Shown one piece after another: positions 1-64,000 of a stretch of DNA of 64,000 nucleotides. Below the pieces are notes generated by a model. The model saw only the letters and a program-made list of their open reading frames with translations. It made no database searches and had not been told where the DNA came from. The stretch covers positions 1 through 64,000 of the forward strand of contig NZ_JRJG01000015.1 of the NCBI RefSeq assembly GCF_000759435.1. Direction: 5' to 3'. The first letter of the stretch is position 1; the number at the start of each line of letters is the position of its first letter. The translations under genes and the position numbers were made by a program. Source of the DNA: Hoeflea sp. BAL378. Lineage in GTDB: Bacteria > Pseudomonadota > Alphaproteobacteria > Rhizobiales > Rhizobiaceae.

Positions 1-984
1 GAAGAGGTCGCCGCCCGCCGCCGCGAGCTGATGAGCCAGTTGAGCGCGGTGGAAAAACGCCGCCAGGAGGCCGCCGATGCTCTGGCGCTCGCCGAGACCC
101 GCTCGCGCGAGGCCGACAAGCTCGCCACCGAGGCCATCGGCGCGCTGTCGCAGGGCCGCGAGGCGCGGGGCCGCGCCGAGGAACGGCTGATGGCCGCGCG
201 CGAGCGCCGCGAGGAGGGCGAGACCCGCATCCGCGAGGCATTGAATTGCGAGCCGCACCACGCCATGCGCCTGACCGGACTGGCGGCCGGCGCACCGCTG
301 CCGGACCCGGCCCAGGTCGAGCGCAATCTCGAGCGGCTGAAGATCGAGCGCGAGCGGCTGGGCGCCGTCAATTTGCGCGCCGAGGAAGAGCAGGCCGAAC
401 TCTCGGAGCGGCTGAACACCATCATCACCGAGCGCGAGGACATCATCGACGCCATCAAGAAGCTGCGCGCCGGCATCCAGGGGCTGAACAAGGAAGGCCG
501 CGAGCGCCTGCTGGTGGCCTTCGACGTGGTCAACGCCCAGTTCCAGCGGCTGTTCACCCATCTCTTCGGCGGCGGCACGGCGGAATTGCAGCTCATCGAA
601 TCCGACGATCCGCTCGAAGCCGGGCTCGAGATCCTCGCCCGCCCGCCCGGCAAGAAGCCGCAGACCATGACGCTGCTCTCGGGCGGCGAACAGGCGCTCA
701 CCGCCATGGCGCTGATCTTCGCGGTGTTCCTCACCAACCCCGCGCCGATCTGCGTGCTCGACGAGGTCGATGCACCCTTGGACGACCACAATGTCGAGCG
801 CTACTGCAACCTGATGGACGAGATGGCGGCGTCCACCGACACCCGCTTCGTCATCATCACCCACAACCCGATCACCATGGCCCGCATGAACCGCCTCTTC
901 GGCGTCACCATGGCCGAGCAGGGCGTCAGCCAGCTTGTGTCGGTGGACCTGCAGACGGCCGAGCAACTGCGCGACGCGGGGTAG
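1..984 (+). CDS. smc: Chromosome segregation ATPase SMC, C-terminal part (5' end outside window)
   Basis: This is the last 327 residues of the structural-maintenance-of-chromosomes ATPase, which compacts and segregates the nucleoid with ScpA/ScpB. The frame is open from base 1, so the start lies upstream. The first part is Arg/Glu/Ala-rich coiled coil returning to the head. The C-terminal head carries the ABC signature LLSGGEQ (near base 675), Walker [14 protein letters not shown] (near 750-785) and the ITHN switch histidine near 860. The last 28 codons (901-984) are duplicated in decayed form at 1621-1700, on the far side of a toxin-antitoxin module, so this 3' end has been the target of an insertion or replacement. 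The family assignment is certain from the motifs. Confidence 0.96.
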
Positions 985-1016
985 GAGCGAAGCGCCCGTA
1001 CCGGCGCGAGACGACC

Positions 1017-1286
1017 TTACCGCAGAGCGTTCTCGATGGCTTCCCGGATGAGCCGCTGATAGGGAATGTCGCGTTGCTTGGCGCGGGCCTTGATGGCGTC
1101 GACAAGGCTTTCGGGCATGCGCAGATTGATCTGCTTGGTCTTCTTCTCGAACTCGAAGCCCATCGGTTTGAACTGGCTGAAATCATACTCCGACAGGTCG
1201 GCGTTCTCGACAAACTCTTCGGCTTCGGCGTCCGTGTCGAAGCGGGGGAACTGCTTGCCCGTCCCCGGGGACTTCTCACTGCTCAT
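1017..1286 (-). CDS. brnA: BrnA-type antitoxin (CopG/ribbon-helix-helix family)
   Basis: This is the antitoxin and DNA-binding partner of the BrnT toxin encoded just upstream. The C-terminal half, with KQINLRMPESLVDAIKARAK followed by IPYQRLIREAIENALR, is the ribbon-helix-helix fold seen in BrnA and related antitoxins. I place the start at 1286 because an AAGGAG motif lies 10 nt upstream inside the end of brnT. An ATG at 1307 would add seven residues but has no ribosome binding site. The gene overlaps the toxin gene by 11 nt, the usual toxin-first order for BrnTA. Expression is probably repressed by BrnA or BrnTA binding at the palindrome 1587-1600 (inference). Confidence 0.85.
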   Translation of the reverse strand: MSSEKSPGTGKQFPRFDTDAEAEEFVENADLSEYDFSQFKPMGFEFEKKTKQINLRMPESLVDAIKARAKQRDIPYQRLIREAIENALR

Positions 1287-1560
1287 ACCGTTTGATCTCC
1301 TTTTCATGCATGTACCGGGCGCTTATCGGCCTAAGGCGCATACCTTCGCCGCGCGGGCGGAGAGTGAAGACAACGAACAAATGTCTGCCCTGCTCGGTGA
1401 CGCCGACCGCGTTGAACCGCGCCTCCTGAGTGACCGGTGACCGGTCTGGCATGACCATCGGCGTGTGCATCAACACGAATTCGATCTCGGCCTTGGACAC
1501 GCTGTGCTTGGCGCATTTCGGCCAGTTCCCGTCATCCCACTCAAAACCGTCCAGCTTCAT
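1276..1560 (-). CDS. brnT: BrnT-type ribonuclease toxin
   Basis: This 94-residue protein matches the BrnT family in length and pattern. It opens with FEWDDGNWPKCAKHSVS, has the beta-strand segment RHLFVVFTLRP in the middle, and ends with the conserved RPISARYMHEKEIKRYE. BrnT is a RelE-fold ribonuclease that stops translation, and BrnA neutralises it. The gene is first in a two-gene operon transcribed towards smc. A 14-bp perfect palindrome lies 26-40 nt upstream of the start and is the likely operator. Together with brnA it sits between the intact smc 3' end and a decayed duplicate of that end, indicating arrival by recombination at smc. Confidence 0.88.
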   Translation of the reverse strand: MKLDGFEWDDGNWPKCAKHSVSKAEIEFVLMHTPMVMPDRSPVTQEARFNAVGVTEQGRHLFVVFTLRPRGEGMRLRPISARYMHEKEIKRYEQ

Positions 1561-1586
1561 CGCGACAGCGTCTGATTATGTAGTCG

Positions 1587-1600
1587 AATGTATATACATT
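1587..1600. promoter_or_regulatory. Candidate BrnTA operator, 14-bp palindrome
   Basis: AATGTATATACATT is a perfect palindrome 27 nt upstream of the brnT start in an AT-rich pocket of otherwise GC-rich DNA. Type II antitoxins of the ribbon-helix-helix class bind such dyads to repress their own operon. Assignment to BrnA is inferred from position only. Confidence 0.5.
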
Positions 1601-1620
1601 TTTGCAAATTTCAAGTCCAG

Positions 1621-1700
1621 GGCGCCCGCGCCGAGCATTGCGTCAGGAACTCGAGTCGGTGGATCTGCAGACGGCGGAGCAGTTGCGCGAGGCGGGCTGA
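1621..1700 (+). pseudogene. Decayed duplicate of the smc 3' end
   Basis: These 80 bases align end to end with 901-984 of smc, with a 3-base and a 1-base gap. The last 45 bases match at about 37 positions and still encode [14 protein letters not shown] plus a stop (intact smc: [14 protein letters not shown]). Most differences in that part are synonymous or conservative, so the piece evolved as coding sequence before it was stranded. The 1-base gap breaks the frame further upstream and there is no start. It lies on the distal side of the BrnTA module and marks the far border of the insertion. Confidence 0.85.
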
Positions 1701-1808
1701 GCGCCGCGGCAGGGTGTCGCGTCCGCACGATGCGCCGGAACCATCCCGCGAACCGGCCATTGATCTGGCGTTCGACAGTCAATCTTCCATGAACGCAAGG
1801 AGACCCCC

Positions 1809-2075
1809 ATGACGCGCACCGCCGCCATGTCCGCCGCCTTCCTTCTCACCGCCTTCACCGCTCCGGCGCTTGCCGACGATCGCGCGCCGACCGCCGAGGA
1901 GCGCACGCAGATCGAAGCCGCCCTGACCGCCGAAGGCTTTGCCTCCTGGGGCGAGATCGAACTGGACGACAGCCAGGTCTGGGACGTTGACGACGCCATC
2001 CACACGGACGGCAAGCAATATGATCTCGAACTCGACATGACCACCTTCGCCACTACCGACCGCGACGAAGACTGA
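1809..2075 (+). CDS. Small exported PepSY-like protein
   Basis: The 88-residue product has a signal peptide (MTRTAAMSAAFLLTAFTAPALA, with cleavage expected after ALA) and a mature part of about 65 acidic residues. The order of a helix (EERTQIEAALTAEGF), then IELDDSQVWDVDDA, then DGKQYDLELD resembles the PepSY fold found in small periplasmic proteins of unknown or inhibitory function. The start is supported by an AAGGAGA motif upstream. It stands alone between two toxin-antitoxin modules. The export prediction is good; the PepSY call is moderately sure; a specific role cannot be given. Confidence 0.75.
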   Translation: MTRTAAMSAAFLLTAFTAPALADDRAPTAEERTQIEAALTAEGFASWGEIELDDSQVWDVDDAIHTDGKQYDLELDMTTFATTDRDED

Positions 2076-2139
2076 TCGCGGCAGCCGCTCCCTCTTCTTC
2101 CCTATCTGCGGGAGGAGGGCGCGGTGGCAAAGCTCATTG

Positions 2140-2173
2140 TTGAAAATTGCCAATTGGCGTGGTATATAACGCC
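2140..2173 (+). promoter_or_regulatory. Promoter and overlapping dyads of the xre-res operon
   Basis: TTGAAA at 2140-2145 and TATATA at 2163-2168 are separated by 17 nt, a good sigma-70 promoter. The palindrome GCCAATTGGC (2149-2158) lies in the spacer, and a second dyad, GGCGT (2156-2160) with ACGCC (2169-2173), straddles the -10 box, as expected for an autorepressed antitoxin operon. The predicted transcription start (about 2175) falls next to the ATG at 2176, and no Shine-Dalgarno sequence precedes that ATG, so the message may be leaderless. Confidence 0.6.
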
Positions 2174-2175
2174 AT

Positions 2176-2610
2176 ATGGCAAGAACCGAAACAGTGCTAC
2201 GCGCCCCAACAGGCCCCGCAGACGCCGTTTCCCTCGCGGGCATCGAGCCTGCGCGTATCGCCCGCGTGGCGGCCACTGCCTATTCCCGCATCGCTGCGGC
2301 CTGGCGTCTGGGCAATGAGGCGGCCGCGCACCTGCTCGACATCAGCCCGCGTACCTTCGCGCGGATGAAGACCGGCGACTGGACGGGTCGGCTAAGCCGC
2401 GACCAACTGCTGCGGGTCAGCGCCGTCACCGGCCTCTACAAGGGCCTGCACCTCTATTTCAGCGACGACCTGGCCGACCGCTGGGTGACCATGCCCAACA
2501 CCGGCCCGCAGTTCGGCGGACAGCCGCCGGTCGAGGCGATGATCGCGGGCGGGCTTCCCGCCATCCTCGCCACGCGCACCTATGTCGATGCATTGAGGGG
2601 CGGCGCGTGA
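2176..2610 (+). CDS. Xre/MbcA/ParS-type antitoxin of a RES toxin
   Basis: This 144-residue antitoxin pairs with the RES-domain toxin that follows. Residues about 30-80 form a helix-turn-helix (NEAAAHLLDISPRTFARMKTG). The C-terminal part (LHLYFSDDLADRWVTMPN, then GGQPPVEAMIAGG, ending YVDALRGG) is the toxin-binding domain of the MbcA/ParS family. The stop overlaps the toxin start (GTGA). The ATG at 2176 has no ribosome binding site and sits about 8 nt after a -10 box, suggesting leaderless translation. The family pattern is clear; DNA-binding autoregulation is inferred from the dyads in the promoter. Confidence 0.9.
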   Translation: MARTETVLRAPTGPADAVSLAGIEPARIARVAATAYSRIAAAWRLGNEAAAHLLDISPRTFARMKTGDWTGRLSRDQLLRVSAVTGLYKGLHLYFSDDLADRWVTMPNTGPQFGGQPPVEAMIAGGLPAILATRTYVDALRGGA

Positions 2611-3287
2611 CGCTGCCGTTGGCGACCATCGCCGTCGAGGCGACGGTCCGCCTGATCCCCACCGCCTATTACAAGCGGCCGGTGCTCACGCCGCTGCTCG
2701 AGGACGCGGCGGACCTCGCCGTTCTTGCGGCGATCGAGGGCCTGACCAGCCAGCGGCTGATCGCGGAAAAATCCGGACTCCCGGGCCTCGATTCGCGCGA
2801 ACTCCTGTTCCGCGCCTGGGGCCAGACCCATGTCAACGCCGCCTTCGCCTATACAAGAGCCGAAGGCAACCGCTTCAACGATGCCTCCCGCGGCGCCTGG
2901 TATGCGGGCTTAGAGGACCTGACGGCGATCGCCGAGGTGGCCTTCCATCGCACGCGCGAACTGGAGCGGATCAATCACTTCACCGACGAGGCCGTCTACC
3001 AGGCGCTGCTGGCGGGGTTCATGGGCGATTTTCACGATCTGAGGAAGGAGCCCGTCGAGGCGCCGTTCCTGTCGCCCGATCCCTCGCGCGCCTATCCCGA
3101 GGGCCAGGCACTCGCCCGCGCGCTGCGGGAGACCGGATCGCGCGGCGTCATCTATCCCTCCGTGCGGCGGCCGGGAGGGACCTGCATCGCAGCCTTCGAG
3201 CCGCATCTCGTGCAGAATGTGCGGCCGGGGGCACGCTGGAAGATGATCTGGAACGGCAGCCGCGATTACACGGTCACCACCGCTTGA
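2607..3287 (+). CDS. RES-domain toxin (NAD+-degrading, RES-Xre module)
   Basis: RES toxins degrade NAD+ and halt growth until neutralised by the Xre antitoxin. The 226-residue protein shows the family core: an Arg and GNRF segment (TRAEGNRF, residues about 84-90), a Tyr at about 99, TAIAEVAFHR at about 106-115, and the C-terminal block GVIYPSVRRPGGTCIAAF with its conserved serine. It starts with GTG at 2607 inside the stop of the antitoxin gene, so the two are translationally coupled. The length is typical. It appears intact, with all expected blocks present. Confidence 0.9.
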   Translation: MTLPLATIAVEATVRLIPTAYYKRPVLTPLLEDAADLAVLAAIEGLTSQRLIAEKSGLPGLDSRELLFRAWGQTHVNAAFAYTRAEGNRFNDASRGAWYAGLEDLTAIAEVAFHRTRELERINHFTDEAVYQALLAGFMGDFHDLRKEPVEAPFLSPDPSRAYPEGQALARALRETGSRGVIYPSVRRPGGTCIAAFEPHLVQNVRPGARWKMIWNGSRDYTVTTA

Positions 3288-3304
3288 GACCGCCGGGCAA
3301 GGGT

Positions 3305-4450
3305 TCAGCCCAGCGCTGAAATCAGCGCCTTGGCCACCCGGTCCTGCGTCTCCTCGTCGAGATAGGGATGCATCGGCAGGCTGAGCACCCGCTCGCAGAG
3401 CATGTCGGTGACGGGCAGGGCGCCGCCCGCCACACCGTGGTGGCTGTAGGCATCCTGGCGGTGCAGGGCCTTGGCGTAATAGACCGCGCTCGGCACGCCC
3501 TCATCCTTCAGATGCGCCTGGATCGCGGCGCGATCGGCGCCTTCGGGCAGCTTGACGGTGTATTGCGCCCAGACCGACTGCAGCCCCTCGGGCACGACCG
3601 GCGTGGCGACATGGCCCTTGAGCATGTCCGAGTAGCGCGACGCGATGCGGTTGCGCGCCTCGATCTCGTCGTCGAAGATCTTGAGCTTCTCGATCAGGAT
3701 CGCCGCCTGCATCGTGTCGATCCGGCCGGTCATGCCGATGCGGACATTGTCGTACTGGCTCGTGCCCTTGCCGTGGAACAGGATCGAGCGCAGCGTTTCG
3801 GCCAACTCGGCGTCGTCGGTGAAGATCGCGCCGCCGTCGCCATAGGCGCCGAGCGGCTTGGCCGGGAAGAAGCTGGTGGCCGTCGCGGTGGCCAGCGTGC
3901 CGACCCGGCGGTTGTGGTAGCGCGCGCCGTAGGATTGCGCGCCGTCGCCCAGGACCCACAGGCCTTCGCGCGCGGCGATCTGCGAAATCGCGTCATAATC
4001 GGCGGGAATGCCGAAGAGGTCGACCGGGATCACGCCCACCGGCGCATGGCCGGCGTCGCGCGCCGATTTGATAGCCACTTCGAGCGAGGCCGGGTCCATG
4101 TTGAAGGTGTCGGCGTCGACATCGACGAACCAGACATGCGCGCCAAGCCAGGCCACCACTTCGGCGGTGGCGACGAAGGTGAAGGCCGGGCAGAAGATCG
4201 CCTGGCCCGGACGCACTTCGGCGGCCATCAGCACCATGGCCAGCGCATCGGTGCCTGACGAGCAGGCGATCGAGTGGGCGGCGCCGCAATGGGCGGACAG
4301 TTGCGCCTCGAATTCCGCCACCTCGGGGCCCATGATGTACTGGCCGTGATCGAGCACGCGGGCGATCGCCGCATCGACGCGATCGCGGATGCGCGCCTGC
4401 TGGGCGGCCAGATCGACAAAACGGATGGGTTCGCGCTGCGCTGATGACAT
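3305..4450 (-). CDS. DegT/DnrJ/EryC1 family PLP aminotransferase
   Basis: This 381-residue PLP enzyme belongs to the nucleotide-sugar aminotransferase family that makes amino sugars for surface polysaccharides. SSGTDAL (64-70) binds the cofactor phosphate, D169 in GDGAQS contacts the pyridine nitrogen, and K198 in FFPAKPLGAYGDGG is the Schiff-base lysine. The opening FVDLAAQQARIRDRVDAAIARVLDHGQYIMG is typical of WbpE/WlbC-like members (shown here only as the family pattern). No sugar-nucleotide dehydrogenase, acetyltransferase or glycosyltransferase lies beside it, so the substrate is open. It converges with the RES toxin gene with a 17-nt gap. Confidence 0.88.
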   Translation of the reverse strand: MSSAQREPIRFVDLAAQQARIRDRVDAAIARVLDHGQYIMGPEVAEFEAQLSAHCGAAHSIACSSGTDALAMVLMAAEVRPGQAIFCPAFTFVATAEVVAWLGAHVWFVDVDADTFNMDPASLEVAIKSARDAGHAPVGVIPVDLFGIPADYDAISQIAAREGLWVLGDGAQSYGARYHNRRVGTLATATATSFFPAKPLGAYGDGGAIFTDDAELAETLRSILFHGKGTSQYDNVRIGMTGRIDTMQAAILIEKLKIFDDEIEARNRIASRYSDMLKGHVATPVVPEGLQSVWAQYTVKLPEGADRAAIQAHLKDEGVPSAVYYAKALHRQDAYSHHGVAGGALPVTDMLCERVLSLPMHPYLDEETQDRVAKALISALG

Positions 4451-4655
4451 TGTGCCGGTTGCCTCTGGGCTCGAGCATCGGGGTGTCTCCGCCGCGGGCC
4501 CGAAGACGGCAGGATGATGACAATCCTGTTAAAGCGCCATGGCGTGAGGGTCCAGATGCCTGCGCCCAGATCGACGGGGATCAGGCACAGGACTCAATCA
4601 CTTTGCGTTGCCAATGTTGATGCGCCGTGACAGTCGCGCGGGCAGGGAAGGCGCG

Positions 4656-5024
4656 TTACGCCCGCTCGAAGCCGCGCCAGAACGGCGTCCTGGCGACCGC
4701 GCGCGCCTGCCGTCGGGTCAGGCCGAGATCCCTCAGCATCTCGTCCGTGAATCCCTCGACCTCGTCCATCATCCGCCGTCTCTCGGCGATTCGGGCCCGC
4801 CACAGCCGTAGCGTTGCCAGCACCCCGCCAGGCGGCGTCGCCGCCACGGCGGCGGGGCGCGATACGGCGGAATACAGGGCCGGCATGGGCGGGAGGGCGC
4901 GGGAATCGGGGCCGCGGGACGTCGGGGGTATCGCTTCGAAGCGCAGATAGTCCTTGCCGCGATAGGTAAACGGCCGACTCTCGCGTTCAAGTCCCCGGTC
5001 GGGCGGATAGGGCTGGGCCGGCAT
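4656..5024 (-). CDS. DUF1127 (YjiS-like) domain protein
   Basis: The last 45 or so residues (LRLWRARIAERRRMMDEVEGF, then TDEMLRDLGLTRRQARAVAR) are a DUF1127 domain, an Arg-rich helical hairpin. Short DUF1127 proteins of alphaproteobacteria are linked to RNA turnover and phosphate or carbon homeostasis. Here the domain is preceded by about 70 Pro/Arg-rich residues of low complexity, making 122 residues in all, longer than the 45-70 residue minimal form. An AAGGAGAT motif precedes the ATG. It is divergent from the LysR gene at 5126, so that regulator may act on it. Confidence 0.8.
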   Translation of the reverse strand: MPAQPYPPDRGLERESRPFTYRGKDYLRFEAIPPTSRGPDSRALPPMPALYSAVSRPAAVAATPPGGVLATLRLWRARIAERRRMMDEVEGFTDEMLRDLGLTRRQARAVARTPFWRGFERA

Positions 5025-5125
5025 GGCGATCTCCTTTCGAGACCGGGAAAATAGCTCTTCTTCCGGAGAAAAAAATTGAGTAATAAGAACTCGACCTGTG
5101 AGAAAAATTCACAATTGGACCAGCC

Positions 5126-6007
5126 TTGAGCGACCTGCCGCCCCTCACCAGCCTTCTGGCTTTCGAAGCCGTCTATCGCACCGGATCGGTGACAGCGGCC
5201 GCCGAGAGACTCGGGCGCACCCACGGGGCGGTCTCCAAGCAATTGCATCAGCTCCACGATCACGTCGGCGTGGACCTGTTCCGCAAACACGGCTCGGGGC
5301 TGGAGCTCACCCCGCATGGACGAAACTTCGCCAGGATCGTCGCCGCCGCGCTCGATGACATCCGCTCGGGCTATGACGATCTGCGGCGCACGAAGGAACG
5401 GCGTCCGGTTACGGTGCTGGCGAGCGCGACCTTCGCCCGGAGCTGGCTCATTCCGGTGCTGTCGCGGTTCGGCGTCGACCATCCCGATATCGAGGTTTCC
5501 CTGCGCATGTTCGTGCCGAACGGCGAGCGGAGCCATGCCGGCCAGGCCGATCTCACTTTCTCCTACAACCGCTTGCTCAGCCCCGAGCCATGGCACGGGT
5601 CCGTGTCGCTCGGCGATGTGGAGATCGGCCCGGTGCTGGCGCCGGACTACGGCCATGCGCTGGAAGACCATGTGCTGTCGTTCCAGACCCGGATCGACCG
5701 GCGCCATGACGAGGCGATGTGGCAGGCCTGGACGTCGCTGACCGGTATCGCGATCGAGGCCCAGAAGGTCCAGGTCTTCGACCATTCCTACCTGGCCTTT
5801 CAGGCCGCGCGCTCCAGGATGGGCGCCGCGATCGCGCCGCGCTTCCTGATCGCCGACATGATCGACGCCGGCGAACTGGTCGCCCCGGCCGGGTTTCTCC
5901 GGTTCAAGGGCGGGCTTCTCGTGCGGCCGACAGGCCCCGCCAACCAACCTCCGAACCCCGATGCGATGATTCTGCTCGACTGGCTCAAAGGCAACGCAAC
6001 TGCTTGA
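5126..6007 (+). CDS. LysR-family transcriptional regulator (GcvA-like)
   Basis: The 293-residue protein has the LysR layout: an N-terminal winged helix-turn-helix (LLAFEAVYRTGSVTAAAERLGRT, then GAVSKQLHQLHDHVGVDLF) and a C-terminal substrate-binding domain from about residue 90. The start codon is TTG at 5126, chosen because it gives the canonical N-terminus PPLTSLLAFEAV. Such GcvA-type regulators usually control a divergent neighbour, here the DUF1127 gene. The inducer cannot be predicted. Confidence 0.88.
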   Translation: MSDLPPLTSLLAFEAVYRTGSVTAAAERLGRTHGAVSKQLHQLHDHVGVDLFRKHGSGLELTPHGRNFARIVAAALDDIRSGYDDLRRTKERRPVTVLASATFARSWLIPVLSRFGVDHPDIEVSLRMFVPNGERSHAGQADLTFSYNRLLSPEPWHGSVSLGDVEIGPVLAPDYGHALEDHVLSFQTRIDRRHDEAMWQAWTSLTGIAIEAQKVQVFDHSYLAFQAARSRMGAAIAPRFLIADMIDAGELVAPAGFLRFKGGLLVRPTGPANQPPNPDAMILLDWLKGNATA

Positions 6008-6182
6008 AAATCCAGTGTACGGCTGTTTTTCCGGCTTATGTTTGCGACGCAGCGCGTTTCAATCGATATAGGCGGTTCGAGAGCCAAGATCAGGGTTGAC
6101 CGAGCAACCGCGCTCCGCCTAAGCCTTGCGCCAAAGGCCGGTTGGTTCGCCTTTTCCGGCAGGCGACGCGGAGACGAATTTG

Positions 6183-8852
<2,670 letters not shown>

Positions 8853-8929
8853 CGCGAAGCTTGCGCAATTGTAGTTTTTGGACGACAAAACGGTCGAGTT
8901 GAACCAGACCGGGACGTTCCGGAACTCCG

Positions 8930-9217
8930 ATGCCTGAGATCCTGACCGGCTACGATCCTGCCGAAGACCTGGATTCCCCCGAGGCCATTTCCGTCTTCGT
9001 CAATGAAGCGCTCAAGACGGATGATGCCGCCTATATCGCCCATGCGCTCGGTGTGGTCGCCCGGGCCAAGGGCATGGCCGGGATTGCCCGCGAGGCGGGT
9101 TTGTCGCGCGAGCAACTCTACCGGACGTTGAGCAACGAGGGCAATCCGACGCTCAAGACCACGCTCGCTGTAATGAAGGCGCTGGGGATCTCGCTGACGG
9201 CCGAGGTCGCCGGCTGA
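8930..9217 (+). CDS. Orphan HigA-like addiction-module antidote protein
   Basis: This 95-residue helix-turn-helix protein matches the probable addiction module antidote family: an acidic N-terminus (LTGYDPAEDLDSPEAISVFVNEAL), then YIAHALGVVARAKGMAGIAREAGLSREQLYRTLSNEGNPTLKTTLAVMKALG (given here in pieces of the family pattern). The usual partner, a RelE/ParE-type toxin of about 100 residues directly upstream, is absent: only 77 nt separate it from ppdK, and the downstream gene is unrelated. It may be a solitary regulator or the remainder of a lost module. Confidence 0.82.
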   Translation: MPEILTGYDPAEDLDSPEAISVFVNEALKTDDAAYIAHALGVVARAKGMAGIAREAGLSREQLYRTLSNEGNPTLKTTLAVMKALGISLTAEVAG

Positions 9218-9252
9218 CCGGGACAAGAGCTTTTTTCCAAGGTGGTCGCGGG

Positions 9253-9672
9253 TCAGGCCGGCTCGGTGATCCGCACTGCGTCCGGCCCGGCCTCGATGGT
9301 GATCCGCGCCCGCGCGGCCAAGGCCTGCCAGTCGCTCCTGTCGTTCATGGCGACCACGGGACAGTCTATCCCGTAGAGCATCTGCGCCACCAGCGCGCCG
9401 GTGGCGATGATGGCGTCCGGATCAAGGAGCAGGATCGCCGCCGGCGCCGTGCCGAGCCTGATCGCCTCGGCCAGCACCGAGGCGCCCGACGAGGATCCGC
9501 GGCCCCGCTCCATGAGCAGGATCGCGCCCGACAGGCAGGCGCCGTGCTGGGGATGGAACCGGTCGATCACCTTGCCGCTCGCACTGTCGAAGCCGCCCCA
9601 GAAGCTCAGCGGATCGTCGAGCCTGAGCACCGGGCCGGCGGCGCGGCCATGGACCAGCGCCCGCGCGCTCAT
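9253..9672 (-). CDS. Aconitase X small (swivel) subunit
   Basis: This 139-residue subunit is the swivelling domain (former DUF126) of aconitase X. It has [13 protein letters not shown] at the start, then [18 protein letters not shown] and the glycine/serine loop [11 protein letters not shown], whose serine is the conserved active-site residue. It begins at 9672 within the stop of the large subunit gene (4-nt ATGA overlap), so the two chains should be made together and form a heterodimer. In proteobacteria this enzyme is mostly cis-3-hydroxy-L-proline dehydratase; archaeal relatives act on phosphomevalonate. The first activity fits better here, but no proline-pathway partner is adjacent. Confidence 0.87.
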
Positions 9673-10910
9673 GCCCTCGCCACCCTGCCGGCCCTGGCCG
9701 AGAGCATCGTCTCGGCGAGCGTGCCGAAGGCCACGTCGACGCCGAGATTGCCCGGCGCGTAATAGGCCCATTTGCCCGAATTGGTCATCACCGCGCCGGA
9801 GAGGTCGCGGATGATCGCGGTGACATAGGTGCAGGTGTCGACCACCACGGTGACGCCGGCGGCCTCGAGCCGCGCCGCCCGGCCGTCGCCCACCAACCGC
9901 TCCCATTCATGCCGCCCGGTGTTGACATAGACCGGCACCGAAAACGGCTCGAGATCGAGGAGCGGCATCAGCCGGTCGAACTCGCCGAGCGAGAAATGCG
10001 GCGTCCCCAGCGCCACCGCGGTGAGCGCCGCGCCGTCGGCGACGGTGCAGAGGCTGGCGAGGATGGCAGAGACTTCGGCCGGCCCGAGCCGGGCCACGAC
10101 CGGGACATCCCGGCCGCCGGTGGCGGCCGCCAGGTCCGGCGCCTCGGGCGTCAGCCCGACCGCGTGGAACATCGCCACGCTGCCCGCGGACGCGGCCGCG
10201 GCGCCCAGCGCCTTGAGATCGTCCTCGCTGGTCCGGGCCGGCAGGCCGGTGATCGCGGCGATGGTGTCGCCGCACGCCCTGCCGACGGAGAGCCCGGCCG
10301 CCACAGCCACGCCGCCAGCCTGGTCGGGTCCGGCATTCTCGAAGCCGTGGATCTCGACGATCACGCCGGCGCGGCGGTTTTCCGCCCGGTGCAGGCCGTA
10401 ATCGGGCACGCGGCCCGACAGCGCGCAGGCGAGATCTATGAAGTCGCCGTAGCGGTTGGTGCGCGCGCCGATCACCGAATTGGCAAAGACGATGGCGTTG
10501 GATTCGGCCCAGGCGAGCTGGTCGCCGAACCTGGGCCGGAGCAGGGTCTGGTAGGGGGCACAGGTGAAGCTCGGCGTGCAGCCGAGCTCGACATGGGCCT
10601 GCATCAGCCGCTGGCCCGCAGCGCCGAGCGCCGGATCGCCGATGAACAGCTCGGGGTGGATGAGGTCGACCGAGCCGACGTTCAAGGTGGTCGGAACCCG
10701 GACCCGGCCCCCGAGCGCCACGAACCGCTCGACGAAATCGAGGCTCGCCTGGCCGTGATAGAGGCAGCCGTCGACATGGGCGCTGTCGCAGGCGATGAGC
10801 CGCGTCGCGCCGACGGCCTCAGCGAACCGCAGCACCAGTCCCATGGCGTCCGCGGCGGCCGGTCCGTGCCGCCCGTCCAGAAGCGCCTGGTCGTCCTCAG
10901 TCAGTTCCAC
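9669..10910 (-). CDS. Aconitase X large (catalytic) subunit
   Basis: The 413-residue protein is the aconitase-X catalytic chain (former DUF521), an Fe-S hydro-lyase. Candidate cluster cysteines are C111 and C117 in [14 protein letters not shown] and a third in VVVDTCTYV near residue 348. Also typical are [13 protein letters not shown] near residue 41, [21 protein letters not shown], and [12 protein letters not shown] near the end. With the small subunit it probably dehydrates cis-3-hydroxy-L-proline to a pyrroline carboxylate (family knowledge). The flanking genes are not transporters or reductases for that pathway, so the physiological substrate is inferred. Confidence 0.87.
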
Positions 10911-11017
10911 CCGGCGTTCCCCGTGACGTGTTGTCCGCGGGCGAGACTAGCCTGCCGGGAAGCCGGGAGATAGGGCCTGTTCCAGGACCCGCCATAGATC
11001 TGCACAGGCGACTGCGG

Positions 11018-11443
11018 TCAGAGCTTCTCCAGCACCGCGACGAAGGCCCGGGCGAAGTGGACCAGCCCCATCGTGTCCTCATCCGCTTCCACGGTGCGGA
11101 CACGGTCTCCGTCGGCGCTGAGCAGGACCAGGCCGAACCGCCCGCCATTGTCGCGCGACAGGCAGACAAGGGCGATCCGCTGGGCGTTCTCGATCAGTCC
11201 CGAGGCGGGCAGGTCGAACAGGAACTCCCCGCCCACCGTCCGCGCCGCCTGGCGCACGGCCTGGCCGAAGCCATGTTCGGCGATGTCGTTGAGATCGAGC
11301 GCCAGGTCGAGTTCGACCAGATCGAGCTGCATCGGCGCCGGGCTTTCCCCGTCGAATTCGAAGCCGGTGTCGGAGACCGGAGCGGCGCTCGGCCCGGAGG
11401 CGGGCGGTGTGGAGACGGGCACCGGCGTGCTGTCTGTCGTCAT
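11018..11443 (-). CDS. Hypothetical protein, 141 residues
   Basis: I do not recognise a family. The N-terminal 40 residues are Pro/Ser/Thr/Ala-rich and likely disordered. From about residue 45 an acidic segment (MQLDLVELDLALDLNDIAEHG) leads into an alternating strand/helix pattern (GEFLFDLPASGLIEN, RIALVCLSRD, RFGLVLLSADGDRV), suggesting a small globular domain. There is no signal peptide or membrane segment. The start at 11443 follows AAGGAGA; an upstream ATG at 11494 has no binding site. It stands divergent from the DUF1499 gene and may share its promoter region. Confidence 0.7.
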   Translation of the reverse strand: MTTDSTPVPVSTPPASGPSAAPVSDTGFEFDGESPAPMQLDLVELDLALDLNDIAEHGFGQAVRQAARTVGGEFLFDLPASGLIENAQRIALVCLSRDNGGRFGLVLLSADGDRVRTVEADEDTMGLVHFARAFVAVLEKL

Positions 11444-11623
11444 GGCGGATCTCCTTCGGCAAGCCACGCTTGTCCGGATTGATCGGCCCCCCATTCTTCA
11501 GGGTCGCTTTCAAGCATGGCTGAAGTGTGGCGCTTGCCGCCACCGCCCTGAGCGGCTAATGAAAACCACCTCAACCGGATGCGCATCCCGCGCGCCACCA
11601 GTCCCGGACACCTGGCCGCCGCC

Positions 11624-12532
11624 ATGCCCTTCCGCCCCCAACGACCGAGCTCCATCGCCGCCCGCTGGTCACGCAGGCTGGGCCGGTTCAGCCTGCTGCT
11701 GGCCTTCATGGCGGCGCTGCTGCACCGCGCCGGCATTCTGGTGCTGCCCAACGCGGTGGCCGCCATCCTGCTGGCGTCGTGCCTGGCGCTCATCGTGCTC
11801 GGCCTGGCGATGATCGGCTTCTTCATGCTGTGGCAGGTCGGGGCCAAGGGCGGACACGCCGCCTTCAGCGGCATGGTCATGGCGCTGATGGTTCTGGGCC
11901 CTGTCGGCTTCGCCGCCGGCCGCTACCTGACACTGCCCGCCATTCACGATGTCTCCACCGACATCGTCGACGCGCCGCAATGGATAGAGGAGCCGGTGAT
12001 TACCCCCTCCTGGCTGCCGCGATCGAACGGAGACGTTCCCGCCGCACGCGCGGCGCAGGCGATCGCCTATCCGCAGGTCGCCGGCCGGCGCTATGACGGG
12101 GCGATCGACCGGGTTCTCCAGGCGGTGCGCGGCGTCGCGGGAGATAACAAATGGACCCAGGTCGCCAATGTCGGCGCCGACCTGCTGGTGGACGGGCTTG
12201 AGCCGGCGCCCGAGACCGCCGAGGCCCCGCCTGCAACCACCGGCGAGGCCGATCCGGCGCGCGCGCCGGTGCCTGTTCCGCGGCCCGACATCGAGAACCA
12301 GCCGGTCGAGCCGATGCCGACCGATGCGCTGGTCCAGTACGAGACGAAGACGCTGGTCCTCGGCATTCCCCAGGATATCCTGGTCCGCCTGGTCGAGGAG
12401 GAGGAGACCACCTTCGTCGACATGCGGGTGGCGACCCGCGACGGCGATCACGATCTCGGCCTCAACGCCGCGCTGATCCGCTCGTTCCTGCATGATCTCG
12501 ACGTGCGCCTGCTCGGCATCGCCGGCGGCTGA
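11624..12532 (+). CDS. DUF1499 membrane protein
   Basis: The N-terminal 110 residues contain three hydrophobic segments (LLLAFMAALLHRAGILVL, AAILLASCLALIVLGLAMIGFFML, MVMALMVLGPVGFAAG), followed by the DUF1499 entry motif LPAIHDVSTDIVDAPQW. The C-terminal two thirds are soluble and polar, probably periplasmic, with a Pro/Glu-rich linker before a last globular part. Function is unknown. The start is uncertain: 11624 gives a sensible basic N-terminus, while an in-frame ATG at 11579 would add 15 residues; neither has a clear ribosome binding site. It converges with the MBL hydrolase gene 8 nt away. Confidence 0.8.
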   Translation: MPFRPQRPSSIAARWSRRLGRFSLLLAFMAALLHRAGILVLPNAVAAILLASCLALIVLGLAMIGFFMLWQVGAKGGHAAFSGMVMALMVLGPVGFAAGRYLTLPAIHDVSTDIVDAPQWIEEPVITPSWLPRSNGDVPAARAAQAIAYPQVAGRRYDGAIDRVLQAVRGVAGDNKWTQVANVGADLLVDGLEPAPETAEAPPATTGEADPARAPVPVPRPDIENQPVEPMPTDALVQYETKTLVLGIPQDILVRLVEEEETTFVDMRVATRDGDHDLGLNAALIRSFLHDLDVRLLGIAGG

Positions 12533-12540
12533 GGCTCCGA

Positions 12541-13449
12541 TCAGGCGGCGCGATACTCGCCCGTGATCGCCGGCGGACCGTCGGTCACCACCTCGCCGCG
12601 GCCGACCAGATCCTCGAGATGCGCCAGAACCGAAAGCGCCGCGGCCCCGTGCAGCCGCGGATCGGTGTCGCGGTAGATCGCCTTGACCATGTCGGCGATC
12701 AGCCGGTCGCCCTTTTCGACGCGGGCGAGGATGGCGCGCTCGCGCATCCGCCGGTGGGTCTTGAGCGCCCGCACGAACTGCCTGGGCTCCCGCACCGGCC
12801 CGCCATGGCCGGGCAGGTAGCTGCGGTCGTCGCGCGCGGCCAGCATGTCGAGCGAGGCCATGAAATCGCCCATGGCGCCATCGGGCGGCGCGATGATCGA
12901 GGTCGCCCAGGCCATCACATGGTCGCCCGAAAACACCAGTCCGGTCTCCTGAAGCGCGAACGCCGCGTGATTGGCGGTGTGGCCGGGCGTGTGCAGCGTC
13001 TCGATCGCCCAGCCGTCGCCCGCAATCACCGCGCCATGGCCTGCTGCGATGTCGGGAGCGAACTCCATGTCCGAGCTTTCGGCGAGCGGGTTGACCTCGC
13101 CCACATGCAGGGGCCGCGCCGCGCGGTGCGGGCCTTCGGCGACCACGACCGCCCCGGTCTCGGCCTTGAGCCTGGCCGCGAGCGGGGAATGGTCGCGGTG
13201 GGTGTGGGTGACGAAGATGTGGCTCACCGGCCGGCCGGCGATCGCCGCGCGCAGCGTGCGCCAGTGGCTCTCGTCCTCCGGCCCCGGATCGATCACCGCC
13301 AGCGTCTCGCGCCCCACCACATAGCTGTTGGTGCCATGGAAGGTGAGCGGCCCGGAATTGGGAGCCGTGACGCGCAGCACGTCCGCCGCCACCGGCACGG
13401 CCTGGCCATGGGCGGGCTCGAAGGCCTTGTCGAATTCGGGTTCGGTCAC
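12541..13449 (-). CDS. MBL-fold metallo-hydrolase (lactamase-B2/ribonuclease-like)
   Basis: The 302-residue protein has the metallo-beta-lactamase metal motif THTHRDHS, a downstream histidine in HTPGHTANH, the aspartate in VFSGDHVMAW and a final histidine in YLPGHGGPV, so the dinuclear zinc site is complete. The N-terminal SGPLTFHGTNSYVVG and the helical C-terminus (THRRMRERAIL) place it with glyoxalase II/LACTB2-like hydrolases. The substrate is unknown. I choose the GTG at 13449, preceded by CTGGAGA; the open frame upstream to 13674 is Arg/Pro-rich and unlikely to be translated. It is divergent from bioY. Confidence 0.86.
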   Translation of the reverse strand: MTEPEFDKAFEPAHGQAVPVAADVLRVTAPNSGPLTFHGTNSYVVGRETLAVIDPGPEDESHWRTLRAAIAGRPVSHIFVTHTHRDHSPLAARLKAETGAVVVAEGPHRAARPLHVGEVNPLAESSDMEFAPDIAAGHGAVIAGDGWAIETLHTPGHTANHAAFALQETGLVFSGDHVMAWATSIIAPPDGAMGDFMASLDMLAARDDRSYLPGHGGPVREPRQFVRALKTHRRMRERAILARVEKGDRLIADMVKAIYRDTDPRLHGAAALSVLAHLEDLVGRGEVVTDGPPAITGEYRAA

Positions 13450-13640
13450 GGATGTCTCCAGTCTCTCGGGCGGCCGGCGGCGGCCGTTTCGGCCGGAAGG
13501 CCGGGGTCCTGCGGCGGCCGATTGTGGACGGCCGGTGAATTGGGCCGGACTGTCTTGTTCTCGGGCCGCGAAGTCAATATACCGTTTTGTCATGCGCGGC
13601 TTGCAAAAGTCGCTCCCGCCAAACATCCGGAGACCGATCC

Positions 13641-14222
13641 ATGGCCATTGCCCCCGCCCGCTCGCTTGTCCCATCCCTTGCCCCGGAAAGCACGGTCGCC
13701 CGCTACGCCACCTATGGCGTGGCTATCCTGGCCGGCAGCCTGCTGATCGCCGTCGCCGGCAAGATCACCGTTCCGTTCTGGCCGGTTCCGGCGACGCTGC
13801 AGACGCTGGCGATCTTCATCATCGCCGCCGCCTTCGGCCGTAAGCTGGCGCTCGCCACGCTTGCCGCCTACATGGTCGAAGGCGCAATCGGCCTGCCGGT
13901 GTTCACCGGCGGCGGCGGGCTCGCCTATTTCGCCGGCCCCACCGGCGGCTATCTCGCCGGCTTCGTCGTCGCCGCCGGCCTCACCGGCTGGGCCGCCGAC
14001 CGCGGGCTCGACCGCAACGCGCTCAAGCTGTTCGCCGTCAATCTCGCCGGCGCCGCCATCATTCTGCTTCTCGGCGCCGCCTGGATCGCGCTCGCCTTCG
14101 GCCCCGACAAGGCGCTGGCCTGGGGCGTGGGTCCCTTCATCATCACCGACGTGATCAAGGCAGCCCTCGCCGCAGCCGTGGTGCCCGCAGGCTGGCAGAT
14201 CGCCACCCTGTTCCGCCGCTAG
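13641..14222 (+). CDS. bioY: Biotin transporter BioY
   Basis: BioY is the substrate-binding membrane (S) component of energy-coupling-factor biotin uptake; in many alphaproteobacteria it works alone or with separately encoded BioMN. The 193-residue protein has six hydrophobic segments and the family motifs TVPFWPVPATLQTL, GLPVFTGGGGLAYFAGPTGGYL and the C-terminal FIITDVIKAALAA. The ATG at 13641 follows CGGAGA at a good distance. No bioM or bioN is adjacent. A strong intrinsic terminator follows the gene. Confidence 0.94.
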   Translation: MAIAPARSLVPSLAPESTVARYATYGVAILAGSLLIAVAGKITVPFWPVPATLQTLAIFIIAAAFGRKLALATLAAYMVEGAIGLPVFTGGGGLAYFAGPTGGYLAGFVVAAGLTGWAADRGLDRNALKLFAVNLAGAAIILLLGAAWIALAFGPDKALAWGVGPFIITDVIKAALAAAVVPAGWQIATLFRR

Positions 14223-14271
14223 GATCAAGAGGCGCGGAGCCCCACCGGCTCCCGCTCGCTTTAAGCCACGA

Positions 14272-14302
14272 CCCGCCGGGCCCGCCGCCCGGCGGGTTTT
14301 TT
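14272..14302 (+). terminator. Rho-independent terminator after bioY
   Basis: A perfect 10-bp GC stem (CCCGCCGGGC at 14272-14281 and GCCCGGCGGG at 14287-14296) with a 5-nt loop is followed directly by six T residues. It lies 49 nt after the bioY stop. Confidence 0.9.
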
Positions 14303-14433
14303 CACGGCCAGATTCCTGGGCCGGCGGGATTTTCCGCGCTTGTGGTCCCTGCCGTCTTTTGCTATCCCCGCGAGGCTTCCGGATCATCGCCGGAACCAGG
14401 CCGGCCAACCCCAGGTTTGTCCGGCCGCACTGT

Positions 14434-14507
14434 TGGGGCGTAGCCAAGTGGTAAGGCAGTGGTTTTTGGTACCGCCATCCCTGGTTCGAATCCAGGCGCC
14501 CCAGCCA
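14434..14507 (+). tRNA. tRNA-Gln (anticodon TTG)
   Basis: A 74-nt cloverleaf: acceptor TGGGGCG pairs with CGCCCCA (14497-14503), discriminator G, encoded CCA at 14505-14507. The anticodon loop TTTTGGT reads TTG, and the T arm contains GGTTCGAATCC. It is followed by a T-rich stretch (TCTTTTTC) that may act as terminator. Confidence 0.96.
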
Positions 14508-14730
14508 GTCTCTTTTTCAAGCCCTTGAATCCAGGTATTCCGGCATGTCCGGATTGGCCGGGAGTCGGACAATGTCCCGCTTCAAGTCTGCGCAGTCCCG
14601 CTCAACCGCCGCGAAAGCAGGGCACTCGCACACCTCGCGTTCAGGCCGCGTGAACCCTCGGACCGCTCGCTGAGTTCACATTCAACCGCAGACGTCGAAG
14701 GCAGAGTGCCGTGACCGAAATGATCGCGCG

Positions 14731-15297
14731 TCACTTCCGGGAGGCGGTTTCGTCCTGTTCCTTGAAGACCTCCTGGGCGACCACGAGGACCTTGCGCGTC
14801 AGGTTGCGCAGGGTTTCCACCTCGGCGGCGCTCAAGCCGGCGAGGAGCCGGCGCTCGATCTCGATCGCGTAGGGCGCGATCGTCGCATAGACTTCGGTGC
14901 CGCGCTGGCTCAGCCGCAATACCACCTTGCGCCGGTCCTGCGTATCGGTGCGCCGGCTGATCATCCCGATCTTGTGCAGGTGGTTGATGGCGCGGGTGAC
15001 CTGGACCTGGTCCATGGCGGTATGCGCGGCGACCTCCTTGGCCGAGAGCGGCGCATGAATGGCGAGGTTCGCCATGACGCGCCATCCGGTCACCGAAAGT
15101 CCGAACCGGCTGCTGTAGAGATCCTCGAGATAAAGCGAGGCCTGGTTGGAGATGTAGGAGAACTGATAAGGCACCCAGTCATCGAGATTGAGGATGGCGG
15201 GAGCTTCGTGACGTTTTTCGCCAGCGGGGCTGTCAGGGGAATGGCCTGTTTGAGTCACGTTGTTTCCAATTGTCTTCGAACAAGATCGCGGATTCAT
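14731..15297 (-). CDS. MarR-family transcriptional regulator
   Basis: The winged helix-turn-helix runs from about residue 75 to 135 (GWRVMANLAIHAPLSAKEVAAHTAM, VQVTRAINHLHKIGMI, RRTDTQDRRKVVLRLSQRG), with helical dimerisation segments on both sides. It is the last gene of the minus-strand half of the aromatic catabolic locus and is the only regulator in it, so it probably controls both divergent units in response to an aromatic acid (inference). The start is uncertain: ATG 15297 is used here; a GTG at 15258 is also possible, and neither has a strong ribosome binding site. The inverted repeat at 15299-15322 may be an autoregulatory operator. Confidence 0.88.
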   Translation of the reverse strand: MNPRSCSKTIGNNVTQTGHSPDSPAGEKRHEAPAILNLDDWVPYQFSYISNQASLYLEDLYSSRFGLSVTGWRVMANLAIHAPLSAKEVAAHTAMDQVQVTRAINHLHKIGMISRRTDTQDRRKVVLRLSQRGTEVYATIAPYAIEIERRLLAGLSAAEVETLRNLTRKVLVVAQEVFKEQDETASRK

Positions 15298-15298
15298 T

Positions 15299-15322
15299 CA
15301 TATCGGCTTACCGGCCGATATG
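15299..15322. promoter_or_regulatory. Inverted repeat upstream of marR, candidate operator
   Basis: CATATCGG (15299-15306) and CCGATATG (15315-15322) form a perfect 8-bp inverted repeat with an 8-nt spacer, between ridA and the MarR gene. It could be a MarR-dimer site controlling marR itself, or a hairpin in the operon transcript. No second copy with the same sequence was seen upstream of the other island operons. Confidence 0.45.
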
Positions 15323-15349
15323 CCATCGAAGCCCGGCAACGCGCAGGGA

Positions 15350-15706
15350 TTATATTCTTACAGCAGCCGTGACCTGGATTTCCAGCTTCAGCCCCGGCAG
15401 AACGAGGGATGCCCCCACGGTTGCCCTCGCCGGCGGGCGCTGATCTTTCAGCCAATCCCGCCACAGCACATTGAACTCGGCAAAATCGTCGAGATCGACA
15501 AGCCATATGGAAGCGGTGAGGAGCCGTGAGCGGTCTGTCCCCGCTTGCGCGAGCAGATCGTCGATGCGCGCGAAAACCGCCCGGGCCTGGTCGGCGAACG
15601 GGGCGTTGCGGGCCTCCATCGCGACCTGGCCGGACAGATACGCAACGTCCTTGTGCATTGTGACGTCCGCCATCAGGGGGTTTTCGCCGATATGGGTGGG
15701 GCTCAT
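15350..15706 (-). CDS. RidA/YjgF/UK114 family enamine-imine deaminase
   Basis: The 118-residue protein has the RidA pattern: AYLSGQVAME near residue 22, the helix QARAVFARIDDLLAQAGTDRSRLL, the strand ASIWLVDLDDFAEFN, and PPARATVGASLVLPGLKLEIQVTA with the arginine that binds the carboxylate of the imine. RidA proteins hydrolyse reactive 2-imino acids, released by PLP enzymes and by flavin amino-acid oxidases. Position 19 nt after the FMN oxidase gene, with an AAGGAGC binding site, suggests that it clears an imine or enamine made by this pathway. Confidence 0.9.
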   Translation of the reverse strand: MSPTHIGENPLMADVTMHKDVAYLSGQVAMEARNAPFADQARAVFARIDDLLAQAGTDRSRLLTASIWLVDLDDFAEFNVLWRDWLKDQRPPARATVGASLVLPGLKLEIQVTAAVRI

Positions 15707-15725
15707 GCAAAGTGCTCCTTAAAGG

Positions 15726-17027
15726 TTAGTCGGCCTTGGCCGGCGCGGGCGGCAGGCGGGACATGTCCATCAAATGGTCGCGGGTCAGGTCCGAGACCCG
15801 CGGGACGCCGAGCAGCACCAGCGCCCGTTCCACTTCCGTCTTCAACAGGTGAATGACGTGATCGACGCCCGGCCGGCCGGCGGCGCCGACACCGTAAAGC
15901 GTGTTGCGGCCCATCAGCACGACATTCGCGCCCAGGGCCTTGGCCTTGAGAATGTCTGCGCCGCGGCGGAACCCACCGTCGCAGAAGATCGTCGGCGCGG
16001 GACCGACGGCATCGCGCACGCGCTCGAGGACGTGCAGGGAAGACACGGCGCCATCGAGCTGGCGGCCCCCGTGGTTTGACAGGATCAATCCGTCGGCGCC
16101 GGCCTTTACCGCCCTTTCGGCGTCCTCGGTGCTGAGCACGCCCTTGATGATGACCGGGCCGTCCCAGAGGTCGACAAACTCCTCCACGTCGTCCCAGGTC
16201 ACCGAAGGGTCGAGCTGTTCGCTCATGAACACCACCAGCCCTTGCGCGTTCCGGGCGGCCTTTGCGGCCGCCTCCACCATGTTCTCGGGTCTCGGCGCGC
16301 CGTTGGCCACCAGCCTGCCGATCCAGCCAGGCCGCTTCAGGGTGTCGAATGCGCTGCGGAGGGTGGGACGCAAGGGCAGGGTGAAATCGTTTCTGGGATC
16401 CCGCTCGCGGTTGCCCCCGGTGGCGCAATCCACGGTGATGACCAGAGCCTTGTAACCGGCCTTTTTGGCGCGGCTGACGAGCTCGCGGGAAAGGCCGCGA
16501 TCTCTGAAGATGTAGAGCTGGAACCAGAGTCCAGCACCGGCGCTTTCGGCCACCTCTTCGAGGCGGACACTGGAGACGGTGCTCAGGCAGAACGGAATAT
16601 TGGCGGCTTTTGCGCCCTGCGCAATGAGGGTTTCCGCCTTGGGCCAGGCGAGACCGGCAAGCCCGGTCGGCCCGATCCCGAAGGGCGCGTCATAGGTGTC
16701 GCCGAAGAGCTCCACCGACATGTCGACGCGGCTCACATCCACGCCGACCCTGTGGACGAAGCCCCAATTGTCGAACTGGGAGCGGTTGCGGCGGCGCGAG
16801 ATCTCCTGTTCCGCGGCGCCGTCGATGAAGTCGAAGACCGCCCTGGGCATGGCCTTCCTGGCGCGCGTGCGCATCTCCAGCACGTTCTGCACCTTGGCGA
16901 ACCGGCGCAGCGGAAGCCCGGCGGCCTGGGGATGCTGCGGCGCGGCCGGCGCGCGCGCCGGGGGATCCAGCGCAAGGCCGCCGGGCTGCGCGTCGATCCT
17001 GTCGGGGGCTTGGGTCTCATCCATCAT
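15726..17027 (-). CDS. FMN-dependent alpha-hydroxy-acid oxidase/dehydrogenase (LldD family)
   Basis: The 433-residue protein oxidises an L-2-hydroxy acid to a 2-oxo acid with FMN. Family landmarks are FDFIDGAAEQEISRRRN, PFGIGPTGLAGLAWP, FQLYIFRDRG, ALVITVDCATGGNRERD, the catalytic base and arginine in LSNHGGRQLDGA, and the FMN-phosphate segment IFCDGGFRRGADILKA with LMGRNTLYG. An extra N-terminal stretch of about 40 Pro/Ala-rich residues precedes the domain. The start overlaps the stop of the ABC ATPase (ATGA). Lactate, mandelate and glycolate enzymes share this fold. Its place beside 4-hydroxyphenylpyruvate dioxygenase suggests 4-hydroxyphenyllactate as substrate, giving 4-hydroxyphenylpyruvate (inference). 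Confidence 0.87.
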   Translation of the reverse strand: MMDETQAPDRIDAQPGGLALDPPARAPAAPQHPQAAGLPLRRFAKVQNVLEMRTRARKAMPRAVFDFIDGAAEQEISRRRNRSQFDNWGFVHRVGVDVSRVDMSVELFGDTYDAPFGIGPTGLAGLAWPKAETLIAQGAKAANIPFCLSTVSSVRLEEVAESAGAGLWFQLYIFRDRGLSRELVSRAKKAGYKALVITVDCATGGNRERDPRNDFTLPLRPTLRSAFDTLKRPGWIGRLVANGAPRPENMVEAAAKAARNAQGLVVFMSEQLDPSVTWDDVEEFVDLWDGPVIIKGVLSTEDAERAVKAGADGLILSNHGGRQLDGAVSSLHVLERVRDAVGPAPTIFCDGGFRRGADILKAKALGANVVLMGRNTLYGVGAAGRPGVDHVIHLLKTEVERALVLLGVPRVSDLTRDHLMDMSRLPPAPAKAD

Positions 17028-17824
17028 GCCGGCTCCAGAAGCATGGAATCATCGTCGACCTCGCGGCCGCGGACCTGCTTGAACAGATCCAGCAGCCCCC
17101 GGACGCCGAGGTCGGCGCGTTCCTGGGTTGAAAGATCGAACATGACCTGCCCCTCATGCAGCATGACGGTGCGGGTCCCGTGCGCGAGCGCCTGCGCCAT
17201 GGAATGGGTGACCATCAGCACCGTGAGCGCGTCGCGTTCCGCAAAAGTATCGGTGAGCTCGAGGACCTTTTCGGCCGCCCCCGGATCAAGCGCCGCGGTA
17301 TGCTCGTCGAGAAGCAGGGCGCGGTTGGGCACGAGACAGGCCATCAGCAGGCTGAGCGCCTGCCGCTGCCCGCCGGACAGCAGGCCGACGCGGTCGTTGA
17401 GGCGGCTTTCGAGGCCAAGCCCCAGTTCGGCGAGGCGGTCTTTCCATTCGGCGATCTTCGCCTTTGGGGTTCCCGTGCGGATTCCCCTCGCGCGTGTCCG
17501 GTTGGCGGCGATGGCGAGATTTTCAAGGATCGTCAGCGTCTCGCAGGTGCCGGTGCGCGGGTCCTGAAAGACCCGGCCCAACTGGCGGGCGCGCCTGGAG
17601 GCGTTGGCCCTGGTCACGTCCTGCCCGTCGATCAGCACCTGCCCGCGGGCAGGCGACACATCGCCTGCGAACGCGCCCAGAAGCGTGGATTTGCCCGCGC
17701 CATTGGTGCCGATGACGGTGACGAATTCGCCCGTGCGGATGGTCAGGGACAAGCCTTTGACGGCGCGGTTTTCAAGGGCCGTGCCGGGATTGAACACGAC
17801 ATCGATGTTCCTGGCCTCAAGCAT
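17024..17824 (-). CDS. ABC transporter ATPase, TrpXYZ-type importer
   Basis: The 266-residue ATPase has Walker A GTNGAGKSTLL near residue 42, the signature LLSGGQRQALSLLMA near 150, Walker B ALLLDEHTAALDP, and the switch histidine in MVTHSMAQAL. It is closest in character to ATPases of the YckABC/TrpXYZ group that pair with a DUF534 binding protein. The start at 17824 lies in the end of the permease gene (8-nt overlap ATGCTTGA); an upstream in-frame ATG at 17854 would overlap more. The importer probably supplies the substrate of the neighbouring aromatic pathway. Confidence 0.9.
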   Translation of the reverse strand: MLEARNIDVVFNPGTALENRAVKGLSLTIRTGEFVTVIGTNGAGKSTLLGAFAGDVSPARGQVLIDGQDVTRANASRRARQLGRVFQDPRTGTCETLTILENLAIAANRTRARGIRTGTPKAKIAEWKDRLAELGLGLESRLNDRVGLLSGGQRQALSLLMACLVPNRALLLDEHTAALDPGAAEKVLELTDTFAERDALTVLMVTHSMAQALAHGTRTVMLHEGQVMFDLSTQERADLGVRGLLDLFKQVRGREVDDDSMLLEPA

Positions 17825-18746
17825 TGCCTTGTTGCTCCTTCTTGGATGCCGCACGCGCCGCCCTGAGTTTCGGAAAGGACGATCCGCGGGCGCGGGCCAG
17901 CGACAGGGCGAGCACGATGAGGAGGGCGGTGACGAGATTGAGGTCCTGCGCCCGCAACCCGATCTGATCGAGGTTGAGTGCGAATGCGAGGACGATCCGG
18001 TAGATCAGACTGCCGACAATGGCGCTCAGCGTGGCAAGAAGCACGGTGCGTGGCGAGATGATCGTCTCGCCGACGATCACGGCGGCGAGGCCGACAATGA
18101 TGATGCCGATGCCCATGCCGACATCGGCGAAGCCTTGCGACTGGGCAAACAGCGCACCGGCCAGCGCCGTGTAGGAGTTGGAGATGCCGAGCCCCAGCGG
18201 CAGCATCCGGTTGCGGTCGATGCCTTGGGCGGAGGCCATGCGCGCATTGGCGCCCGCGGCGCGCAGCGCCAGCCCGATCTCGGTTGCCAGGAACCAGTCC
18301 AGCACCAGCTTGCCGGCGGCCACGACGACCGCCAGGGCAACCGGTATGGTCATGTAGCTGGGGGCGGAGAGGGCCTTGAGCGGAGAGAACACGGTTTCCG
18401 AAGACAGCAGCGGAAGGTTGGGACGCCCCATGATCCGCAGATTGATGGAAAACAGGGCCAGCATCACCAGGATGCTGGCGAGCAGGTTCAAGATGTTCAG
18501 GCGTATGTGCAGTGTCGCGGTTATGTAGCCTGCGACGAACCCCGCGGCGACGGCGATCGCCGTCGCCAGAAACGGGTTGACGCCGGAGGTGATGAGCACG
18601 GCGGCGACCGCCGCGCCCAGCGGAAAGCTCCCATCGACGGTAAGGTCGGGGAAATCGAGAACGCGGAAGGAAAGATACACCCCGATGGCGACGAGGCCGA
18701 AGATCAATCCGGCCTCGACCGCGCCCATGAAAGCATAGAATGTCAT
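17817..18746 (-). CDS. ABC transporter permease, TrpXYZ-type importer
   Basis: The 309-residue permease is of the branched-chain/ribose type (BPD_transp_2 fold), with about eight to nine hydrophobic segments. Typical stretches are LIFGLVAIGVYLSFRVLDFPDLTVDGSF at the N-terminus, the cytoplasmic loop EIGLALRAAGANARMASAQGI that contacts the ATPase, and FADVGMGIGIIIVGLAAVIVGE. It lies between the binding-protein and ATPase genes. One permease gene implies a homodimer in the membrane. Confidence 0.9.
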   Translation of the reverse strand: MTFYAFMGAVEAGLIFGLVAIGVYLSFRVLDFPDLTVDGSFPLGAAVAAVLITSGVNPFLATAIAVAAGFVAGYITATLHIRLNILNLLASILVMLALFSINLRIMGRPNLPLLSSETVFSPLKALSAPSYMTIPVALAVVVAAGKLVLDWFLATEIGLALRAAGANARMASAQGIDRNRMLPLGLGISNSYTALAGALFAQSQGFADVGMGIGIIIVGLAAVIVGETIISPRTVLLATLSAIVGSLIYRIVLAFALNLDQIGLRAQDLNLVTALLIVLALSLARARGSSFPKLRAARAASKKEQQGNA

Positions 18747-18774
18747 GTCAAAGGCCTTGCTCTGGTCTGTTGAT

Positions 18775-19740
18775 TTATTCGATCACCCGGGTGGCTTCCG
18801 CCAGCAGGTCGTCGGGCAGGCTGATGCCCATCTCCTCGGCCGCGCCCGGATTGACGTAGAGTTCGAGCTTGTCGATGAAGCGGACCGGGATATCGGCGGG
18901 GTTCTCGCCGTTGAGGATCCTCACCGCGGACTCGCCGGCGGCAACGCCGATGTCGTAATAGCTGAAGCCGAGCGCCGCGATGGCGCCGCGTTCGACGACG
19001 GTGGTGTCGGCGGCGATGACGGGGATGTCCGCTTCGCCCCCGATGCGGGCGACGGACTCGAAGGCGCTGACGACCGTGGAATCGGTCGGCACATAGATGG
19101 CGTCGACCTTGCCCACGAGGCTGCGCGCGGCATCGAGAACGGCCGACGACTGGATGGCTGTCGCCTCGACAACCTCAAGGCCGAGCTTTGTGGCCTCGGC
19201 CCTCAATTCCTCGACGAGGGCGACGGAGTTGGCTTCTCCGCCATTATAGACGATCCCGATGGTCTTTGCCTCGGGCACGATGCGCTTGACCAGTTGGAGA
19301 TGCCTGTCGACCGGCGTCTTGTCGCTCGAGCCGGTCAGATTGCGGCCCGGTTTCTCATTGGAATCCACCAGACCCGCGGCGAGCGGGTCGGTGATGGCCG
19401 CGAAGACGATGGGGATGTCCGAGGTCGCGCTCATGGCGGTCTGCGCGCTCGGCGTCGAGATGGCGACGATCAGATCGGGGCTGTCGCCGACGAACTTCTG
19501 ATTGATCTGCGCCTGGGTGGTCATGTTGCCCTGGGCGCTCTGGACCTCGAGATCAAGATTTTCGCCTTCGACGAACCCCGCCGCCTTCAGCGTGTCGATC
19601 ACGCCGTCCCGCGCGGCGTCGATCGCGGGGTGGTCGACGATATAGCTGAGCTTCACGCTCACCTTGTCTTGGGCGAGGACGGACAGGGTCGAGGCGAAAA
19701 GCGCTGATGCGGCCAGTGTCGCCAACATTTTGACATTCAT
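18775..19740 (-). CDS. ABC transporter substrate-binding protein (TrpX/DUF534 family)
   Basis: This 321-residue periplasmic protein has a signal peptide (MLATLAASALFASTLSVLAQ) and the DUF534 pattern: KLSYIVDHPAIDAARDGVIDTLKAAGFVEGENL, then DLIVAISTPSAQTAMSATSDIPIVFAAITDPLAAGLV (spread over residues about 85-125), and IPVIAADTTVVERGAIAALGFSYYDIGV. Members characterised in Gram-positive bacteria bind tryptophan or tyrosine. Position directly after the hppD gene and before the FMN oxidase favours an aromatic amino or hydroxy acid as ligand. Confidence 0.9.
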   Translation of the reverse strand: MNVKMLATLAASALFASTLSVLAQDKVSVKLSYIVDHPAIDAARDGVIDTLKAAGFVEGENLDLEVQSAQGNMTTQAQINQKFVGDSPDLIVAISTPSAQTAMSATSDIPIVFAAITDPLAAGLVDSNEKPGRNLTGSSDKTPVDRHLQLVKRIVPEAKTIGIVYNGGEANSVALVEELRAEATKLGLEVVEATAIQSSAVLDAARSLVGKVDAIYVPTDSTVVSAFESVARIGGEADIPVIAADTTVVERGAIAALGFSYYDIGVAAGESAVRILNGENPADIPVRFIDKLELYVNPGAAEEMGISLPDDLLAEATRVIE

Positions 19741-19836
19741 GATGCTGCTCCCTTTGGTGATGGTGATGTCTTGGACGGTCGCGACGGGGTGCGCGACCGC
19801 GGTGCTTCCCGTTGGACTTCAGACAAGGGCGGGTCG

Positions 19837-20934
19837 TTAAGAGGCCTGGACGACGCCGCGCTTGATCTGATCGCGCTCGATCGCCTCGAACAGGGCCTTG
19901 GCGTTGTTGTTGCCAAAGCCTTCATTGCCGCGCCGCTCGATGAACTCGAAGAAGATCGGCCCGATGAGGTTCTTGGAGAAAAGCTGCAGCAGGATGGTCC
20001 AGTCGCCGTTGTCATCCCGGTCGCCGTCGATCAGGATTCCGTTCGACCTGAGCCGGGCGACATCCTGGCCGTGGCCGGGCATGCGGCCCTCGATCTGATC
20101 GTAATAGCTGTCGGGAATCTCCATCAGCGGAATGCCGTTTTCGGAAATCCGCTCGACGCTGTCGTTCAGGTCATCGCTGAGAAAGGCGAGGTGCTGCACG
20201 CCTTCGCCCTTGTACTGGTCGATATATTCCTGGATCTGCGACTTCTCGTCGGTCGGCTCGTTGACGGGAATGCAGATACGGTTGCACGGGCTTTTCATCG
20301 CGCGGGTCCGCAACCCCGTGCTCTGGCCTTTGGTGTCGAGATAGAACACCTCGCGGAAGTTGAAGGCGTCGCGATAGAAGGCGGCCCAGCGTTCCATGTT
20401 GCCGGCCCTCACATTGTGGGTCAGATGGTCGATGAGCCTGAATCCGGCGCCCGGCACCTCCGGCAAGGTGTCCCCTTCGAGGGGGATGAATTCGTCGGAC
20501 TTGATGCGCGTCTCGGTCTCGCGTGTCATCAGGTAGAGCAGGCTGTGGCCGATCCCGTCCATGGCCGGCGCGCCGACGGTCAGGACGCCGCGGTCGCCCT
20601 CGTAATAGACGATGCCGTTGGCCGCGGCCGCCGCGCAGGACTGGTCCTCGTCGGCGATCCGGAAGGAGATGGCCGAGATGCAGGGGCCGTGGAGCTTGGC
20701 GAAATTGACGCCGTAGGTCTTCGGATCGTCGTTGAGGAGAACGTCCATCTCGCCCTGCCGCCAAAGCTGAACCGAGTGATGGCGATGATTGGCGATGTGC
20801 GCGAAGCCGCATTTCTCGAGCAGGGTCGCAATCGGCCCGGTGTCGACCGCGCTGAACTCGATGAAGGGAATGCCGTCCGTGCCGAGCGGATTTTCGTGCT
20901 GTCTGTTCGGATCTTTCTCGACTGGAATGCCCAT
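19837..20934 (-). CDS. hppD: 4-hydroxyphenylpyruvate dioxygenase
   Basis: The Fe(II) enzyme converts 4-hydroxyphenylpyruvate to homogentisate with CO2 release. The 365-residue chain has the two-domain vicinal-oxygen-chelate layout. The three metal ligands are visible: H173 in DHLTHNV, H248 in GVQHLAF, and E330 in GPIFFEFIERRG, with spacings (75 and 82) close to those of bacterial HPPD. The C-terminal block RRGNEGFGNNNAKALFEAIE, which closes the active site, is present. The start follows AGGAGG. Hydroxymandelate synthase is a related alternative, but homogentisate dioxygenase and fumarylacetoacetase across the divergent promoter fix the role. Confidence 0.96.
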   Translation of the reverse strand: MGIPVEKDPNRQHENPLGTDGIPFIEFSAVDTGPIATLLEKCGFAHIANHRHHSVQLWRQGEMDVLLNDDPKTYGVNFAKLHGPCISAISFRIADEDQSCAAAAANGIVYYEGDRGVLTVGAPAMDGIGHSLLYLMTRETETRIKSDEFIPLEGDTLPEVPGAGFRLIDHLTHNVRAGNMERWAAFYRDAFNFREVFYLDTKGQSTGLRTRAMKSPCNRICIPVNEPTDEKSQIQEYIDQYKGEGVQHLAFLSDDLNDSVERISENGIPLMEIPDSYYDQIEGRMPGHGQDVARLRSNGILIDGDRDDNGDWTILLQLFSKNLIGPIFFEFIERRGNEGFGNNNAKALFEAIERDQIKRGVVQAS

Positions 20935-21005
20935 AAGGTTCCTCCTGGTTGGGTGTTAGGCAATGGCTTGGGTACTGCGCGCCAAAACGCGAAGATCGAT
21001 GGGTC

Positions 21006-21866
21006 CTACACGTGCCTGGTCCTCGTCAGGCGCACCAGTGTCAGCGCCTCGTCGCCGGGGTTGACCGCCGGCCGTGTCAAGAGCACGTGGCAATCCTCTT
21101 CGGCGATGAGCGGCCGGGGCCCGTCCCAGCCATAGGTTTCCCCGCGATCCAGGCGGTCGAAGCCCCGCATGGGCAGGGCGAGTGTCAGCGGCCCCTGGTC
21201 GAGCTTGATCTCCCGGCACATCTCGTAGAAGCGGACCGTCTCGCTGGAGGCTGTCTCGGCGTCTCCACCTGTCTCGATCATCCCATGGACAGAGAGAAAA
21301 CGCAGGAATGTCGCTCGGGCGACGTCCGGCGCCTGCGCCGACTGATGCTGTCCGCATTCGACGACGATCGGCGTTTCTTTCGATAGCAGCTCGGTTTCGA
21401 AGAGCGCCATGCCGCGCTGTTGGGGAGGCGGCGCCGTGACCACGCGGGGAACGGCGGCGCCGAGCTTTTCCGCAAGGTCCGCCGATCGCGGGTGCGTTTC
21501 CGAAACGAAAAGAAACGGCGTGTCCTGGGACGGCATGGAGTGAATATCCAGGATCGCGTCCGCGTCCTTCAGACAGGGCAGGGTGGAAGCGACCCGCCGT
21601 GCTTCCTCGGTGCGCTCTCCAAGGCCCGCGTGCGACCAGATCCGGTTCATGTCCGTGCCCAGATGCCGAACCGGTCCTTCGGGCGCCTCATGGGCGCGCC
21701 GGTTGAGGACGAGGACGACGAGGCTTCCTGAGGACAGCGCGAAATTTTCCGCGCGCACCGTGTCCAGCACCGCCAGCCCGCAGGCTTCATCTCCATGCAT
21801 GAGTATCGTCACCGCCAGTCGCGGCCCGGCGAACGAAGAGCTGAACTCAAAGGTATCCTGCAACAC
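21006..21866 (-). CDS. Succinylglutamate desuccinylase/aspartoacylase-family deacylase (M14-like)
   Basis: This 286-residue zinc hydrolase has the family zinc motif HGDE near the N-terminus (ILMHGDEACGLAVLD), an NRRAHE-type loop with arginine, DIHSMPSQDTPFLF with the third zinc-binding histidine, and the catalytic glutamate in PIVVECGQHQ. Such enzymes remove the acyl group from N-acyl amino acids. I start at the GTG at 21866, six nt after AGGAGA; an ATG at 21896 lies upstream without such a site. It is the first gene of the minus-strand unit, followed by hppD, so it may release an aromatic amino acid from an N-acyl form (inference). Confidence 0.82.
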   Translation of the reverse strand: MLQDTFEFSSSFAGPRLAVTILMHGDEACGLAVLDTVRAENFALSSGSLVVLVLNRRAHEAPEGPVRHLGTDMNRIWSHAGLGERTEEARRVASTLPCLKDADAILDIHSMPSQDTPFLFVSETHPRSADLAEKLGAAVPRVVTAPPPQQRGMALFETELLSKETPIVVECGQHQSAQAPDVARATFLRFLSVHGMIETGGDAETASSETVRFYEMCREIKLDQGPLTLALPMRGFDRLDRGETYGWDGPRPLIAEEDCHVLLTRPAVNPGDEALTLVRLTRTRHV

Positions 21867-21881
21867 GGGTGTCTCCTGTCG

Positions 21882-21912
21882 ATGAAATGCATTCAAAACG
21901 AAATAATTTCAT
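21882..21912. promoter_or_regulatory. Inverted repeat in the divergent control region of the aromatic locus
   Basis: The 110-nt gap between the divergent units contains ATGAAAT (21882-21888) and ATTTCAT (21906-21912), a perfect 7-bp inverted repeat with a 17-nt spacer. Nested in it are GAAATGCATTC and the dyad GAAATAATTTC (21900-21910). The AT-rich tract continues into TTGCAAGTTTTTTT. This is the expected place for the operator that controls both halves of the locus, probably bound by the MarR protein encoded at 14731-15297 (inference). Confidence 0.5.
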
Positions 21913-21976
21913 ATTGCAAGTTTTTTTCTGTGTGTTAGAAACTGCCCCCATCAGCTTCACTTGGGAGGGTAAGATT

Positions 21977-22990
21977 ATGAAATTCGTTCTCACTGGCGCA
22001 CTCGCTGGCCTCGCCTTCGGCTTCGCCGCCTTGCCGGCTCAGGCGCAGACGGTTCTGCGCTTCAACAATTTTCTTCCGCCACAGCACGGTCAAGTCGTCG
22101 ATGTGTTCGAGCCTTGGGCGAGAAACGTCGAGGAGGCCACGGAAGGCCGGGTGAAAGTGGAATTCCTGCCGTCGACCGTGGCGGCTCCCCCGCGGATGTT
22201 CGACGCCGTGGAAAGCGGCGCCGTGGACGTGGCCTGGGGCGTGCCGGCCTATACGCCGGGTCGTTTCACCCTCACCAAGGCCCTGGATCTGCCCTTCCTG
22301 GGCGACAATGCGGAGGCGCTTTCGGTCGCCTACTGGACCGTGCACCAGGAAATGTTCGAAGCCGCCAAGGAGTTCGACGGCGTCAAGGTGCTGGCCGTCT
22401 ACACCACCGGACCGGGCACCATTTACACGACCGGCGAGCCGCCGCACGCGCTCGACGGCTTTGCCGGGAAGAAGTACCGCGCGGGAGGCAAGACGCCCCA
22501 GGAGATCGCAGAGGCCCTTGGCGGGGCGGGGGTCACCGGTCCCTCGAGCGAGGCCTACGAGATGCTCGCGCGCAAGGTTGCCGACGGCGCGTTCTGGACG
22601 CACGAAGCCTATGAATCCTACAAGCTCGGCGATGTCGTCCAGGGCCAGTTCTCGGTCCCCGGCGGGCTCTACAACGCCGCCGTCTACATCATCATGAACC
22701 AGCAGAAATGGGACAGCCTTTCGCAGGAAGACCAGGACGCCATCTGGTCGGTCTCCGGTGAATCGCTGGCGCGCCTCGGCGGCCGAGCCTGGGACAAGGC
22801 CGATGCAAGCGCCATCGAACGGATGGAAGCCGATGGCGTGAAGCGGTTTACGGCAGAGGGCGCGTTGCTTGACGAAATCCGCCAGCGCCTGCTGCCGATC
22901 GAAGAGGCATGGATCGCCGAAGCCGAGGCCAAGGGCATCGATGGCCGGGCCGCGCTCGATCGCATCCGCGCGCTGTCCGGCGCGAAGTGA
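21977..22990 (+). CDS. TRAP transporter solute-binding protein DctP
   Basis: This 337-residue periplasmic binding protein begins with a signal peptide (KFVLTGALAGLAFGFAALPAQAQ). The mature part shows the DctP pattern: LRFNNFLPPQHGQVVDVFEPWARNVEEATEGRVKVEF (residues about 24-60), SGAVDVAWGVPAYTPGRF, and the conserved arginine region KKYRAGGKTPQEIAEALGG that binds the carboxylate of the ligand. The start follows GGAGGG. It is the first gene of the plus-strand unit ahead of DctQ, DctM, hmgA and fahA. Ligand: an organic acid, probably aromatic from context. Confidence 0.93.
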   Translation: MKFVLTGALAGLAFGFAALPAQAQTVLRFNNFLPPQHGQVVDVFEPWARNVEEATEGRVKVEFLPSTVAAPPRMFDAVESGAVDVAWGVPAYTPGRFTLTKALDLPFLGDNAEALSVAYWTVHQEMFEAAKEFDGVKVLAVYTTGPGTIYTTGEPPHALDGFAGKKYRAGGKTPQEIAEALGGAGVTGPSSEAYEMLARKVADGAFWTHEAYESYKLGDVVQGQFSVPGGLYNAAVYIIMNQQKWDSLSQEDQDAIWSVSGESLARLGGRAWDKADASAIERMEADGVKRFTAEGALLDEIRQRLLPIEEAWIAEAEAKGIDGRAALDRIRALSGAK

Positions 22991-23020
22991 CTGGCTCCCT
23001 GGAAGGCTTGGACAAGACGA

Positions 23021-23527
23021 ATGACTGATCAGACAAGCGCGCACTCCGCCACGGCCCGGCAGCCTTGGCCGGTCTCCTTGGCGGAGCGGATATTCAGCGC
23101 CATCGCCATCGCCACCGTTACCGGTATCTGCTTCATCATGTGCTGGGACGTGCTGTTCCGCTATGTCCTGGTCCGGCCGCTGGGCTGGAGCGGCGAAGCG
23201 ATCCAGTTCCTCATGTCGATCCTGTTCTTTGCCGCCTTGCCGCTGGCAACGCTGAGGGGAGATCACGTCATCGTCGATGTGCTCTCCGAGCGCTTCACGG
23301 GGGTGCTGAGGCAGCTTTCCCTGCTCCTCGCGGGTGTGTTCCTGACCGGATATCTGCTGGCCATGGCGTGGTATTGCGCCGGGTTCGCGCTCAAGCTGAT
23401 GTCCTATGGCGACAGGACCGATTACCTCGGCCTGCCGCTGCACTCGGCGGCGTGGGCCGCGGCGATTGCGTTCGTCGCCGCGGCCATCGGCGGCATCCTC
23501 CACGGCTGGAAGGAGGCGCGCCAATGA
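23021..23527 (+). CDS. TRAP transporter small permease DctQ
   Basis: The 168-residue membrane protein has four hydrophobic segments, with FCIMCWDVLFRYV-like residues in the first (GICFIMCWDVLFRYVLVRP) and the typical DctQ phrase FFAALPLATLRGDHVIVDVL. It links to the large permease DctM, whose start overlaps its stop (ATGA). A 30-nt gap separates it from dctP. Confidence 0.92.
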   Translation: MTDQTSAHSATARQPWPVSLAERIFSAIAIATVTGICFIMCWDVLFRYVLVRPLGWSGEAIQFLMSILFFAALPLATLRGDHVIVDVLSERFTGVLRQLSLLLAGVFLTGYLLAMAWYCAGFALKLMSYGDRTDYLGLPLHSAAWAAAIAFVAAAIGGILHGWKEARQ

Positions 23528-24816
23528 CCACCGCATTGATTTCGTTTGCAGCCATATTCGTTCTGTTGGGGTTGGGCGTGCGTCTGGGCGTCGCGCTCGG
23601 CGCGGTCGGCTTCATCGGGCTTATCACCATGATCGGGCCCGGTGCGGCTGGGTCCATGCTTGCCCAGACCGCCTTCGACACAGCCAGCAGCTACACGCTC
23701 ACTGTGCTGCCGCTGTTCCTCTTCATGGCCAATCTGATGGCCCGGGCCGGAATCGCGTCGGCGCTTTACGATGCGTCCAATGCGGTTCTCGGCCGGGTGC
23801 GCGGCGGTCTGGCGATGGCGACGGTTGCGGGGTGCGCAGGATTTGGCGCGGTCTGCGGCTCCAGCCTGGCGACGGCGGCAACCATGGGGTCCGTCGCCAT
23901 GCCTGAAATGAAGCGGTTCGGCTATGATAGCGGATTGGCCACGGGATCCGTGGCGGCGGGCGGGACTCTCGGCATCCTCATTCCGCCCAGCATCGTGCTC
24001 GTGATCTACGGCACGATCACCGAGCAAAGCATCGGCGATCTGTTTCTTGCCGGCATTCTGCCCGGCATCCTCGGCATGGTCCTCTACGTCGTCGCCATCA
24101 TGATCGCCGTGCGGCTGCAGCCGCAACTGGCGCCCTCGACCGAGGGCATGGACCTGCCGTCGCCCGGGGCCGCACTGCTCGGCGTCTGGCCGGTCATCAT
24201 CCTGTTCGGCGTGGTCATCGGCGGGCTCTATCTGGGCATTTTCAGCGCCACCGAGGCGGCGGGAATCGGAGCCGGCGGCGCATTGCTGCTGGGCGTCCTG
24301 CGCGGCAGGCTCGCCTTCAACGAGATCCTGAAGGCTGCCCTCGATGCCGCCATCATGACGGCTGTCCTGTTGTTCGTCCTGATCGGCGCGCTGCTGTTCT
24401 CGAACATCATGATCTTCTCGGGCTTCTCCGCCATGCTGTCCGGCCTGGTGCAGTCCGTGGGAGTCTCGCCGGTCCTGATCATCGTTGCGATCGTCGCCGT
24501 CTATCTCGTGCTCGGCTGCGTGTTCGACAGTCTGGCGATGATGCTGTTGACCGTGCCGCTGTTTGCGCCGCTCGTTGCCGGCCTGGGATATGATCTCGTC
24601 TGGTTTGGAATCGTCGTGGTGGTCGCGATCGAGTTCGGCATGATCTCGCCGCCCATCGGCATGAACCTGTTCATCGTCCGCAGCCTCAACCCGGATATCG
24701 CCTTGCCGACGATCTACCGCGGCATCATTCCCTTTCTGGTGGCCGATGTCGTGCGCCTGGCGCTTCTGATTTCGATCCCGGCGATTTCGCTGTTTCTGCC
24801 GCACACGATGAAATGA
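23524..24816 (+). CDS. TRAP transporter large permease DctM
   Basis: The 430-residue permease carries about 12-14 hydrophobic segments and drives sodium-coupled uptake of the DctP-bound solute. Recognisable family stretches are [64 protein letters not shown], and near the C-terminus [15 protein letters not shown]. The start at 23524 overlaps the dctQ stop. It is followed 83 nt later by hmgA, probably in one transcript. Confidence 0.94.
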
Positions 24817-24899
24817 TCGCCCGGTCCAGGTCCGAAGGCCGACCCAATATGTTGAAAGTTCAGCGTAACGAAATTCGCACATCTATCCAGGAGGTACTC

Positions 24900-26270
24900 A
24901 TGAACGCGCGCGTGGATGCAATCGCACCGGCCCAGACCAACCCGACAATGCAGGGCTACAGTCCGGACAAGGGCTACATGCCGGGATTTGGCAACGACTT
25001 TGAAACCGAAGCGCTTCCCGGCGCCCTGCCGCAGGGCATGAACAGCCCGCAGAAGTGCAATTACGGGCTCTACGCCGAGCAGTTGACGGGCACGGCGTTC
25101 ACCGCCCCGCGCGGCAAGAACGAGCGCACCTGGTGCTACCGTATCCGCCCATCGGTCAAGCACACGCATCGCTTCGCCAAGATCGACATGCCGCATTGGA
25201 AGTCGGCGCCGCATGTCGATCCCGATCTGGTGTCGCTCGGCCAGTACCGCTGGGATCCGGTGCCGCACACCGAGGAGGAACTGACCTTCATCACCGGCAT
25301 GCGCACCATGTCCACGGCCGGCGATGTCAACACCCAGACCGGCATGGCGAGCCATGTCTATCTGGCGAACAAGTCGATGGAGGATGACTACTTCTATTCG
25401 GCCGACAGCGAACTTCTGGTCGTCCCGCAACAGGGCAAGCTGCGCTTTTACACCGAGCTCGGGATTATCGACCTGGCGCCCAAGGAGATCGCGGTTATCC
25501 CGCGCGGGCTTGTGTATCGCGTGGAGGTGGTCGAGGGGCCGGCGCGCGGCTTTGTCTGCGAGAACTACGGCCAGAAATTCGATCTGCCGGGCCGGGGCCC
25601 GATCGGCGCCAATTGCCTCGCCAATTCCCGCGACTTCAAGACGCCGGTCGCCTGGTTCGAGGACCGGGACGCCGAAAGCCGCATGACGATCAAATGGTGC
25701 GGGTCGTTTCACCAGACCACGATCGACCACTCGCCGCTCGATGTGGTGGCCTGGCATGGCAATTACGCGCCCTGCAAATATGATCTGAGGTCCTTCAGCC
25801 CGGTCGGCGCGATCCTGTTCGACCACCCCGATCCCTCCATCTTTTGCGTCCTCACCGCCCCGTCGGGGATCGAGGGCACGGCCAATATCGATTTCCTGCT
25901 GATCCGGGAGCGCTGGCTGGTGGCCGAGAACACCTTCCGTCCGGCCTGGTATCACAAGAACATCATGTCCGAGTTGTGCGGCAATATCGTCGGGATCTAC
26001 GACGCCAAGCCGCAGGGCTTCGTGCCGGGGGGCATGTCGCTTCACAATATGATGCTGCCGCACGGCCCCGACCGGGAAGCGTTCGAGAAAGGCAGCACCG
26101 AGCCGATGGAGCCGGTCTATCTCGAGGACACCATGACCTTCATGTTCGAAACGCGGTTCCCCCAGCATCTGACCCGGTTCGCGGCGCAGGAGGCGCCGTT
26201 GCAGGACGATTACATCGATTGCTGGTCGTCGCTGGAGAAGAAGTTCGACGGCACGCCCCGGCCGCGATAG
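24900..26270 (+). CDS. hmgA: Homogentisate 1,2-dioxygenase
   Basis: The Fe(II) ring-cleavage enzyme turns homogentisate into maleylacetoacetate. The 456-residue length fits. Characteristic are [19 protein letters not shown] and [19 protein letters not shown] at the N-terminus. The metal site is visible as His and Glu six residues apart in [14 protein letters not shown] and the later histidine in [27 protein letters not shown] lies near the end. The start at 24900 follows AGGAGG. It is downstream of the TRAP genes and upstream of fahA. Confidence 0.97.
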
Positions 26271-26348
26271 GCGGCAACTCCGCCGGTCATCGCCAGTTCC
26301 AAGGGCGGTGACCGCTGATCCACAATCGAAACCGAGACGGGAGACCCG

Positions 26349-27626
26349 ATGTCCTTGCTCACTTCCTGGGTCGAGAGCGCCAACGCGCCCGATGGCCAGT
26401 TTCCACTGAACAATCTGCCTTGCGGCATCTTTTCGACGGCGGGCGGCAGGCGCCGCTGCGGCGTCGCTATCGGCGACCAGATTCTGGACGTGACGGCGTT
26501 GGAACAAGGCGGGCTCCTGTCCGTTCACGACCATCCGGTGTTTGACAGGCCGTCATGGAATGCCTTCATGGCGCTCGGGCCCGAGACATGGCGCGCCTTC
26601 AGGGCCCGCCTGCATGCCATGCTGGGAAAAGAGGCGTCGCAGGCCGATCGGCAAGCCTGGTCCGGCGCGTTGGTGCCCCAGGCCGATGCCGCCCTGCATC
26701 TGCCGGTCGAGACCCGCGGCTATGCCGACTTCTACGGATGCAGGAATCACGCCTTCAACGTGGGCACGATGTTCCGCGGTCCCGAAAACGCGCTTCCGCC
26801 CAATTATCTTCATCTGCCCATCGCCTATAGCGGCCGGGCCTCGTCGATCGTGATTTCGGGCACCGAGATCCGCAGGCCCTGGGGCCAGCTCAAGGCGCCG
26901 GACGAAGCCGCGCCGCGCTTCGCGCCCTGTGAAAGGTTCGACTTCGAGCTGGAGCTGGGCGCCATTGTCGGGCAGCCGTCGGAGTTTGGCAGGCCCGTCT
27001 CCGTCGCCCAGGCCTATGAGATGATCTTCGGTTACGTTCTCTTGAACGACTGGTCGGCCCGCGACATCCAGACATGGGAATACCAGCCCCTGGGTCCGTT
27101 CCAGGCCAAGGCCACGGCCAACACCATCAGCCCCTGGATCGTGACCAGCCTGGCGCTGGAGCCGTTCCACGTGTCGACGCCCGAACGCGACACACCGCTG
27201 CTGCCGCATCTCCGCGAGCCGGGGCCGATGCTCTACGACATCGACCTCGATGTGCTGCTCCAGCCGGATGGGGCGCAACATGCGACGACGATCACGCGCT
27301 CGAACTACAGGGAGATGTACTACTCCGCTCCGCAGAATCTGGCGCACCACACCACCTCCGGATGCCCGATGGAGGTGGGCGACATGCTGGGGTCGGGCAC
27401 CATCTCCGGCACAACCCGGCAGAGCCGGGGTTCGCTGCTCGAATTGTCCTGGGGCGGAAAGGAGCCGATCGGGCTCGATGGCGGCGGCACGCGATCGTTC
27501 ATCGAGGACAATGACACCATTGTCTTCCGCGGCGCGGCGCGGGGCGACGGTTACCTGATCGGCTTTGGCGAATGCGCCGGAAAGCTGCTGCCGGCCCATG
27601 CGGATCCCTATGCGCGCGGCGCTTAG
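26349..27626 (+). CDS. fahA: Fumarylacetoacetase
   Basis: The 425-residue hydrolase splits fumarylacetoacetate into fumarate and acetoacetate. The metal-binding acidic residues are in DFYGCRNHAFNVGTMFRG, in the pair of glutamates of CERFDFELELGAIVG, and in LLNDWSARDIQTWEYQPLGPF, which also carries the catalytic lysine region QAKATANTISPW. Its C-terminal half (STTGCPMEVGDMLGSGTISG-like) is complete. The start follows CGGGAG. No maleylacetoacetate isomerase (maiA) gene is in the window, so isomerisation must be encoded elsewhere or bypassed. Confidence 0.96.
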   Translation: MSLLTSWVESANAPDGQFPLNNLPCGIFSTAGGRRRCGVAIGDQILDVTALEQGGLLSVHDHPVFDRPSWNAFMALGPETWRAFRARLHAMLGKEASQADRQAWSGALVPQADAALHLPVETRGYADFYGCRNHAFNVGTMFRGPENALPPNYLHLPIAYSGRASSIVISGTEIRRPWGQLKAPDEAAPRFAPCERFDFELELGAIVGQPSEFGRPVSVAQAYEMIFGYVLLNDWSARDIQTWEYQPLGPFQAKATANTISPWIVTSLALEPFHVSTPERDTPLLPHLREPGPMLYDIDLDVLLQPDGAQHATTITRSNYREMYYSAPQNLAHHTTSGCPMEVGDMLGSGTISGTTRQSRGSLLELSWGGKEPIGLDGGGTRSFIEDNDTIVFRGAARGDGYLIGFGECAGKLLPAHADPYARGA

Positions 27627-27691
27627 CTCGGGGTCTTCAAAAGTGTGGTGCGCAGATACCGAAAGCAAACTCTTTTCCAAGGGAAGAGCAG

Positions 27692-28876
27692 ATGACTGAA
27701 AGCAGAAGAACCGGTATTTCGATCGTCGGCGCCGGCCACACGAAGTTCGGCAGGGTCGACGATACGCTCGAACAACTGATTGTCGCCGCGGCCACCGAGG
27801 CGGTCGAGGACAGCGGTATCTCACCCGACGAAATCGACGCGACCTTCCTGGGGCATTTCAATTTTGCCCTTGTGCCGGATGGTTTCGCCTCGTCGCTTGT
27901 GCTGCAGGCCTATCCGGAGCTTCGGTTCAAACCTGCGACGCGATGCGAGAATGCCTGCGCGTCCGGGGCGGCAGCGATCTTTGCTGGCATCAATGCCATT
28001 CGCGCCGGAGCCGCGCGGACGGTGCTGGTTGTCGGCGCCGAGAAGATGACGCACAGGGCGACCGCCGATGTGACGGCGTCGCTGGCCGGGGCCGGCTATC
28101 AGAACAGCGCCTCGGAAAGCGGATTGAGCTTTCCGCAGATCTTTGCGCTTGCCGCGGACGCCTATCGCCAGCGCTTCGGCGATCCCCTCGATACAATGGC
28201 GAAAATCGCGGCCAAGAATCATCAGAACGCGTTGGGCAACCCGCTTGCCCACATGCACAAGGCGCTGGATTTTCATGCCTGCAACACGATTTCCCGTTCA
28301 AATCCCGTCATCGCTCCGCCCTTGCGGCTGACCGACTGCTCGCCCATCACGGACGGCGCCGCGGCCCTGATTCTGACAACGGACGAGAATTCTCACCGCT
28401 TCGGGAAGAAGGCGCATATCCGTTCGGCCATCCATGTCAGCGACTTCCTGCCCATGGCGGCCCGTGATTTCGCGGCCTTCGAGGGACCGGCCAGAACCAT
28501 TGCCTCCGCGCTCGATGCCGCCGGCATCACCCTTCACGACCTCGATTTCGCCGAGGTCCACGACTGCTTCACCATCGCCGAACTCCTCATCTACGAAGCG
28601 ATGGGACTGGCGCCGGCGGGCAGGGGCGCCGACGCCCTGGCGGACGGGACCGTCTACCGCGAGGGCAGGTTGCCGGTAAACCTGTCCGGCGGCCTGAAGG
28701 CCAAAGGCCATCCGGTCGGCGCGACCGGGGTGTCGATGCATGCCCTGTCGTACCGGCAGGTGACCCACCAGGCCGGCGGCATCCAGAAACAAGGGGCGCG
28801 TCTCGGGCTTGTCTTCAACATGGGTGGCGCCGCGGTGGCGAATTACGCGACCGTCCTAGAGGCGGGTGGGGCTTAA
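27692..28876 (+). CDS. SCP-x type thiolase (acetyl-CoA acetyltransferase family)
   Basis: The 394-residue thiolase has the nucleophile cysteine in TRCENACASGAAAI, the family phrase EVHDCFTIAELL typical of SCP-x/sterol-carrier-type thiolases, and the C-terminal GGLKAKGHPVGATGVSM with the active-site histidine. Classic biosynthetic thiolases have a different middle block, so this belongs to the SCP-x branch. The start at 27692 follows GGGAAGAG. Between fahA and an acyl-CoA ligase, it may cleave acetoacetyl-CoA made from the acetoacetate released by FahA (inference). Another beta-ketoacyl-CoA is possible. Confidence 0.86.
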   Translation: MTESRRTGISIVGAGHTKFGRVDDTLEQLIVAAATEAVEDSGISPDEIDATFLGHFNFALVPDGFASSLVLQAYPELRFKPATRCENACASGAAAIFAGINAIRAGAARTVLVVGAEKMTHRATADVTASLAGAGYQNSASESGLSFPQIFALAADAYRQRFGDPLDTMAKIAAKNHQNALGNPLAHMHKALDFHACNTISRSNPVIAPPLRLTDCSPITDGAAALILTTDENSHRFGKKAHIRSAIHVSDFLPMAARDFAAFEGPARTIASALDAAGITLHDLDFAEVHDCFTIAELLIYEAMGLAPAGRGADALADGTVYREGRLPVNLSGGLKAKGHPVGATGVSMHALSYRQVTHQAGGIQKQGARLGLVFNMGGAAVANYATVLEAGGA

Positions 28877-28879
28877 GAG

Positions 28880-30436
28880 ATGAACATCGCCAACTGGCTT
28901 CACGCGTCCTCGCGCGCATATCCCGACCGGCCGGCGATCCGCTTCGGCGATCAGCTTCACGCGACCTATGGACAGTTCGCGGCGCGCGCCGCGACCATGG
29001 CGCGTCGTCTGGCTGCGCATCATGACGTCTGCCCCGGCGACAGGGTGGCGATCTTCGCGGCGAATTGTCCGGAATACCTGGAATTGCTCTACGCGATCTG
29101 GTGGGCGGGGGCCGTGGCCGTTCCCATCAATCACAAGCTTCACCCCAGGGAAGCGGGATGGATCGTCGCCAATGCGGGGGCCCGGCTGATCTTCACGCAG
29201 ACGGGATCCGATCTCGCCCAGGACGGGCTGCTGCAGCGGTGCACGGAAATAGGCATCGGCTCGCCGCAACATGCGCAACTCGTCGTCGATGTCGAAACCT
29301 CCGCCGCGGACCTGATCGCGCCCGTTCCTCGCGAGGCCGATGATATCGCCTGGCTGTTCTACACATCGGGCACGACAGGGCGGCCGAAGGGAGTGATGCT
29401 GACGCACAGGAATCTCACGGCGATGAGCCTCACCTATGCCCTCGATGTCGACCAGGTTTCGGGCGACGATCACCCGCTCTGCGCCGCGCCGATGTCGCAC
29501 GGCGCCGGGCTCTACAACTTCCCCTACATCCGTCGGGGCGCCTGTCACATCGTGCCAAGGTCGAGAGCCTTCGATCCGAGGGAGATCATCGATCTGGCGG
29601 GCAGGCTCGGCAACCTGACCTTTTTCGCCGCGCCGACCATGGTCAAGCGGCTCGTGGATGCGAGTGGCGAAACCGGCTTCGAGGGAGACGGCATCAAGTC
29701 GATCATCTATGGCGGCGGCCCCATGTATGCAGGTGATCTCGACGCGGCGCTTGAGCAATTGGGGACCCGGTTCGTGCAGATCTACGGGCAGGGCGAGAGC
29801 CCGATGACGATCACCGTGCTGCCGCGCGATCTTGTCAGCGATACCAGTCACGGGAACTGGCGGTCCCGGCGCAATTCGGTGGGTCTTGCGCAGGCCGGCG
29901 TGAGGCTGCGGGTGGTCGATGCCCAGTTCAGGGCCTGCCCGCACGGCGAGACCGGGGAAATCATGGTCAGCGGCGACACCGTGATGAAAGGCTATTGGCG
30001 CAATCCGGAAGCGACACGCGAAACGCTGGTGGACGGCTGGCTGCGCACCGGAGATCTGGGATATCTTGACGCCGACGGGTTTCTCACGCTCACCGACAGG
30101 GCCAAGGATGTCATCATCTCGGGCGGCACCAACATCTATCCGCGCGAAGTCGAGGAAGTCCTGCTGCTGCATGAGTCTGTGGCTGAGGCCGCGGTCGTCG
30201 GCGCCCCGGACCCGGAATGGGGCGAGGCGGTCGTGGCCTTTGTCGTGCTCAAGGGCGGGGCGGGTGGCGATCCGCAAGGTCTCGAGACCTGGTGCAGATC
30301 CCAGATGGCCTCCTTCAAGAAGCCGAAGCGCTATGTCTTCGTGAGCGACCTTCCCAAGAACAATTACGGAAAGGTCGTCAAAACGACATTGCGCGAGATC
30401 GCGGCACGGGACGCGAGTCCCGGTTCCCAGGGATGA
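28880..30436 (+). CDS. AMP-forming acyl-CoA synthetase (acid-CoA ligase)
   Basis: The 518-residue enzyme activates a carboxylic acid to its CoA thioester through an acyl-AMP. It shows the P-loop YTSGTTGRPKGVMLTHRNL, the A5 motif YGQGESPMTIT, GEIMVSGDTVMKGYW, the hinge LRTGDLGYLDADGFLTLTDRAKD, and the C-terminal lysine in NNYGKVVKT. The start is 3 nt after the thiolase stop, so the two act together. Acetoacetate from FahA, or a side-chain carboxylate of an aromatic acid, are the likely substrates. Typical acetoacetyl-CoA synthetases are longer (about 650 residues), which weakens the first option. Confidence 0.87.
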   Translation: MNIANWLHASSRAYPDRPAIRFGDQLHATYGQFAARAATMARRLAAHHDVCPGDRVAIFAANCPEYLELLYAIWWAGAVAVPINHKLHPREAGWIVANAGARLIFTQTGSDLAQDGLLQRCTEIGIGSPQHAQLVVDVETSAADLIAPVPREADDIAWLFYTSGTTGRPKGVMLTHRNLTAMSLTYALDVDQVSGDDHPLCAAPMSHGAGLYNFPYIRRGACHIVPRSRAFDPREIIDLAGRLGNLTFFAAPTMVKRLVDASGETGFEGDGIKSIIYGGGPMYAGDLDAALEQLGTRFVQIYGQGESPMTITVLPRDLVSDTSHGNWRSRRNSVGLAQAGVRLRVVDAQFRACPHGETGEIMVSGDTVMKGYWRNPEATRETLVDGWLRTGDLGYLDADGFLTLTDRAKDVIISGGTNIYPREVEEVLLLHESVAEAAVVGAPDPEWGEAVVAFVVLKGGAGGDPQGLETWCRSQMASFKKPKRYVFVSDLPKNNYGKVVKTTLREIAARDASPGSQG

Positions 30437-30523
30437 CGTGCGGCTTGCCAAAGTCTACCCGCGTTCCGAGGGTGCCGGACCGGCCGTCGGATCCGCCTCC
30501 GCCAAGGGACGCCCTGGCCGGCT

Positions 30524-31591
30524 TTAATCGGTCAGCGCCAGCACCGTCTGCGGCGCGAAATGCACCTTGATGGTCTGGCCGGTGACCGGGGGAGGGCGTG
30601 TCGGGTCGTTGAAGGTGTCGAGCGACAGCGGCACGGCGCCGATGACGAGCTTGATGCGGATGACGGCGCCGAGGAAATTGACCGATTGAATCCGCGCTTC
30701 CAGCGTCTGGTCGCCCTCGCGATGGTCGCGCCTCAGGGATTCGGGCCTCAGCGCCAGGCGGAGCGTGTCGCCCGGCTTCGCCTGCTGCGGCAGGCGCAGG
30801 CCGGAAATCCGCGCTTCGCCCACCTGCGCCTCGCCGCGCGACGGGTCGGTCACCGTCGCCTCCAACTGGCTCAGGGTGCCGACGAAGGCCGCGACGAAGG
30901 AAGTGTTGGGATGGTTGTAGATGTCGGCGGGCGTTCCGATCTGCTCGATCCGGCCCTGGTTCATGACCATCACCCGGTCCGACATCGACAGCGCCTCTTC
31001 CTGGTCGTGGGTCACGAAGATGGTGGTGATGCCGAGGTCCTGCTGGATGGCGCGGATCTCCTCGCGCAGCGACACCCGGATCTTGGCGTCGAGCGCCGAC
31101 AGCGGCTCGTCGAGCAGCAGCACCGAGGGCCTGGGCGCGATCGCCCGGGCCAGCGCCACGCGCTGCTGCTGGCCGCCCGAAAGCTGCCAGGGAAACCGGT
31201 CGGCCAGTTGCGGAAGCCCGATCAGCGCCAGCATTTCCTTGACCCGCTGGTCGATGCCCGCGCGGCTTTCGCCCGCCACCCGGAGCCCGAAGCCGATATT
31301 GCCCGCCACCGTCAGGTTCGGAAACAGCGCATAGGACTGGAACACCATGCCGATGTTGCGCTGGCTCGGCTTGAGGTAGGTCACGTCGCGGCCGTCGATG
31401 CTGATCGATCCGGCGCTCGGCGTCTCGAAGCCGGCCACCATGCGCAGGATCGTGGTCTTGCCACAGCCCGACGGTCCGAGGAACGAGACGAACTCGCCGC
31501 GGCCGATCTCGATGTCGGCGTTGCGCACCACCTGCATGGTCCCGAAGGATTTGGAGATTCCGTTGATGGAAAGATAGGGGGCTTCGGTCAT
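30524..31591 (-). CDS. ABC importer ATPase (PotA/FbpC-like, CUT/MOI class)
   Basis: The 355-residue ATPase has Walker A LGPSGCGKTTILRM near residue 38, the Q-loop FQSYALFPNLTV, the signature LSGGQQQRVALARAIAPRP, Walker B VLLLDEPLSALDAK, and VTHDQEEALSMSDRV. A C-terminal TOBE domain from about residue 240 binds regulatory ligands. The start overlaps the stop of permease 2 by one base (TGATG). The gene order binding protein, permease, permease, ATPase and the PotA-type ATPase fit polyamine, iron or phosphonate importers. The solute cannot be fixed from sequence. Confidence 0.92.
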   Translation of the reverse strand: MTEAPYLSINGISKSFGTMQVVRNADIEIGRGEFVSFLGPSGCGKTTILRMVAGFETPSAGSISIDGRDVTYLKPSQRNIGMVFQSYALFPNLTVAGNIGFGLRVAGESRAGIDQRVKEMLALIGLPQLADRFPWQLSGGQQQRVALARAIAPRPSVLLLDEPLSALDAKIRVSLREEIRAIQQDLGITTIFVTHDQEEALSMSDRVMVMNQGRIEQIGTPADIYNHPNTSFVAAFVGTLSQLEATVTDPSRGEAQVGEARISGLRLPQQAKPGDTLRLALRPESLRRDHREGDQTLEARIQSVNFLGAVIRIKLVIGAVPLSLDTFNDPTRPPPVTGQTIKVHFAPQTVLALTD

Positions 31592-32379
31592 CAGTCTTTC
31601 ACCGGAGTTGCGGGTTTGGGCGCGAGCCGCGCGACAAGCTGGATGAGCCCCATGCAGGCCCAGGTGATGCCGAAGGCGATCACGGCGAGGGCGGCCGGCT
31701 CATAGGCGCGGTTGGCGCCCAGGAGCTGCATGTAGGGACCGAAGGCGGGACGGTTGAGAAGTGCCGCCATGGTGAACTCGCCGATGACGATGGCAAGCGT
31801 GACGAAGGCGCCTGACAGCACCGCGACCAGGACATTGGGCAGGATCAGCCGGCCGAGGATGGTCACCCAGCCGGCGCCGAGCGATTGCGCCGCCTCGGTG
31901 AGCGTGGTGACGTCGATGGTCCTGAGCCCGGTGTCGACGGCGCGGTACATATAGGGCAGCGACAGCGTCGCATAGCCGAACATCAACAGGATGTTGGTGC
32001 CCATCGCCGTGCCGGTGAGCGGCAGCCAGCTCGAGGTGTTGAACAGCCTTATATAGCCGAACACGACGACGATCGCCGGGATCACCAGCGGCAGCAGGGT
32101 GACGAATTCCACGAAGGGACGGGCGCGCGGCAGCTTGAGCCGCACCCAGTAGGCCGTCGGCACCACCAGGAGCACGCCGAAGACGATGGTGAACACCGCC
32201 ATCATCACCGAATAGCTGAAGGTTTCCTGGAACCGCGGATCGGCCAGCACCTTGGCATAGGCATCGAACGAATAGACGCCGCGCCGCATCTTCAGCGAGA
32301 ACTCGGTCATGCCGAGGAGCGGCAGGAGGAAGTAGAGCATCCCGAAGGCGATGGCCGCCCAGGCCGAAAGCCGCATCAT
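31591..32379 (-). CDS. ABC importer permease 2 (PotI/PhnV-like)
   Basis: The 262-residue inner-membrane permease has six hydrophobic segments and the EAA loop LTEAAQSLGAGWVTILGRLILPN, which docks on the ATPase. The start at 32379 overlaps the stop of permease 1 (ATGATG context). The opening MMRLSAWAAIAFGMLYFLLPLLGM is a normal first membrane helix. An in-frame extension upstream to 32697 runs antisense-like through permease 1 and is not a real N-terminus. Confidence 0.92.
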   Translation of the reverse strand: MMRLSAWAAIAFGMLYFLLPLLGMTEFSLKMRRGVYSFDAYAKVLADPRFQETFSYSVMMAVFTIVFGVLLVVPTAYWVRLKLPRARPFVEFVTLLPLVIPAIVVVFGYIRLFNTSSWLPLTGTAMGTNILLMFGYATLSLPYMYRAVDTGLRTIDVTTLTEAAQSLGAGWVTILGRLILPNVLVAVLSGAFVTLAIVIGEFTMAALLNRPAFGPYMQLLGANRAYEPAALAVIAFGITWACMGLIQLVARLAPKPATPVKD

Positions 32380-33275
32380 TTCTGCCACCTCTCGGAGCGT
32401 GCCCGGAGCACGATGTAGATCGTGTTGGCGATGCCGGTGACGACGATCATGCCGAAGGCCAGCGCATAGCCCAGATGCGGGTCGCCCAGCACGTCGCCGC
32501 GGATCTGCGCGAACAGCAGGATCGGCACGATGTTGAGCGACGAGCCGGTCAGCGCGATCGCGGTCGCCACCGCGCCGAAGGAATTGGCGAACAGGAGCGC
32601 CATGGTGCCGAGAATCGCCGGGAACAGGATCGGAAACGCCACCATCCGCCAGTATTGCGGCCCGGTGGCGCCGAGGATCTCCGCCGCCTCCCGCCATTCC
32701 CGCTTGAGCCCGTCGAGCGCCGGCGTGATGATCAGGATCATCAGCGGAATCTGGAAGAACAGGTAGGTGACCGTCAGCCCCCAGAAGCTCAGGATGTTGA
32801 AGCCCAGCATCCGGAGATCGAGGCCGAGATTGGTCTTGAGGAACACGGTGACCAGGCCGATCGGGCCGAGCGTGGCCAGGAACGCGAAGGCCAGCGGCAC
32901 GCCGGCGAAATTCGAGGCGACGCCGGAAAAGGTCAGGAGCGGCCCGCGGATCGCCTTGGGCAGGCCGCCCAGCGTCATCGCCGCCGCCATGGCGAAGCCG
33001 ATGAGGCAGCCGAGCGAGGCCGAGGCCAGCGAGATCTTGATCGAGATCCAGTAGGCCGAACGGATCGAGGGGGTGTTGAGGCCGATCACATTGTCGAAGG
33101 TGAAGCTGCCGTCGACCGAGCGGAATGCGCCGACCACGATGTACATGGTGGGCGCGAGCAGGAACAAGGTCACGAACACCAGGAAGGGCGCGAGCCCCAG
33201 CCAGTCGAGCGGCAGCCTTTCCTTGAGCGGAACGCGCCTGGGTGTGTCGACATCTGGGGAGGGCTGGAAAGTCAT
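32376..33275 (-). CDS. ABC importer permease 1 (PotH/FbpB-like)
   Basis: The 299-residue permease starts with a polar 25-residue tail and then LDWLGLAPFLVFVTLFLLAPTMYIVVG. It has six hydrophobic segments and the EAA loop REAAEILGATGPQYWRMVAFPILFPAI. It is separated from the upstream binding-protein gene by a 73-nt gap holding a perfect hairpin. Confidence 0.92.
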   Translation of the reverse strand: MTFQPSPDVDTPRRVPLKERLPLDWLGLAPFLVFVTLFLLAPTMYIVVGAFRSVDGSFTFDNVIGLNTPSIRSAYWISIKISLASASLGCLIGFAMAAAMTLGGLPKAIRGPLLTFSGVASNFAGVPLAFAFLATLGPIGLVTVFLKTNLGLDLRMLGFNILSFWGLTVTYLFFQIPLMILIITPALDGLKREWREAAEILGATGPQYWRMVAFPILFPAILGTMALLFANSFGAVATAIALTGSSLNIVPILLFAQIRGDVLGDPHLGYALAFGMIVVTGIANTIYIVLRARSERWQK

Positions 33276-33304
33276 CGCGCCATGTTCGGTCGAGCGGAAA
33301 CGGG

Positions 33305-33333
33305 AGCCGCCCCGCGGCGGGCGCGGGGCGGCT
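33305..33333 (-). terminator. Intercistronic hairpin between binding-protein and permease genes
   Basis: A perfect 12-bp GC stem (AGCCGCCCCGCG at 33305-33316 and CGCGGGGCGGCT at 33322-33333) with a 5-nt loop lies 15 nt after the stop of the binding-protein gene. No T-run follows, so it is more likely an mRNA-stabilising or partially terminating hairpin that raises the ratio of binding protein to permease, as known in other ABC operons. Confidence 0.7.
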
Positions 33334-33348
33334 GTTCAGGGTGTCGGT

Positions 33349-34461
33349 TTACTGAACGTTGGCGCCGACGACGGCGTCCCAACCGGCAACGACGGCTTCC
33401 TTGTTGGCGTTCACTTCCTCGAGCGTCGGGAAGTAGGCCTTGGCGTAGCCTTCAGCCGGCGGCAGCTTGTCGAGCAGGTCCTGCGGGATCACGCCGCGCT
33501 CCGCCATGTCGTTGAAGCGGATCGGGTGGCAGTAGCCCTTGAGCCAGCCGAGCTGGCCTTCGTCCGAATAGAGATATTCCATCCAGAGCTTGGCGGCGTT
33601 CGGGTGCGGCGCATAGGCGCTGATCGCCTGCACATAGACGCCGGCGAGGACGCCCGATGCCGGAACCACGACTTCGACCGGCGGGTTGCCGGCGAGCGTG
33701 TCCTTGGCGGCCAGCGCATTGTAGTCCCACATGGCGACGATCGGGGTCGCGCCCTGCGCCAGCGTGCCGGCCTTGCCGATCACCGGCACGAAGTTGCCGG
33801 CCTTGTTGAGTTCGGCGAAGAACTCGAGGCCCTTTTCGCCGGCTTCCTTGCCGGCGGCGCCGCCATTGGCGAGACCTGCGGCGAGGGCGGCGAGGATGGC
33901 CTGGTTGGAGGCGCGCGGGTCACCCGCGAGCGCCACCTGGCCGGCATATTCCGGCTTCAGCAGGTCGGACCAGTCGGTCGGCGTGTTGGCGACGAGATCC
34001 TTGTTCACGAGGAACGACATCACGCCGTAATAGTCGCCGTACCAGTAGCCTTCGGCATCCTTGGCGCCATCGGGAATGGAGTCCCAGGTCGAGACCTTGT
34101 AGGGCTGCGTCAGGCCTTCGGCCTTGGACGACGGGCCGAAGGCGAGGCCGACGTCGATCACGTCCGGCGCCTGCGGGCCCTTGTTGTCCTTGTTGGCCTT
34201 GATGGCCTCGATCTCGTCGGCCGAGCCGGCATCGGGGTTCAGCTCGTTGACGGTGATTTCGGGGTATTTCGCCTTGAAACCGGCGATCACGCCGCCGTAA
34301 CCGCACCAGTCATGCGGCAGCGCGATGGTGGTGAGCATGCCTTCGGCCTTGGCGGCGGCGACCAGTTCGTCCATGTTCTGGCTGAAGGCCGCGCCGGCAA
34401 AATTCATCGTGAAGGCTGTGGTGGTGGCCAGCACCACGCCAAGCTTGTGAAGTCTCGACAT
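33349..34461 (-). CDS. ABC importer substrate-binding protein (family 1 extracellular)
   Basis: The 370-residue protein has a signal peptide (KLGVVLATTTAFTMNFAGAAFSQ) and the layout of type 1 extracellular solute-binding proteins: ELVAAAKAEGMLTTIALP, FKAKYPEITVNELNPDAGSADEIEAI, YGVMSFLVNKDLVANTPTDWSDLLKPEYAGQVALAGDPRASN (over residues about 145-190), and a C-terminal EYLYSDEGQLGWLKGY. The start at 34461 has AGGAG upstream. The FbpA double-tyrosine iron motif is not seen, which argues against ferric iron. The frame stays open far upstream but that part is antisense to the phosphatase gene. Confidence 0.92.
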   Translation of the reverse strand: MSRLHKLGVVLATTTAFTMNFAGAAFSQNMDELVAAAKAEGMLTTIALPHDWCGYGGVIAGFKAKYPEITVNELNPDAGSADEIEAIKANKDNKGPQAPDVIDVGLAFGPSSKAEGLTQPYKVSTWDSIPDGAKDAEGYWYGDYYGVMSFLVNKDLVANTPTDWSDLLKPEYAGQVALAGDPRASNQAILAALAAGLANGGAAGKEAGEKGLEFFAELNKAGNFVPVIGKAGTLAQGATPIVAMWDYNALAAKDTLAGNPPVEVVVPASGVLAGVYVQAISAYAPHPNAAKLWMEYLYSDEGQLGWLKGYCHPIRFNDMAERGVIPQDLLDKLPPAEGYAKAYFPTLEEVNANKEAVVAGWDAVVGANVQ

Positions 34462-34797
34462 TTCGAACGCTCCTGTTTCCGCCGAAGCGGTTTGATTATT
34501 GCCCGTCTGAGGGATCTCGGGTGATGTTGTCACCACGTCGTGAGCACCTAAGCGCCGTCCATGACGGCAGGATGACAGTCGCAGTCCGACATGCCCCCCG
34601 GCCTTGATCCAACTCCATTTTAGCAGTTTCCGCAATAGAGAACACCTCGGCCGGTCCGCGCGCGGGCGGCCGGCGCGGGGCCTTTTTCCGGGCGCGCGCG
34701 AATGTGTTCGCGAGCAGCGCCGGGCGCGTGATTTGCGATGGTCTTGCGGCGGATGACCTGATACTGGCTTGGCGATCCTCGATACGACGGAGTGGAT
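34462..34797. other. Divergent intergenic region, 336 nt
   Basis: No gene is seen here. It separates the ABC importer from the phosphatase gene. It holds an inverted repeat GGTGA-TGTTG-TCACC at 34520-34534, about 60 nt upstream of the binding-protein start, which could be an operator (weak). A GC-rich imperfect hairpin lies near 34650-34675 without a T-run. The remainder shows nothing I can name. Confidence 0.4.
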
Positions 34798-35586
34798 GTG
34801 ACGGTGTCTGACAGACTTGAATTCGCCATGGAGCTGGCCCGCCGCGCGGGCGATTTCGCACACGCCCATTTCAAGGCCTTCGACCTGCTGGTCATCGAGA
34901 GCAAGGGCCATCAGGACCTCGTCTCCAACGCCGACCGCGACACCGAGACTTTGATGCGCGCGGCCATCGCCGAGCACTGGCCCGATGACGGCATCGTCGG
35001 CGAGGAATTCGGCCGCACGCCCGGCACCAGCGGCTTTGACTGGGTCATCGACCCGATCGACGGCACCGCCAACTTCGTCCGCGGCATTCCCCAGTGGTGC
35101 GTGGCACTCGCGGTGGCGAAGGACGGCGAGGCGGTGATCGGCGTCATCAACGAGCCGAGCTCGGGCGAGCTTTTCCATGCCGTCAAGGGCGGCGGCGCGT
35201 TCTGCAACGGCAGGCCCATACGCGCGTCGCACGCCACGGGCATCGGCGAGGGATCGATCGGCACCGGTTACTCGGTGCGCGGATCGAGCATGAACATCGT
35301 CAAGCTGATCGACCGCATCGTCGGCGGCGGCGGCGTGTTCTTCCGCAACGCCTCCGGCGCCCTTATGCTTGCCTATGTCGCGGGCGGCCGGCTCATCGGC
35401 TATGTCGAGGAGCACATGAACAGTTGGGATTGCGTGGCGGGCCTGCTGATGATCGAGGAGGCCGGCGGCGTCATTCTGAGGCCCGATCCCGAGACCTCGC
35501 TGGAACACGGCGCGAGGGTGATCGCCGGCGGTCCCCATGTCTTTGCAGCGATCAAGGACATCGCCGACGACTGCTTCCGGGTCTGA
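34798..35586 (+). CDS. Inositol monophosphatase family phosphatase
   Basis: The 262-residue Mg-dependent phosphatase has the family motifs GEEFG (metal glutamate), the DPIDGTANFVRG motif with its metal aspartates, and SWDCVAGLLMIEEAGG near the C-terminus. Substrates in this family include myo-inositol-1-phosphate, histidinol phosphate and fructose bisphosphate; motif reading cannot separate them. Three in-frame GTG codons (34792, 34798, 34804) compete as start; 34798 is best placed after GGAG. It is divergent from the ABC importer and might act on its imported solute. Confidence 0.88.
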   Translation: MTVSDRLEFAMELARRAGDFAHAHFKAFDLLVIESKGHQDLVSNADRDTETLMRAAIAEHWPDDGIVGEEFGRTPGTSGFDWVIDPIDGTANFVRGIPQWCVALAVAKDGEAVIGVINEPSSGELFHAVKGGGAFCNGRPIRASHATGIGEGSIGTGYSVRGSSMNIVKLIDRIVGGGGVFFRNASGALMLAYVAGGRLIGYVEEHMNSWDCVAGLLMIEEAGGVILRPDPETSLEHGARVIAGGPHVFAAIKDIADDCFRV

Positions 35587-35657
35587 GCCGCGCCAACCTA
35601 CATTGTCAACGCCTGCCCCGTGCCTGCAGCGGACGCTCTCTTCCAAGGACAAAAGCC

Positions 35658-36017
35658 ATGATCAATCTCAAGAGCTTCGGCGACCTCTCCAGCCTCGATC
35701 TGGGACCGTTCGCGCCCAAGCCGACCAGTTTCACTGAAGGCCAGGTCGAGGCCGCGCGCGAACTCTGGGCGTCGGAGGACGGCGTGAGCAAGGTCGGGGT
35801 GTGGGAATGCACGCCCGGGCGGTTCTCCGCCGACCGCACCAGATCCTCCGAGATCTGCCATATAATCAGCGGCTCGGCCACCGTCGTGGGCAAGTCGGGC
35901 GGCGACGAACGCAGGATCGGCCCGGGCGACATGCTGATCCTTCCGCTCGGCTGGGAAGGCCAGTGGACCATCCATGAACGGGTGCGCAAGACCTATGTGC
36001 TGACCAGCCGGGGCTGA
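35658..36017 (+). CDS. Cupin-domain protein (DUF861/EutQ-like)
   Basis: The 119-residue protein is a single small beta barrel: KVGVWECTPGRFSADRT, then SEICHIISGSATVVGKSGGDERRIGPGDMLILPLGWEGQWTIHERVRKTYVLT (covering residues about 62-117). This matches the DUF861 cupin with its single histidine and GDMLILP turn. The function is not defined for this subgroup. The gene lies 71 nt after the phosphatase gene in the same direction and may be co-transcribed. Confidence 0.82.
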   Translation: MINLKSFGDLSSLDLGPFAPKPTSFTEGQVEAARELWASEDGVSKVGVWECTPGRFSADRTRSSEICHIISGSATVVGKSGGDERRIGPGDMLILPLGWEGQWTIHERVRKTYVLTSRG

Positions 36018-36147
36018 GACCGCGGGCGGCGCGGGCAGGGGACGAGACCCGAGCGCCTTGCCTCCCTGCCTTGCCCCCCGCCCTTGGCCTTGCGGCGCCG
36101 CGTCCCTATGCTGCGCAGGGGACCGGAGTGTCACGAAAGGATGCGAT

Positions 36148-36579
36148 GTGGATAGGAAGTCCGTTCTCGTTGCCGCAGCCGTCGTCCTGGGCGGCGGGCT
36201 GGTCTGGAAGCTGGTCTGGAAGATGAGCGCTACGCCCGAGCACCCCGCTGCCTCGACGGGAGCACCCCTGGTGTCGGTCACGGTTCCGGCGCTGAGCCGG
36301 ACGGCGCAGGCGGGGAAGGCCGCGTTCGACGCCAGATGCGCCGAGTGTCACGGCGTGAACGCCGCCGGGCAGGACGGCATCGCTCCGCCGCTGGTCCACA
36401 AGATCTACGAACCGGGCCATCACGGCGACATCTCGTTTCAGCTTGCGGCGCGGAACGGCGTGCGCGCGCACCATTGGCCGTTCGGCGACATGCCGCCCGT
36501 GGAGCAGATCGGCGACGCCGAGATCGCCACGATCGTCACCTATGTCCGCGAGCTGCAGGCCGCCAACGGCATTTTCTGA
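36148..36579 (+). CDS. Membrane-anchored class I cytochrome c
   Basis: The 143-residue protein has an N-terminal hydrophobic segment (VLVAAAVVLGGGLVWKLVW) acting as signal or anchor, then a cytochrome c domain with the heme motif CAECH in AFDARCAECHGVNAAGQDG and a probable axial methionine in FGDMPPVEQIGDAEIATIVTYVREL. It should transfer electrons in the periplasm. The start is GTG at 36148 with GAAAGGA six nt upstream. It is the first of four genes that all point to copper and cytochrome oxidase biogenesis. Confidence 0.87.
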   Translation: MDRKSVLVAAAVVLGGGLVWKLVWKMSATPEHPAASTGAPLVSVTVPALSRTAQAGKAAFDARCAECHGVNAAGQDGIAPPLVHKIYEPGHHGDISFQLAARNGVRAHHWPFGDMPPVEQIGDAEIATIVTYVRELQAANGIF

Positions 36580-36704
36580 GCGGCGGCGGCCGTGCGTCGC
36601 GCAACACCGCCCGGCGCACATCTTGTCGCAGGCTCCCGCAAAAGTCTTGCTGGCGCCGCAACCAGGGTATACGCCTTGGCGCGTCGCTTTCCCAGGTTGA
36701 GGAC

Positions 36705-37100
36705 ATGATCGGGACACGAGGGATGATCAGCAGGTCGGGACTGGTGCGCATGCTCTGCGCGCTGTCGCTGTTGCTTGTCGCCTTCGCCCATCGCCCCCTC
36801 GCGCTCACGGATGCGGCGCCCGCCTATGCCAGCGCCGAGATGGCCTCGTTCGTCCTTCCCGACGGAACGCTGCCCGATCTTTGCCTCACCGGCGAGGACG
36901 ACCCCGGCCATTATTCCGCCAGTCATTGCGAAGCCTGCCGCATCGTCTCCGCGGTCGATCTGCCGTCCCCCTGTGACGGCTATGTGATCACCCGCTGGTC
37001 CGCCGCAGCCGAGCTCGCGGTCTCCCGCGACATCCGGCTTGCCCATCCGGCCCTCCGGCCGGGTGCTTCCCCGCGCGGCCCCCCGTCCTTTTCAGCCTGA
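36705..37100 (+). CDS. Small exported DUF2946-like protein
   Basis: The 131-residue protein starts with a hydrophobic helix (LVRMLCALSLLLVAFAHRPLA) and carries a histidine/cysteine motif, SASHCEACRIVSAVDLPSP, which resembles the HxxxCxxC pattern of the DUF2946 family found in copper-handling operons. The C-terminal 40 residues are Arg/Pro/Ser-rich. The ATG at 36705 follows TTGAGG. Its position between a cytochrome c and a PCuAC copper chaperone supports metal binding in the periplasm. The family call is moderate. Confidence 0.68.
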   Translation: MIGTRGMISRSGLVRMLCALSLLLVAFAHRPLALTDAAPAYASAEMASFVLPDGTLPDLCLTGEDDPGHYSASHCEACRIVSAVDLPSPCDGYVITRWSAAAELAVSRDIRLAHPALRPGASPRGPPSFSA

Positions 37101-37287
37101 TCGTCCCGCCTGACCTGCGGGATGCCGTGCCTGGCGCGCGGGGTGAACCGGTGTCCGCATCCCGCTGCGCGCGGTCGGCTCCCGTTCCCCGTCTAGCCAC
37201 GATCCTGAAATCTCCCCCGGCGCCTTGAGACGCGCCAACTCCTCCTCCCGCGTCCGATCCTGGACGCTCTATCAAAGGCTAATACTC

Positions 37288-37788
37288 ATGACACGCATCG
37301 CCCTTCTTCTCTCCGCCGCCCTCATCGCTCTTTCCTCTGCCTCGGCCTTCGCCCATGACTTCAAGCTCGGCGCGCTCGAGATCGAGCATCCCTATGCCCG
37401 GGCGACGCCGCCCAACGCCCCGGTCTCCGGCGGTTACATGACCATCCGCAACACCGGAGCCGAGGCCGACCGCCTGCTCACGGGCGAGGCCGCTTTCGCC
37501 GAACGGGTGGAAATCCATGAAATGGCCATGGACGGAGAGGTGATGAAGATGCGCCAGCTCACCGACGGCCTGGAAATCCCGGCCGGCGGCGAAGTGGTGC
37601 TCAAGCCCGGCAGCTTCCACATCATGTTCATCGGCATCGACAGCCAGTTCAAGCCCGGCGAGACCCGCAAGGCGACCGTCGTCTTCGAAAAGGCCGGCGC
37701 CATCGAACTCGAGTTCCAGGTCGAGGACATCAAGGCCATGCAGGACGCCACGAAGATGGACCATGGCGCCATGAAGCACGGCGGCTGA
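37288..37788 (+). CDS. PCu(A)C family periplasmic copper chaperone
   Basis: The 166-residue protein has a signal peptide ending at AFAH and the PCuAC domain. The copper ligands follow the family pattern: HEM in ERVEIHEMAMDGEVMKMRQL and the later HIM in KPGSFHIMFIG. A Met/His-rich tail (KMDHGAMKHGG) probably adds a second copper site. PCuAC proteins deliver Cu(I) to the CuA or CuB site of cytochrome oxidases, usually with SCO, whose gene follows after 3 nt. Confidence 0.94.
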   Translation: MTRIALLLSAALIALSSASAFAHDFKLGALEIEHPYARATPPNAPVSGGYMTIRNTGAEADRLLTGEAAFAERVEIHEMAMDGEVMKMRQLTDGLEIPAGGEVVLKPGSFHIMFIGIDSQFKPGETRKATVVFEKAGAIELEFQVEDIKAMQDATKMDHGAMKHGG

Positions 37789-37791
37789 GCC

Positions 37792-38526
37792 ATGGGCGAC
37801 GGCTCCGTCAAGCATCGCTTCGGATCCGGAGCCTGGATCGGGGCGGCGATTGCCGCCCTGCTCCTGCTTTCGGTCGGGTTCCTCGGCTGGCAATACGCGG
37901 TCCAGGGCACCGACAGCTCGCTGACCGCCGGGCTGGAGCTTGGAACCGAGTTCACGCTGGTCGACCACACCGGCGCGCCGATCACCCAGGCCGCCTTCGA
38001 GGGGCGGCCGACGCTTCTCTATTTCGGCTTCACCCGCTGCCCGGAGGTCTGTCCGACGACGCTCTACGAGATGTCGGGCTGGTTCGAGGCGCTGGGCGAA
38101 GAGGGCCGCGACCTGCAGGCGTTCTTCATCACGGTCGATCCCGAGCGCGACACGCCCGAGATCATGAAGGGCTACGCCGAAGCCTTCTCCGATAGGGTCA
38201 CCGGCATCACCGGCGACCCCGACGAGATCGCCAGGGTGATCGCCGCCTGGCATGTCTATGCGACGAAGGTGCCGACAGGGGATGGCGACTACACCATGGA
38301 TCACACGGCGTCCGTGTTCCTCATCGACCGTGACGGCGTCTTCAAGGGCACCATCGCCTATGGCGAAAGCGCCGAGGCGGCGACAGCCAAGCTCAGGAGG
38401 CTGGCCGGCACCGCCGGCTTGTGCTCGGGCGGATCACTCCGCGGCGGCCCGGTCCTCGATCAGGCTGCCGTCCTCGAGCGAATCGCCCGGATAGAGGATC
38501 ACCCGGTCGCCGTCCTTGAGACCTGA
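37792..38526 (+). CDS. SCO1/SenC family copper-binding thioredoxin-like protein
   Basis: The 244-residue protein has an N-terminal membrane anchor (GAAIAALLLLSVGFLGWQYAV) and a thioredoxin fold with the copper/redox motif CPEVC in YFGFTRCPEVCPTTLYEM, plus the copper-binding histidine in DHTASVFLID. It matures CuA of cytochrome c oxidase. The family normally ends soon after the helix AATAKLRRLAG. Here the frame runs on about 40 residues and its last 93 nt overlap the 3' end of the convergent adaptor gene on the other strand. The tail (CSGGSLRGGPVLDQAAVL onwards) is not family-like. Confidence 0.92.
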   Translation: MGDGSVKHRFGSGAWIGAAIAALLLLSVGFLGWQYAVQGTDSSLTAGLELGTEFTLVDHTGAPITQAAFEGRPTLLYFGFTRCPEVCPTTLYEMSGWFEALGEEGRDLQAFFITVDPERDTPEIMKGYAEAFSDRVTGITGDPDEIARVIAAWHVYATKVPTGDGDYTMDHTASVFLIDRDGVFKGTIAYGESAEAATAKLRRLAGTAGLCSGGSLRGGPVLDQAAVLERIARIEDHPVAVLET

Positions 38527-39645
38527 CAGGATCTCGGCGCGCCGGTCGGTCATGTGGCCGATCTCAACCCGCGTCACCCGGGCCTTGCCGTCCTCCATCC
38601 GGAACACCGCCCAGTCCCCGCCATCGCGGTAGAGCGCGCTGACGGGGACCTGCAGGACACCGTCGGACGACCAGGTGATCAGGTTGACGATCACCCGGAA
38701 GCCGTGGCCGAGTTCGGCCGGCGGCGGCTCGGCGAGCGCGATGACGGCGTTGACGCGCTGCTCGGAGATGCCGAGCGCGGAGACCTTGGTGAAGGCCGAG
38801 GGCTCGATCCGCTCCACCGTCGCTTCGAGCGTCTCGGTTCCGCCCCAGCCGGTGATCAGCGCCCGGCTACCCGGCCGCACCCTCACCGCATCGGCCGACA
38901 GCACGTCGACGGTGATCTCGAGATCGGCCGGATCCCCGACCTCGGCGATCAACTGGCCGACCGTGGCGGGCTGTTCGCTCTTGGCGTTGAGCGAGAGGAT
39001 GATGCCATTGATCGGCGAGACGATGTCGATGCAGCATTCGCCGTTGGCGACCGAGATCGGCGTCTGCCCGGGCTGCGTCAGCCGCGCCTGGGCGCTGGCG
39101 AGTTCGGCGCGCCGGAGCGCGATCATCGCTTCGGCCGACTTGACCTGGGCTTGGGCGAGCTCGACCTCTCCCAGGAGCCGTTCGAGCTCGCTCGCCGGCA
39201 CGATGTTGGTCGCCGCGAGTTTTTCCGCCCGTGCGTGACTGGCGCTGGCGAGGTCCCGCGCGGTGCGCGCGCGCGTGAGCTCGACCTCGGCCACGGCGAT
39301 GCTCGAGCGCGCCGCGTCGATGGACGCCATCAGCTCGGTGCGCGTGCGGGTGTCGAGGAAGGGAGGATCGAGCGGGTGGATGCGGGCGATGCTTTCGCCT
39401 TCGCCGATCCGGTCGCCGACCGAATAGGTGATCCGGTCGAGATGTCCGGCAATCGGCGAGGAGATCGCGTAGACATTGCGGATGCGGGTGACGCCGTCGT
39501 CCTCGACCGTCACCTGCAGGGGCGCGGTCGTCACGGTGGCGAGGTCGACCAGCACGGGGGTCTCGCCGAAGGCGACATAGAATGCCCCGCCGATCACGGC
39601 GGCGGCCGCCAATCCTGCAAGGCTTCGGACAAGCACAGAGGCCAT
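38434..39645 (-). CDS. HlyD/RND-type periplasmic adaptor of an ABC efflux system
   Basis: The 403-residue adaptor has an N-terminal membrane segment (LAGLAAAAVIGGAFYVAFG), the lipoyl/barrel-sandwich start SPIAGHLDRITYSVGDRIGEGE, a long coiled-coil hairpin (residues about 105-185, rich in Ala/Glu/Arg), and a beta-barrel part with GSRALITGWGGTETLEATV. It is the third gene of an ATPase-permease-adaptor operon, as in DevBCA/MacAB-type pumps, and should span the periplasm. The start is 4 nt after the permease stop. Its 3' end overlaps the SCO gene on the other strand. Confidence 0.9.
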   Translation of the reverse strand: MASVLVRSLAGLAAAAVIGGAFYVAFGETPVLVDLATVTTAPLQVTVEDDGVTRIRNVYAISSPIAGHLDRITYSVGDRIGEGESIARIHPLDPPFLDTRTRTELMASIDAARSSIAVAEVELTRARTARDLASASHARAEKLAATNIVPASELERLLGEVELAQAQVKSAEAMIALRRAELASAQARLTQPGQTPISVANGECCIDIVSPINGIILSLNAKSEQPATVGQLIAEVGDPADLEITVDVLSADAVRVRPGSRALITGWGGTETLEATVERIEPSAFTKVSALGISEQRVNAVIALAEPPPAELGHGFRVIVNLITWSSDGVLQVPVSALYRDGGDWAVFRMEDGKARVTRVEIGHMTDRRAEILSGLKDGDRVILYPGDSLEDGSLIEDRAAAE

Positions 39646-39649
39646 GGGG

Positions 39650-42025
39650 TCAGTCCCTCGTTTTCAAGACGCGGATCAGGTCGAGCCGGTCGATGCGCCG
39701 GCGCACGATCAGCGCCGACACCACGGCGCCCCCGAGGACGACCAGGCTCGCCACCGCGTAGGTGGGCGGATTGATGATGAGCGGAATCCTGAACAGGTCG
39801 CTTTCGAAGCCCTTGGCGACGAGTTCCGCGAGCCCCCGGCCGACGAGCCAGCCCAGCGGCTGCGCGAGAACCACCATGACGCCGAGCTCGGTCAGGAGCA
39901 CGCTTGAAACCTCTGCGTTGGTGAAGCCGAAGACCCTCAGGCTCGCCAGTTCCCGTGCCCTCTCCGACAACTGGATGCGGGCCGAATTGTAGATCACGCC
40001 GAAGGTGATGATCACCGCCAGCGACACGTAGATGGTGATGGAGATGCCGATGTTCTCGTCGATCACCTCCTTGAACCGCTGCCGGGAAATCCCCTGCAGC
40101 GCCACCGAGGCGATGGCCGGCGTCTGCTTGACCTCGGCATAGAGGTCGCGGATGCGGCTTTCGTCGACCATCACCCGCGCGCCCGACAGCCGCGGCCCGA
40201 TGCCCGACAGCCGGTCGAGCGCCTCGCGGCTCATGTTCGCATTCAGCCCGACATAGCTGTTGGTCACGCCCACCAGCGGGACAAGCACCCGCCGGCCCTG
40301 GCCGTCGCTGAGTTCGACCTCGACCTGGTCGCCGGTCTTCAGGTCGAGATGCTCGGCCAGGCGCTCGGAAAGCAGGATGCCGTTAGGAGGCAGCCGGATC
40401 GGCTTGAAGTCGCGGTCGAGCACCCGGCTGATGTCGGTGTCGGGATCGGAGGCGATGATCTGGATGATGCGCGAGCGGTGGCCGTTGCGCAGCGTGGCGG
40501 CTTCCGCACGGAACGGCTCGGCGGCGATCACACCGGGCAGCCGCGCCACCGCCCTGAGCGCATCTTCCGGCCGGTCGGCGGCAAAGGTCAGCGTCGCATC
40601 CTGGCGGTCGGCCCTGAACCAGACGGTGTCGATCATGTGGTCGACCGAATCGAAGGCGAACAGCGAGGTGATCAGCAGCGCCACCGGCAGCGCCGTCCCC
40701 AGCGTCGTCAGCGCCGTGCGCAGCGGCCAGCGCACCAGGTGTCTCAGCGCCATGATGGTGAGCTGCGAGAACGGCAGCCGGAAGCCTCCCGAGCCGCCGC
40801 TGAACAGGCTGCGGTACCGGGTCGGCGCCGGCGGCCGCATCGCCACCGCCGGCGGCAGCCGGACCGCGCCGGCGATCGCGTTGGCGGCCCCAGCAAGCGC
40901 CGCGGCGAAGGTCACGCCGGTGGAAATCACGTAGAGATCCGGCCTTTGCGAGAACACCAGGAACGGGAACGAGTAGAATTCGCCGTAGAGGGACGCCATG
41001 CCGTGCCCCAGCCGCGTTCCGGCGATGGCGCCGATCACCACGCCGACCACGGAAATCAGCAGCGTGAGCTTGGCGTAATGCCAGGCGATGCGGCTGTTGG
41101 AGTAGCCCACCGCCTTCAACAGGCCGATCTGCTCGCGCTCGAGCGCGATCAGCCGCGACAGGATCATGTTGACCAGGAAGGCGGAGATGAACAGGAAGAT
41201 CGGCGGGATCACCTGCGCCATGGCCCTGAGCTGGGTCAGCTCGGAATCGAGGAACGCATCCGACATGTGGTCGGTCCGGTCATAGGCGCCGGTGCCGCCA
41301 TGGGGCTTGAGGATGGCGTCGAGCCGCGCCATCACCTCGTCCTTGTCGGCGGTGTGCGACAGCGTCACCGAGATGTCGTTGAACGCCCCCTTCATGTCAT
41401 AGGCGCCTTCGAGCACCGAGCGGTGCATGTAGATGACGCCGAACCGCTTCTGGTCGGGCACCATGTCGCCGGGCCCGATGGCGTAGACATATTCGGGAGA
41501 CAGGGTGATCCCGGTGATCGACAGCTCGCGTTTGCGTCCGTTGATCAGCACGGCGAAGCTGTCGCCCGGCTGGAACCCGTGCGCCTCGGCGAAGGATTCG
41601 ATGATCGCCGCCTCGTCCGGGCGATCCGGTTCGGGCATCCGCCCGGATCTCAGATACAGCCGGTTGACCGAGGGTTCGCCGTGGTCGGGGATCGAGATCA
41701 GCATGCCGGTCGCGGGCTCGGCCATGCCGGCGATCTCGATGATGACCGGGTTGACGACCCGCGTCTCGACCGAGGAGACGCCGTCGATGGCGGCGATGTC
41801 GGCCTTGATGCTTTCGGGCGCCCGTGTGGCGCTGGCGAACACGTCGGCGAAGCGCGTCCGGTCGTAGAACGCGGCGCGGGTCTCTTCCAGCGCCCGCGTC
41901 GCGCCCATCGCCAGGATCAGTGTCATCACCCCGCAGGCCATCACCAGCGCAATGGCGAGCGACTGCGCCCAGAGCCTCGCCAGGTCGCGCACAAGCTTGC
42001 GGTCGAGCATGCGGAGCCCGGTCAC
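39650..42025 (-). CDS. ABC efflux permease with two FtsX/MacB-type domains
   Basis: The 791-residue permease has the type VII ABC layout: a first membrane helix ([24 protein letters not shown]), a large periplasmic region of about 250 residues, then three helices with [27 protein letters not shown], and the same pattern repeated in the second half, ending with [22 protein letters not shown] and the last helices. The start codon is GTG at 42025 overlapping the ATPase stop (GTGA); ATG 42010 is an alternative. It uses ATP hydrolysis to push a periplasmic or membrane substrate through the adaptor; no outer-membrane channel gene is present. Confidence 0.91.
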
Positions 42026-42750
42026 CAGCTCACCTCCGACGGCTTGATCCGGGTCTCGTTGATCTCGCAGGAGGCGATCCGTCCGTCGAGAAACGAGAAC
42101 ACCCGGTGGGCGATTTTCCGGATTCCGGCATTGTGGGTGATGATCGCGGTGGTGGCGCCGGTTTCCTCGTTCACGCGCGCCAGCGCTTCGAGCACGATGA
42201 TGCCGGTGGCCGAATCGAGCGCGCCGGTGGGTTCGTCGCACAACAGCACGTCGGGCCGCTTGGCGATCGCCCGGGCAATCGCCACCCGCTGCTGCTCGCC
42301 GCCCGAAAGCTGCGCCGGAAAGTGGTTCATGCGGCCTTCGAGCCCCACCAGCGCCAGCGCATCGCCCGGTTGCATCGGATTGGCGGCGACCTCGGTGATC
42401 AGCGCCACGTTCTCCCAGGCGGTGAGGCTGGGGATGAGATTGTAGAACTGGAAGACGAAGCCGACATGGTCGCGGCGATAGGCGGTGAGCTGCCGGTCGC
42501 CCGCCCCCGACAGCTCCTCGCCCTTGAACATGACAGAGCCCGTGGTCGGCCGGTCGAGGCCGCCGATGATGTTGAGCAGGGTGGACTTGCCGCTGCCCGA
42601 CGGGCCCAGCATCACCGCCATCTCGCCCGCCTCCAGCGTCAAATCGACGCCATTGAGCGCGCGCACCTCCACGTCCCCGGTGCTATAGACCTTGGTCAGG
42701 CCGGTGACGGCGAAGATCGGCAGCGAGGGGGCGGTCAGGTCGGATCTCAT
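42022..42750 (-). CDS. ABC efflux ATPase (LolD/MacB type)
   Basis: The 242-residue ATPase has Walker [18 protein letters not shown], the LolD/MacB-like [16 protein letters not shown], the signature [19 protein letters not shown], Walker [14 protein letters not shown], and [16 protein letters not shown]. The start at 42750 gives a normal N-terminus ([12 protein letters not shown]). It is the first gene of the efflux operon and lies divergent from the fnr-like gene, 199 nt away, with an FNR box 35 nt upstream of its start. Confidence 0.93.
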
Positions 42751-42784
42751 GGGGGCGACCTTAGCTCTCCGGGCGTCAAAGTCC

Positions 42785-42798
42785 TTGATTCCGGTCAA
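42785..42798. promoter_or_regulatory. FNR-type binding site
   Basis: TTGAT-TCCG-GTCAA fits the consensus TTGAY-N4-RTCAA at all ten defined positions. It lies between the divergent efflux operon (35 nt upstream of that start) and the fnr-like gene (151 nt upstream of that start), so it may control either or both. The fnr-like protein has the E..SR recognition residues that read TTGAT. Confidence 0.72.
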
Positions 42799-42948
42799 TC
42801 GGAGGGGACGGGGATGGCTTAAATCGGTGCGGCGCGGCCGCCCCCGCACGGGTGTTCCATCAAAGACTGCAATATCTTGCATCTTTTGCATCTTTCTGCC
42901 GTGCAGTAGTATAGGCTCTATCGGGAGCAGCGTCGAGTTAGGAGCGTC

Positions 42949-43674
42949 ATGGATATCAAACGCAAAGACGTCCACAATTCGGATACGCCTGTGCTTTGCC
43001 AGGCTTGCGAAAGCCGCCACCGCGGCGTGTGCGGCGCGTTGACGAGCGACCAGTTGCTGCAACTGAGCAAGCACTCGAGTCGCCGCGCGGTCGAGCCGGG
43101 GACGGAGCTGATCGGCGAGAGCACCCAGATCAAGAATTACTCCAACATCATTTCCGGCGTGGTCAAGCTGTCGAAGATGATGGCCGACGGCCGCCAGCAG
43201 ATCGTCGGGCTCCAGTTCGCGCCGGATTTTCTCGGCCGGCCGTTCCGCAAGGAAAACGGGGTGACCGCCGAGGCGGCGACCGAGGTCAAGGTCTGCTCCT
43301 TCCCCAAGACCGTCATCGAACGGATGATCGGCGAGATGCCGGAGCTCGAACACAAGCTGCTCGAGCAGACGCTCGACGAGCTCGATGAGGCGCGCAACTG
43401 GATGCTTACCCTCGGTCGCAAGACGGCGGGCGAGAAGGTGGCGAGCTACCTGCTGCTGATCGCCACCCATGCCTTTCCGGAGAACGAGACCGATACGGCC
43501 GAGTTCGAGCTGCCGATGAGCCGCATGGACATTGCCGATTTTCTCGGTCTCACCATGGAGACCGTCAGCCGCCAGTTCACCAAGCTGCGGGCGGACGGCG
43601 TCATCCGCATCACCAACAACCGGCATGTCGTCATTCCCGAGATCACGCGCCTGTCGGACCGGGCCGGCTTCTAG
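42949..43674 (+). CDS. fnrL: FNR-type oxygen-sensing transcriptional regulator (FnrL/FnrN)
   Basis: The 241-residue regulator has four cysteines placed to bind a [4Fe-4S] cluster: C17, C20 and C28 in [12 protein letters not shown], and C116 in TEVKVCSF, so it should dimerise and activate under low oxygen. A cyclic-nucleotide-type fold (residues 35-130) is followed by a dimer helix and a helix-turn-helix whose recognition helix METVSRQF shows the E..SR triad for TTGAT half sites. TTAGGAG precedes the ATG. In phototrophic alphaproteobacteria this type activates photosynthesis and microaerobic genes, and an FNR-like site also lies upstream of the puc operon here. Confidence 0.93.
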
Positions 43675-43789
43675 GCGCCCGGTCCCTGGTCGCCATCTTA
43701 CGCAGACCTCTTCAACGTCAATTCCTGTTTTCAACCCGCCGCTTCTGGTCTAGGCTCGTCTCCGGGAGTGCCTTTGGGAGGAGGCGGGG

Positions 43790-45448
43790 ATGGAGTTCGA
43801 TTATGTCATCGTCGGCGGCGGCTCCGCCGGGTCGGTGCTTGCCGCGCGGCTGAGCGAGGATCCTTCGGTGAAGGTGTGCCTGCTCGAGGCCGGCTGCGAC
43901 GGCAAGGGCCTACTGGTGCGCGCGCCGCTCGGCATCATCGTCATGCTGCCCGGAAGGCCGAAGATCAACAACTGGGCGTTCGAAACCGTGCCGCAGCCGG
44001 GCCTCAACGGCCGGCGCGGCTACCAGCCGCGCGGCCGCGTGCTGGGCGGCTCCAGCGCCATCAACGCCATGCTCTATGTCCGCGGCCATCCGTCCGACTA
44101 CGACGACTGGGCGAGGGCAGGGTGCGAGGGCTGGGGATGGTCCGACGTGCTGCCGGTGTTCCGCCGCTCCGAGCGCAATGTCCGCGGCGCCGATGCGTTT
44201 CACGGCGCATCCGGACCCCTGGAAGTGGCCGAGCAGCGCAGCCCGCGGGCGATCAGCCGCGCCTTCATCGACGCGGCCGCCGAGGTGCAGATCCGCCGCA
44301 ACGACGATTTCAACGGCCCGGAGCAGGAAGGCGCCGGGCTCTACCAGGTCACCCAGTTCTGGCGCGACGGCCGGCAAGGCGAGCGCTGCTCGGTCGCCGC
44401 CGCCTATCTTCATCCGGTGATGACCCGGCCCAACCTTCGCGTGATCACCGGCGCCCACGTGACCCGCGTGCTGATGGACGGCCTTCGCGCCACCGGCGTG
44501 CGCTACCGGCAGGGCGGCAGCGACCATGAGGTCCGCGCCCGTGCCGAAGTGATCCTCTCGGGCGGCGCGTTCAATTCGCCGCAACTGCTGATGCTCTCGG
44601 GCATCGGGCCGGGCGAGCACCTGCGCTCGCGCGGCGTCGAGGTGCGCAAGGATCTGCCCGGCGTCGGCCAGAACCTACAGGACCATCTCGATTACATCTA
44701 TGCCGCCAAGACCCGCGACACCGACGGGCTGGGGCTGGGCCTGGCCGGCGCCGCCAAGCTCGTCCGCCACATCCTCGACTGGCGCCGCGACGGATCCGGC
44801 CTGGTGGCTTCGCCCGGCGCGGAGGCCGGCGCCTTCGTCAAGTCCGACCCGGGCCTCGACCGGCCCGACCTGCAACTGCATTTCGTGGCGGCGCTGGTCG
44901 ACGACCATTCCCGCAGGCTGCACTTGGGCTACGGCTATTCCTGCCATGTCTGCGCGCTCCGGCCCCATTCCCGCGGCGAGGTCGGGCTCGACGGGCCCGA
45001 TCCGCTGCGCGCGCCGCGGATCGACCCGAAATATCTCTCCGACCCGCGCGATGCGGCGCTGATGCTCAAGGGCGCCCGCATCACGCGGGCGATCATGGAT
45101 GCGCCGTCGCTCAGCAAGTACCGCCTGAGCGAGGTCTACACCCGCGACGGCATGGACGACGACGAGCTGATGGGCCATATCCGCGCCCGCGCCGACACTA
45201 TCTACCATCCGGTCGGCACCTGCCGCATGGGCCGCGACCCGATGGCGGTGACCGATCCCGAACTCAGGGTTCACGGGGTCGAGGGCCTGCGCGTGGTCGA
45301 CGCCTCGGTGATGCCGACGCTGATCGGCGGCAACACCAATGCGCCCACGGTGATGATCGCCGAGAAGGCGGCCGACATGATCGTGAGCAATTCCCGGGGC
45401 CGGGACCCGCGGCGGGGGCCAGCCGCCGCGCCGGTTGCCGGGGGGTGA
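43790..45448 (+). CDS. GMC-family FAD oxidoreductase (choline dehydrogenase-like)
   Basis: The 552-residue flavoenzyme has the dinucleotide motif DYVIVGGGSAGSVLAARL at residue 3, the GMC signature GRVLGGSSAINAMLYVRGHPSDYDDW (residues about 83-108), LSGGAFNSPQLLMLSGIGPG, and the C-terminal catalytic-histidine block YHPVGTCRMG with GLRVVDASVMPTLIGGNTNAPTVMIAEKAAD. It oxidises an alcohol to an aldehyde. The betaine pathway partner is not adjacent, so choline is only one possible substrate; alcohols of the polyethylene-glycol and aryl type are others. Confidence 0.93.
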   Translation: MEFDYVIVGGGSAGSVLAARLSEDPSVKVCLLEAGCDGKGLLVRAPLGIIVMLPGRPKINNWAFETVPQPGLNGRRGYQPRGRVLGGSSAINAMLYVRGHPSDYDDWARAGCEGWGWSDVLPVFRRSERNVRGADAFHGASGPLEVAEQRSPRAISRAFIDAAAEVQIRRNDDFNGPEQEGAGLYQVTQFWRDGRQGERCSVAAAYLHPVMTRPNLRVITGAHVTRVLMDGLRATGVRYRQGGSDHEVRARAEVILSGGAFNSPQLLMLSGIGPGEHLRSRGVEVRKDLPGVGQNLQDHLDYIYAAKTRDTDGLGLGLAGAAKLVRHILDWRRDGSGLVASPGAEAGAFVKSDPGLDRPDLQLHFVAALVDDHSRRLHLGYGYSCHVCALRPHSRGEVGLDGPDPLRAPRIDPKYLSDPRDAALMLKGARITRAIMDAPSLSKYRLSEVYTRDGMDDDELMGHIRARADTIYHPVGTCRMGRDPMAVTDPELRVHGVEGLRVVDASVMPTLIGGNTNAPTVMIAEKAADMIVSNSRGRDPRRGPAAAPVAGG

Positions 45449-45497
45449 CGCGCTTGCTAGGACAGGGGACATCCTTTCCCAGCCTCCGGAGCCTGCC

Positions 45498-46025
45498 ATG
45501 ACCGTTCGCATTGCCGTTCTCACCGTGTCCGACCGCGCCAGCCGCGGCGAGTACGAGGATCTGGGCGGGCCGGCGGTGAAGGCCTGGCTCGAGCGGGTGG
45601 TCTCGAGCCCGGTCGAGATCGTCATCCATGTCATTCCCGACGGGATCGAGAGCGTGCGCGACACGCTGATGCGGTTGTGTGACGTCGACGGTGTCGACCT
45701 GGTTCTCACCACCGGCGGCACCGGCCCCTCGCCGAGAGACCTCACGCCCGAGGCGATGAAGATGGTGATGGAGAAGGAACTGCCGGGCTTCGGCGAGCTG
45801 ATGCGCAAGGTGAGCCTCGAACAGGTGCCGACCGCCATCCTGTCGCGACAGACCGCCGGCACAAGGGGCAAGACGCTGATCGTCAACCTGCCGGGCAAGC
45901 CCGGCTCGATCGCCGTCTGCCTGACGGCGGTGTTTCCGGCGATCCCCTTCTGTCTCGACCTCATCGGCGCGGGCCGCATCGAGACCCATGACGAGATCCT
46001 GAAAGCGTTTCGCCCGTCGAAGTAG
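45498..46025 (+). CDS. mogA: Molybdopterin adenylyltransferase MogA
   Basis: The 175-residue enzyme adenylylates molybdopterin before molybdenum insertion. It shows the MogA/MoaB fold with VLTVSDRASRGEYEDLGGP at the start, the molybdopterin-binding motif VLTTGGTGPSPRDLTPEA in the middle, and VNLPGKPGSIAVCL near the end. CCGGAG precedes the ATG at 45498. It converges with the RND permease gene across a palindromic repeat. Confidence 0.93.
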   Translation: MTVRIAVLTVSDRASRGEYEDLGGPAVKAWLERVVSSPVEIVIHVIPDGIESVRDTLMRLCDVDGVDLVLTTGGTGPSPRDLTPEAMKMVMEKELPGFGELMRKVSLEQVPTAILSRQTAGTRGKTLIVNLPGKPGSIAVCLTAVFPAIPFCLDLIGAGRIETHDEILKAFRPSK

Positions 46026-46027
46026 AG

Positions 46028-46071
46028 CAATTCCAGCAAAAGTGCGGAGCGGTTTTGCGTCCGGAATTGCG
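46028..46071. repeat. Intergenic palindromic repeat (Hyphomicrobiales-type)
   Basis: A 44-bp imperfect palindrome: outer arms GCAATTCC (46028-46035) and GGAATTGC (46064-46071), inner arms GCAAAA and TTTTGC. It lies between convergent mogA and the RND permease gene. Very similar elements are scattered in rhizobial and Brucella-type intergenic regions, to my knowledge. It may also serve as a bidirectional terminator. Only this copy was noticed in the window. Confidence 0.7.
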
Positions 46072-46120
46072 CCACGAAACGGGCGAAAGCAGGGTCAGAT
46101 AAGGGCCGGGAAGATCCGCC

Positions 46121-49100
46121 TCAGGTCCGGAGCACCCGGTAGATCGCCGGGATCACCAGGACCGTGAGCGCCGTCGACGAGGCGAGACCGAACAGCAGCG
46201 AGATCGCCAGGCCCTGGAAGATCGGGTCGGTCAGGATCACCGCCGCGCCGATCATGGCGGCGAGCGCCGTCAGGATGATCGGCTTGAAGCGGATCGCGCC
46301 CGCCTCGATCAGCACCGGCGTCAGCGGCGTGCCCGGCACATAGGCATGGCGGATGAAATCGACGAGCAGGATCGAGTTGCGCACGATGATGCCCGCCAGC
46401 GCGATGAAGCCGATCATCGAGGTGGCCGAGAACGGCGCGCCGAACAGCCAATGGCCGATCAGGATGCCGATGAAGGTGAGCGGCACCGGCGTGAGGATGA
46501 CCAGCGGCGCCTTGAACGAGCCGAACTGCGCCACCACCAGGATGTAGATCCCCAGGAGCGCCACGCCGAAGGCGCCGCCCATGTCGCGGAAGGTGACCCA
46601 GGTGACTTCCCATTCGCCGTCCCACAGCAGCGTCGAGGCCTGCTCGTCGGCCGGCTGGCCGTGCAGCGCGATCACCGGCTTCTCGAGCCCGGTCCAGTCC
46701 ATCGCGTCGAGCGCCTCCTGCACCGCCAGCATGCCGTAGAGCGGCGCCTCGTAGTCGCCGGCGAGCTCTGCCATCACCATTTCCGCGGCGCGGCCGTTGT
46801 GGCGGAACACCGGGAAGGACGAGGTCTCGCGGGAGACCTCGACCACGTCGCCGAGCTCCACCACGCTGCGGTCGCCCGGCAGCACATTGGCCGGGATCGG
46901 CGTGGTCAGGAAATCCTCGTCGACCAGGCGTTCGGCGCGCGGGCGCTCGAGCCTGATGGTGATCGGCGCCCGTCCGCCGCCGCGGTGGGAATAGCCCACC
47001 GTCTTGCCGGTGTTGAGGATGCCGATGGTGTCGAACACGTCCTGTTCCTGGACCTTGAAGAATTCCAGCTCGTCGGTGGAGATCTTCACCCGGGCCCGCT
47101 CGGCCGGCTGGCCCCAGGAATTGTCGATGTCGACGATGAAGGAGGCCGAGCGGAACGCCTCTTCGACGCGTCGGGCCACGGCGCGGCGCGTTTCGGCGTC
47201 GGGACCGTAGATCTCGGCCAGCAGCGTCGCCATCACCGGCGGGCCCGGCGGCGGCTCGACCACCTTCAGGCTCGCGCCTTCGGGCAGCGGAATGGCGGCG
47301 ATCCGGGCGCGGATGTCGAGCGCGATCTCGTGGCTCGACCGGTCGCGCTCGCCCTTGGGGGTGAGGTTGAGCGCGACATCGCCCATCTGCGCCTCCGAGC
47401 GCAGGAAGGAGTGCCGCACCAGGCCGTTGAAGTTGAACGGCGCCGCGGTGCCGGCATGGGTCTGCGTCGATTTCACCTCGTCGAGCTTGAGCACCTCGCG
47501 CGCCACCGCCTGCGCCACGGCGTCGGTGGCCTCCACGGAAGTGCCCTCGGGCATGTCGATCACCACCGAGAGTTCGCTCTTGTTGTCGAACGGCAGCAGC
47601 TTGACGGTCACATGCTTGGTGTAGAACAGCGACAGCGAGCCGAGCGTCAGTACGCCCACCACCAGCAGGAAGACCCAGGCGCTCGCCTTGCTGGACAGGA
47701 TCGGCCGCGCCACCGCGCGGTAGAGCCGGCCGAGCGCGCCGCCGGCCGAGGGGCCGTGGCCGTCTGCGCCGGCGTGGCCGTGATGCATCGGCGCGCGGCC
47801 GGCGATCTTGAGCATCAGCCAGGGCGTGACCATGACGGCGACGAAGAACGAGAACACCATCGCGGCGGAAGCATTGGCCGGGATCGGGCTCATATAGGGC
47901 CCCATCATGCCCGAGACGAACAGCATCGGCAGCAGCGCCGCGACCACGGTCAGCGTGGCGACGATGGTCGGGTTGCCGACTTCGGCCACCGCCTCGATCG
48001 CCGCCTGCTTGCGGTCGCGGCCGTCGCCCATGCCCCAGTGGCGGGCGATGTTCTCGATCACCACGATGGCGTCGTCGACCAGGATGCCGATCGAGAAGAT
48101 CAGCGCGAACAGCGACACGCGGTTGAGCGTGTAACCCATCACGCGGGAGGCGAACAGCGTGAGCAGGATCGTCACCGGGATGACGATCGCCACCACCAGC
48201 GCCTCGCGCCAGCCGATCGCCAGCCAGACGAGCAGGATGATCGAGACCGTGGCGAGACCCAGATGGTACAGGAGCTCGTTGGCCTTCTCGTTGGCGGTCT
48301 CGCCATAGTCGCGGGTCACCTCGACCGCCATCGAATGCGGGATCAACGAGCCTTCGAGCGCCTCGGTGCGTTCGAGGATCTGCTCGGCCACCAGCACCGC
48401 ATTGGCGCCGGCGCGCTTGGCGATGGCGAGCGTGACGGCGGGCTTGCGCTCGACGCCGCCGTCTTCGGCGCGCGTGACCGTGGCGACGATCCGCGCGGTC
48501 GAATCGGCGGCGAAGGAGACGTCCGCCAGGTCGCGCACATAGACGGGCCTGCCGTCGCGGGTGGTGACCAGCAGGTTGCCGATCTCGGCCGGCGCGTAGA
48601 GCGTCTCGCCCACCATCAGGTCCGCCGACTGGCCGTCGACCATCACCTGGCCGGCGGGGAAGGCCTGGTTTGCGCCCGACACCTTGCCCGCGAGCTGCTG
48701 CAGCGTCACGCCGTTGAGCGCCAGCCGCTTGGGATCGGGAGCGATGCGGATGATCTCGTCGGTGTCGCCGACGAGATAGGTGAGCCCGACATCGTCGATC
48801 TTGGACAGTTCCGTCCTGAGTTCCCGGGCGATGCGCGTGAGTTCGGTGGCGGTGACGGCGTCGCCGGCTTCCGCGGACGGCGTCAGCGTCAGCGAGACGA
48901 TGGCGACATCGTCGATGCCGCGCCCGACGATCATCGGCTCGGCGATGCCGACCGGGATGCGGTCGATATTGGCGCGGACCTTGTCGTGCACCCTGAGGAT
49001 GGCCGAATCGGTCTCGGTGCCGACGATGAAGCGCGCGGTGACCATCACCTTGTTGTCGGATGTCTGCGAATAGACGTGCTCGACCCCGTCGATGCTCTTG

Positions 49101-49339
49101 ACGATGGTCTCGAGCGGCTCGGACACGAGCTTCACCGCGTCCTCGGCCTTGAGGCCGGGCGCGGAGAGCAGGATGTCGACCATCGGCACCGAGATCTGCG
49201 GCTCTTCCTCGCGCGGCAGCGTCATCAGCGCCACCAGGCCGAAGGCGAAGGCCGCCAGCAGGAACAGCGGCGTCAGCGGCGAGACGATGAAGGCGCGGGT
49301 CAGCTTGCCCGCGATTCCCAGTCCGGGCGTCGCGCTCAT
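46121..49339 (-). CDS. RND efflux transporter permease (AcrB/MexF-like)
   Basis: The 1072-residue proton-driven pump has 12 membrane helices in two six-helix blocks, with large periplasmic loops after helices 1 and 7. The proton-relay aspartate pair is in SIGILVDDAIVVIENI (helix 4). FIALAGIIVRNSILLVDFIRHAY is the matching segment in the second half. The opening LTRAFIVSPLTPLFLLAAFAFGLVALMTLPREEEPQISVPMVDI (residues about 13-55) is typical of the VexK/hydrophobe-amphiphile subgroup. It overlaps the adaptor stop by 4 nt. No outer-membrane factor gene follows. Confidence 0.94.
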   Translation of the reverse strand: MSATPGLGIAGKLTRAFIVSPLTPLFLLAAFAFGLVALMTLPREEEPQISVPMVDILLSAPGLKAEDAVKLVSEPLETIVKSIDGVEHVYSQTSDNKVMVTARFIVGTETDSAILRVHDKVRANIDRIPVGIAEPMIVGRGIDDVAIVSLTLTPSAEAGDAVTATELTRIARELRTELSKIDDVGLTYLVGDTDEIIRIAPDPKRLALNGVTLQQLAGKVSGANQAFPAGQVMVDGQSADLMVGETLYAPAEIGNLLVTTRDGRPVYVRDLADVSFAADSTARIVATVTRAEDGGVERKPAVTLAIAKRAGANAVLVAEQILERTEALEGSLIPHSMAVEVTRDYGETANEKANELLYHLGLATVSIILLVWLAIGWREALVVAIVIPVTILLTLFASRVMGYTLNRVSLFALIFSIGILVDDAIVVIENIARHWGMGDGRDRKQAAIEAVAEVGNPTIVATLTVVAALLPMLFVSGMMGPYMSPIPANASAAMVFSFFVAVMVTPWLMLKIAGRAPMHHGHAGADGHGPSAGGALGRLYRAVARPILSSKASAWVFLLVVGVLTLGSLSLFYTKHVTVKLLPFDNKSELSVVIDMPEGTSVEATDAVAQAVAREVLKLDEVKSTQTHAGTAAPFNFNGLVRHSFLRSEAQMGDVALNLTPKGERDRSSHEIALDIRARIAAIPLPEGASLKVVEPPPGPPVMATLLAEIYGPDAETRRAVARRVEEAFRSASFIVDIDNSWGQPAERARVKISTDELEFFKVQEQDVFDTIGILNTGKTVGYSHRGGGRAPITIRLERPRAERLVDEDFLTTPIPANVLPGDRSVVELGDVVEVSRETSSFPVFRHNGRAAEMVMAELAGDYEAPLYGMLAVQEALDAMDWTGLEKPVIALHGQPADEQASTLLWDGEWEVTWVTFRDMGGAFGVALLGIYILVVAQFGSFKAPLVILTPVPLTFIGILIGHWLFGAPFSATSMIGFIALAGIIVRNSILLVDFIRHAYVPGTPLTPVLIEAGAIRFKPIILTALAAMIGAAVILTDPIFQGLAISLLFGLASSTALTVLVIPAIYRVLRT

Positions 49340-50304
49340 GGCAGCACCACCTTGTCGCCGGCCTTGAGCCCGCTGATGACCTCGATCATGCCGTCATGCT
49401 CGCCTGCCTGCGGCGCGCCGAGAATGACGGTCCGCTCCACTGCTTCGCCCGCATGGTTTTCCACCGGGATGAAATCGATGCCGTGGCGGGTGCTGATCGC
49501 ATTCATCGGCGCGAGCAGGGCAGGGCGGGACCCCACCGGGACCTCGACCAGCACGCGGGCATTGACAAAGGCGGTGTCGAGCTTGTCGACCTCGACATCG
49601 GCGATCACCCGCCCATTGTCGATCTGCGGATAGAGCTTGGCCAGCCGTCCCGCCGCTTCCCCGCCTTCGGTGGCGATGCGGATTTCGGAGCCGGCCTCGA
49701 GCTCGCCCGCGAAGCGTTCCGGCACGGCGAGCCGCAGATAGAAGCCGCCCGAGCCGATGGTCGCCACCGGCTCGCCCGGCATGATCACCGAGCCGCGGGT
49801 GGCGGGGACCGTCAGCACCCGGCCGTCGGCGGGCGCGATCACGGCGCCTTCGGTTTCCTGCTGGGTCAGCACGGCGCGGCTGGCCTTGGTGGCGGCGATC
49901 TGGTTGCGGATCACCTCCACATCGGTGGACAGTTGCGCCAGCCGTTGCCGCGTCACCACGCCCTGGCTCACCAGCGTCTCGCCGCGCTGCAGTTCGGCCT
50001 CCGCGGTCGCGAGTTGCGCCGCATAGGCCGCAAGCTGGGCGTCCTGGGCGGCGATCTGGAAGGCGATCTTGTCGTCCCTGACGAGACCGAGCTGCTGTCC
50101 CGCCGTCACCAGGTCGCCCTCGCTGATGGTCAGTTCCTCGATCACCCCGCCGATGCGCGCGCGCGCCGGCACCACGTCGCGCGATTCGACGCGCGCCTGC
50201 ACGGCTTTCCATTCGGTGATGGCGGTGGGTTGAAGGGTAAGGGTTTCGGCCTGGACCATGCTTGAAGAGGCAAAGACCAGAAGGGCAAAGCTGAGAGTTT
50301 TCAT
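49336..50304 (-). CDS. RND efflux periplasmic adaptor (membrane fusion protein)
   Basis: The 322-residue adaptor has a signal peptide (TLSFALLVFASSSMVQA), the barrel-sandwich motif RIGGVIEELTISEGDLVTAGQQLG, a short coiled-coil hairpin (residues about 75-150), then SVIMPGEPVATIGSGGFYLRLAVPE and a final domain with GLKAGDKVVLP. It couples the RND permease encoded next to an outer-membrane channel. The 185-nt upstream gap is AT-rich, with the dyad GCGGCCTATATAGGCGC near 50402-50418, a possible operator or promoter. Confidence 0.92.
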   Translation of the reverse strand: MKTLSFALLVFASSSMVQAETLTLQPTAITEWKAVQARVESRDVVPARARIGGVIEELTISEGDLVTAGQQLGLVRDDKIAFQIAAQDAQLAAYAAQLATAEAELQRGETLVSQGVVTRQRLAQLSTDVEVIRNQIAATKASRAVLTQQETEGAVIAPADGRVLTVPATRGSVIMPGEPVATIGSGGFYLRLAVPERFAGELEAGSEIRIATEGGEAAGRLAKLYPQIDNGRVIADVEVDKLDTAFVNARVLVEVPVGSRPALLAPMNAISTRHGIDFIPVENHAGEAVERTVILGAPQAGEHDGMIEVISGLKAGDKVVLP

Positions 50305-50489
50305 GTGGCGCCTCGCTGCAACGTTTATGGGGACCCGCGGCTAGTCTGATCGGTTTTGCGCGCAGTGTCTTTGCGCGAGATCAGTCGCATGGGGTCCGGT
50401 TGCGGCCTATATAGGCGCTTATATGTAAGATCGCAAATATAAAATAATAAAGCCCTGCAAGCCGCCCGGCCGCGGCTTCGCGGGCCGGC

Positions 50490-51617
50490 TCAGGCGAGCT
50501 TGTCGTCGAGCAGATCGACCGGAAACAGCATGGCGTCGATCAGCCGGTAGAACTCCGCCGCCGTGCGCGTGTGATCCATCGCCATGTCGAAGTGGAGCCG
50601 CCCGTCCCGGACGCCCTGGAAGCGCGGAATCTTCGGCTTGCGCCGGAATTCGGGCCTGAAGGACGCCAGCGCCCGCTTGCCGCGCCAGGCGAGGATGGAA
50701 TCCGCATAGGCGGTCTTCTTCGCGTGAAACTGCTCCCCGGTTGCCGCCGTCTCGCAATCCTTCACGCAGGCCTGGATGAAATTGTCTTCCCAGCCCGAAA
50801 GCTCGATGCCGTAGCGGCGCTTGAATGCCTCTATCGCCAGCGCCGCCGCGGCAGCGGGTCCGGCGGAAGCCTTGAACGGGAAATCCGCGAAGGGCGAACC
50901 GCTCTCGGTCGTGGCCGCCGGTGCCGGGGCGGCGCCCTGCACCGACAGCGGCCGCTCCCAGAACACCAGGCGGCGGGCGAGCGTCACCGTCTTGCAGGCA
51001 CTGTCGATGTCCGCCGCCGCCTGTTCGAACCAGACGTCGGAAAAGGCCGCGCGGGTCCGCTCCAGGAGATCGCGCCGCACCGCGCCGTGCCAGGCCCCGA
51101 ACGGACAGTCCGGCCGGTCCGAGGCGCCCTCCCAGTAGAACTGGCTGCGCATCGCGTCCGCCTGCTCGGGCGCGAGCAGACGGCTTCCGGTCGGAATGAT
51201 CGCGATGTCCCGGCCCTGGCGGAGCGCCGGCGGCACATGGCGGGCCCGGCCCCAGGACAGCGCATCGGCGTCCGGCACCCGCTTGGTCGCCGCCTCGATC
51301 ACTGCGCAGATTTCGGGATCCGCGTAGTCATGGGCCTCGATCAGGCAGACCCACGCCCCGCGCGCCTCGGGAATCATCCGGTTGGCGCAGGCGGCGAGAT
51401 CCGGCAGCGCCTCGTGGCCGTCCGCGGGCGGAACCAGCCGCAGCCGCGTGTCGCCCAATCCGGGTTCGCTTTGCAGAAGCTCCGCCACCGCGCCGCCGGT
51501 AAAGTCGCCCACCAGGATCTCGACATCGCCGCGCTCGCGGGCGAGCATCTGCCGCAGGCTTGCAGCGAGGTCCGGGTCGGGCGCCATCACCGGGATGCAG
51601 ATGGACAGAAGCGTCAC
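50490..51617 (-). CDS. Glycosyltransferase-2-like protein, probably catalytically altered paralogue
   Basis: The 375-residue protein begins LSICIPVMAPDPDLAASLRQMLAR and EILVGDFTGGAV, the GT-A nucleotide-sugar fold. Where the upstream paralogue has GDDDHID, this one has IEAHDYADPE, so the metal-binding DxD is not preserved. Further shared blocks are GAWHGAVRRDLLERTR, ACKTVTLARRLVFWERPLSVQGA and the C-terminal AAEFYRLIDAMLFPVDLL. Its start overlaps the stop of the upstream paralogue by 4 nt. It might be a partner or pseudoenzyme of that protein. Substrate unknown. Confidence 0.72.
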   Translation of the reverse strand: MTLLSICIPVMAPDPDLAASLRQMLARERGDVEILVGDFTGGAVAELLQSEPGLGDTRLRLVPPADGHEALPDLAACANRMIPEARGAWVCLIEAHDYADPEICAVIEAATKRVPDADALSWGRARHVPPALRQGRDIAIIPTGSRLLAPEQADAMRSQFYWEGASDRPDCPFGAWHGAVRRDLLERTRAAFSDVWFEQAAADIDSACKTVTLARRLVFWERPLSVQGAAPAPAATTESGSPFADFPFKASAGPAAAAALAIEAFKRRYGIELSGWEDNFIQACVKDCETAATGEQFHAKKTAYADSILAWRGKRALASFRPEFRRKPKIPRFQGVRDGRLHFDMAMDHTRTAAEFYRLIDAMLFPVDLLDDKLA

Positions 51618-52816
51618 GGCGCGAACACCTTGGCGCCGGTGACCACGGCCTCCACCGGCAGGATGGCGTTCTCGCCGAAGCGGTAGAACGCCGCGGGAGT
51701 CGCCGGGCCGATGCCCGATTCGCGGATGTAGAGCGTGTCATGGCTGAGCCCCGACAGCCGGTTGACGGTCTTGGGCGGCTTGAACGGCTCCGGCCTGAAA
51801 TGGCCGGCCCAGCGTCCATCTTCCCAGGCCGCGAACCCGCGCGCGAAACAGCCGACCCTGGCCGCATACTCCTCGGGCGTGACGCAGTATCTGCACTCGT
51901 CGATGGCGGCCCTGGCGAAATTGACGCCGAAGCCGGTCTGGTCGACGCCATGGGCCTGGCAGAACCAGGCGATCGTCGTGGCGATGCACAGGCACAGCGA
52001 CACGCCGGGATCGAACAGCGAGAACGGGAAGGACGGCTGGTCGAGGCTGATGCAGCCCGCGCTCTCGCGCTCGAAAATGTCGAGCCGGGTCTTCATCGTC
52101 TCGGTCGAGAGAGTGGCGGCCGAGTTCGACGCGGCACAGGCGCCCAGCACCGAAAACGGCCGCTCGCAATGGACGATCTTGCCGGCCTCGGCCACCACCT
52201 TGCAGGTGTTTTCCCAATCCACCACCGGATGCTCGAAAAAGCGCCCGCCATAGGTCTGGCGGATGCGCTGCATCAGAGAGGCGCGCACCGCGCCGTGATA
52301 GAGGCCGACGCCGACGGAGGGCCGCCGCCGCCCCTCGCTCCAGCGGAACAGCCGGTCGGCAAGGTCCGCCTTCGGGCGCAGCGCAATGGCGCTGGTCATC
52401 GGAATGCTGGCAAGGGTCGGCACCGGCCGGTTGTCGGGCCAGTGAAAGCTCATCGGGTCCCAACTGATGGCGTCGACATCGCGGTAGAGCACCTCGCAGC
52501 GGCGGATCAGTCCGGTCACGCGCGGGTCGATGTGATCGTCGTCGCCGATCACCGAGATCCACCGCCCCGCCGCCTGCTCGATCAGCCGCTCCCAGTTGCC
52601 CACCATCGGCAGTACCGCCGGACCGGGCGGGATCAGCCGGAACCGGCTGTCCTTGAGGATGGTGCGGAAAAACTCCGCCAGCGGCGCCGGATCGTCGGAA
52701 TTGTCGCCGACCAGCACCTCGAAATCCGCCCCGTCCGCCTCCGCCAGCGCTGTCAGCGTCTCCATGCAATAGGCCTGACGATTGCGCGTCGGAATGCAGA
52801 TTGTCAGGTGGACCAT
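51614..52816 (-). CDS. Family-2-like glycosyltransferase
   Basis: The 400-residue protein has the GT-A start LTICIPTRNRQAYCMETLTALAEA, EVLVGDNSDDPA, and the metal-binding acidic motif ISVIGDDDHIDPRVTGLI near residue 90. The C-terminal half carries GVGLYHGAVRASLMQRIRQTYGGRFFEHPVVDWENTCKVVAEAGKIVHCERPFSVLGA (residues about 175-235 by pattern), shared with the next gene. No membrane helix is present, so it acts in the cytosol on a sugar nucleotide of unknown kind. It forms a two-gene operon with the paralogue. Confidence 0.78.
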   Translation of the reverse strand: MVHLTICIPTRNRQAYCMETLTALAEADGADFEVLVGDNSDDPAPLAEFFRTILKDSRFRLIPPGPAVLPMVGNWERLIEQAAGRWISVIGDDDHIDPRVTGLIRRCEVLYRDVDAISWDPMSFHWPDNRPVPTLASIPMTSAIALRPKADLADRLFRWSEGRRRPSVGVGLYHGAVRASLMQRIRQTYGGRFFEHPVVDWENTCKVVAEAGKIVHCERPFSVLGACAASNSAATLSTETMKTRLDIFERESAGCISLDQPSFPFSLFDPGVSLCLCIATTIAWFCQAHGVDQTGFGVNFARAAIDECRYCVTPEEYAARVGCFARGFAAWEDGRWAGHFRPEPFKPPKTVNRLSGLSHDTLYIRESGIGPATPAAFYRFGENAILPVEAVVTGAKVFAP

Positions 52817-52895
52817 AAGGAGCTTTCAAGCGCGGCTGTGGTGAGCCAGCCTGCCAGACCAAGCTTGCGCCATGCTGACACGCGCGGGCAGGGGC

Positions 52896-54059
52896 TCAAT
52901 AGGCCTTGCCGCGCGCCGAGACCGACCAGAGGCATTCGACCCGGCCGTTGCGCACGCCGACATACCAGTCGTGCAGGTTGCAGGTCGGGTCGCAATGGCC
53001 TGGCACCAGCCGCAGCTTGTCGTTGATCCTGAGCACGCCTTGGGGATCGGCGAGCGTGCCGTGCTCGTCGGAACATTCGGTGTAGGCGATGTCGTCCCTG
53101 CCGAAGACTGACGGCAGGCCGCTGTCGACCGACTGCACCTTCAGGCCCGCGTCGCAGATCGCCCTGCCGGGCTTGACGTGGCTCATCACCGAGGTGAGGA
53201 GGAACAGCGCGTTTTCGAACTGGGCCGCGTCGAGACGCCGGCCGTCCTCGTCGAGCACCCGGCCGTAATCGGCGTCCATGAAGGCGTAGGAGCCGCATTG
53301 CAGCTCGGTGTAGACGCCCGACATGCCTTCGAGGCGGTAGGAGCCGGTGCCGCCGCCGGTCACCGTGCCGCAGGCGAGGCCCTCCGCCGCGAGCGCCGCC
53401 ACCGTTTCCGTGACGATCGCAAGTGCTGCCTCGAACTTGGCCTTGCGGTCCTGGTGGCGCTCCAGATGCTGCATCGCGCCCTGATAGGCCTGGATGCCCG
53501 CGAATTCGAGACCCGGCGCGGCGCCGATCGCCTTGGCCAGTGCCACCGCCTCGCGGGCCGTGCTCACCCCGCACCGCTTCGCGCCGCAGTCGAGCTCGAC
53601 CAGGCAGAAGATCGTCGCGCCATGCCGGACCGCCGCCGCCGAGAGCTCCGCCACATTGTCGATGTCATCGACGCAGCAGCCGATCCGCGCGCCCCGCGCG
53701 GGCAGCCGCGCCAGCCGGTCGATCTTCAGCGGATCGCGCACCTGGTTGGAGATCAGCACGTCGGAAATCCCGCCGCGCACGAAGGCCTCCGCCTCCGAGA
53801 CCTTCTGGCAGCAGACCCCGACGGCGCCGCCGAGCCTCTGCTGCAGCCTGGCCACGTCGACCGATTTGTGCATCTTGCCGTGCACCCGCAGCGCCACGCC
53901 CATGGCTTTGGCCTCGGCGCCCATCTTGACGATGTTGCGCTCGAGCGCATCCAGATCGAGGATCAGGCACGGCGTCTGGATCTCCTGCTCCTCCATGCCG
54001 GGCAGGGCGGGCACGTCATAGCCCACCTCCAGCCCGTCGAGATTGGCGTCTGTGCTCAT
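52896..54059 (-). CDS. bhcC: 3-hydroxy-D-aspartate aldolase-like PLP enzyme (BhcC/DSD1 family)
   Basis: The 387-residue fold-III PLP enzyme cleaves 3-hydroxyaspartate to glycine and glyoxylate in the beta-hydroxyaspartate cycle. The sequence pattern PCLILDLDALERNIVKMG, the PLP-lysine block RVHGKMHKSVDVARLQ, VGVCCQKVSEAEAF, GIQAYQGAMQHLE, GGGTGSYRLEG, QCGSYAFMDADY and the metal ligands in GHCDPTCNLHDWYVGVRNG agree closely with BhcC as I remember it. AAGGAGA precedes the ATG at 54059. The other cycle genes (bhcA, bhcB, bhcD, regulator bhcR) are not beside it, so D-threonine aldolase-like or 3-hydroxyaspartate dehydratase activity remains possible. Confidence 0.86.
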   Translation of the reverse strand: MSTDANLDGLEVGYDVPALPGMEEQEIQTPCLILDLDALERNIVKMGAEAKAMGVALRVHGKMHKSVDVARLQQRLGGAVGVCCQKVSEAEAFVRGGISDVLISNQVRDPLKIDRLARLPARGARIGCCVDDIDNVAELSAAAVRHGATIFCLVELDCGAKRCGVSTAREAVALAKAIGAAPGLEFAGIQAYQGAMQHLERHQDRKAKFEAALAIVTETVAALAAEGLACGTVTGGGTGSYRLEGMSGVYTELQCGSYAFMDADYGRVLDEDGRRLDAAQFENALFLLTSVMSHVKPGRAICDAGLKVQSVDSGLPSVFGRDDIAYTECSDEHGTLADPQGVLRINDKLRLVPGHCDPTCNLHDWYVGVRNGRVECLWSVSARGKAY

Positions 54060-54189
54060 CAAAGTCTCCTTGGTCCGACCGGCCCCATCCCTGCCGCAAA
54101 TCCGCACGAAATGCCAGTCCGCGCTTGACCGGCCGGGACGCGGAGGGCCAGGGTGGGCAACTGCCGCGTCATGAACAAGAGGTGACTCC

Positions 54190-54453
54190 ATGCGATGGGC
54201 CTTGGCCGATTTCAGCCATCCGTTCTTCAACTCTCTCGTCCGCCGGATCGTGATCTTCTGCGTGGTGGCGGGCTGGACGGTCGTGGAATATCTCGGCGGC
54301 TCGCAAGGCTGGACGTTGTTCTTCCTGGCCCTCACCGCCTACACGGGCTGGGGCTTCTTCCTCTCGGGCCAGGTCGGCACCGCACCCCCGGATGAGGGCG
54401 GCGCGGGAAAGCAGCCGCCCTCCGCGGGCGACGGGTCTGGCGACGAGCGCTGA
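54190..54453 (+). CDS. Small membrane protein, 87 residues
   Basis: No family recognised. Two closely spaced hydrophobic stretches (RRIVIFCVVAGWTVVEYLGG and WTLFFLALTAYTGWGFFLSG) form a helical hairpin or two membrane helices, followed by a Gly/Pro/Asp/Ser-rich tail of about 25 residues. AAGAGGTGA precedes the ATG, supporting translation. It stands alone between the divergent aldolase gene and tRNA-Pro. Confidence 0.7.
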   Translation: MRWALADFSHPFFNSLVRRIVIFCVVAGWTVVEYLGGSQGWTLFFLALTAYTGWGFFLSGQVGTAPPDEGGAGKQPPSAGDGSGDER

Positions 54454-54620
54454 CCGGGCCGCACGCCGCCGCCGACCGGACGCTCCACCGCGCTCTGCAG
54501 TCCCCCGCGCCGTGACATTTCCACACATCCATTTGAACCTGAGATGCATTAGGGGCTTGTGGCGACGATTGCGCCGGTCTATAAGCCAGCCGCTGGTCAC
54601 GGCCAGCCGCAAACTGGTCA

Positions 54621-54697
54621 CGGAGTGTAGCGCAGCCTGGTAGCGCACGTCGTTCGGGACGACGGGGTCGGAGGTTCGAATCCTCTCACTCCGACCA
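54621..54697 (+). tRNA. tRNA-Pro (anticodon CGG)
   Basis: A 77-nt cloverleaf: acceptor CGGAGTG pairs with CACTCCG (54687-54693), discriminator A, encoded CCA at 54695-54697. The anticodon loop TTCGGGA reads CGG, flanked by CGTCG/CGACG. The T arm contains GGTTCGAATCC. A short TTTCTC stretch follows. Confidence 0.95.
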
Positions 54698-54877
54698 GTC
54701 TTTCTCTGTCCGGCCCGGCGGACATCCCTCACGCTTCATCCACCGATATCGACACGCAAGGCCTGGCGCGGATACCCGGTTTCCTCCCGCCTGTGGCGGC
54801 GGTTGATGCGGATCAACGCCGGAAGTCCGATTCAGGCTAGGCTGCGGGCAGTCTGGCACGTCTTGGAGGGATCGGTG

Positions 54878-55846
54878 ATGTCCTTGTCCCGGCGCAGTCT
54901 TCTCGGGGGAGCCGCGGCCGCCTGCGCTGCGGCCTTTGGCGGCGGCTATGCGGCGGGGGCCTACAGGGAGGCGGTCAGCGCGGCGCATCTGCGGCTTGCG
55001 CGGAGATCGAGCCTGGTCGCCACGCGGTTCGGCGATCTCGAATACGCCGTCGAAGGGCGCGGCGATCCGCTGATGATGGTCCATGGCACCGGAGGCGGCT
55101 TCGACCAGGGCCTGCTGTTCGCCGGGGGGCTGATCCTGCGCGGGCGCCAGGTGATCGCGCCGTCCCGGTTCGGCTATCTCCGCAGTGCCTTTCCCGCCGA
55201 TCCGTCGCCCGAGAACCAGGCGGATGCCTTTGCCTCCCTGCTCGATCATCTGCGCATCGAGAGGATCCCGGTGGCCGGCGGATCGGCGGGCGCGTTGCCG
55301 GCGGCGCAGTTCGCCCTGCGCCATCCGGACCGGTGCTCGCATCTCATCCTGCTGGTCCCGGCCATGAACCTCAGAAACCGCGATCCCGTCGACTTCACCC
55401 CGCTCCAGCAGGCGCTGGTGGGCCGGCTGCTGTCCTCGGACGCCTGGTTCTGGGCCGCGAGCCGGCTGGCGCCGGACCAGGTGATGGGGACGCTGCTCGC
55501 CACCGATCCGGCGCTGCTCGACTCGGTCTCCGCGTCCGAGCGGGAACGGGCGCGGCTGGTGCTCGACGCGCTGATGCCGATCCGCCCGCGCAGGCAGGGC
55601 ATGATCCAGGACGGCCGGATGGCGGGCAGTCCCGCGGACATCGATCTGGCGCGGATCAAGGCCCCGACACTGATCCTCTCGGCCGAGGACGACCGCTTCG
55701 GCACCGCGGGGACCGCGCGCGTCATCGCCGCAAGGATCCCGGACGCCAAGCTCGTGGTCTACCCGTCGGGCGGGCATCTCTGGCTCGGCCATGACGACGA
55801 GGTGAGCGCAGAAATCGCCAGTTTCGTCGGTAGCCGCGCCGGCTGA
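54878..55846 (+). CDS. Alpha/beta hydrolase with twin-arginine-type signal
   Basis: The 322-residue protein starts with SRRSLLGGAAAACAAAFGGG, a twin-arginine-like export signal (or a signal anchor). The fold shows the oxyanion stretch MMVHGTGGGFDQG, the nucleophile elbow GGSAGALPA, the acid in ILSAEDDRFG and the histidine in YPSGGHLWLGH, so the catalytic triad is complete. TTGGAGGG precedes the ATG. The substrate is unknown; the export signal suggests action outside the cytosol. Confidence 0.85.
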   Translation: MSLSRRSLLGGAAAACAAAFGGGYAAGAYREAVSAAHLRLARRSSLVATRFGDLEYAVEGRGDPLMMVHGTGGGFDQGLLFAGGLILRGRQVIAPSRFGYLRSAFPADPSPENQADAFASLLDHLRIERIPVAGGSAGALPAAQFALRHPDRCSHLILLVPAMNLRNRDPVDFTPLQQALVGRLLSSDAWFWAASRLAPDQVMGTLLATDPALLDSVSASERERARLVLDALMPIRPRRQGMIQDGRMAGSPADIDLARIKAPTLILSAEDDRFGTAGTARVIAARIPDAKLVVYPSGGHLWLGHDDEVSAEIASFVGSRAG

Positions 55847-55927
55847 GCCGGTCCCAGCGCCATTCCGCCCCTCGCGGCGCGCGGCGGATCTGTGCCATAG
55901 TGCGGCTCTTCCCACGAAAGCGATTCC

Positions 55928-57790
55928 ATGCCGCAGACCCAAAACCAGACCGACGTCCTGTTCGACAGCCCCGCCGCCGCGGATCCGCTCGCCGTGCTCA
56001 AGCGCGTCTACGGCTATCCGGCGTTCCGCGGCCGCCAGGCGGAGGTGGTGGACCGGGTGGTGTCGGGCGGCGATGCGGTGGTGCTGTTTCCGACCGGCGC
56101 CGGAAAGTCGCTCTGCTTCCAGATCCCGGCGCTCTGCCGCCCGGGCGTGGGAATCGTCGTCTCGCCGCTGATCGCGCTGATGCGCGACCAGGTGGAGGCG
56201 CTCAAGCAACTAGGCGTGCGCGCCGCGGCCCTCAATTCCTCGCTCAGCCGCGAGGAATTCATGGATGTCCGCTCGGCCATCGCCCGCGGCGAGCTCGACC
56301 TTCTCTATGTCACGCCCGAGCGCATCGTCACGCAGGGCTTCAAGGACATGATCGGTAACGCGAAGATCGCGCTGTTTGCCATCGACGAAGCCCATTGCGT
56401 CTCGCAATGGGGGCATGATTTCCGCCCCGAATACCGCGAGCTCGGCCATCTGGGCGAGGCCTATCCCGGCGTGCCGCGCATCGCGCTGACGGCGACCGCG
56501 GACCCGCACACCCGCGAGGACATCATCGACAAATTGGGCCTTCGCACGGCCGAGGTCTTCACCACCTCGTTCGACCGGCCCAACATCGCCTACGAGATCG
56601 TCGAGCGCGACCAGCCGCGCCAGCAACTGCTGCGCTTTCTCGCCCGCCACAAGGGCTCGAGCGGCATCGTCTACTGCCTGTCGCGCGCCAAGGTCGAGGA
56701 CACCGCCGAGTGGCTCAACAAGCAGGGGATAAGGGCCAAGGCCTATCATGCCGGCATGGAGCGCGCCGACCGCGAGATGAACCAGGACGCCTTCCTTAAG
56801 GAGGAGGACCTGTGCCTGGTCGCCACCGTCGCCTTCGGCATGGGCATCGACAAGCCCAATGTCCGCTATGTCGCCCATCTCGATCTGCCGGGCTCAGTCG
56901 AGGCCTATTACCAGGAAACCGGCCGCGCCGGCCGTGACGGCCTGCCGTCGGACGCCTGGATGACCTATGGCATGGCCGACGTGATTCAGCGCGGCCGGAT
57001 GATCGACGGCGGCACCTCGACGGAAGACGTCAAGCGCGTCGAGCGCGCCAAGCTCAACGCGCTGCTCGGCATCTGCGAAAGCGCCGGCTGCCGCAGGCAG
57101 GCGATCCTCGCCCATTTCGGCGAGGCGCACAAAGGCAATTGCGGCAATTGCGACACCTGCCTGAAGCCTGTCGAGACCTGGGACGGGACCGACGCCGCCA
57201 TCAAGGCGCTGGCCGCGATCTACCGCACCGGCGAGCGCTTCGGCGCCGGCCACCTGATCGACGTGCTGATGGGCAATGAGAACGACAAGACCGCGCGATT
57301 CGGCCACACCGAGATGCCGGTCTTCGGCGCAGGCAGGGACATCCCGGCCAAGACCTGGCAGTCGGTCTACCGCCAGTTGCTGGCGGCGGGCCTGGTCAGC
57401 GTCGACCACGAGGCCTTCGGCGCGCTGAAGCTCGTGCCGGACGAGGCCCGCGCGGTGTTCAAGCACGAGCGCGAGGTCCGCTTCCGCAAGGACCGCCCGG
57501 CGGCAGCGAAAGGGTCACGCCGCCAGTCATCGGGCGCATCGAGCGCCAAATCCGCGCTGGAGCCGGCCGATGGCGAACTGTTCGAGGCGCTGCGCGCAGC
57601 AAGGATGGCGATCGCCAAGGAACTCTCGGTGCCGCCCTATGTGGTGTTCCCCGACACCACGCTGGTGGCCTTCGCCACCGAGCGGCCCATGGACCGCGAG
57701 GCGCTGCTGTCCATCTCCGGCGTCGGCCAGTCCAAGCTGGAGCGCTATGGCGACGCGTTCCTCAAGGTCATTCGCGAGTTCGGGCGGTAA
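55928..57790 (+). CDS. recQ: ATP-dependent DNA helicase RecQ
   Basis: The 620-residue 3'-5' helicase acts in recombination and fork repair. The order is helicase motif 0 [14 protein letters not shown], Walker [18 protein letters not shown] in [20 protein letters not shown], motif [15 protein letters not shown], the RQC zinc site with cysteines in [10 protein letters not shown] and GNCGNCDTC, a winged helix, and a C-terminal HRDC domain ([27 protein letters not shown]). It is complete and of normal length. It converges with the LysR gene at 57821. Confidence 0.97.
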
Positions 57791-57820
57791 GCTTCGCGGC
57801 GGATCCCTTCGCCGGACGTC

Positions 57821-58735
57821 TCATTTGTCCGGCTGCCGGCGGGGCGGCGCCTTCTCGACCAGGAAGTCGACAAAGGCCCTGACCCGCGGCAGGTGCTGGC
57901 GGCCGGGCGGCATCAGCGCGGTGATCGGCACGGGTTCGGAGATGTGGCACTCCTCCAGGAGCGGCACCAGCCTTCCGTCGGCGATGGCGTCCTCGATGAC
58001 GAAGCTCGCTAGCCGGACGATGCCGAGGCCCGCCAGTGCCATTTCCGCCAGGATGTCGGCATTGTCGCAGGACACCGCCGGCCGGACCTGGACCTGCGTC
58101 ACCTTGCCGTCGACCAGGAGCGGCCATTCCGACAGCCGGGCGAGGCCGGCGATCTGCAGGCAGGTGTGGCCGGCAAGGTCGGAGGCCTGTGTCGGCGCGC
58201 CGTGGCGGGCGAGATAGGCGGGGCTCGCCGCGATCACCCGCCGGGCCTCGCCCAGCCGCCGCGCCACCAGGCTCGAATCGGCGAGCGGCCCGGTCCGGAC
58301 CGCCACGTCCACCTGGTCGCCGATCACGTCGATCCGCCGGTCGGCGACCGAGACCATCAGCTCGATTTCGGGATAGCGCTCCCTGAACTCGGGCAGCACC
58401 GGCGCCAGACGGTGCTTGGCGTAGGCGGTTCCCGTGTTGACCCTGATCAGGCCGCGCGGCTTGCCCCGCGCCGCCATCACCTCGGCCTCCGTCGCCTCGA
58501 TGGCGGCGAGGATCTCGCGGCCGCGGGAGAGCAGCGTCTCGCCTTCCGCCGTCAGCATCAGCCGCCGGGTCGTGCGCTGCAGCAGCTTCACCCCCAGCCG
58601 GTCCTCGAGCCGCGTCACCGCCTTGGAGACGCCCGACGGGGTGAGCCCGGTTTCCTCCGCCGCGGCCGCGAAGCCGCCGCGCTCCACAACGCGCACGAAG
58701 ATGGCAATCTCGTCGGAGGCGGCGGTCTTATTCAT
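57821..58735 (-). CDS. LysR-family transcriptional regulator (AaeR/PtxR-like)
   Basis: The 304-residue regulator has the N-terminal helix-turn-helix (EIAIFVRVVERGGFAAAAEETGLTPSGVSKAVTRLEDRLGVKLLQRTTRR, residues about 8-57 by pattern) and an effector-binding domain from about residue 90. The start at 58735 gives the usual short lead before the helix-turn-helix; an ATG at 58771 would add 12 residues. It is divergent from the small basic gene and tautomerase gene, the likely targets. Confidence 0.9.
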   Translation of the reverse strand: MNKTAASDEIAIFVRVVERGGFAAAAEETGLTPSGVSKAVTRLEDRLGVKLLQRTTRRLMLTAEGETLLSRGREILAAIEATEAEVMAARGKPRGLIRVNTGTAYAKHRLAPVLPEFRERYPEIELMVSVADRRIDVIGDQVDVAVRTGPLADSSLVARRLGEARRVIAASPAYLARHGAPTQASDLAGHTCLQIAGLARLSEWPLLVDGKVTQVQVRPAVSCDNADILAEMALAGLGIVRLASFVIEDAIADGRLVPLLEECHISEPVPITALMPPGRQHLPRVRAFVDFLVEKAPPRRQPDK

Positions 58736-58840
58736 GACTGGAATTCCGGAGTGTAGGCGAGGATCGATCAATTATCTTCTGCCGTAACTCTAATACACCT
58801 TTCTCCAACGGCAAAGGCACCGGTGTGAAAGGAGACCCTC

Positions 58841-59035
58841 ATGACCAGATCGCGCAGCCAGGCCTCGCCCGCCGCGGGCCATCCGATGGAAGAGGTCCCC
58901 GATTTTCCGCTCTACCGCGCCCGCGCGCATTCTCAGCGGCAGATGGCGATCAACGCGGCGGTCCGCGCTATGTGGCGACGGGTGCGCCATCCCGGCGCCG
59001 TCACCGAGCGCGACGCGCGCCTGCTCGCGGGGTGA
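58841..59035 (+). CDS. Small basic hypothetical protein, 64 residues
   Basis: No family recognised. It is Arg/Ala-rich with a probable amphipathic helix in the second half (SQRQMAINAAVRAMWRRVRH). The ATG is preceded by GAAAGGAG at a good distance, which argues for real translation. It stands between the LysR gene and the tautomerase gene and may be co-transcribed with the latter. Confidence 0.6.
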   Translation: MTRSRSQASPAAGHPMEEVPDFPLYRARAHSQRQMAINAAVRAMWRRVRHPGAVTERDARLLAG

Positions 59036-59115
59036 GCACGTCGAACGTCTTCCAGCCATCCATCCACCTTCACCGGCTCCTGTCCGGAGCGCCAATTTCA
59101 AGCAGGGAAAACCCC

Positions 59116-59514
59116 ATGCCACTGGTTACCTTCCATGTTCCACGTTCGCTCGCGCCAGAGCGCGTCTCCGGGCTGTGCGACGCCGTGCACGAGGCGCTGG
59201 TGGACATCGCCCGTGTTCCGGCCGATGACCGGTTTCAGATCCTGTGCCGTCACGATCCGGCGGACCTGCGCATCGATCGCACCTTTCTCGGCGTCAACCG
59301 CGGTCCGGAAGCGGTGATCGTGGAAATCACCTTCCGGATGGGCCGGACCGAAAGCCAGAAGCGGGCGCTGTTCAGCCGGATCGCCAGTTCGGCCTTCGCC
59401 AAGGCAAGCCTGCGGCCGAACGACGTGATGATCGTCCTGACCGAGAACACCTCGCTGGACTGGAGCTTCGGCGGCGGCATCGCCCAATATGCCCAGGCGC
59501 CGGCTCCCGTCTAA
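59116..59514 (+). CDS. Tautomerase-superfamily protein
   Basis: The 132-residue protein begins Met-Pro, so cleavage of the methionine exposes the catalytic N-terminal proline of the tautomerase superfamily. PLVTFHVPRSLAPERVSGL, then IARVPADDRFQIL, VIVEITFRMGRTESQKRALFSRI and the C-terminal NDVMIVLTENTSLDWSFGGGIAQY match the double-length tautomerase-like family often controlled by a LysR gene. Likely substrates are enol or keto acids; the natural one is unknown. Confidence 0.87.
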   Translation: MPLVTFHVPRSLAPERVSGLCDAVHEALVDIARVPADDRFQILCRHDPADLRIDRTFLGVNRGPEAVIVEITFRMGRTESQKRALFSRIASSAFAKASLRPNDVMIVLTENTSLDWSFGGGIAQYAQAPAPV

Positions 59515-59541
59515 GCCGGGGGATGCTGGGGCCCAAAACGA

Positions 59542-59578
59542 TTTCGGCCCCGATCGGAGCTGCCGATCGGGGCCGAAA
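59542..59578. terminator. Strong hairpin between convergent genes, bidirectional terminator
   Basis: A perfect 16-bp stem (59542-59557 with 59563-59578) and a 5-nt loop. On the minus strand it is followed by TCGTTTT, so it terminates the gene at 59600-60169 best. It also lies 28 nt after the tautomerase stop on the plus strand. Confidence 0.85.
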
Positions 59579-59599
59579 GTCTGTCCGGGAGGTGGGCCG

Positions 59600-60169
59600 T
59601 CAGGCTTCCCGCTTGCTCAAAAGCGGAAGGCCCAGCGTCGAGGAGAACGGCGTGGTGCGCTCCCTGATCAGCCCGGCCGAGGGACCCGATTTGACCAGGC
59701 CCGACCAGGGGCCGGTGTCGCGGCTGGTGATCGCGGGCAGGAACTTCCTGCCCGACAGGATCATCGCGTCGCGCGGCAGCAGCGACGTGGCGCGCTGCCG
59801 GTAGACCTTCGGCGGAAGCGCGGCTTCGGCCGGCACATGCACCTCGTCGCGCACGCCGAGATCGATCGGGTCGAAACTGTCGAGCACGCCCTCGGCGACG
59901 AACGACGTGCCGATCGGCGCCCGCACCACGACCAGCGCATTGCCTTCGAGGATCCTGGGCGCGTAGACGGCGGCGGATCTGGGGATGACGCCGGCCTTGG
60001 ACAGCGCCGCATGGATGGCGGCGAGCGACTCGACCGCAAGCTCGGTCTCGATCGCCGGCCCGGCAATCACATCATAGTGCTTGTCGCGGAACTGCTTCGC
60101 CGCCAGGGCGTTCGCCGCGGCGCTGGCGCGCTCAGGCGTTTCATAAAGTCGCGTAATCAGCGTTGTCAT
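59600..60169 (-). CDS. Protein of unknown function divergent from the puc operon
   Basis: The 189-residue protein has no signal peptide or membrane segment. Residues 1-75 (LITRLYETPERASAAANALAAKQF, then YDVIAGPAIETELAVESLAAIHAALSKAGV) resemble the small alpha/beta stress-protein fold in which a strand and helix handle residue pairs (YflT-like), seen in pieces only. The second half (GNALVVVRAPIGTSFVAEGVLDSFDPID) may repeat the fold, and the tail is basic. It shares a regulatory region carrying PpsR- and FNR-type sites with pucB, so a role in antenna assembly or photo-oxidative stress is possible (inference). Confidence 0.65.
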   Translation of the reverse strand: MTTLITRLYETPERASAAANALAAKQFRDKHYDVIAGPAIETELAVESLAAIHAALSKAGVIPRSAAVYAPRILEGNALVVVRAPIGTSFVAEGVLDSFDPIDLGVRDEVHVPAEAALPPKVYRQRATSLLPRDAMILSGRKFLPAITSRDTGPWSGLVKSGPSAGLIRERTTPFSSTLGLPLLSKREA

Positions 60170-60227
60170 GATGTCTCCGTGCGTTTGAGCCCTGTCTGGA
60201 TGGCAAAATCATAGGGCGAACGGGGGG

Positions 60228-60241
60228 TTGATTCAAGCCAA
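60228..60241. promoter_or_regulatory. FNR-like site upstream of puc
   Basis: TTGAT-TCAA-GCCAA matches TTGAY-N4-RTCAA with one mismatch (C for T). FnrL is known to activate puc genes in Rhodobacter, and an fnrL-type gene lies at 42949 here. It is 330 nt from pucB and only 59 nt from the divergent gene, so it may serve that gene instead. Confidence 0.42.
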
Positions 60242-60270
60242 TTATGTCACGCAAACATAACAATCATGGA

Positions 60271-60288
60271 TGTCAAGTCAATTTGACG
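60271..60288. promoter_or_regulatory. PpsR/CrtJ-type site 1 (TGTC-N10-GACg)
   Basis: TGTC at 60271-60274 and GACG at 60285-60288, 10 nt apart, match the PpsR consensus TGTC-N10-GACA with one mismatch. The inner bases continue the dyad (TGTCAA with TTGACG). PpsR represses photosynthesis genes in oxygen and light. Confidence 0.55.
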
Positions 60289-60388
60289 CAGTCAATTCAC
60301 AGCGAACTTTTGCCCTCCTGCGCGACCAAATAATTGAAAGAATTTGGCGAATCTGGCGGGGCGGGGAGACTGCGACGACATGGCAAAG

Positions 60389-60406
60389 CGTCAATAAGAG
60401 TTGACA
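60389..60406. promoter_or_regulatory. PpsR/CrtJ-type site 2 overlapping the -35 box
   Basis: CGTC at 60389-60392 and GACA at 60403-60406, 10 nt apart, match TGTC-N10-GACA with one mismatch. The right half lies inside the TTGACA (60401-60406) that would be the -35 element for pucBA, so binding would block RNA polymerase. The two sites are 118 nt apart, compatible with cooperative looping. Confidence 0.55.
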
Positions 60407-60557
60407 CTTGAAACCGTAAAAAGATTGTGACAACTTAGCTGTTGGCAAAGTCCGGGGACGAGTGCGCGCAAGCGTGGGCGTTGAGTGGATTGGCCAGTCT
60501 GGACCCGTTGCGGATCCCGCGCGGGCCTTAATACTACCGCCTGAAGGAGATGGCGCA

Positions 60558-60713
60558 ATGAATTATGATCCTGACAAAGTATGGCCATCAGGCCTGACCA
60601 TCGGGGAGGCGGAAGAGCTTCACCGGCATATCATCGACGGCACGCGTGTATTCGGGTTTATCGCCATCGTGGCGCATATTCTCGCCTATGTTTACACGCC
60701 CTGGTTCGGGTGA
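60558..60713 (+). CDS. pucB: Light-harvesting LH2 complex beta polypeptide
   Basis: The 51-residue single-helix membrane protein binds bacteriochlorophyll in the peripheral antenna. GLTIGEAEELHRHIIDGTRVFG is the LH2 beta N-terminus, with H22 and R30 at positions that contact the B800 pigment, and H40 in FIAIVAHILAY is the ligand of the B850 bacteriochlorophyll. The end YTPWFG matches the family; the preceding AYVY is slightly LH1-like. AAGGAG lies 8 nt before the ATG. GTRVFG separates it from LH1 beta (PufB). pucA follows after 12 nt. Confidence 0.93.
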   Translation: MNYDPDKVWPSGLTIGEAEELHRHIIDGTRVFGFIAIVAHILAYVYTPWFG

Positions 60714-60725
60714 GGGGAGAGCGCT

Positions 60726-61064
60726 ATGAACAACGCAAAACTCTGGCTCGTGGTCAAGCCGACCGTCGGCGTGCCGCTGTTTCTTACGGCCGTTGCGGTG
60801 AGTTCCTTCGCCACCCACGTTGCGGTGATGAAGTACTCCAAATGGTTGCCGGAATTCTATGCCGGCGCCGTGATCGAAAAACAGGCTGATGTCGCTATGG
60901 CCGGCCCTGGCTCCAATGCGGTTGTCGTCTTCGACAGCGGCTTGAGCCTGGCCTCCGGCGGAGCGCAGCAGGGCGTCGTGGTTCTGCCTGACGGCCGCAC
61001 CGCACGCGTGGTTTTCGAAGATCAGACTCCGATCGACGGCACCAAGACAGCATCGCTTGAATAG
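60726..61064 (+). CDS. pucA: Light-harvesting LH2 complex alpha polypeptide with long C-terminal extension
   Basis: Residues 1-47 are an LH2 alpha chain: MNNAKLWLVVKPTVGVPL with Met1 that ligates B800, one membrane helix, and H31 (the B850 ligand) at the canonical number. W40 is followed by LPEFY, so positions 44 and 45, which hydrogen-bond B850, are Phe and Tyr rather than Tyr-Tyr or Tyr-Trp. Residues 48-112 are an extra soluble tail of about 65 residues (VVVFDSGLSLASGG, VVVLPDGRTARVVFEDQ). Usual alpha chains have 50-60 residues; one known Rhodobacter PucA2 also carries a long tail. The tail would face the periplasm. Confidence 0.92.
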   Translation: MNNAKLWLVVKPTVGVPLFLTAVAVSSFATHVAVMKYSKWLPEFYAGAVIEKQADVAMAGPGSNAVVVFDSGLSLASGGAQQGVVVLPDGRTARVVFEDQTPIDGTKTASLE

Positions 61065-61104
61065 GGCTTTGCTTGCGGTTGGTGTCATCGCATTCACCGC
61101 GAAT

Positions 61105-61136
61105 GAAGGCCGGGATCCCCCAGGGTCCCGACCTTC
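61105..61136 (+). terminator. Hairpin between pucBA and pucC
   Basis: A GC-rich stem of about 13 pairs (61105-61118 with 61123-61136, one mismatch and one G-U) with a 4-nt loop, 40 nt after the pucA stop and without a T-run. In other phototrophs such a structure stabilises the short pucBA message over the pucBAC read-through. Confidence 0.7.
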
Positions 61137-61320
61137 GTGCCGTTTCCCGCAGGGCCGTGCGTCAGCCCCCGCGCGTTTGCGCAGGTGTGACGCGGCGTAG
61201 CAGCCGGTCGGCTGCCGGCCCGGGCCTGCCCGGAATCCACCCGGTCTCGCCGCTGCGCCTGACCCCTTGGGGCGGCTGGCGCGGCGACCATGACGACGAT
61301 GAGAGAGCGTGGGGCGTCAC

Positions 61321-62730
61321 ATGAATCGCTTCAGTCGAAAAGCCATGCAGAGCTGGGCGAGCCTCGGGCCGCGGTTCCTGCCTTTCGCCGACGTGGCGAC
61401 CGACGACCTGCCGCTGAGCCGCCTGCTCAGGCTGTCGCTGTTCCAGGTGTCGGTCGGCATGGCGCTGGTCCTGCTGGTGGGCACGCTCAACCGGGTCATG
61501 ATCGTCGAACTCACGGTGCCCGCGTCGCTGGTGGGGGTGATGATCGCGCTGCCGATCGTCTTCGCGCCGTTTCGTGCCCTGATCGGCTTCAGGTCCGATG
61601 TCCATAGTTCGGCGCTCGGCTGGCGGCGCGTGCCGTTCATCTGGCGCGGCACCATGCTTCAGTTCGGCGGCCTGGCGATCATGCCGTTTGCGCTGCTGGT
61701 GCTGGGCGGCCAGGGCCATGCAAATTCCGCTCCGGTCTGGATCGGCTATCTCGGCGCCGCCACCGCGTTTCTCCTTGTCGGCGCCGGGCTGCACATGGTG
61801 CAGACGGTCGGCCTGGCGCTCGCCACCGATCTCGCCCCCGTCGAGGATCAGCCCAAGGTGGTCGGCCTCATGTATGTCATGCTGCTCGCCGGCATGATTT
61901 TCAGCGCCCTGGTGTTCGGCCTGGCGCTCGAGAATTTCAGTCCCGGCCGGCTGGTCCAGGTCATCCAGGCCTCCGCAGTGGCGACCGTTGTGCTCAACGT
62001 GCTGGCGCTGTGGAAGATGGAGGCGCGGCACAGCCGGCCCGGAGCTGTCCGGGGCGAGGCGAGGGCGGAAACGCCCGAATTCGCCGCATCCTGGGAGAAG
62101 CTCATCAACGGCGGCCAGGCCAAGCGGCGGCTGATGGTCGTCGGGCTCGGCACGCTCGGATTCGGCATGGCCGATGTGCTGCTCGAGCCCTATGGCGGGC
62201 AGGTTCTCGCGCTCAGCGTGGCCGACACCACCAAGCTTACTGCAATCCTGGCCTTTGGCAGCCTGCTGGGCTTTGCCTGGGCGTCCCGCGTGCTCGGTCG
62301 CGGCTTCGACCCGCTGATGATGGCGGGCTACGGCGCGCTGGTCGGCGTGCCCGGCTTTCTCGCCATCTGCCTTGCCGCGCCGCTGGGCTGGCCGTTCCTG
62401 TTCGTCGGCGGAACCGCGCTGATCGGCTTCGGCGCCGGCCTGTTCGGCCACGGCACGCTGACGGCGACGATGCAGCTTGCGCCGCGCGAGCAGATCGGCC
62501 TGGCGCTCGGCACCTGGGGCGCGGTCCAGGCCACCACCGCGGGCGTCGGCATCGCCTTCGGCAGCATGATGCGCGACATCATCCTGGCGCTGCCGATCGG
62601 CTCCTGGTTCGGCGCCGCGACCCCCTATATTTCCGTCTATGCGCTGGAGATCCTGTTCCTGCTCGCGGCTCTCGCCGTCATCGCGCCCCTGCTGCGCGGC
62701 CGCGCCACGCCGGGCCTGAGCGCCTCGTAG
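61321..62730 (+). CDS. pucC: PucC/LhaA-type light-harvesting assembly transporter (BCD family MFS)
   Basis: The 469-residue protein has about 12 membrane helices and belongs to the bacteriochlorophyll-delivery branch of the major facilitator superfamily. Family stretches are LPLSRLLRLSLFQVSVGMALVLLVGTLNRVMIVEL (residues about 27-60), FRALIGFRSDVHSSALGWRRVPFIWRGTMLQFGG, and DVLLEPYGGQVLALSV. PucC is needed for LH2 assembly. It follows pucBA by 256 nt in the same direction. The ATG at 61321 is used; a GTG at 61309 is in frame. LhaA (LH1 assembly) is a close relative, but the context favours PucC. Confidence 0.92.
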   Translation: MNRFSRKAMQSWASLGPRFLPFADVATDDLPLSRLLRLSLFQVSVGMALVLLVGTLNRVMIVELTVPASLVGVMIALPIVFAPFRALIGFRSDVHSSALGWRRVPFIWRGTMLQFGGLAIMPFALLVLGGQGHANSAPVWIGYLGAATAFLLVGAGLHMVQTVGLALATDLAPVEDQPKVVGLMYVMLLAGMIFSALVFGLALENFSPGRLVQVIQASAVATVVLNVLALWKMEARHSRPGAVRGEARAETPEFAASWEKLINGGQAKRRLMVVGLGTLGFGMADVLLEPYGGQVLALSVADTTKLTAILAFGSLLGFAWASRVLGRGFDPLMMAGYGALVGVPGFLAICLAAPLGWPFLFVGGTALIGFGAGLFGHGTLTATMQLAPREQIGLALGTWGAVQATTAGVGIAFGSMMRDIILALPIGSWFGAATPYISVYALEILFLLAALAVIAPLLRGRATPGLSAS

Positions 62731-62755
62731 CTTCGCCGGGCCGGGACGAATCAGG

Positions 62756-63445
62756 TCAACCGGGCGGCGACGCGAACTCCGCCAGCAGGTTCCGCTCGCC
62801 CGCCGGCTTGAAGGTCACCACGCGCGATCCCGGCTCGCGCACCGCCCATCCCAGCTCCTCGAACCGGGTCAGGAGGCCTTGCCCGAGCGACCCGCCCAGA
62901 TGCGTGCGCCGCGCGCTCCAGTCCAGGCAGGACCGGCACAGCGGCCGCCTCTGGCCCTCGAGCGCGGCGACGTCGATGCCGAAGCCGGTCATGCGGTCGC
63001 GGCCGGCCGTGGTCAGCGCCGGCTCGCCGTCCTCTTCCCGCAAGGACCCGGACGCCACAAGCCCGTCATAGAGCGCCACGCCCAGCTCTCCGGCGAGATG
63101 GTTGTAGCAGACCCGCGCCTTGCGCAGCGCCGGATCCTTCGGACCGGTGCGCGTGCGCGTCAGCCCCCGCCGCGCGGCGAGCCCCATCATGGTCTCGAGC
63201 AGCGCGCCGACCTCGTCGTCGGCGAGCGCGAAATAGCGGTGCCGGCCCTGCTTGCGCTGGACCAGCAGGCAGGCCCCTTCGAGCTTCTTGAGATGGGAAC
63301 TCGCCGTCTGCACGGTGACGCCGGCCTCCGTCGCCAGCTCGCTCGCCGTCAGCGCCCCGCCCGCCATCAGCGCGGTGAGCATGTTGGCGCGCGCCGGATC
63401 ACCGATCAACGCGCCCAGCAGGGCTATGTCCGGACCTTCTTTCAT
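62756..63445 (-). CDS. ArsR-type winged-helix transcriptional regulator
   Basis: The 229-residue protein has an ArsR helix-turn-helix at residues about 15-90 (ARANMLTALMAGGALTASELATEAGVTVQTASSHLKKLEGACLLVQRKQGRHRYFAL by pattern), then a longer C-terminal half with a cysteine pair, RPLCRSCLDWSARRTHLGGSLGQGLL, that may sense metal or redox state. The ATG at 63445 directly abuts a palindrome that must be its operator. It is divergent from the NIPSNAP gene 74 nt away. Confidence 0.9.
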   Translation of the reverse strand: MKEGPDIALLGALIGDPARANMLTALMAGGALTASELATEAGVTVQTASSHLKKLEGACLLVQRKQGRHRYFALADDEVGALLETMMGLAARRGLTRTRTGPKDPALRKARVCYNHLAGELGVALYDGLVASGSLREEDGEPALTTAGRDRMTGFGIDVAALEGQRRPLCRSCLDWSARRTHLGGSLGQGLLTRFEELGWAVREPGSRVVTFKPAGERNLLAEFASPPG

Positions 63446-63446
63446 A

Positions 63447-63464
63447 CTTCGATGGTAATCGAAG
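63447..63464. promoter_or_regulatory. Operator palindrome of the ArsR-type regulator
   Basis: CTTCGAT (63447-63453) and ATCGAAG (63458-63464) form a perfect 7-bp inverted repeat around GGTA; the flanks AT..AT extend it. It lies between the divergent starts, immediately upstream of the regulator ATG, where binding would shut off both genes. The size matches ArsR-type operators. Confidence 0.75.
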
Positions 63465-63519
63465 CATAATCCCTCGTCAATATGCGACAACCCGCGGATC
63501 GGAAACCCGGGAAATTGCC

Positions 63520-63849
63520 ATGATCACCTGTTTCATCCGCTATCACATCGATCCATCCAAGAAGGCCCAGTTCGACCGCTACGCCCGCACCTGGGGCCAG
63601 GCGATCCCCCGCTGCGGCGCCGACCTGATCGGCTATTTCAGCCCGCATGAAGGCTCCTCGACCCTCGCCTACGGCGTCTATTCGGTGGAGAATCTCGCCG
63701 CATACGAGGCCTACCGGCAGCGCCTGTCGGAGGATCCGCTCGGCCGCGAGAACTACGAGTTCGCCCAACGCGAAAAGTTCCTGCTGCGCGAGGACCGGAC
63801 CTTCCTCAAGCTCTCCTCCGGCCCCCACGCCGCGCTGGTCAAGCCATGA
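63520..63849 (+). CDS. NIPSNAP-family protein
   Basis: The 109-residue protein is a dimeric ferredoxin-like fold of the NIPSNAP family: MITCFIRYHIDPSKKAQFDRYARTW at the N-terminus, then ADLIGYFSPHEGSSTLAYGVYSVENLAAYEAYRQRLSEDP (residues about 37-75), and the final REKFLLREDRTFLK. The biochemical role of bacterial members is not known. Its stop overlaps the next start (ATGA), and the ArsR-type regulator encoded opposite probably controls both. Confidence 0.87.
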   Translation: MITCFIRYHIDPSKKAQFDRYARTWGQAIPRCGADLIGYFSPHEGSSTLAYGVYSVENLAAYEAYRQRLSEDPLGRENYEFAQREKFLLREDRTFLKLSSGPHAALVKP

Positions 63850-64000
63850 TCGCGGTCATCTTCGAGGTCGAGCCGGCCGAGGGCCGCCGCGATGAGTATC
63901 TCACTATTGCCGCCTCGATGCGCGGCCTGCTCGAGGAGATCGACGGCTTCATCTCGGTCGAGCGGTTCGAAAGCCTCACCACCCCGGGCAAGCTCCTGTC
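63846..64000 (+). CDS. Antibiotic biosynthesis monooxygenase-like (ABM) protein, 3' end outside window
   Basis: Only the first 51 residues are present (IAVIFEVEPAEGRRDEYLTIA, then LLEEIDGFISVERFESLTTPGK). They match the dimeric alpha/beta barrel of ABM-domain proteins, related in fold to NIPSNAP. It is translationally coupled to the NIPSNAP gene by a 4-nt overlap, so the two small proteins may form a mixed complex or act on the same compound. Confidence 0.78.
   Translation, partial: MIAVIFEVEPAEGRRDEYLTIAASMRGLLEEIDGFISVERFESLTTPGKLL

Follow-up and report, generated by a model that had tools for sequence, protein, structure and literature searches.

A long-tailed LH2 alpha chain with Phe44-Tyr45 beside a candidate gamma-belt-family gene in Hoeflea sp. 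BAL378

What does a light-harvesting complex gain from an alpha chain whose C-terminal tail is longer than the antenna domain itself, and where would such a complex absorb if the residues facing its B850 pigments were Phe44 and Tyr45? Both questions are raised by an open reading frame in a 64,000-nucleotide stretch of the Hoeflea sp. BAL378 genome (hereafter the window).

The puc operon and its alpha chain

The features of the locus that concern the alpha chain are as follows.

60558..60713, + strand: pucB, LH2 beta chain, 51 aa (PF00556, 42.2 bits; homologues at all 84 related loci)
60726..60866, + strand: pucA core, residues 1-47, with Met1, His31, Trp40, Phe44, Tyr45 and Gly47 (ORF translation, Pfam)
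60867..60965, + strand: pucA tail, variable linker, residues 48-80 (dN/dS 0.27, 20 pairs; AlphaFold2 mean pLDDT 46-54 for residues 51-80)
60966..61019, + strand: pucA tail, conserved, predicted beta-hairpin QQGVVVLPDGRTARVVFE, residues 81-98 (dN/dS 0.08; strands 81-86 and 92-97 predicted, pLDDT about 60)
61020..61064, + strand: pucA tail, residues 99-112, a short variable end with the stop codon (dN/dS 0.33)
61321..62730, + strand: pucC, LH2 assembly factor family (PF03209, E 7e-146; 84 of 84 related loci)

The frame at 60726-61064 (+) encodes 112 residues, and its translation shows M1, H31, W40, F44 and Y45, with 65 residues beyond residue 47. The original prediction had placed Met1 and His31 at canonical positions, followed by a Phe44-Tyr45 pair and a 65-residue tail longer than the antenna domain, and this is what the translation reads (tail 65 aa, core 47 aa). 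The product matches the Pfam LHC family (PF00556) at 33.9 bits against a cut-off of 23, and its closest PDB chain in a whole-chain search was an LH2 alpha (7pbw). The PF00556 core, the B850-ligating histidine (H31) and the N-terminal methionine identify an LH2 alpha chain (PucA), and so does the context, with pucB adjoining at a distance of 12 bases, pucC 3' of pucA, and a location separate from pufBA. A search of the whole Hoeflea genome with PF00556 gave four matches, namely the pucB and pucA of the window and two more on contig 60, which we take to be an LH1 pufB/pufA pair with a PufL-like frame after it. The product of 60726-61064 was the sole LH2 alpha found in this genome, and the LH2 ring would therefore be built from it. 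An LH1 beta assignment of pucB (60558-60713, +), which exceeds the cut-off of NCBIfam NF040862, was rejected, the gene context being that of LH2; this label is a possible source of misannotation.

Among the best 80 of 352 relatives, the closest named alpha was the orthologue from Hoeflea olei (G005, labelled as the same genus), which is 92% identical. The nine substitutions between the two chains fall in the linker (six) and in the end (three), with none in the core or the hairpin, and conservation in this orthologue indicates that the frame is more than a chance one. In a midpoint-rooted PucC tree of 84 rows the window groups with H. olei, next with a Hoeflea metagenome-assembled genome (MAG), and next with G001, with starred support at each step. 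We read 60726-61064 as the pucA gene of the single LH2 operon (pucBAC) in a Hoeflea with photosynthesis genes.

Residues 44 and 45 and the expected absorption

In Rba. sphaeroides, Tyr45 donates a hydrogen bond to alpha-B850 and Tyr44 of the next alpha chain to beta-B850 (PMC9618040). Judged from mutants and structures, Phe44 would remove the bond to beta-B850 and Tyr45 would keep that to alpha-B850, and the long-wave band would therefore lie below 850 nm but above the approximately 805 nm of relatives with Phe44-Leu45; our estimate is about 815-840 nm. The moderate blue shift originally proposed for this pair is supported by the same pair in the Rba. sphaeroides alpha-Y44F mutant, which at 4.5 K absorbs at 838.3 nm as compared with 851.7 nm for wild type and 827.2 nm for alpha-Y44F+Y45L (PMC11440610), and is described elsewhere as B800-839 (PMC9618040). 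The mutant shares Phe44-Tyr45 and Ser27 with the window chain, but it is without a hairpin tail and has TTTT at positions 36-39 where the window has KYSK.

The further proposal, that losing both hydrogen bonds gives a B820 spectrum, is incomplete: the loss need not end at B820, because PucD-LH2 of R. palustris, which is without these hydrogen bonds, absorbs at 803 nm (PMC9618040), and the Phe44-Leu45 LH2s of aerobic phototrophs have one band at about 804-806 nm, for example 806 nm in Roseicyclus mahoneyensis (PMC12654162). The mutant scale may not carry over, because natural Phe44-Leu45 complexes are some 20 nm bluer than the engineered double mutant. R. mahoneyensis is represented among our loci (L033) by an alpha with Phe44-Leu45 and a PDG tail, and a species with such an alpha thus has a recorded spectrum. 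Its locus resembles the window in alpha core type, PDG-hairpin tail, pucC and the gamma-family gene described below, but the latter lies downstream there and is divergent in the window.

In LH3 (B800-820) complexes neither residue 44 nor residue 45 is able to hydrogen-bond. The window alpha does not fit this type, as it has Tyr45 and, at residue 41, a leucine; in R. acidophilus 7050 the bond comes from Tyr41 instead (PMC9618040). The single-band High-800 or 'LH4' type at about 805 nm (Roseobacter denitrificans, R. mahoneyensis, Dinoroseobacter shibae) has the motif Phe44-Leu45, whereas the window and H. olei have Phe44-Tyr45. They are the two such chains among 81 (the window and the best 80 of 352 relatives), the others being 72 Phe-Leu, five Tyr-Leu, one Tyr-Tyr and one Tyr-Trp. 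Since Phe44-Tyr45 sits inside Phe44-Leu45 sisters within Hoeflea, one regain of Tyr45 appears simpler than two parallel losses, by a parsimony argument on few taxa with Tyr-Tyr and Tyr-Trp as the nearest outgroups.

The complex might nevertheless show a single band at about 805 nm, as in the Phe44-Leu45 relatives, if Tyr45 made no effective hydrogen bond in this background. The peripheral LH of Hoeflea phototrophica, at 805 nm, and the Phe44-Leu45 LH2s near 800-806 nm (PMC12654162) speak for such a band, but the window chain has the Tyr45 that binds alpha-B850 in Rba. sphaeroides, in a position nested among Leu45 chains in the PucC tree, and we consider this outcome rather unlikely. The preferred reading is the intermediate band.

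A variable linker and a conserved hairpin

The tail consists of a poorly conserved linker and a conserved, predicted beta-hairpin (VVVLPDGRTARVVF). Across 20 disjoint close pairs at >=75% identity (Nei-Gojobori, custom script), dN/dS was lowest in the core (0.02) and low in the hairpin (0.08), as compared with 0.27 for the linker and 0.33 for the end, values that rule out an unconstrained read-through. From the hairpin value, and from the absence of any core or hairpin change relative to H. olei, it follows that the tail is very likely translated and its hairpin functionally useful. AlphaFold2 (22 sequences) predicts strands 81-86 and 92-97 flanking an LPDGR turn, a fold of low confidence (pLDDT about 60, mean 63).

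No solved chain bearing the hairpin was among the PDB matches of searches with the whole chain and with a tail profile. When Pfam was searched with tails only, that of the window gave no match, and 11 families were weakly matched, each by one or two of 21 members; the plasmid collection gave no match at E 0.01. In the literature search, which covered few subscription papers, no paper on a PDG-hairpin tail was recognised.

Such a tail had been thought rare. The turn [LM][PSAD]DG-x within a tail of 39-76 residues was read in 81 of 81 chains (window and best 80 of 352 relatives), a biased count, because the chains had been selected by similarity to a tailed query. Genome samples are less biased. 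In these, genomes were taken as LH2-positive if they matched a profile of tailed chains; the number of candidates scored per genome was capped, and negatives are therefore not absolute. Rhodobacterales, to which R. mahoneyensis (genome G445) belongs, had 58 LH2-positive genomes among 390 sampled, with up to 12 candidates scored in each. In 46 of these 58 genomes the match extended to profile position >=98 of 110, that is, through the linker and PDG hairpin, so that the tail is not rare; two of the 46 (G445 and G446) had been reached via tailed loci. One further genome (G462) matches to position 74 and has lost the tail motif. In the remaining 11 no tail homology was found; five of them (G540, G709, G747, G774, G825) have Ala/Pro/Glu tails, and two (G798, G809) were not readable as chains. 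In a class-wide sample 12 of 385 genomes were LH2-positive, and profile coverage indicated the hairpin in two of the 12, the window included. In the window's own order, with 24 LH2-positive genomes out of 397, tails were read in the 20 that lie outside family f203; four of the 20 have a plain DG-R/K/T hairpin (G000, G059, G857, G1068), three a variant one (G037, G868, G904), and 13 other tails or none. The hairpin thus appears to mark certain LH2 lineages and to be neither universal nor rare. LH2 can do without it, because it is missing in 11 of the 58 positive Rhodobacterales genomes and in ten of the 12 positives of the class sample.

Nor did the suggested likeness to PucA2 of Rba. sphaeroides hold. 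Both chains have an LH2 alpha core and a long C-terminal tail, but Puc2A (PucA2) of a sphaeroides-like genome has 263 residues, with a mostly Ala/Pro/Glu low-complexity tail and no PDG hairpin; the window tail is not long and Ala/Pro/Glu-rich, and it has no similarity to the PucA2 tail. Wild-type Rba. sphaeroides LH2 is itself reported to be without Puc2A (PMC9618040). In the sphaeroides-like Puc2A (L169, 393-1181), about 55 residues of ordinary composition (GGYVVNMTDANGMPVAATLDP) follow the Ala/Pro/Glu tract and resemble a small beta domain; Pfam found no domain in these terminal residues.

By standard LH2 topology the hairpin would lie in the periplasm, one per alpha chain, and a nonameric ring would place nine hairpins at the opening of the inner alpha ring. 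There they would most likely pair with each other or with a neighbour and thereby stabilise the ring or its packing. A periplasmic crown of tails is plausible, because with a sole LH2 alpha found in the genome each alpha would carry the tail unless it is removed; processing of the tail could occur.

Instead of closing its own ring, the hairpin might dock on another periplasmic partner, such as the reaction-centre cytochrome, LH1 or adjacent LH2 rings, and so organise antenna packing. A linker of about 33 residues could reach past the ring, and the hairpin is the conserved element of the tail; on the other hand, no partner was identified, and the hairpin follows no spectral type, as its motif occurs with Y44-W45, Y44-Y45, Y44-L45, F44-Y45 and F44-L45 alike (81 chains: the window and the best 80 of 352). 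We hold docking to be doubtful. A tie of the tail to one spectral class is ruled out by the same five pairs.

It is still less probable that the tail is an aid to assembly or export, pushing the alpha C-terminus across the membrane or recruiting PucC, and trimmed or idle in the finished ring. A C-terminal extension of the Rubrivivax gelatinosus alpha was reportedly studied for its part in LH2 biosynthesis (by Steunou et al. in 2004), and poor conservation of the linker would suit such a role, but a conserved hairpin beyond a variable linker suits binding better than a generic export aid, and many genomes have LH2 alphas without it. Hairpins that stabilise the ring or its packing remain our preferred reading.

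The divergent neighbour and the gamma belt

Upstream of pucB, the window has a divergent gene and two pairs of palindromes.

59600..60169, - strand: LH2-linked gene, candidate gamma-belt family, with a predicted N-terminal alpha/beta domain (about 1-112), an extended C part and one scored unit, FSSTLGLPLL (profile homologues, AlphaFold2, repeats)
60245..60288, no strand: tandem PpsR/CrtJ-type palindromes nearer the gamma-family gene (60245-60262 and 60271-60288, 8-bp gap; consensus match)
60389..60432, no strand: tandem PpsR/CrtJ-type palindromes nearer pucB (60389-60406 and 60415-60432, 8-bp gap; consensus match)

Neither Pfam nor NCBIfam matched the product of 59600-60169. ORF profile searches found relatives in 79 of 84 puc loci (L007-L090, in which two genomes appear twice), lying either 5' of pucB in divergent orientation or 3' of pucC. 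AlphaFold2 (30 sequences) modelled the residues up to about 112 as an alpha/beta domain, for the most part confidently (pLDDT >=90 for 91 of 189 residues), and the C part as extended (pLDDT about 52). A fold search with the gamma-family model matched nothing at E 0.001 or better; the entries shown were nucleoside diphosphate kinases or their kin with TM of roughly 0.2-0.3, to which we attach no weight.

The C parts are repetitive. A matrix derived from 14 seeds of four loci and scored at threshold 8 on 77 other proteins found 150 sites in their C parts and one in their N parts, as compared with a mean of 1.8 in shuffles (largest 5); these sites are not independent because the proteins are related. 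The spacing was 25 residues in 59 cases. Up to eight units were scored: nine of 81 family proteins have none, the window protein has one, and six of the 81 have seven or eight. Seven or eight 25-residue units are scored in proteins of L018 (6016-7062), L012 (4163-5209), L076 (5891-6937) and L087 (5893-6951), each about 350 aa long, and in some of these a further weaker unit or two can be seen by eye, approaching or matching a nine-unit ring. L027 has tandem family genes 3' of pucC, one long and one short (6090-7124 and 7338-8018).

The LH2 gamma of Rps. palustris (RPA1495) has six repeats, 'EYKGHSGHPLIKQEG', whose serine ligates bacteriochlorophyll, and it runs as a ribbon round six of nine subunits (PMC9618040); in the BLASTp search of that paper gamma was confined to Rhodopseudomonas. 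Our own pattern search for gamma matched eight of 276 genomes. Seven belong to one genus, taken for Rhodopseudomonas, of which 16 genomes were sampled; the eighth match (G1211) was rejected as chance, in an unrelated protein. The gamma gene lies downstream of pucBAC in the three presumed Rhodopseudomonas genomes examined, and in all seven the same 3-kb locus encodes a protein of 214-216 aa, whose gene stood directly before gamma in the one locus where the order was read. In the three genomes examined, the window-family profile matches this protein along its length (E 1e-19, 1e-19 and 4e-17; 264 ORFs searched). In one of them the repeats of the protein align with gamma over 85 residues at 53% (E 3e-24, calculated for an assumed database size with low-complexity filtering off), and the protein contains both a gamma-type unit, FSGTPLL, and a window-type unit, FSSWLGLPVL (window FSSTLGLPLL).

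In our reading, the window family, the 214-216-aa protein and gamma form a single family, in which gamma would be a short member without the folded domain. Like the window family, gamma is linked to LH2 and has extended repeats ending in P-L-[LI]; unlike it, gamma is 97 aa long (as read in the genome), with a 16-residue period, a serine that ligates bacteriochlorophyll and no folded domain described, whereas the Hoeflea protein has a predicted folded N domain and one scored unit, in a family with a period of mostly 25 residues. The link to gamma is indirect and depends in part on short repeats, and repeats shared without common descent are possible. Pigment binding by the window family cannot be assumed, because neither the protein nor the family profile had a significant match among PDB chains and the form [FYHW]S...GxP[LV] occurs in nine of 81 members. 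The 14-kDa gamma of Rb. capsulatus, PucE, may be a further member. No gamma homologue outside Rhodopseudomonas was recognised in the literature search, where subscription papers were little covered.

The family follows LH2. Within Hoeflea it was present in all four LH2-positive genomes and in none of the 14 that are LH2-negative; two of these 14 are only 75-77% complete. It was matched in 32 of 34 other LH2-positive genomes (G088 and G188 had none); three of the 32 (G059, G156, G857) appear to have supplied profile rows, and some of the matches are weak and away from puc (e.g. in f203, E about 1e-5). In Rhodobacterales, with up to eight candidates scored per genome and some sampled genomes having supplied profile rows, strong matches were found in 47 of 58 LH2-positive genomes, that is, all 46 hairpin genomes plus G462, but in none of the 11 without hairpin homology and in none of 332 LH2-negative genomes. 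Ten genomes gave weak matches only, six of them LH2-negative and matching in the N-terminal part. The hairpin-less, LH2-positive G758 and G799 (three contigs each), G726 and G809 match weakly, mainly in the repeat part.

That 59600-60169 encodes an unrelated protein, a regulator or stress protein that only happens to lie next to puc, is quite unlikely: weak matches to the YflT stress-domain family (eight of 30 members, best E 0.0013) and the weak N-terminal matches in six LH2-negative Rhodobacterales genomes favour it, but it has to face near-perfect co-occurrence with LH2 in Hoeflea and with hairpin LH2 in Rhodobacterales, the presence in 79 of 84 puc loci, the PpsR-type palindromes and the repeats linked to gamma.

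The palindromes were found by scanning for TGTCA-N8-TGACA (consensus from PMC2654016) with up to two mismatches. The 64-kb window has 17 matches where 11.7 are expected, and four of them lie between the divergent genes; the 501 bp before pucB contain four, as compared with a shuffle mean of 0.2 (largest 2). Both pairs are kept in H. olei and the Hoeflea MAG, G001 has six sites, and eight other loci tested have one to three. This fits PpsR control of the genes on both sides through putative operators.

Taken as a whole, it is on balance probable that the locus encodes a pucA with a selected hairpin tail and an intermediate band, next to a gene of the gamma-belt family under shared PpsR-type control. 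Here 59600-60169 would most likely encode an LH2-associated gamma-belt-family protein, and tandem PpsR-type operators would control it jointly with puc. Far more tentatively, the LH2 of many alphaproteobacterial aerobic phototrophs may have two unrecognised accessories, a periplasmic ring of alpha hairpins and a gamma-type belt of 25-residue units round the alpha-beta ring, the latter possibly holding extra 800-nm bacteriochlorophylls that add to 'High-800'.

There has been a call for cryo-EM work on the single-band peripheral antennas found in aerobic phototrophs (PMC12654162), and a hairpin and a gamma-family gene in one locus are concrete parts to seek in such maps. The natural Phe44-Tyr45 chain and its Phe44-Leu45 sisters, all of one genus, offer a ready comparison for the effect of one hydrogen bond on the band. 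If gamma-type belts prove widespread, the statement in PMC9618040 that confines gamma to Rhodopseudomonas would have to be revised, and belt-bound pigment, rather than lost hydrogen bonds alone, may account for part of the High-800 signal.
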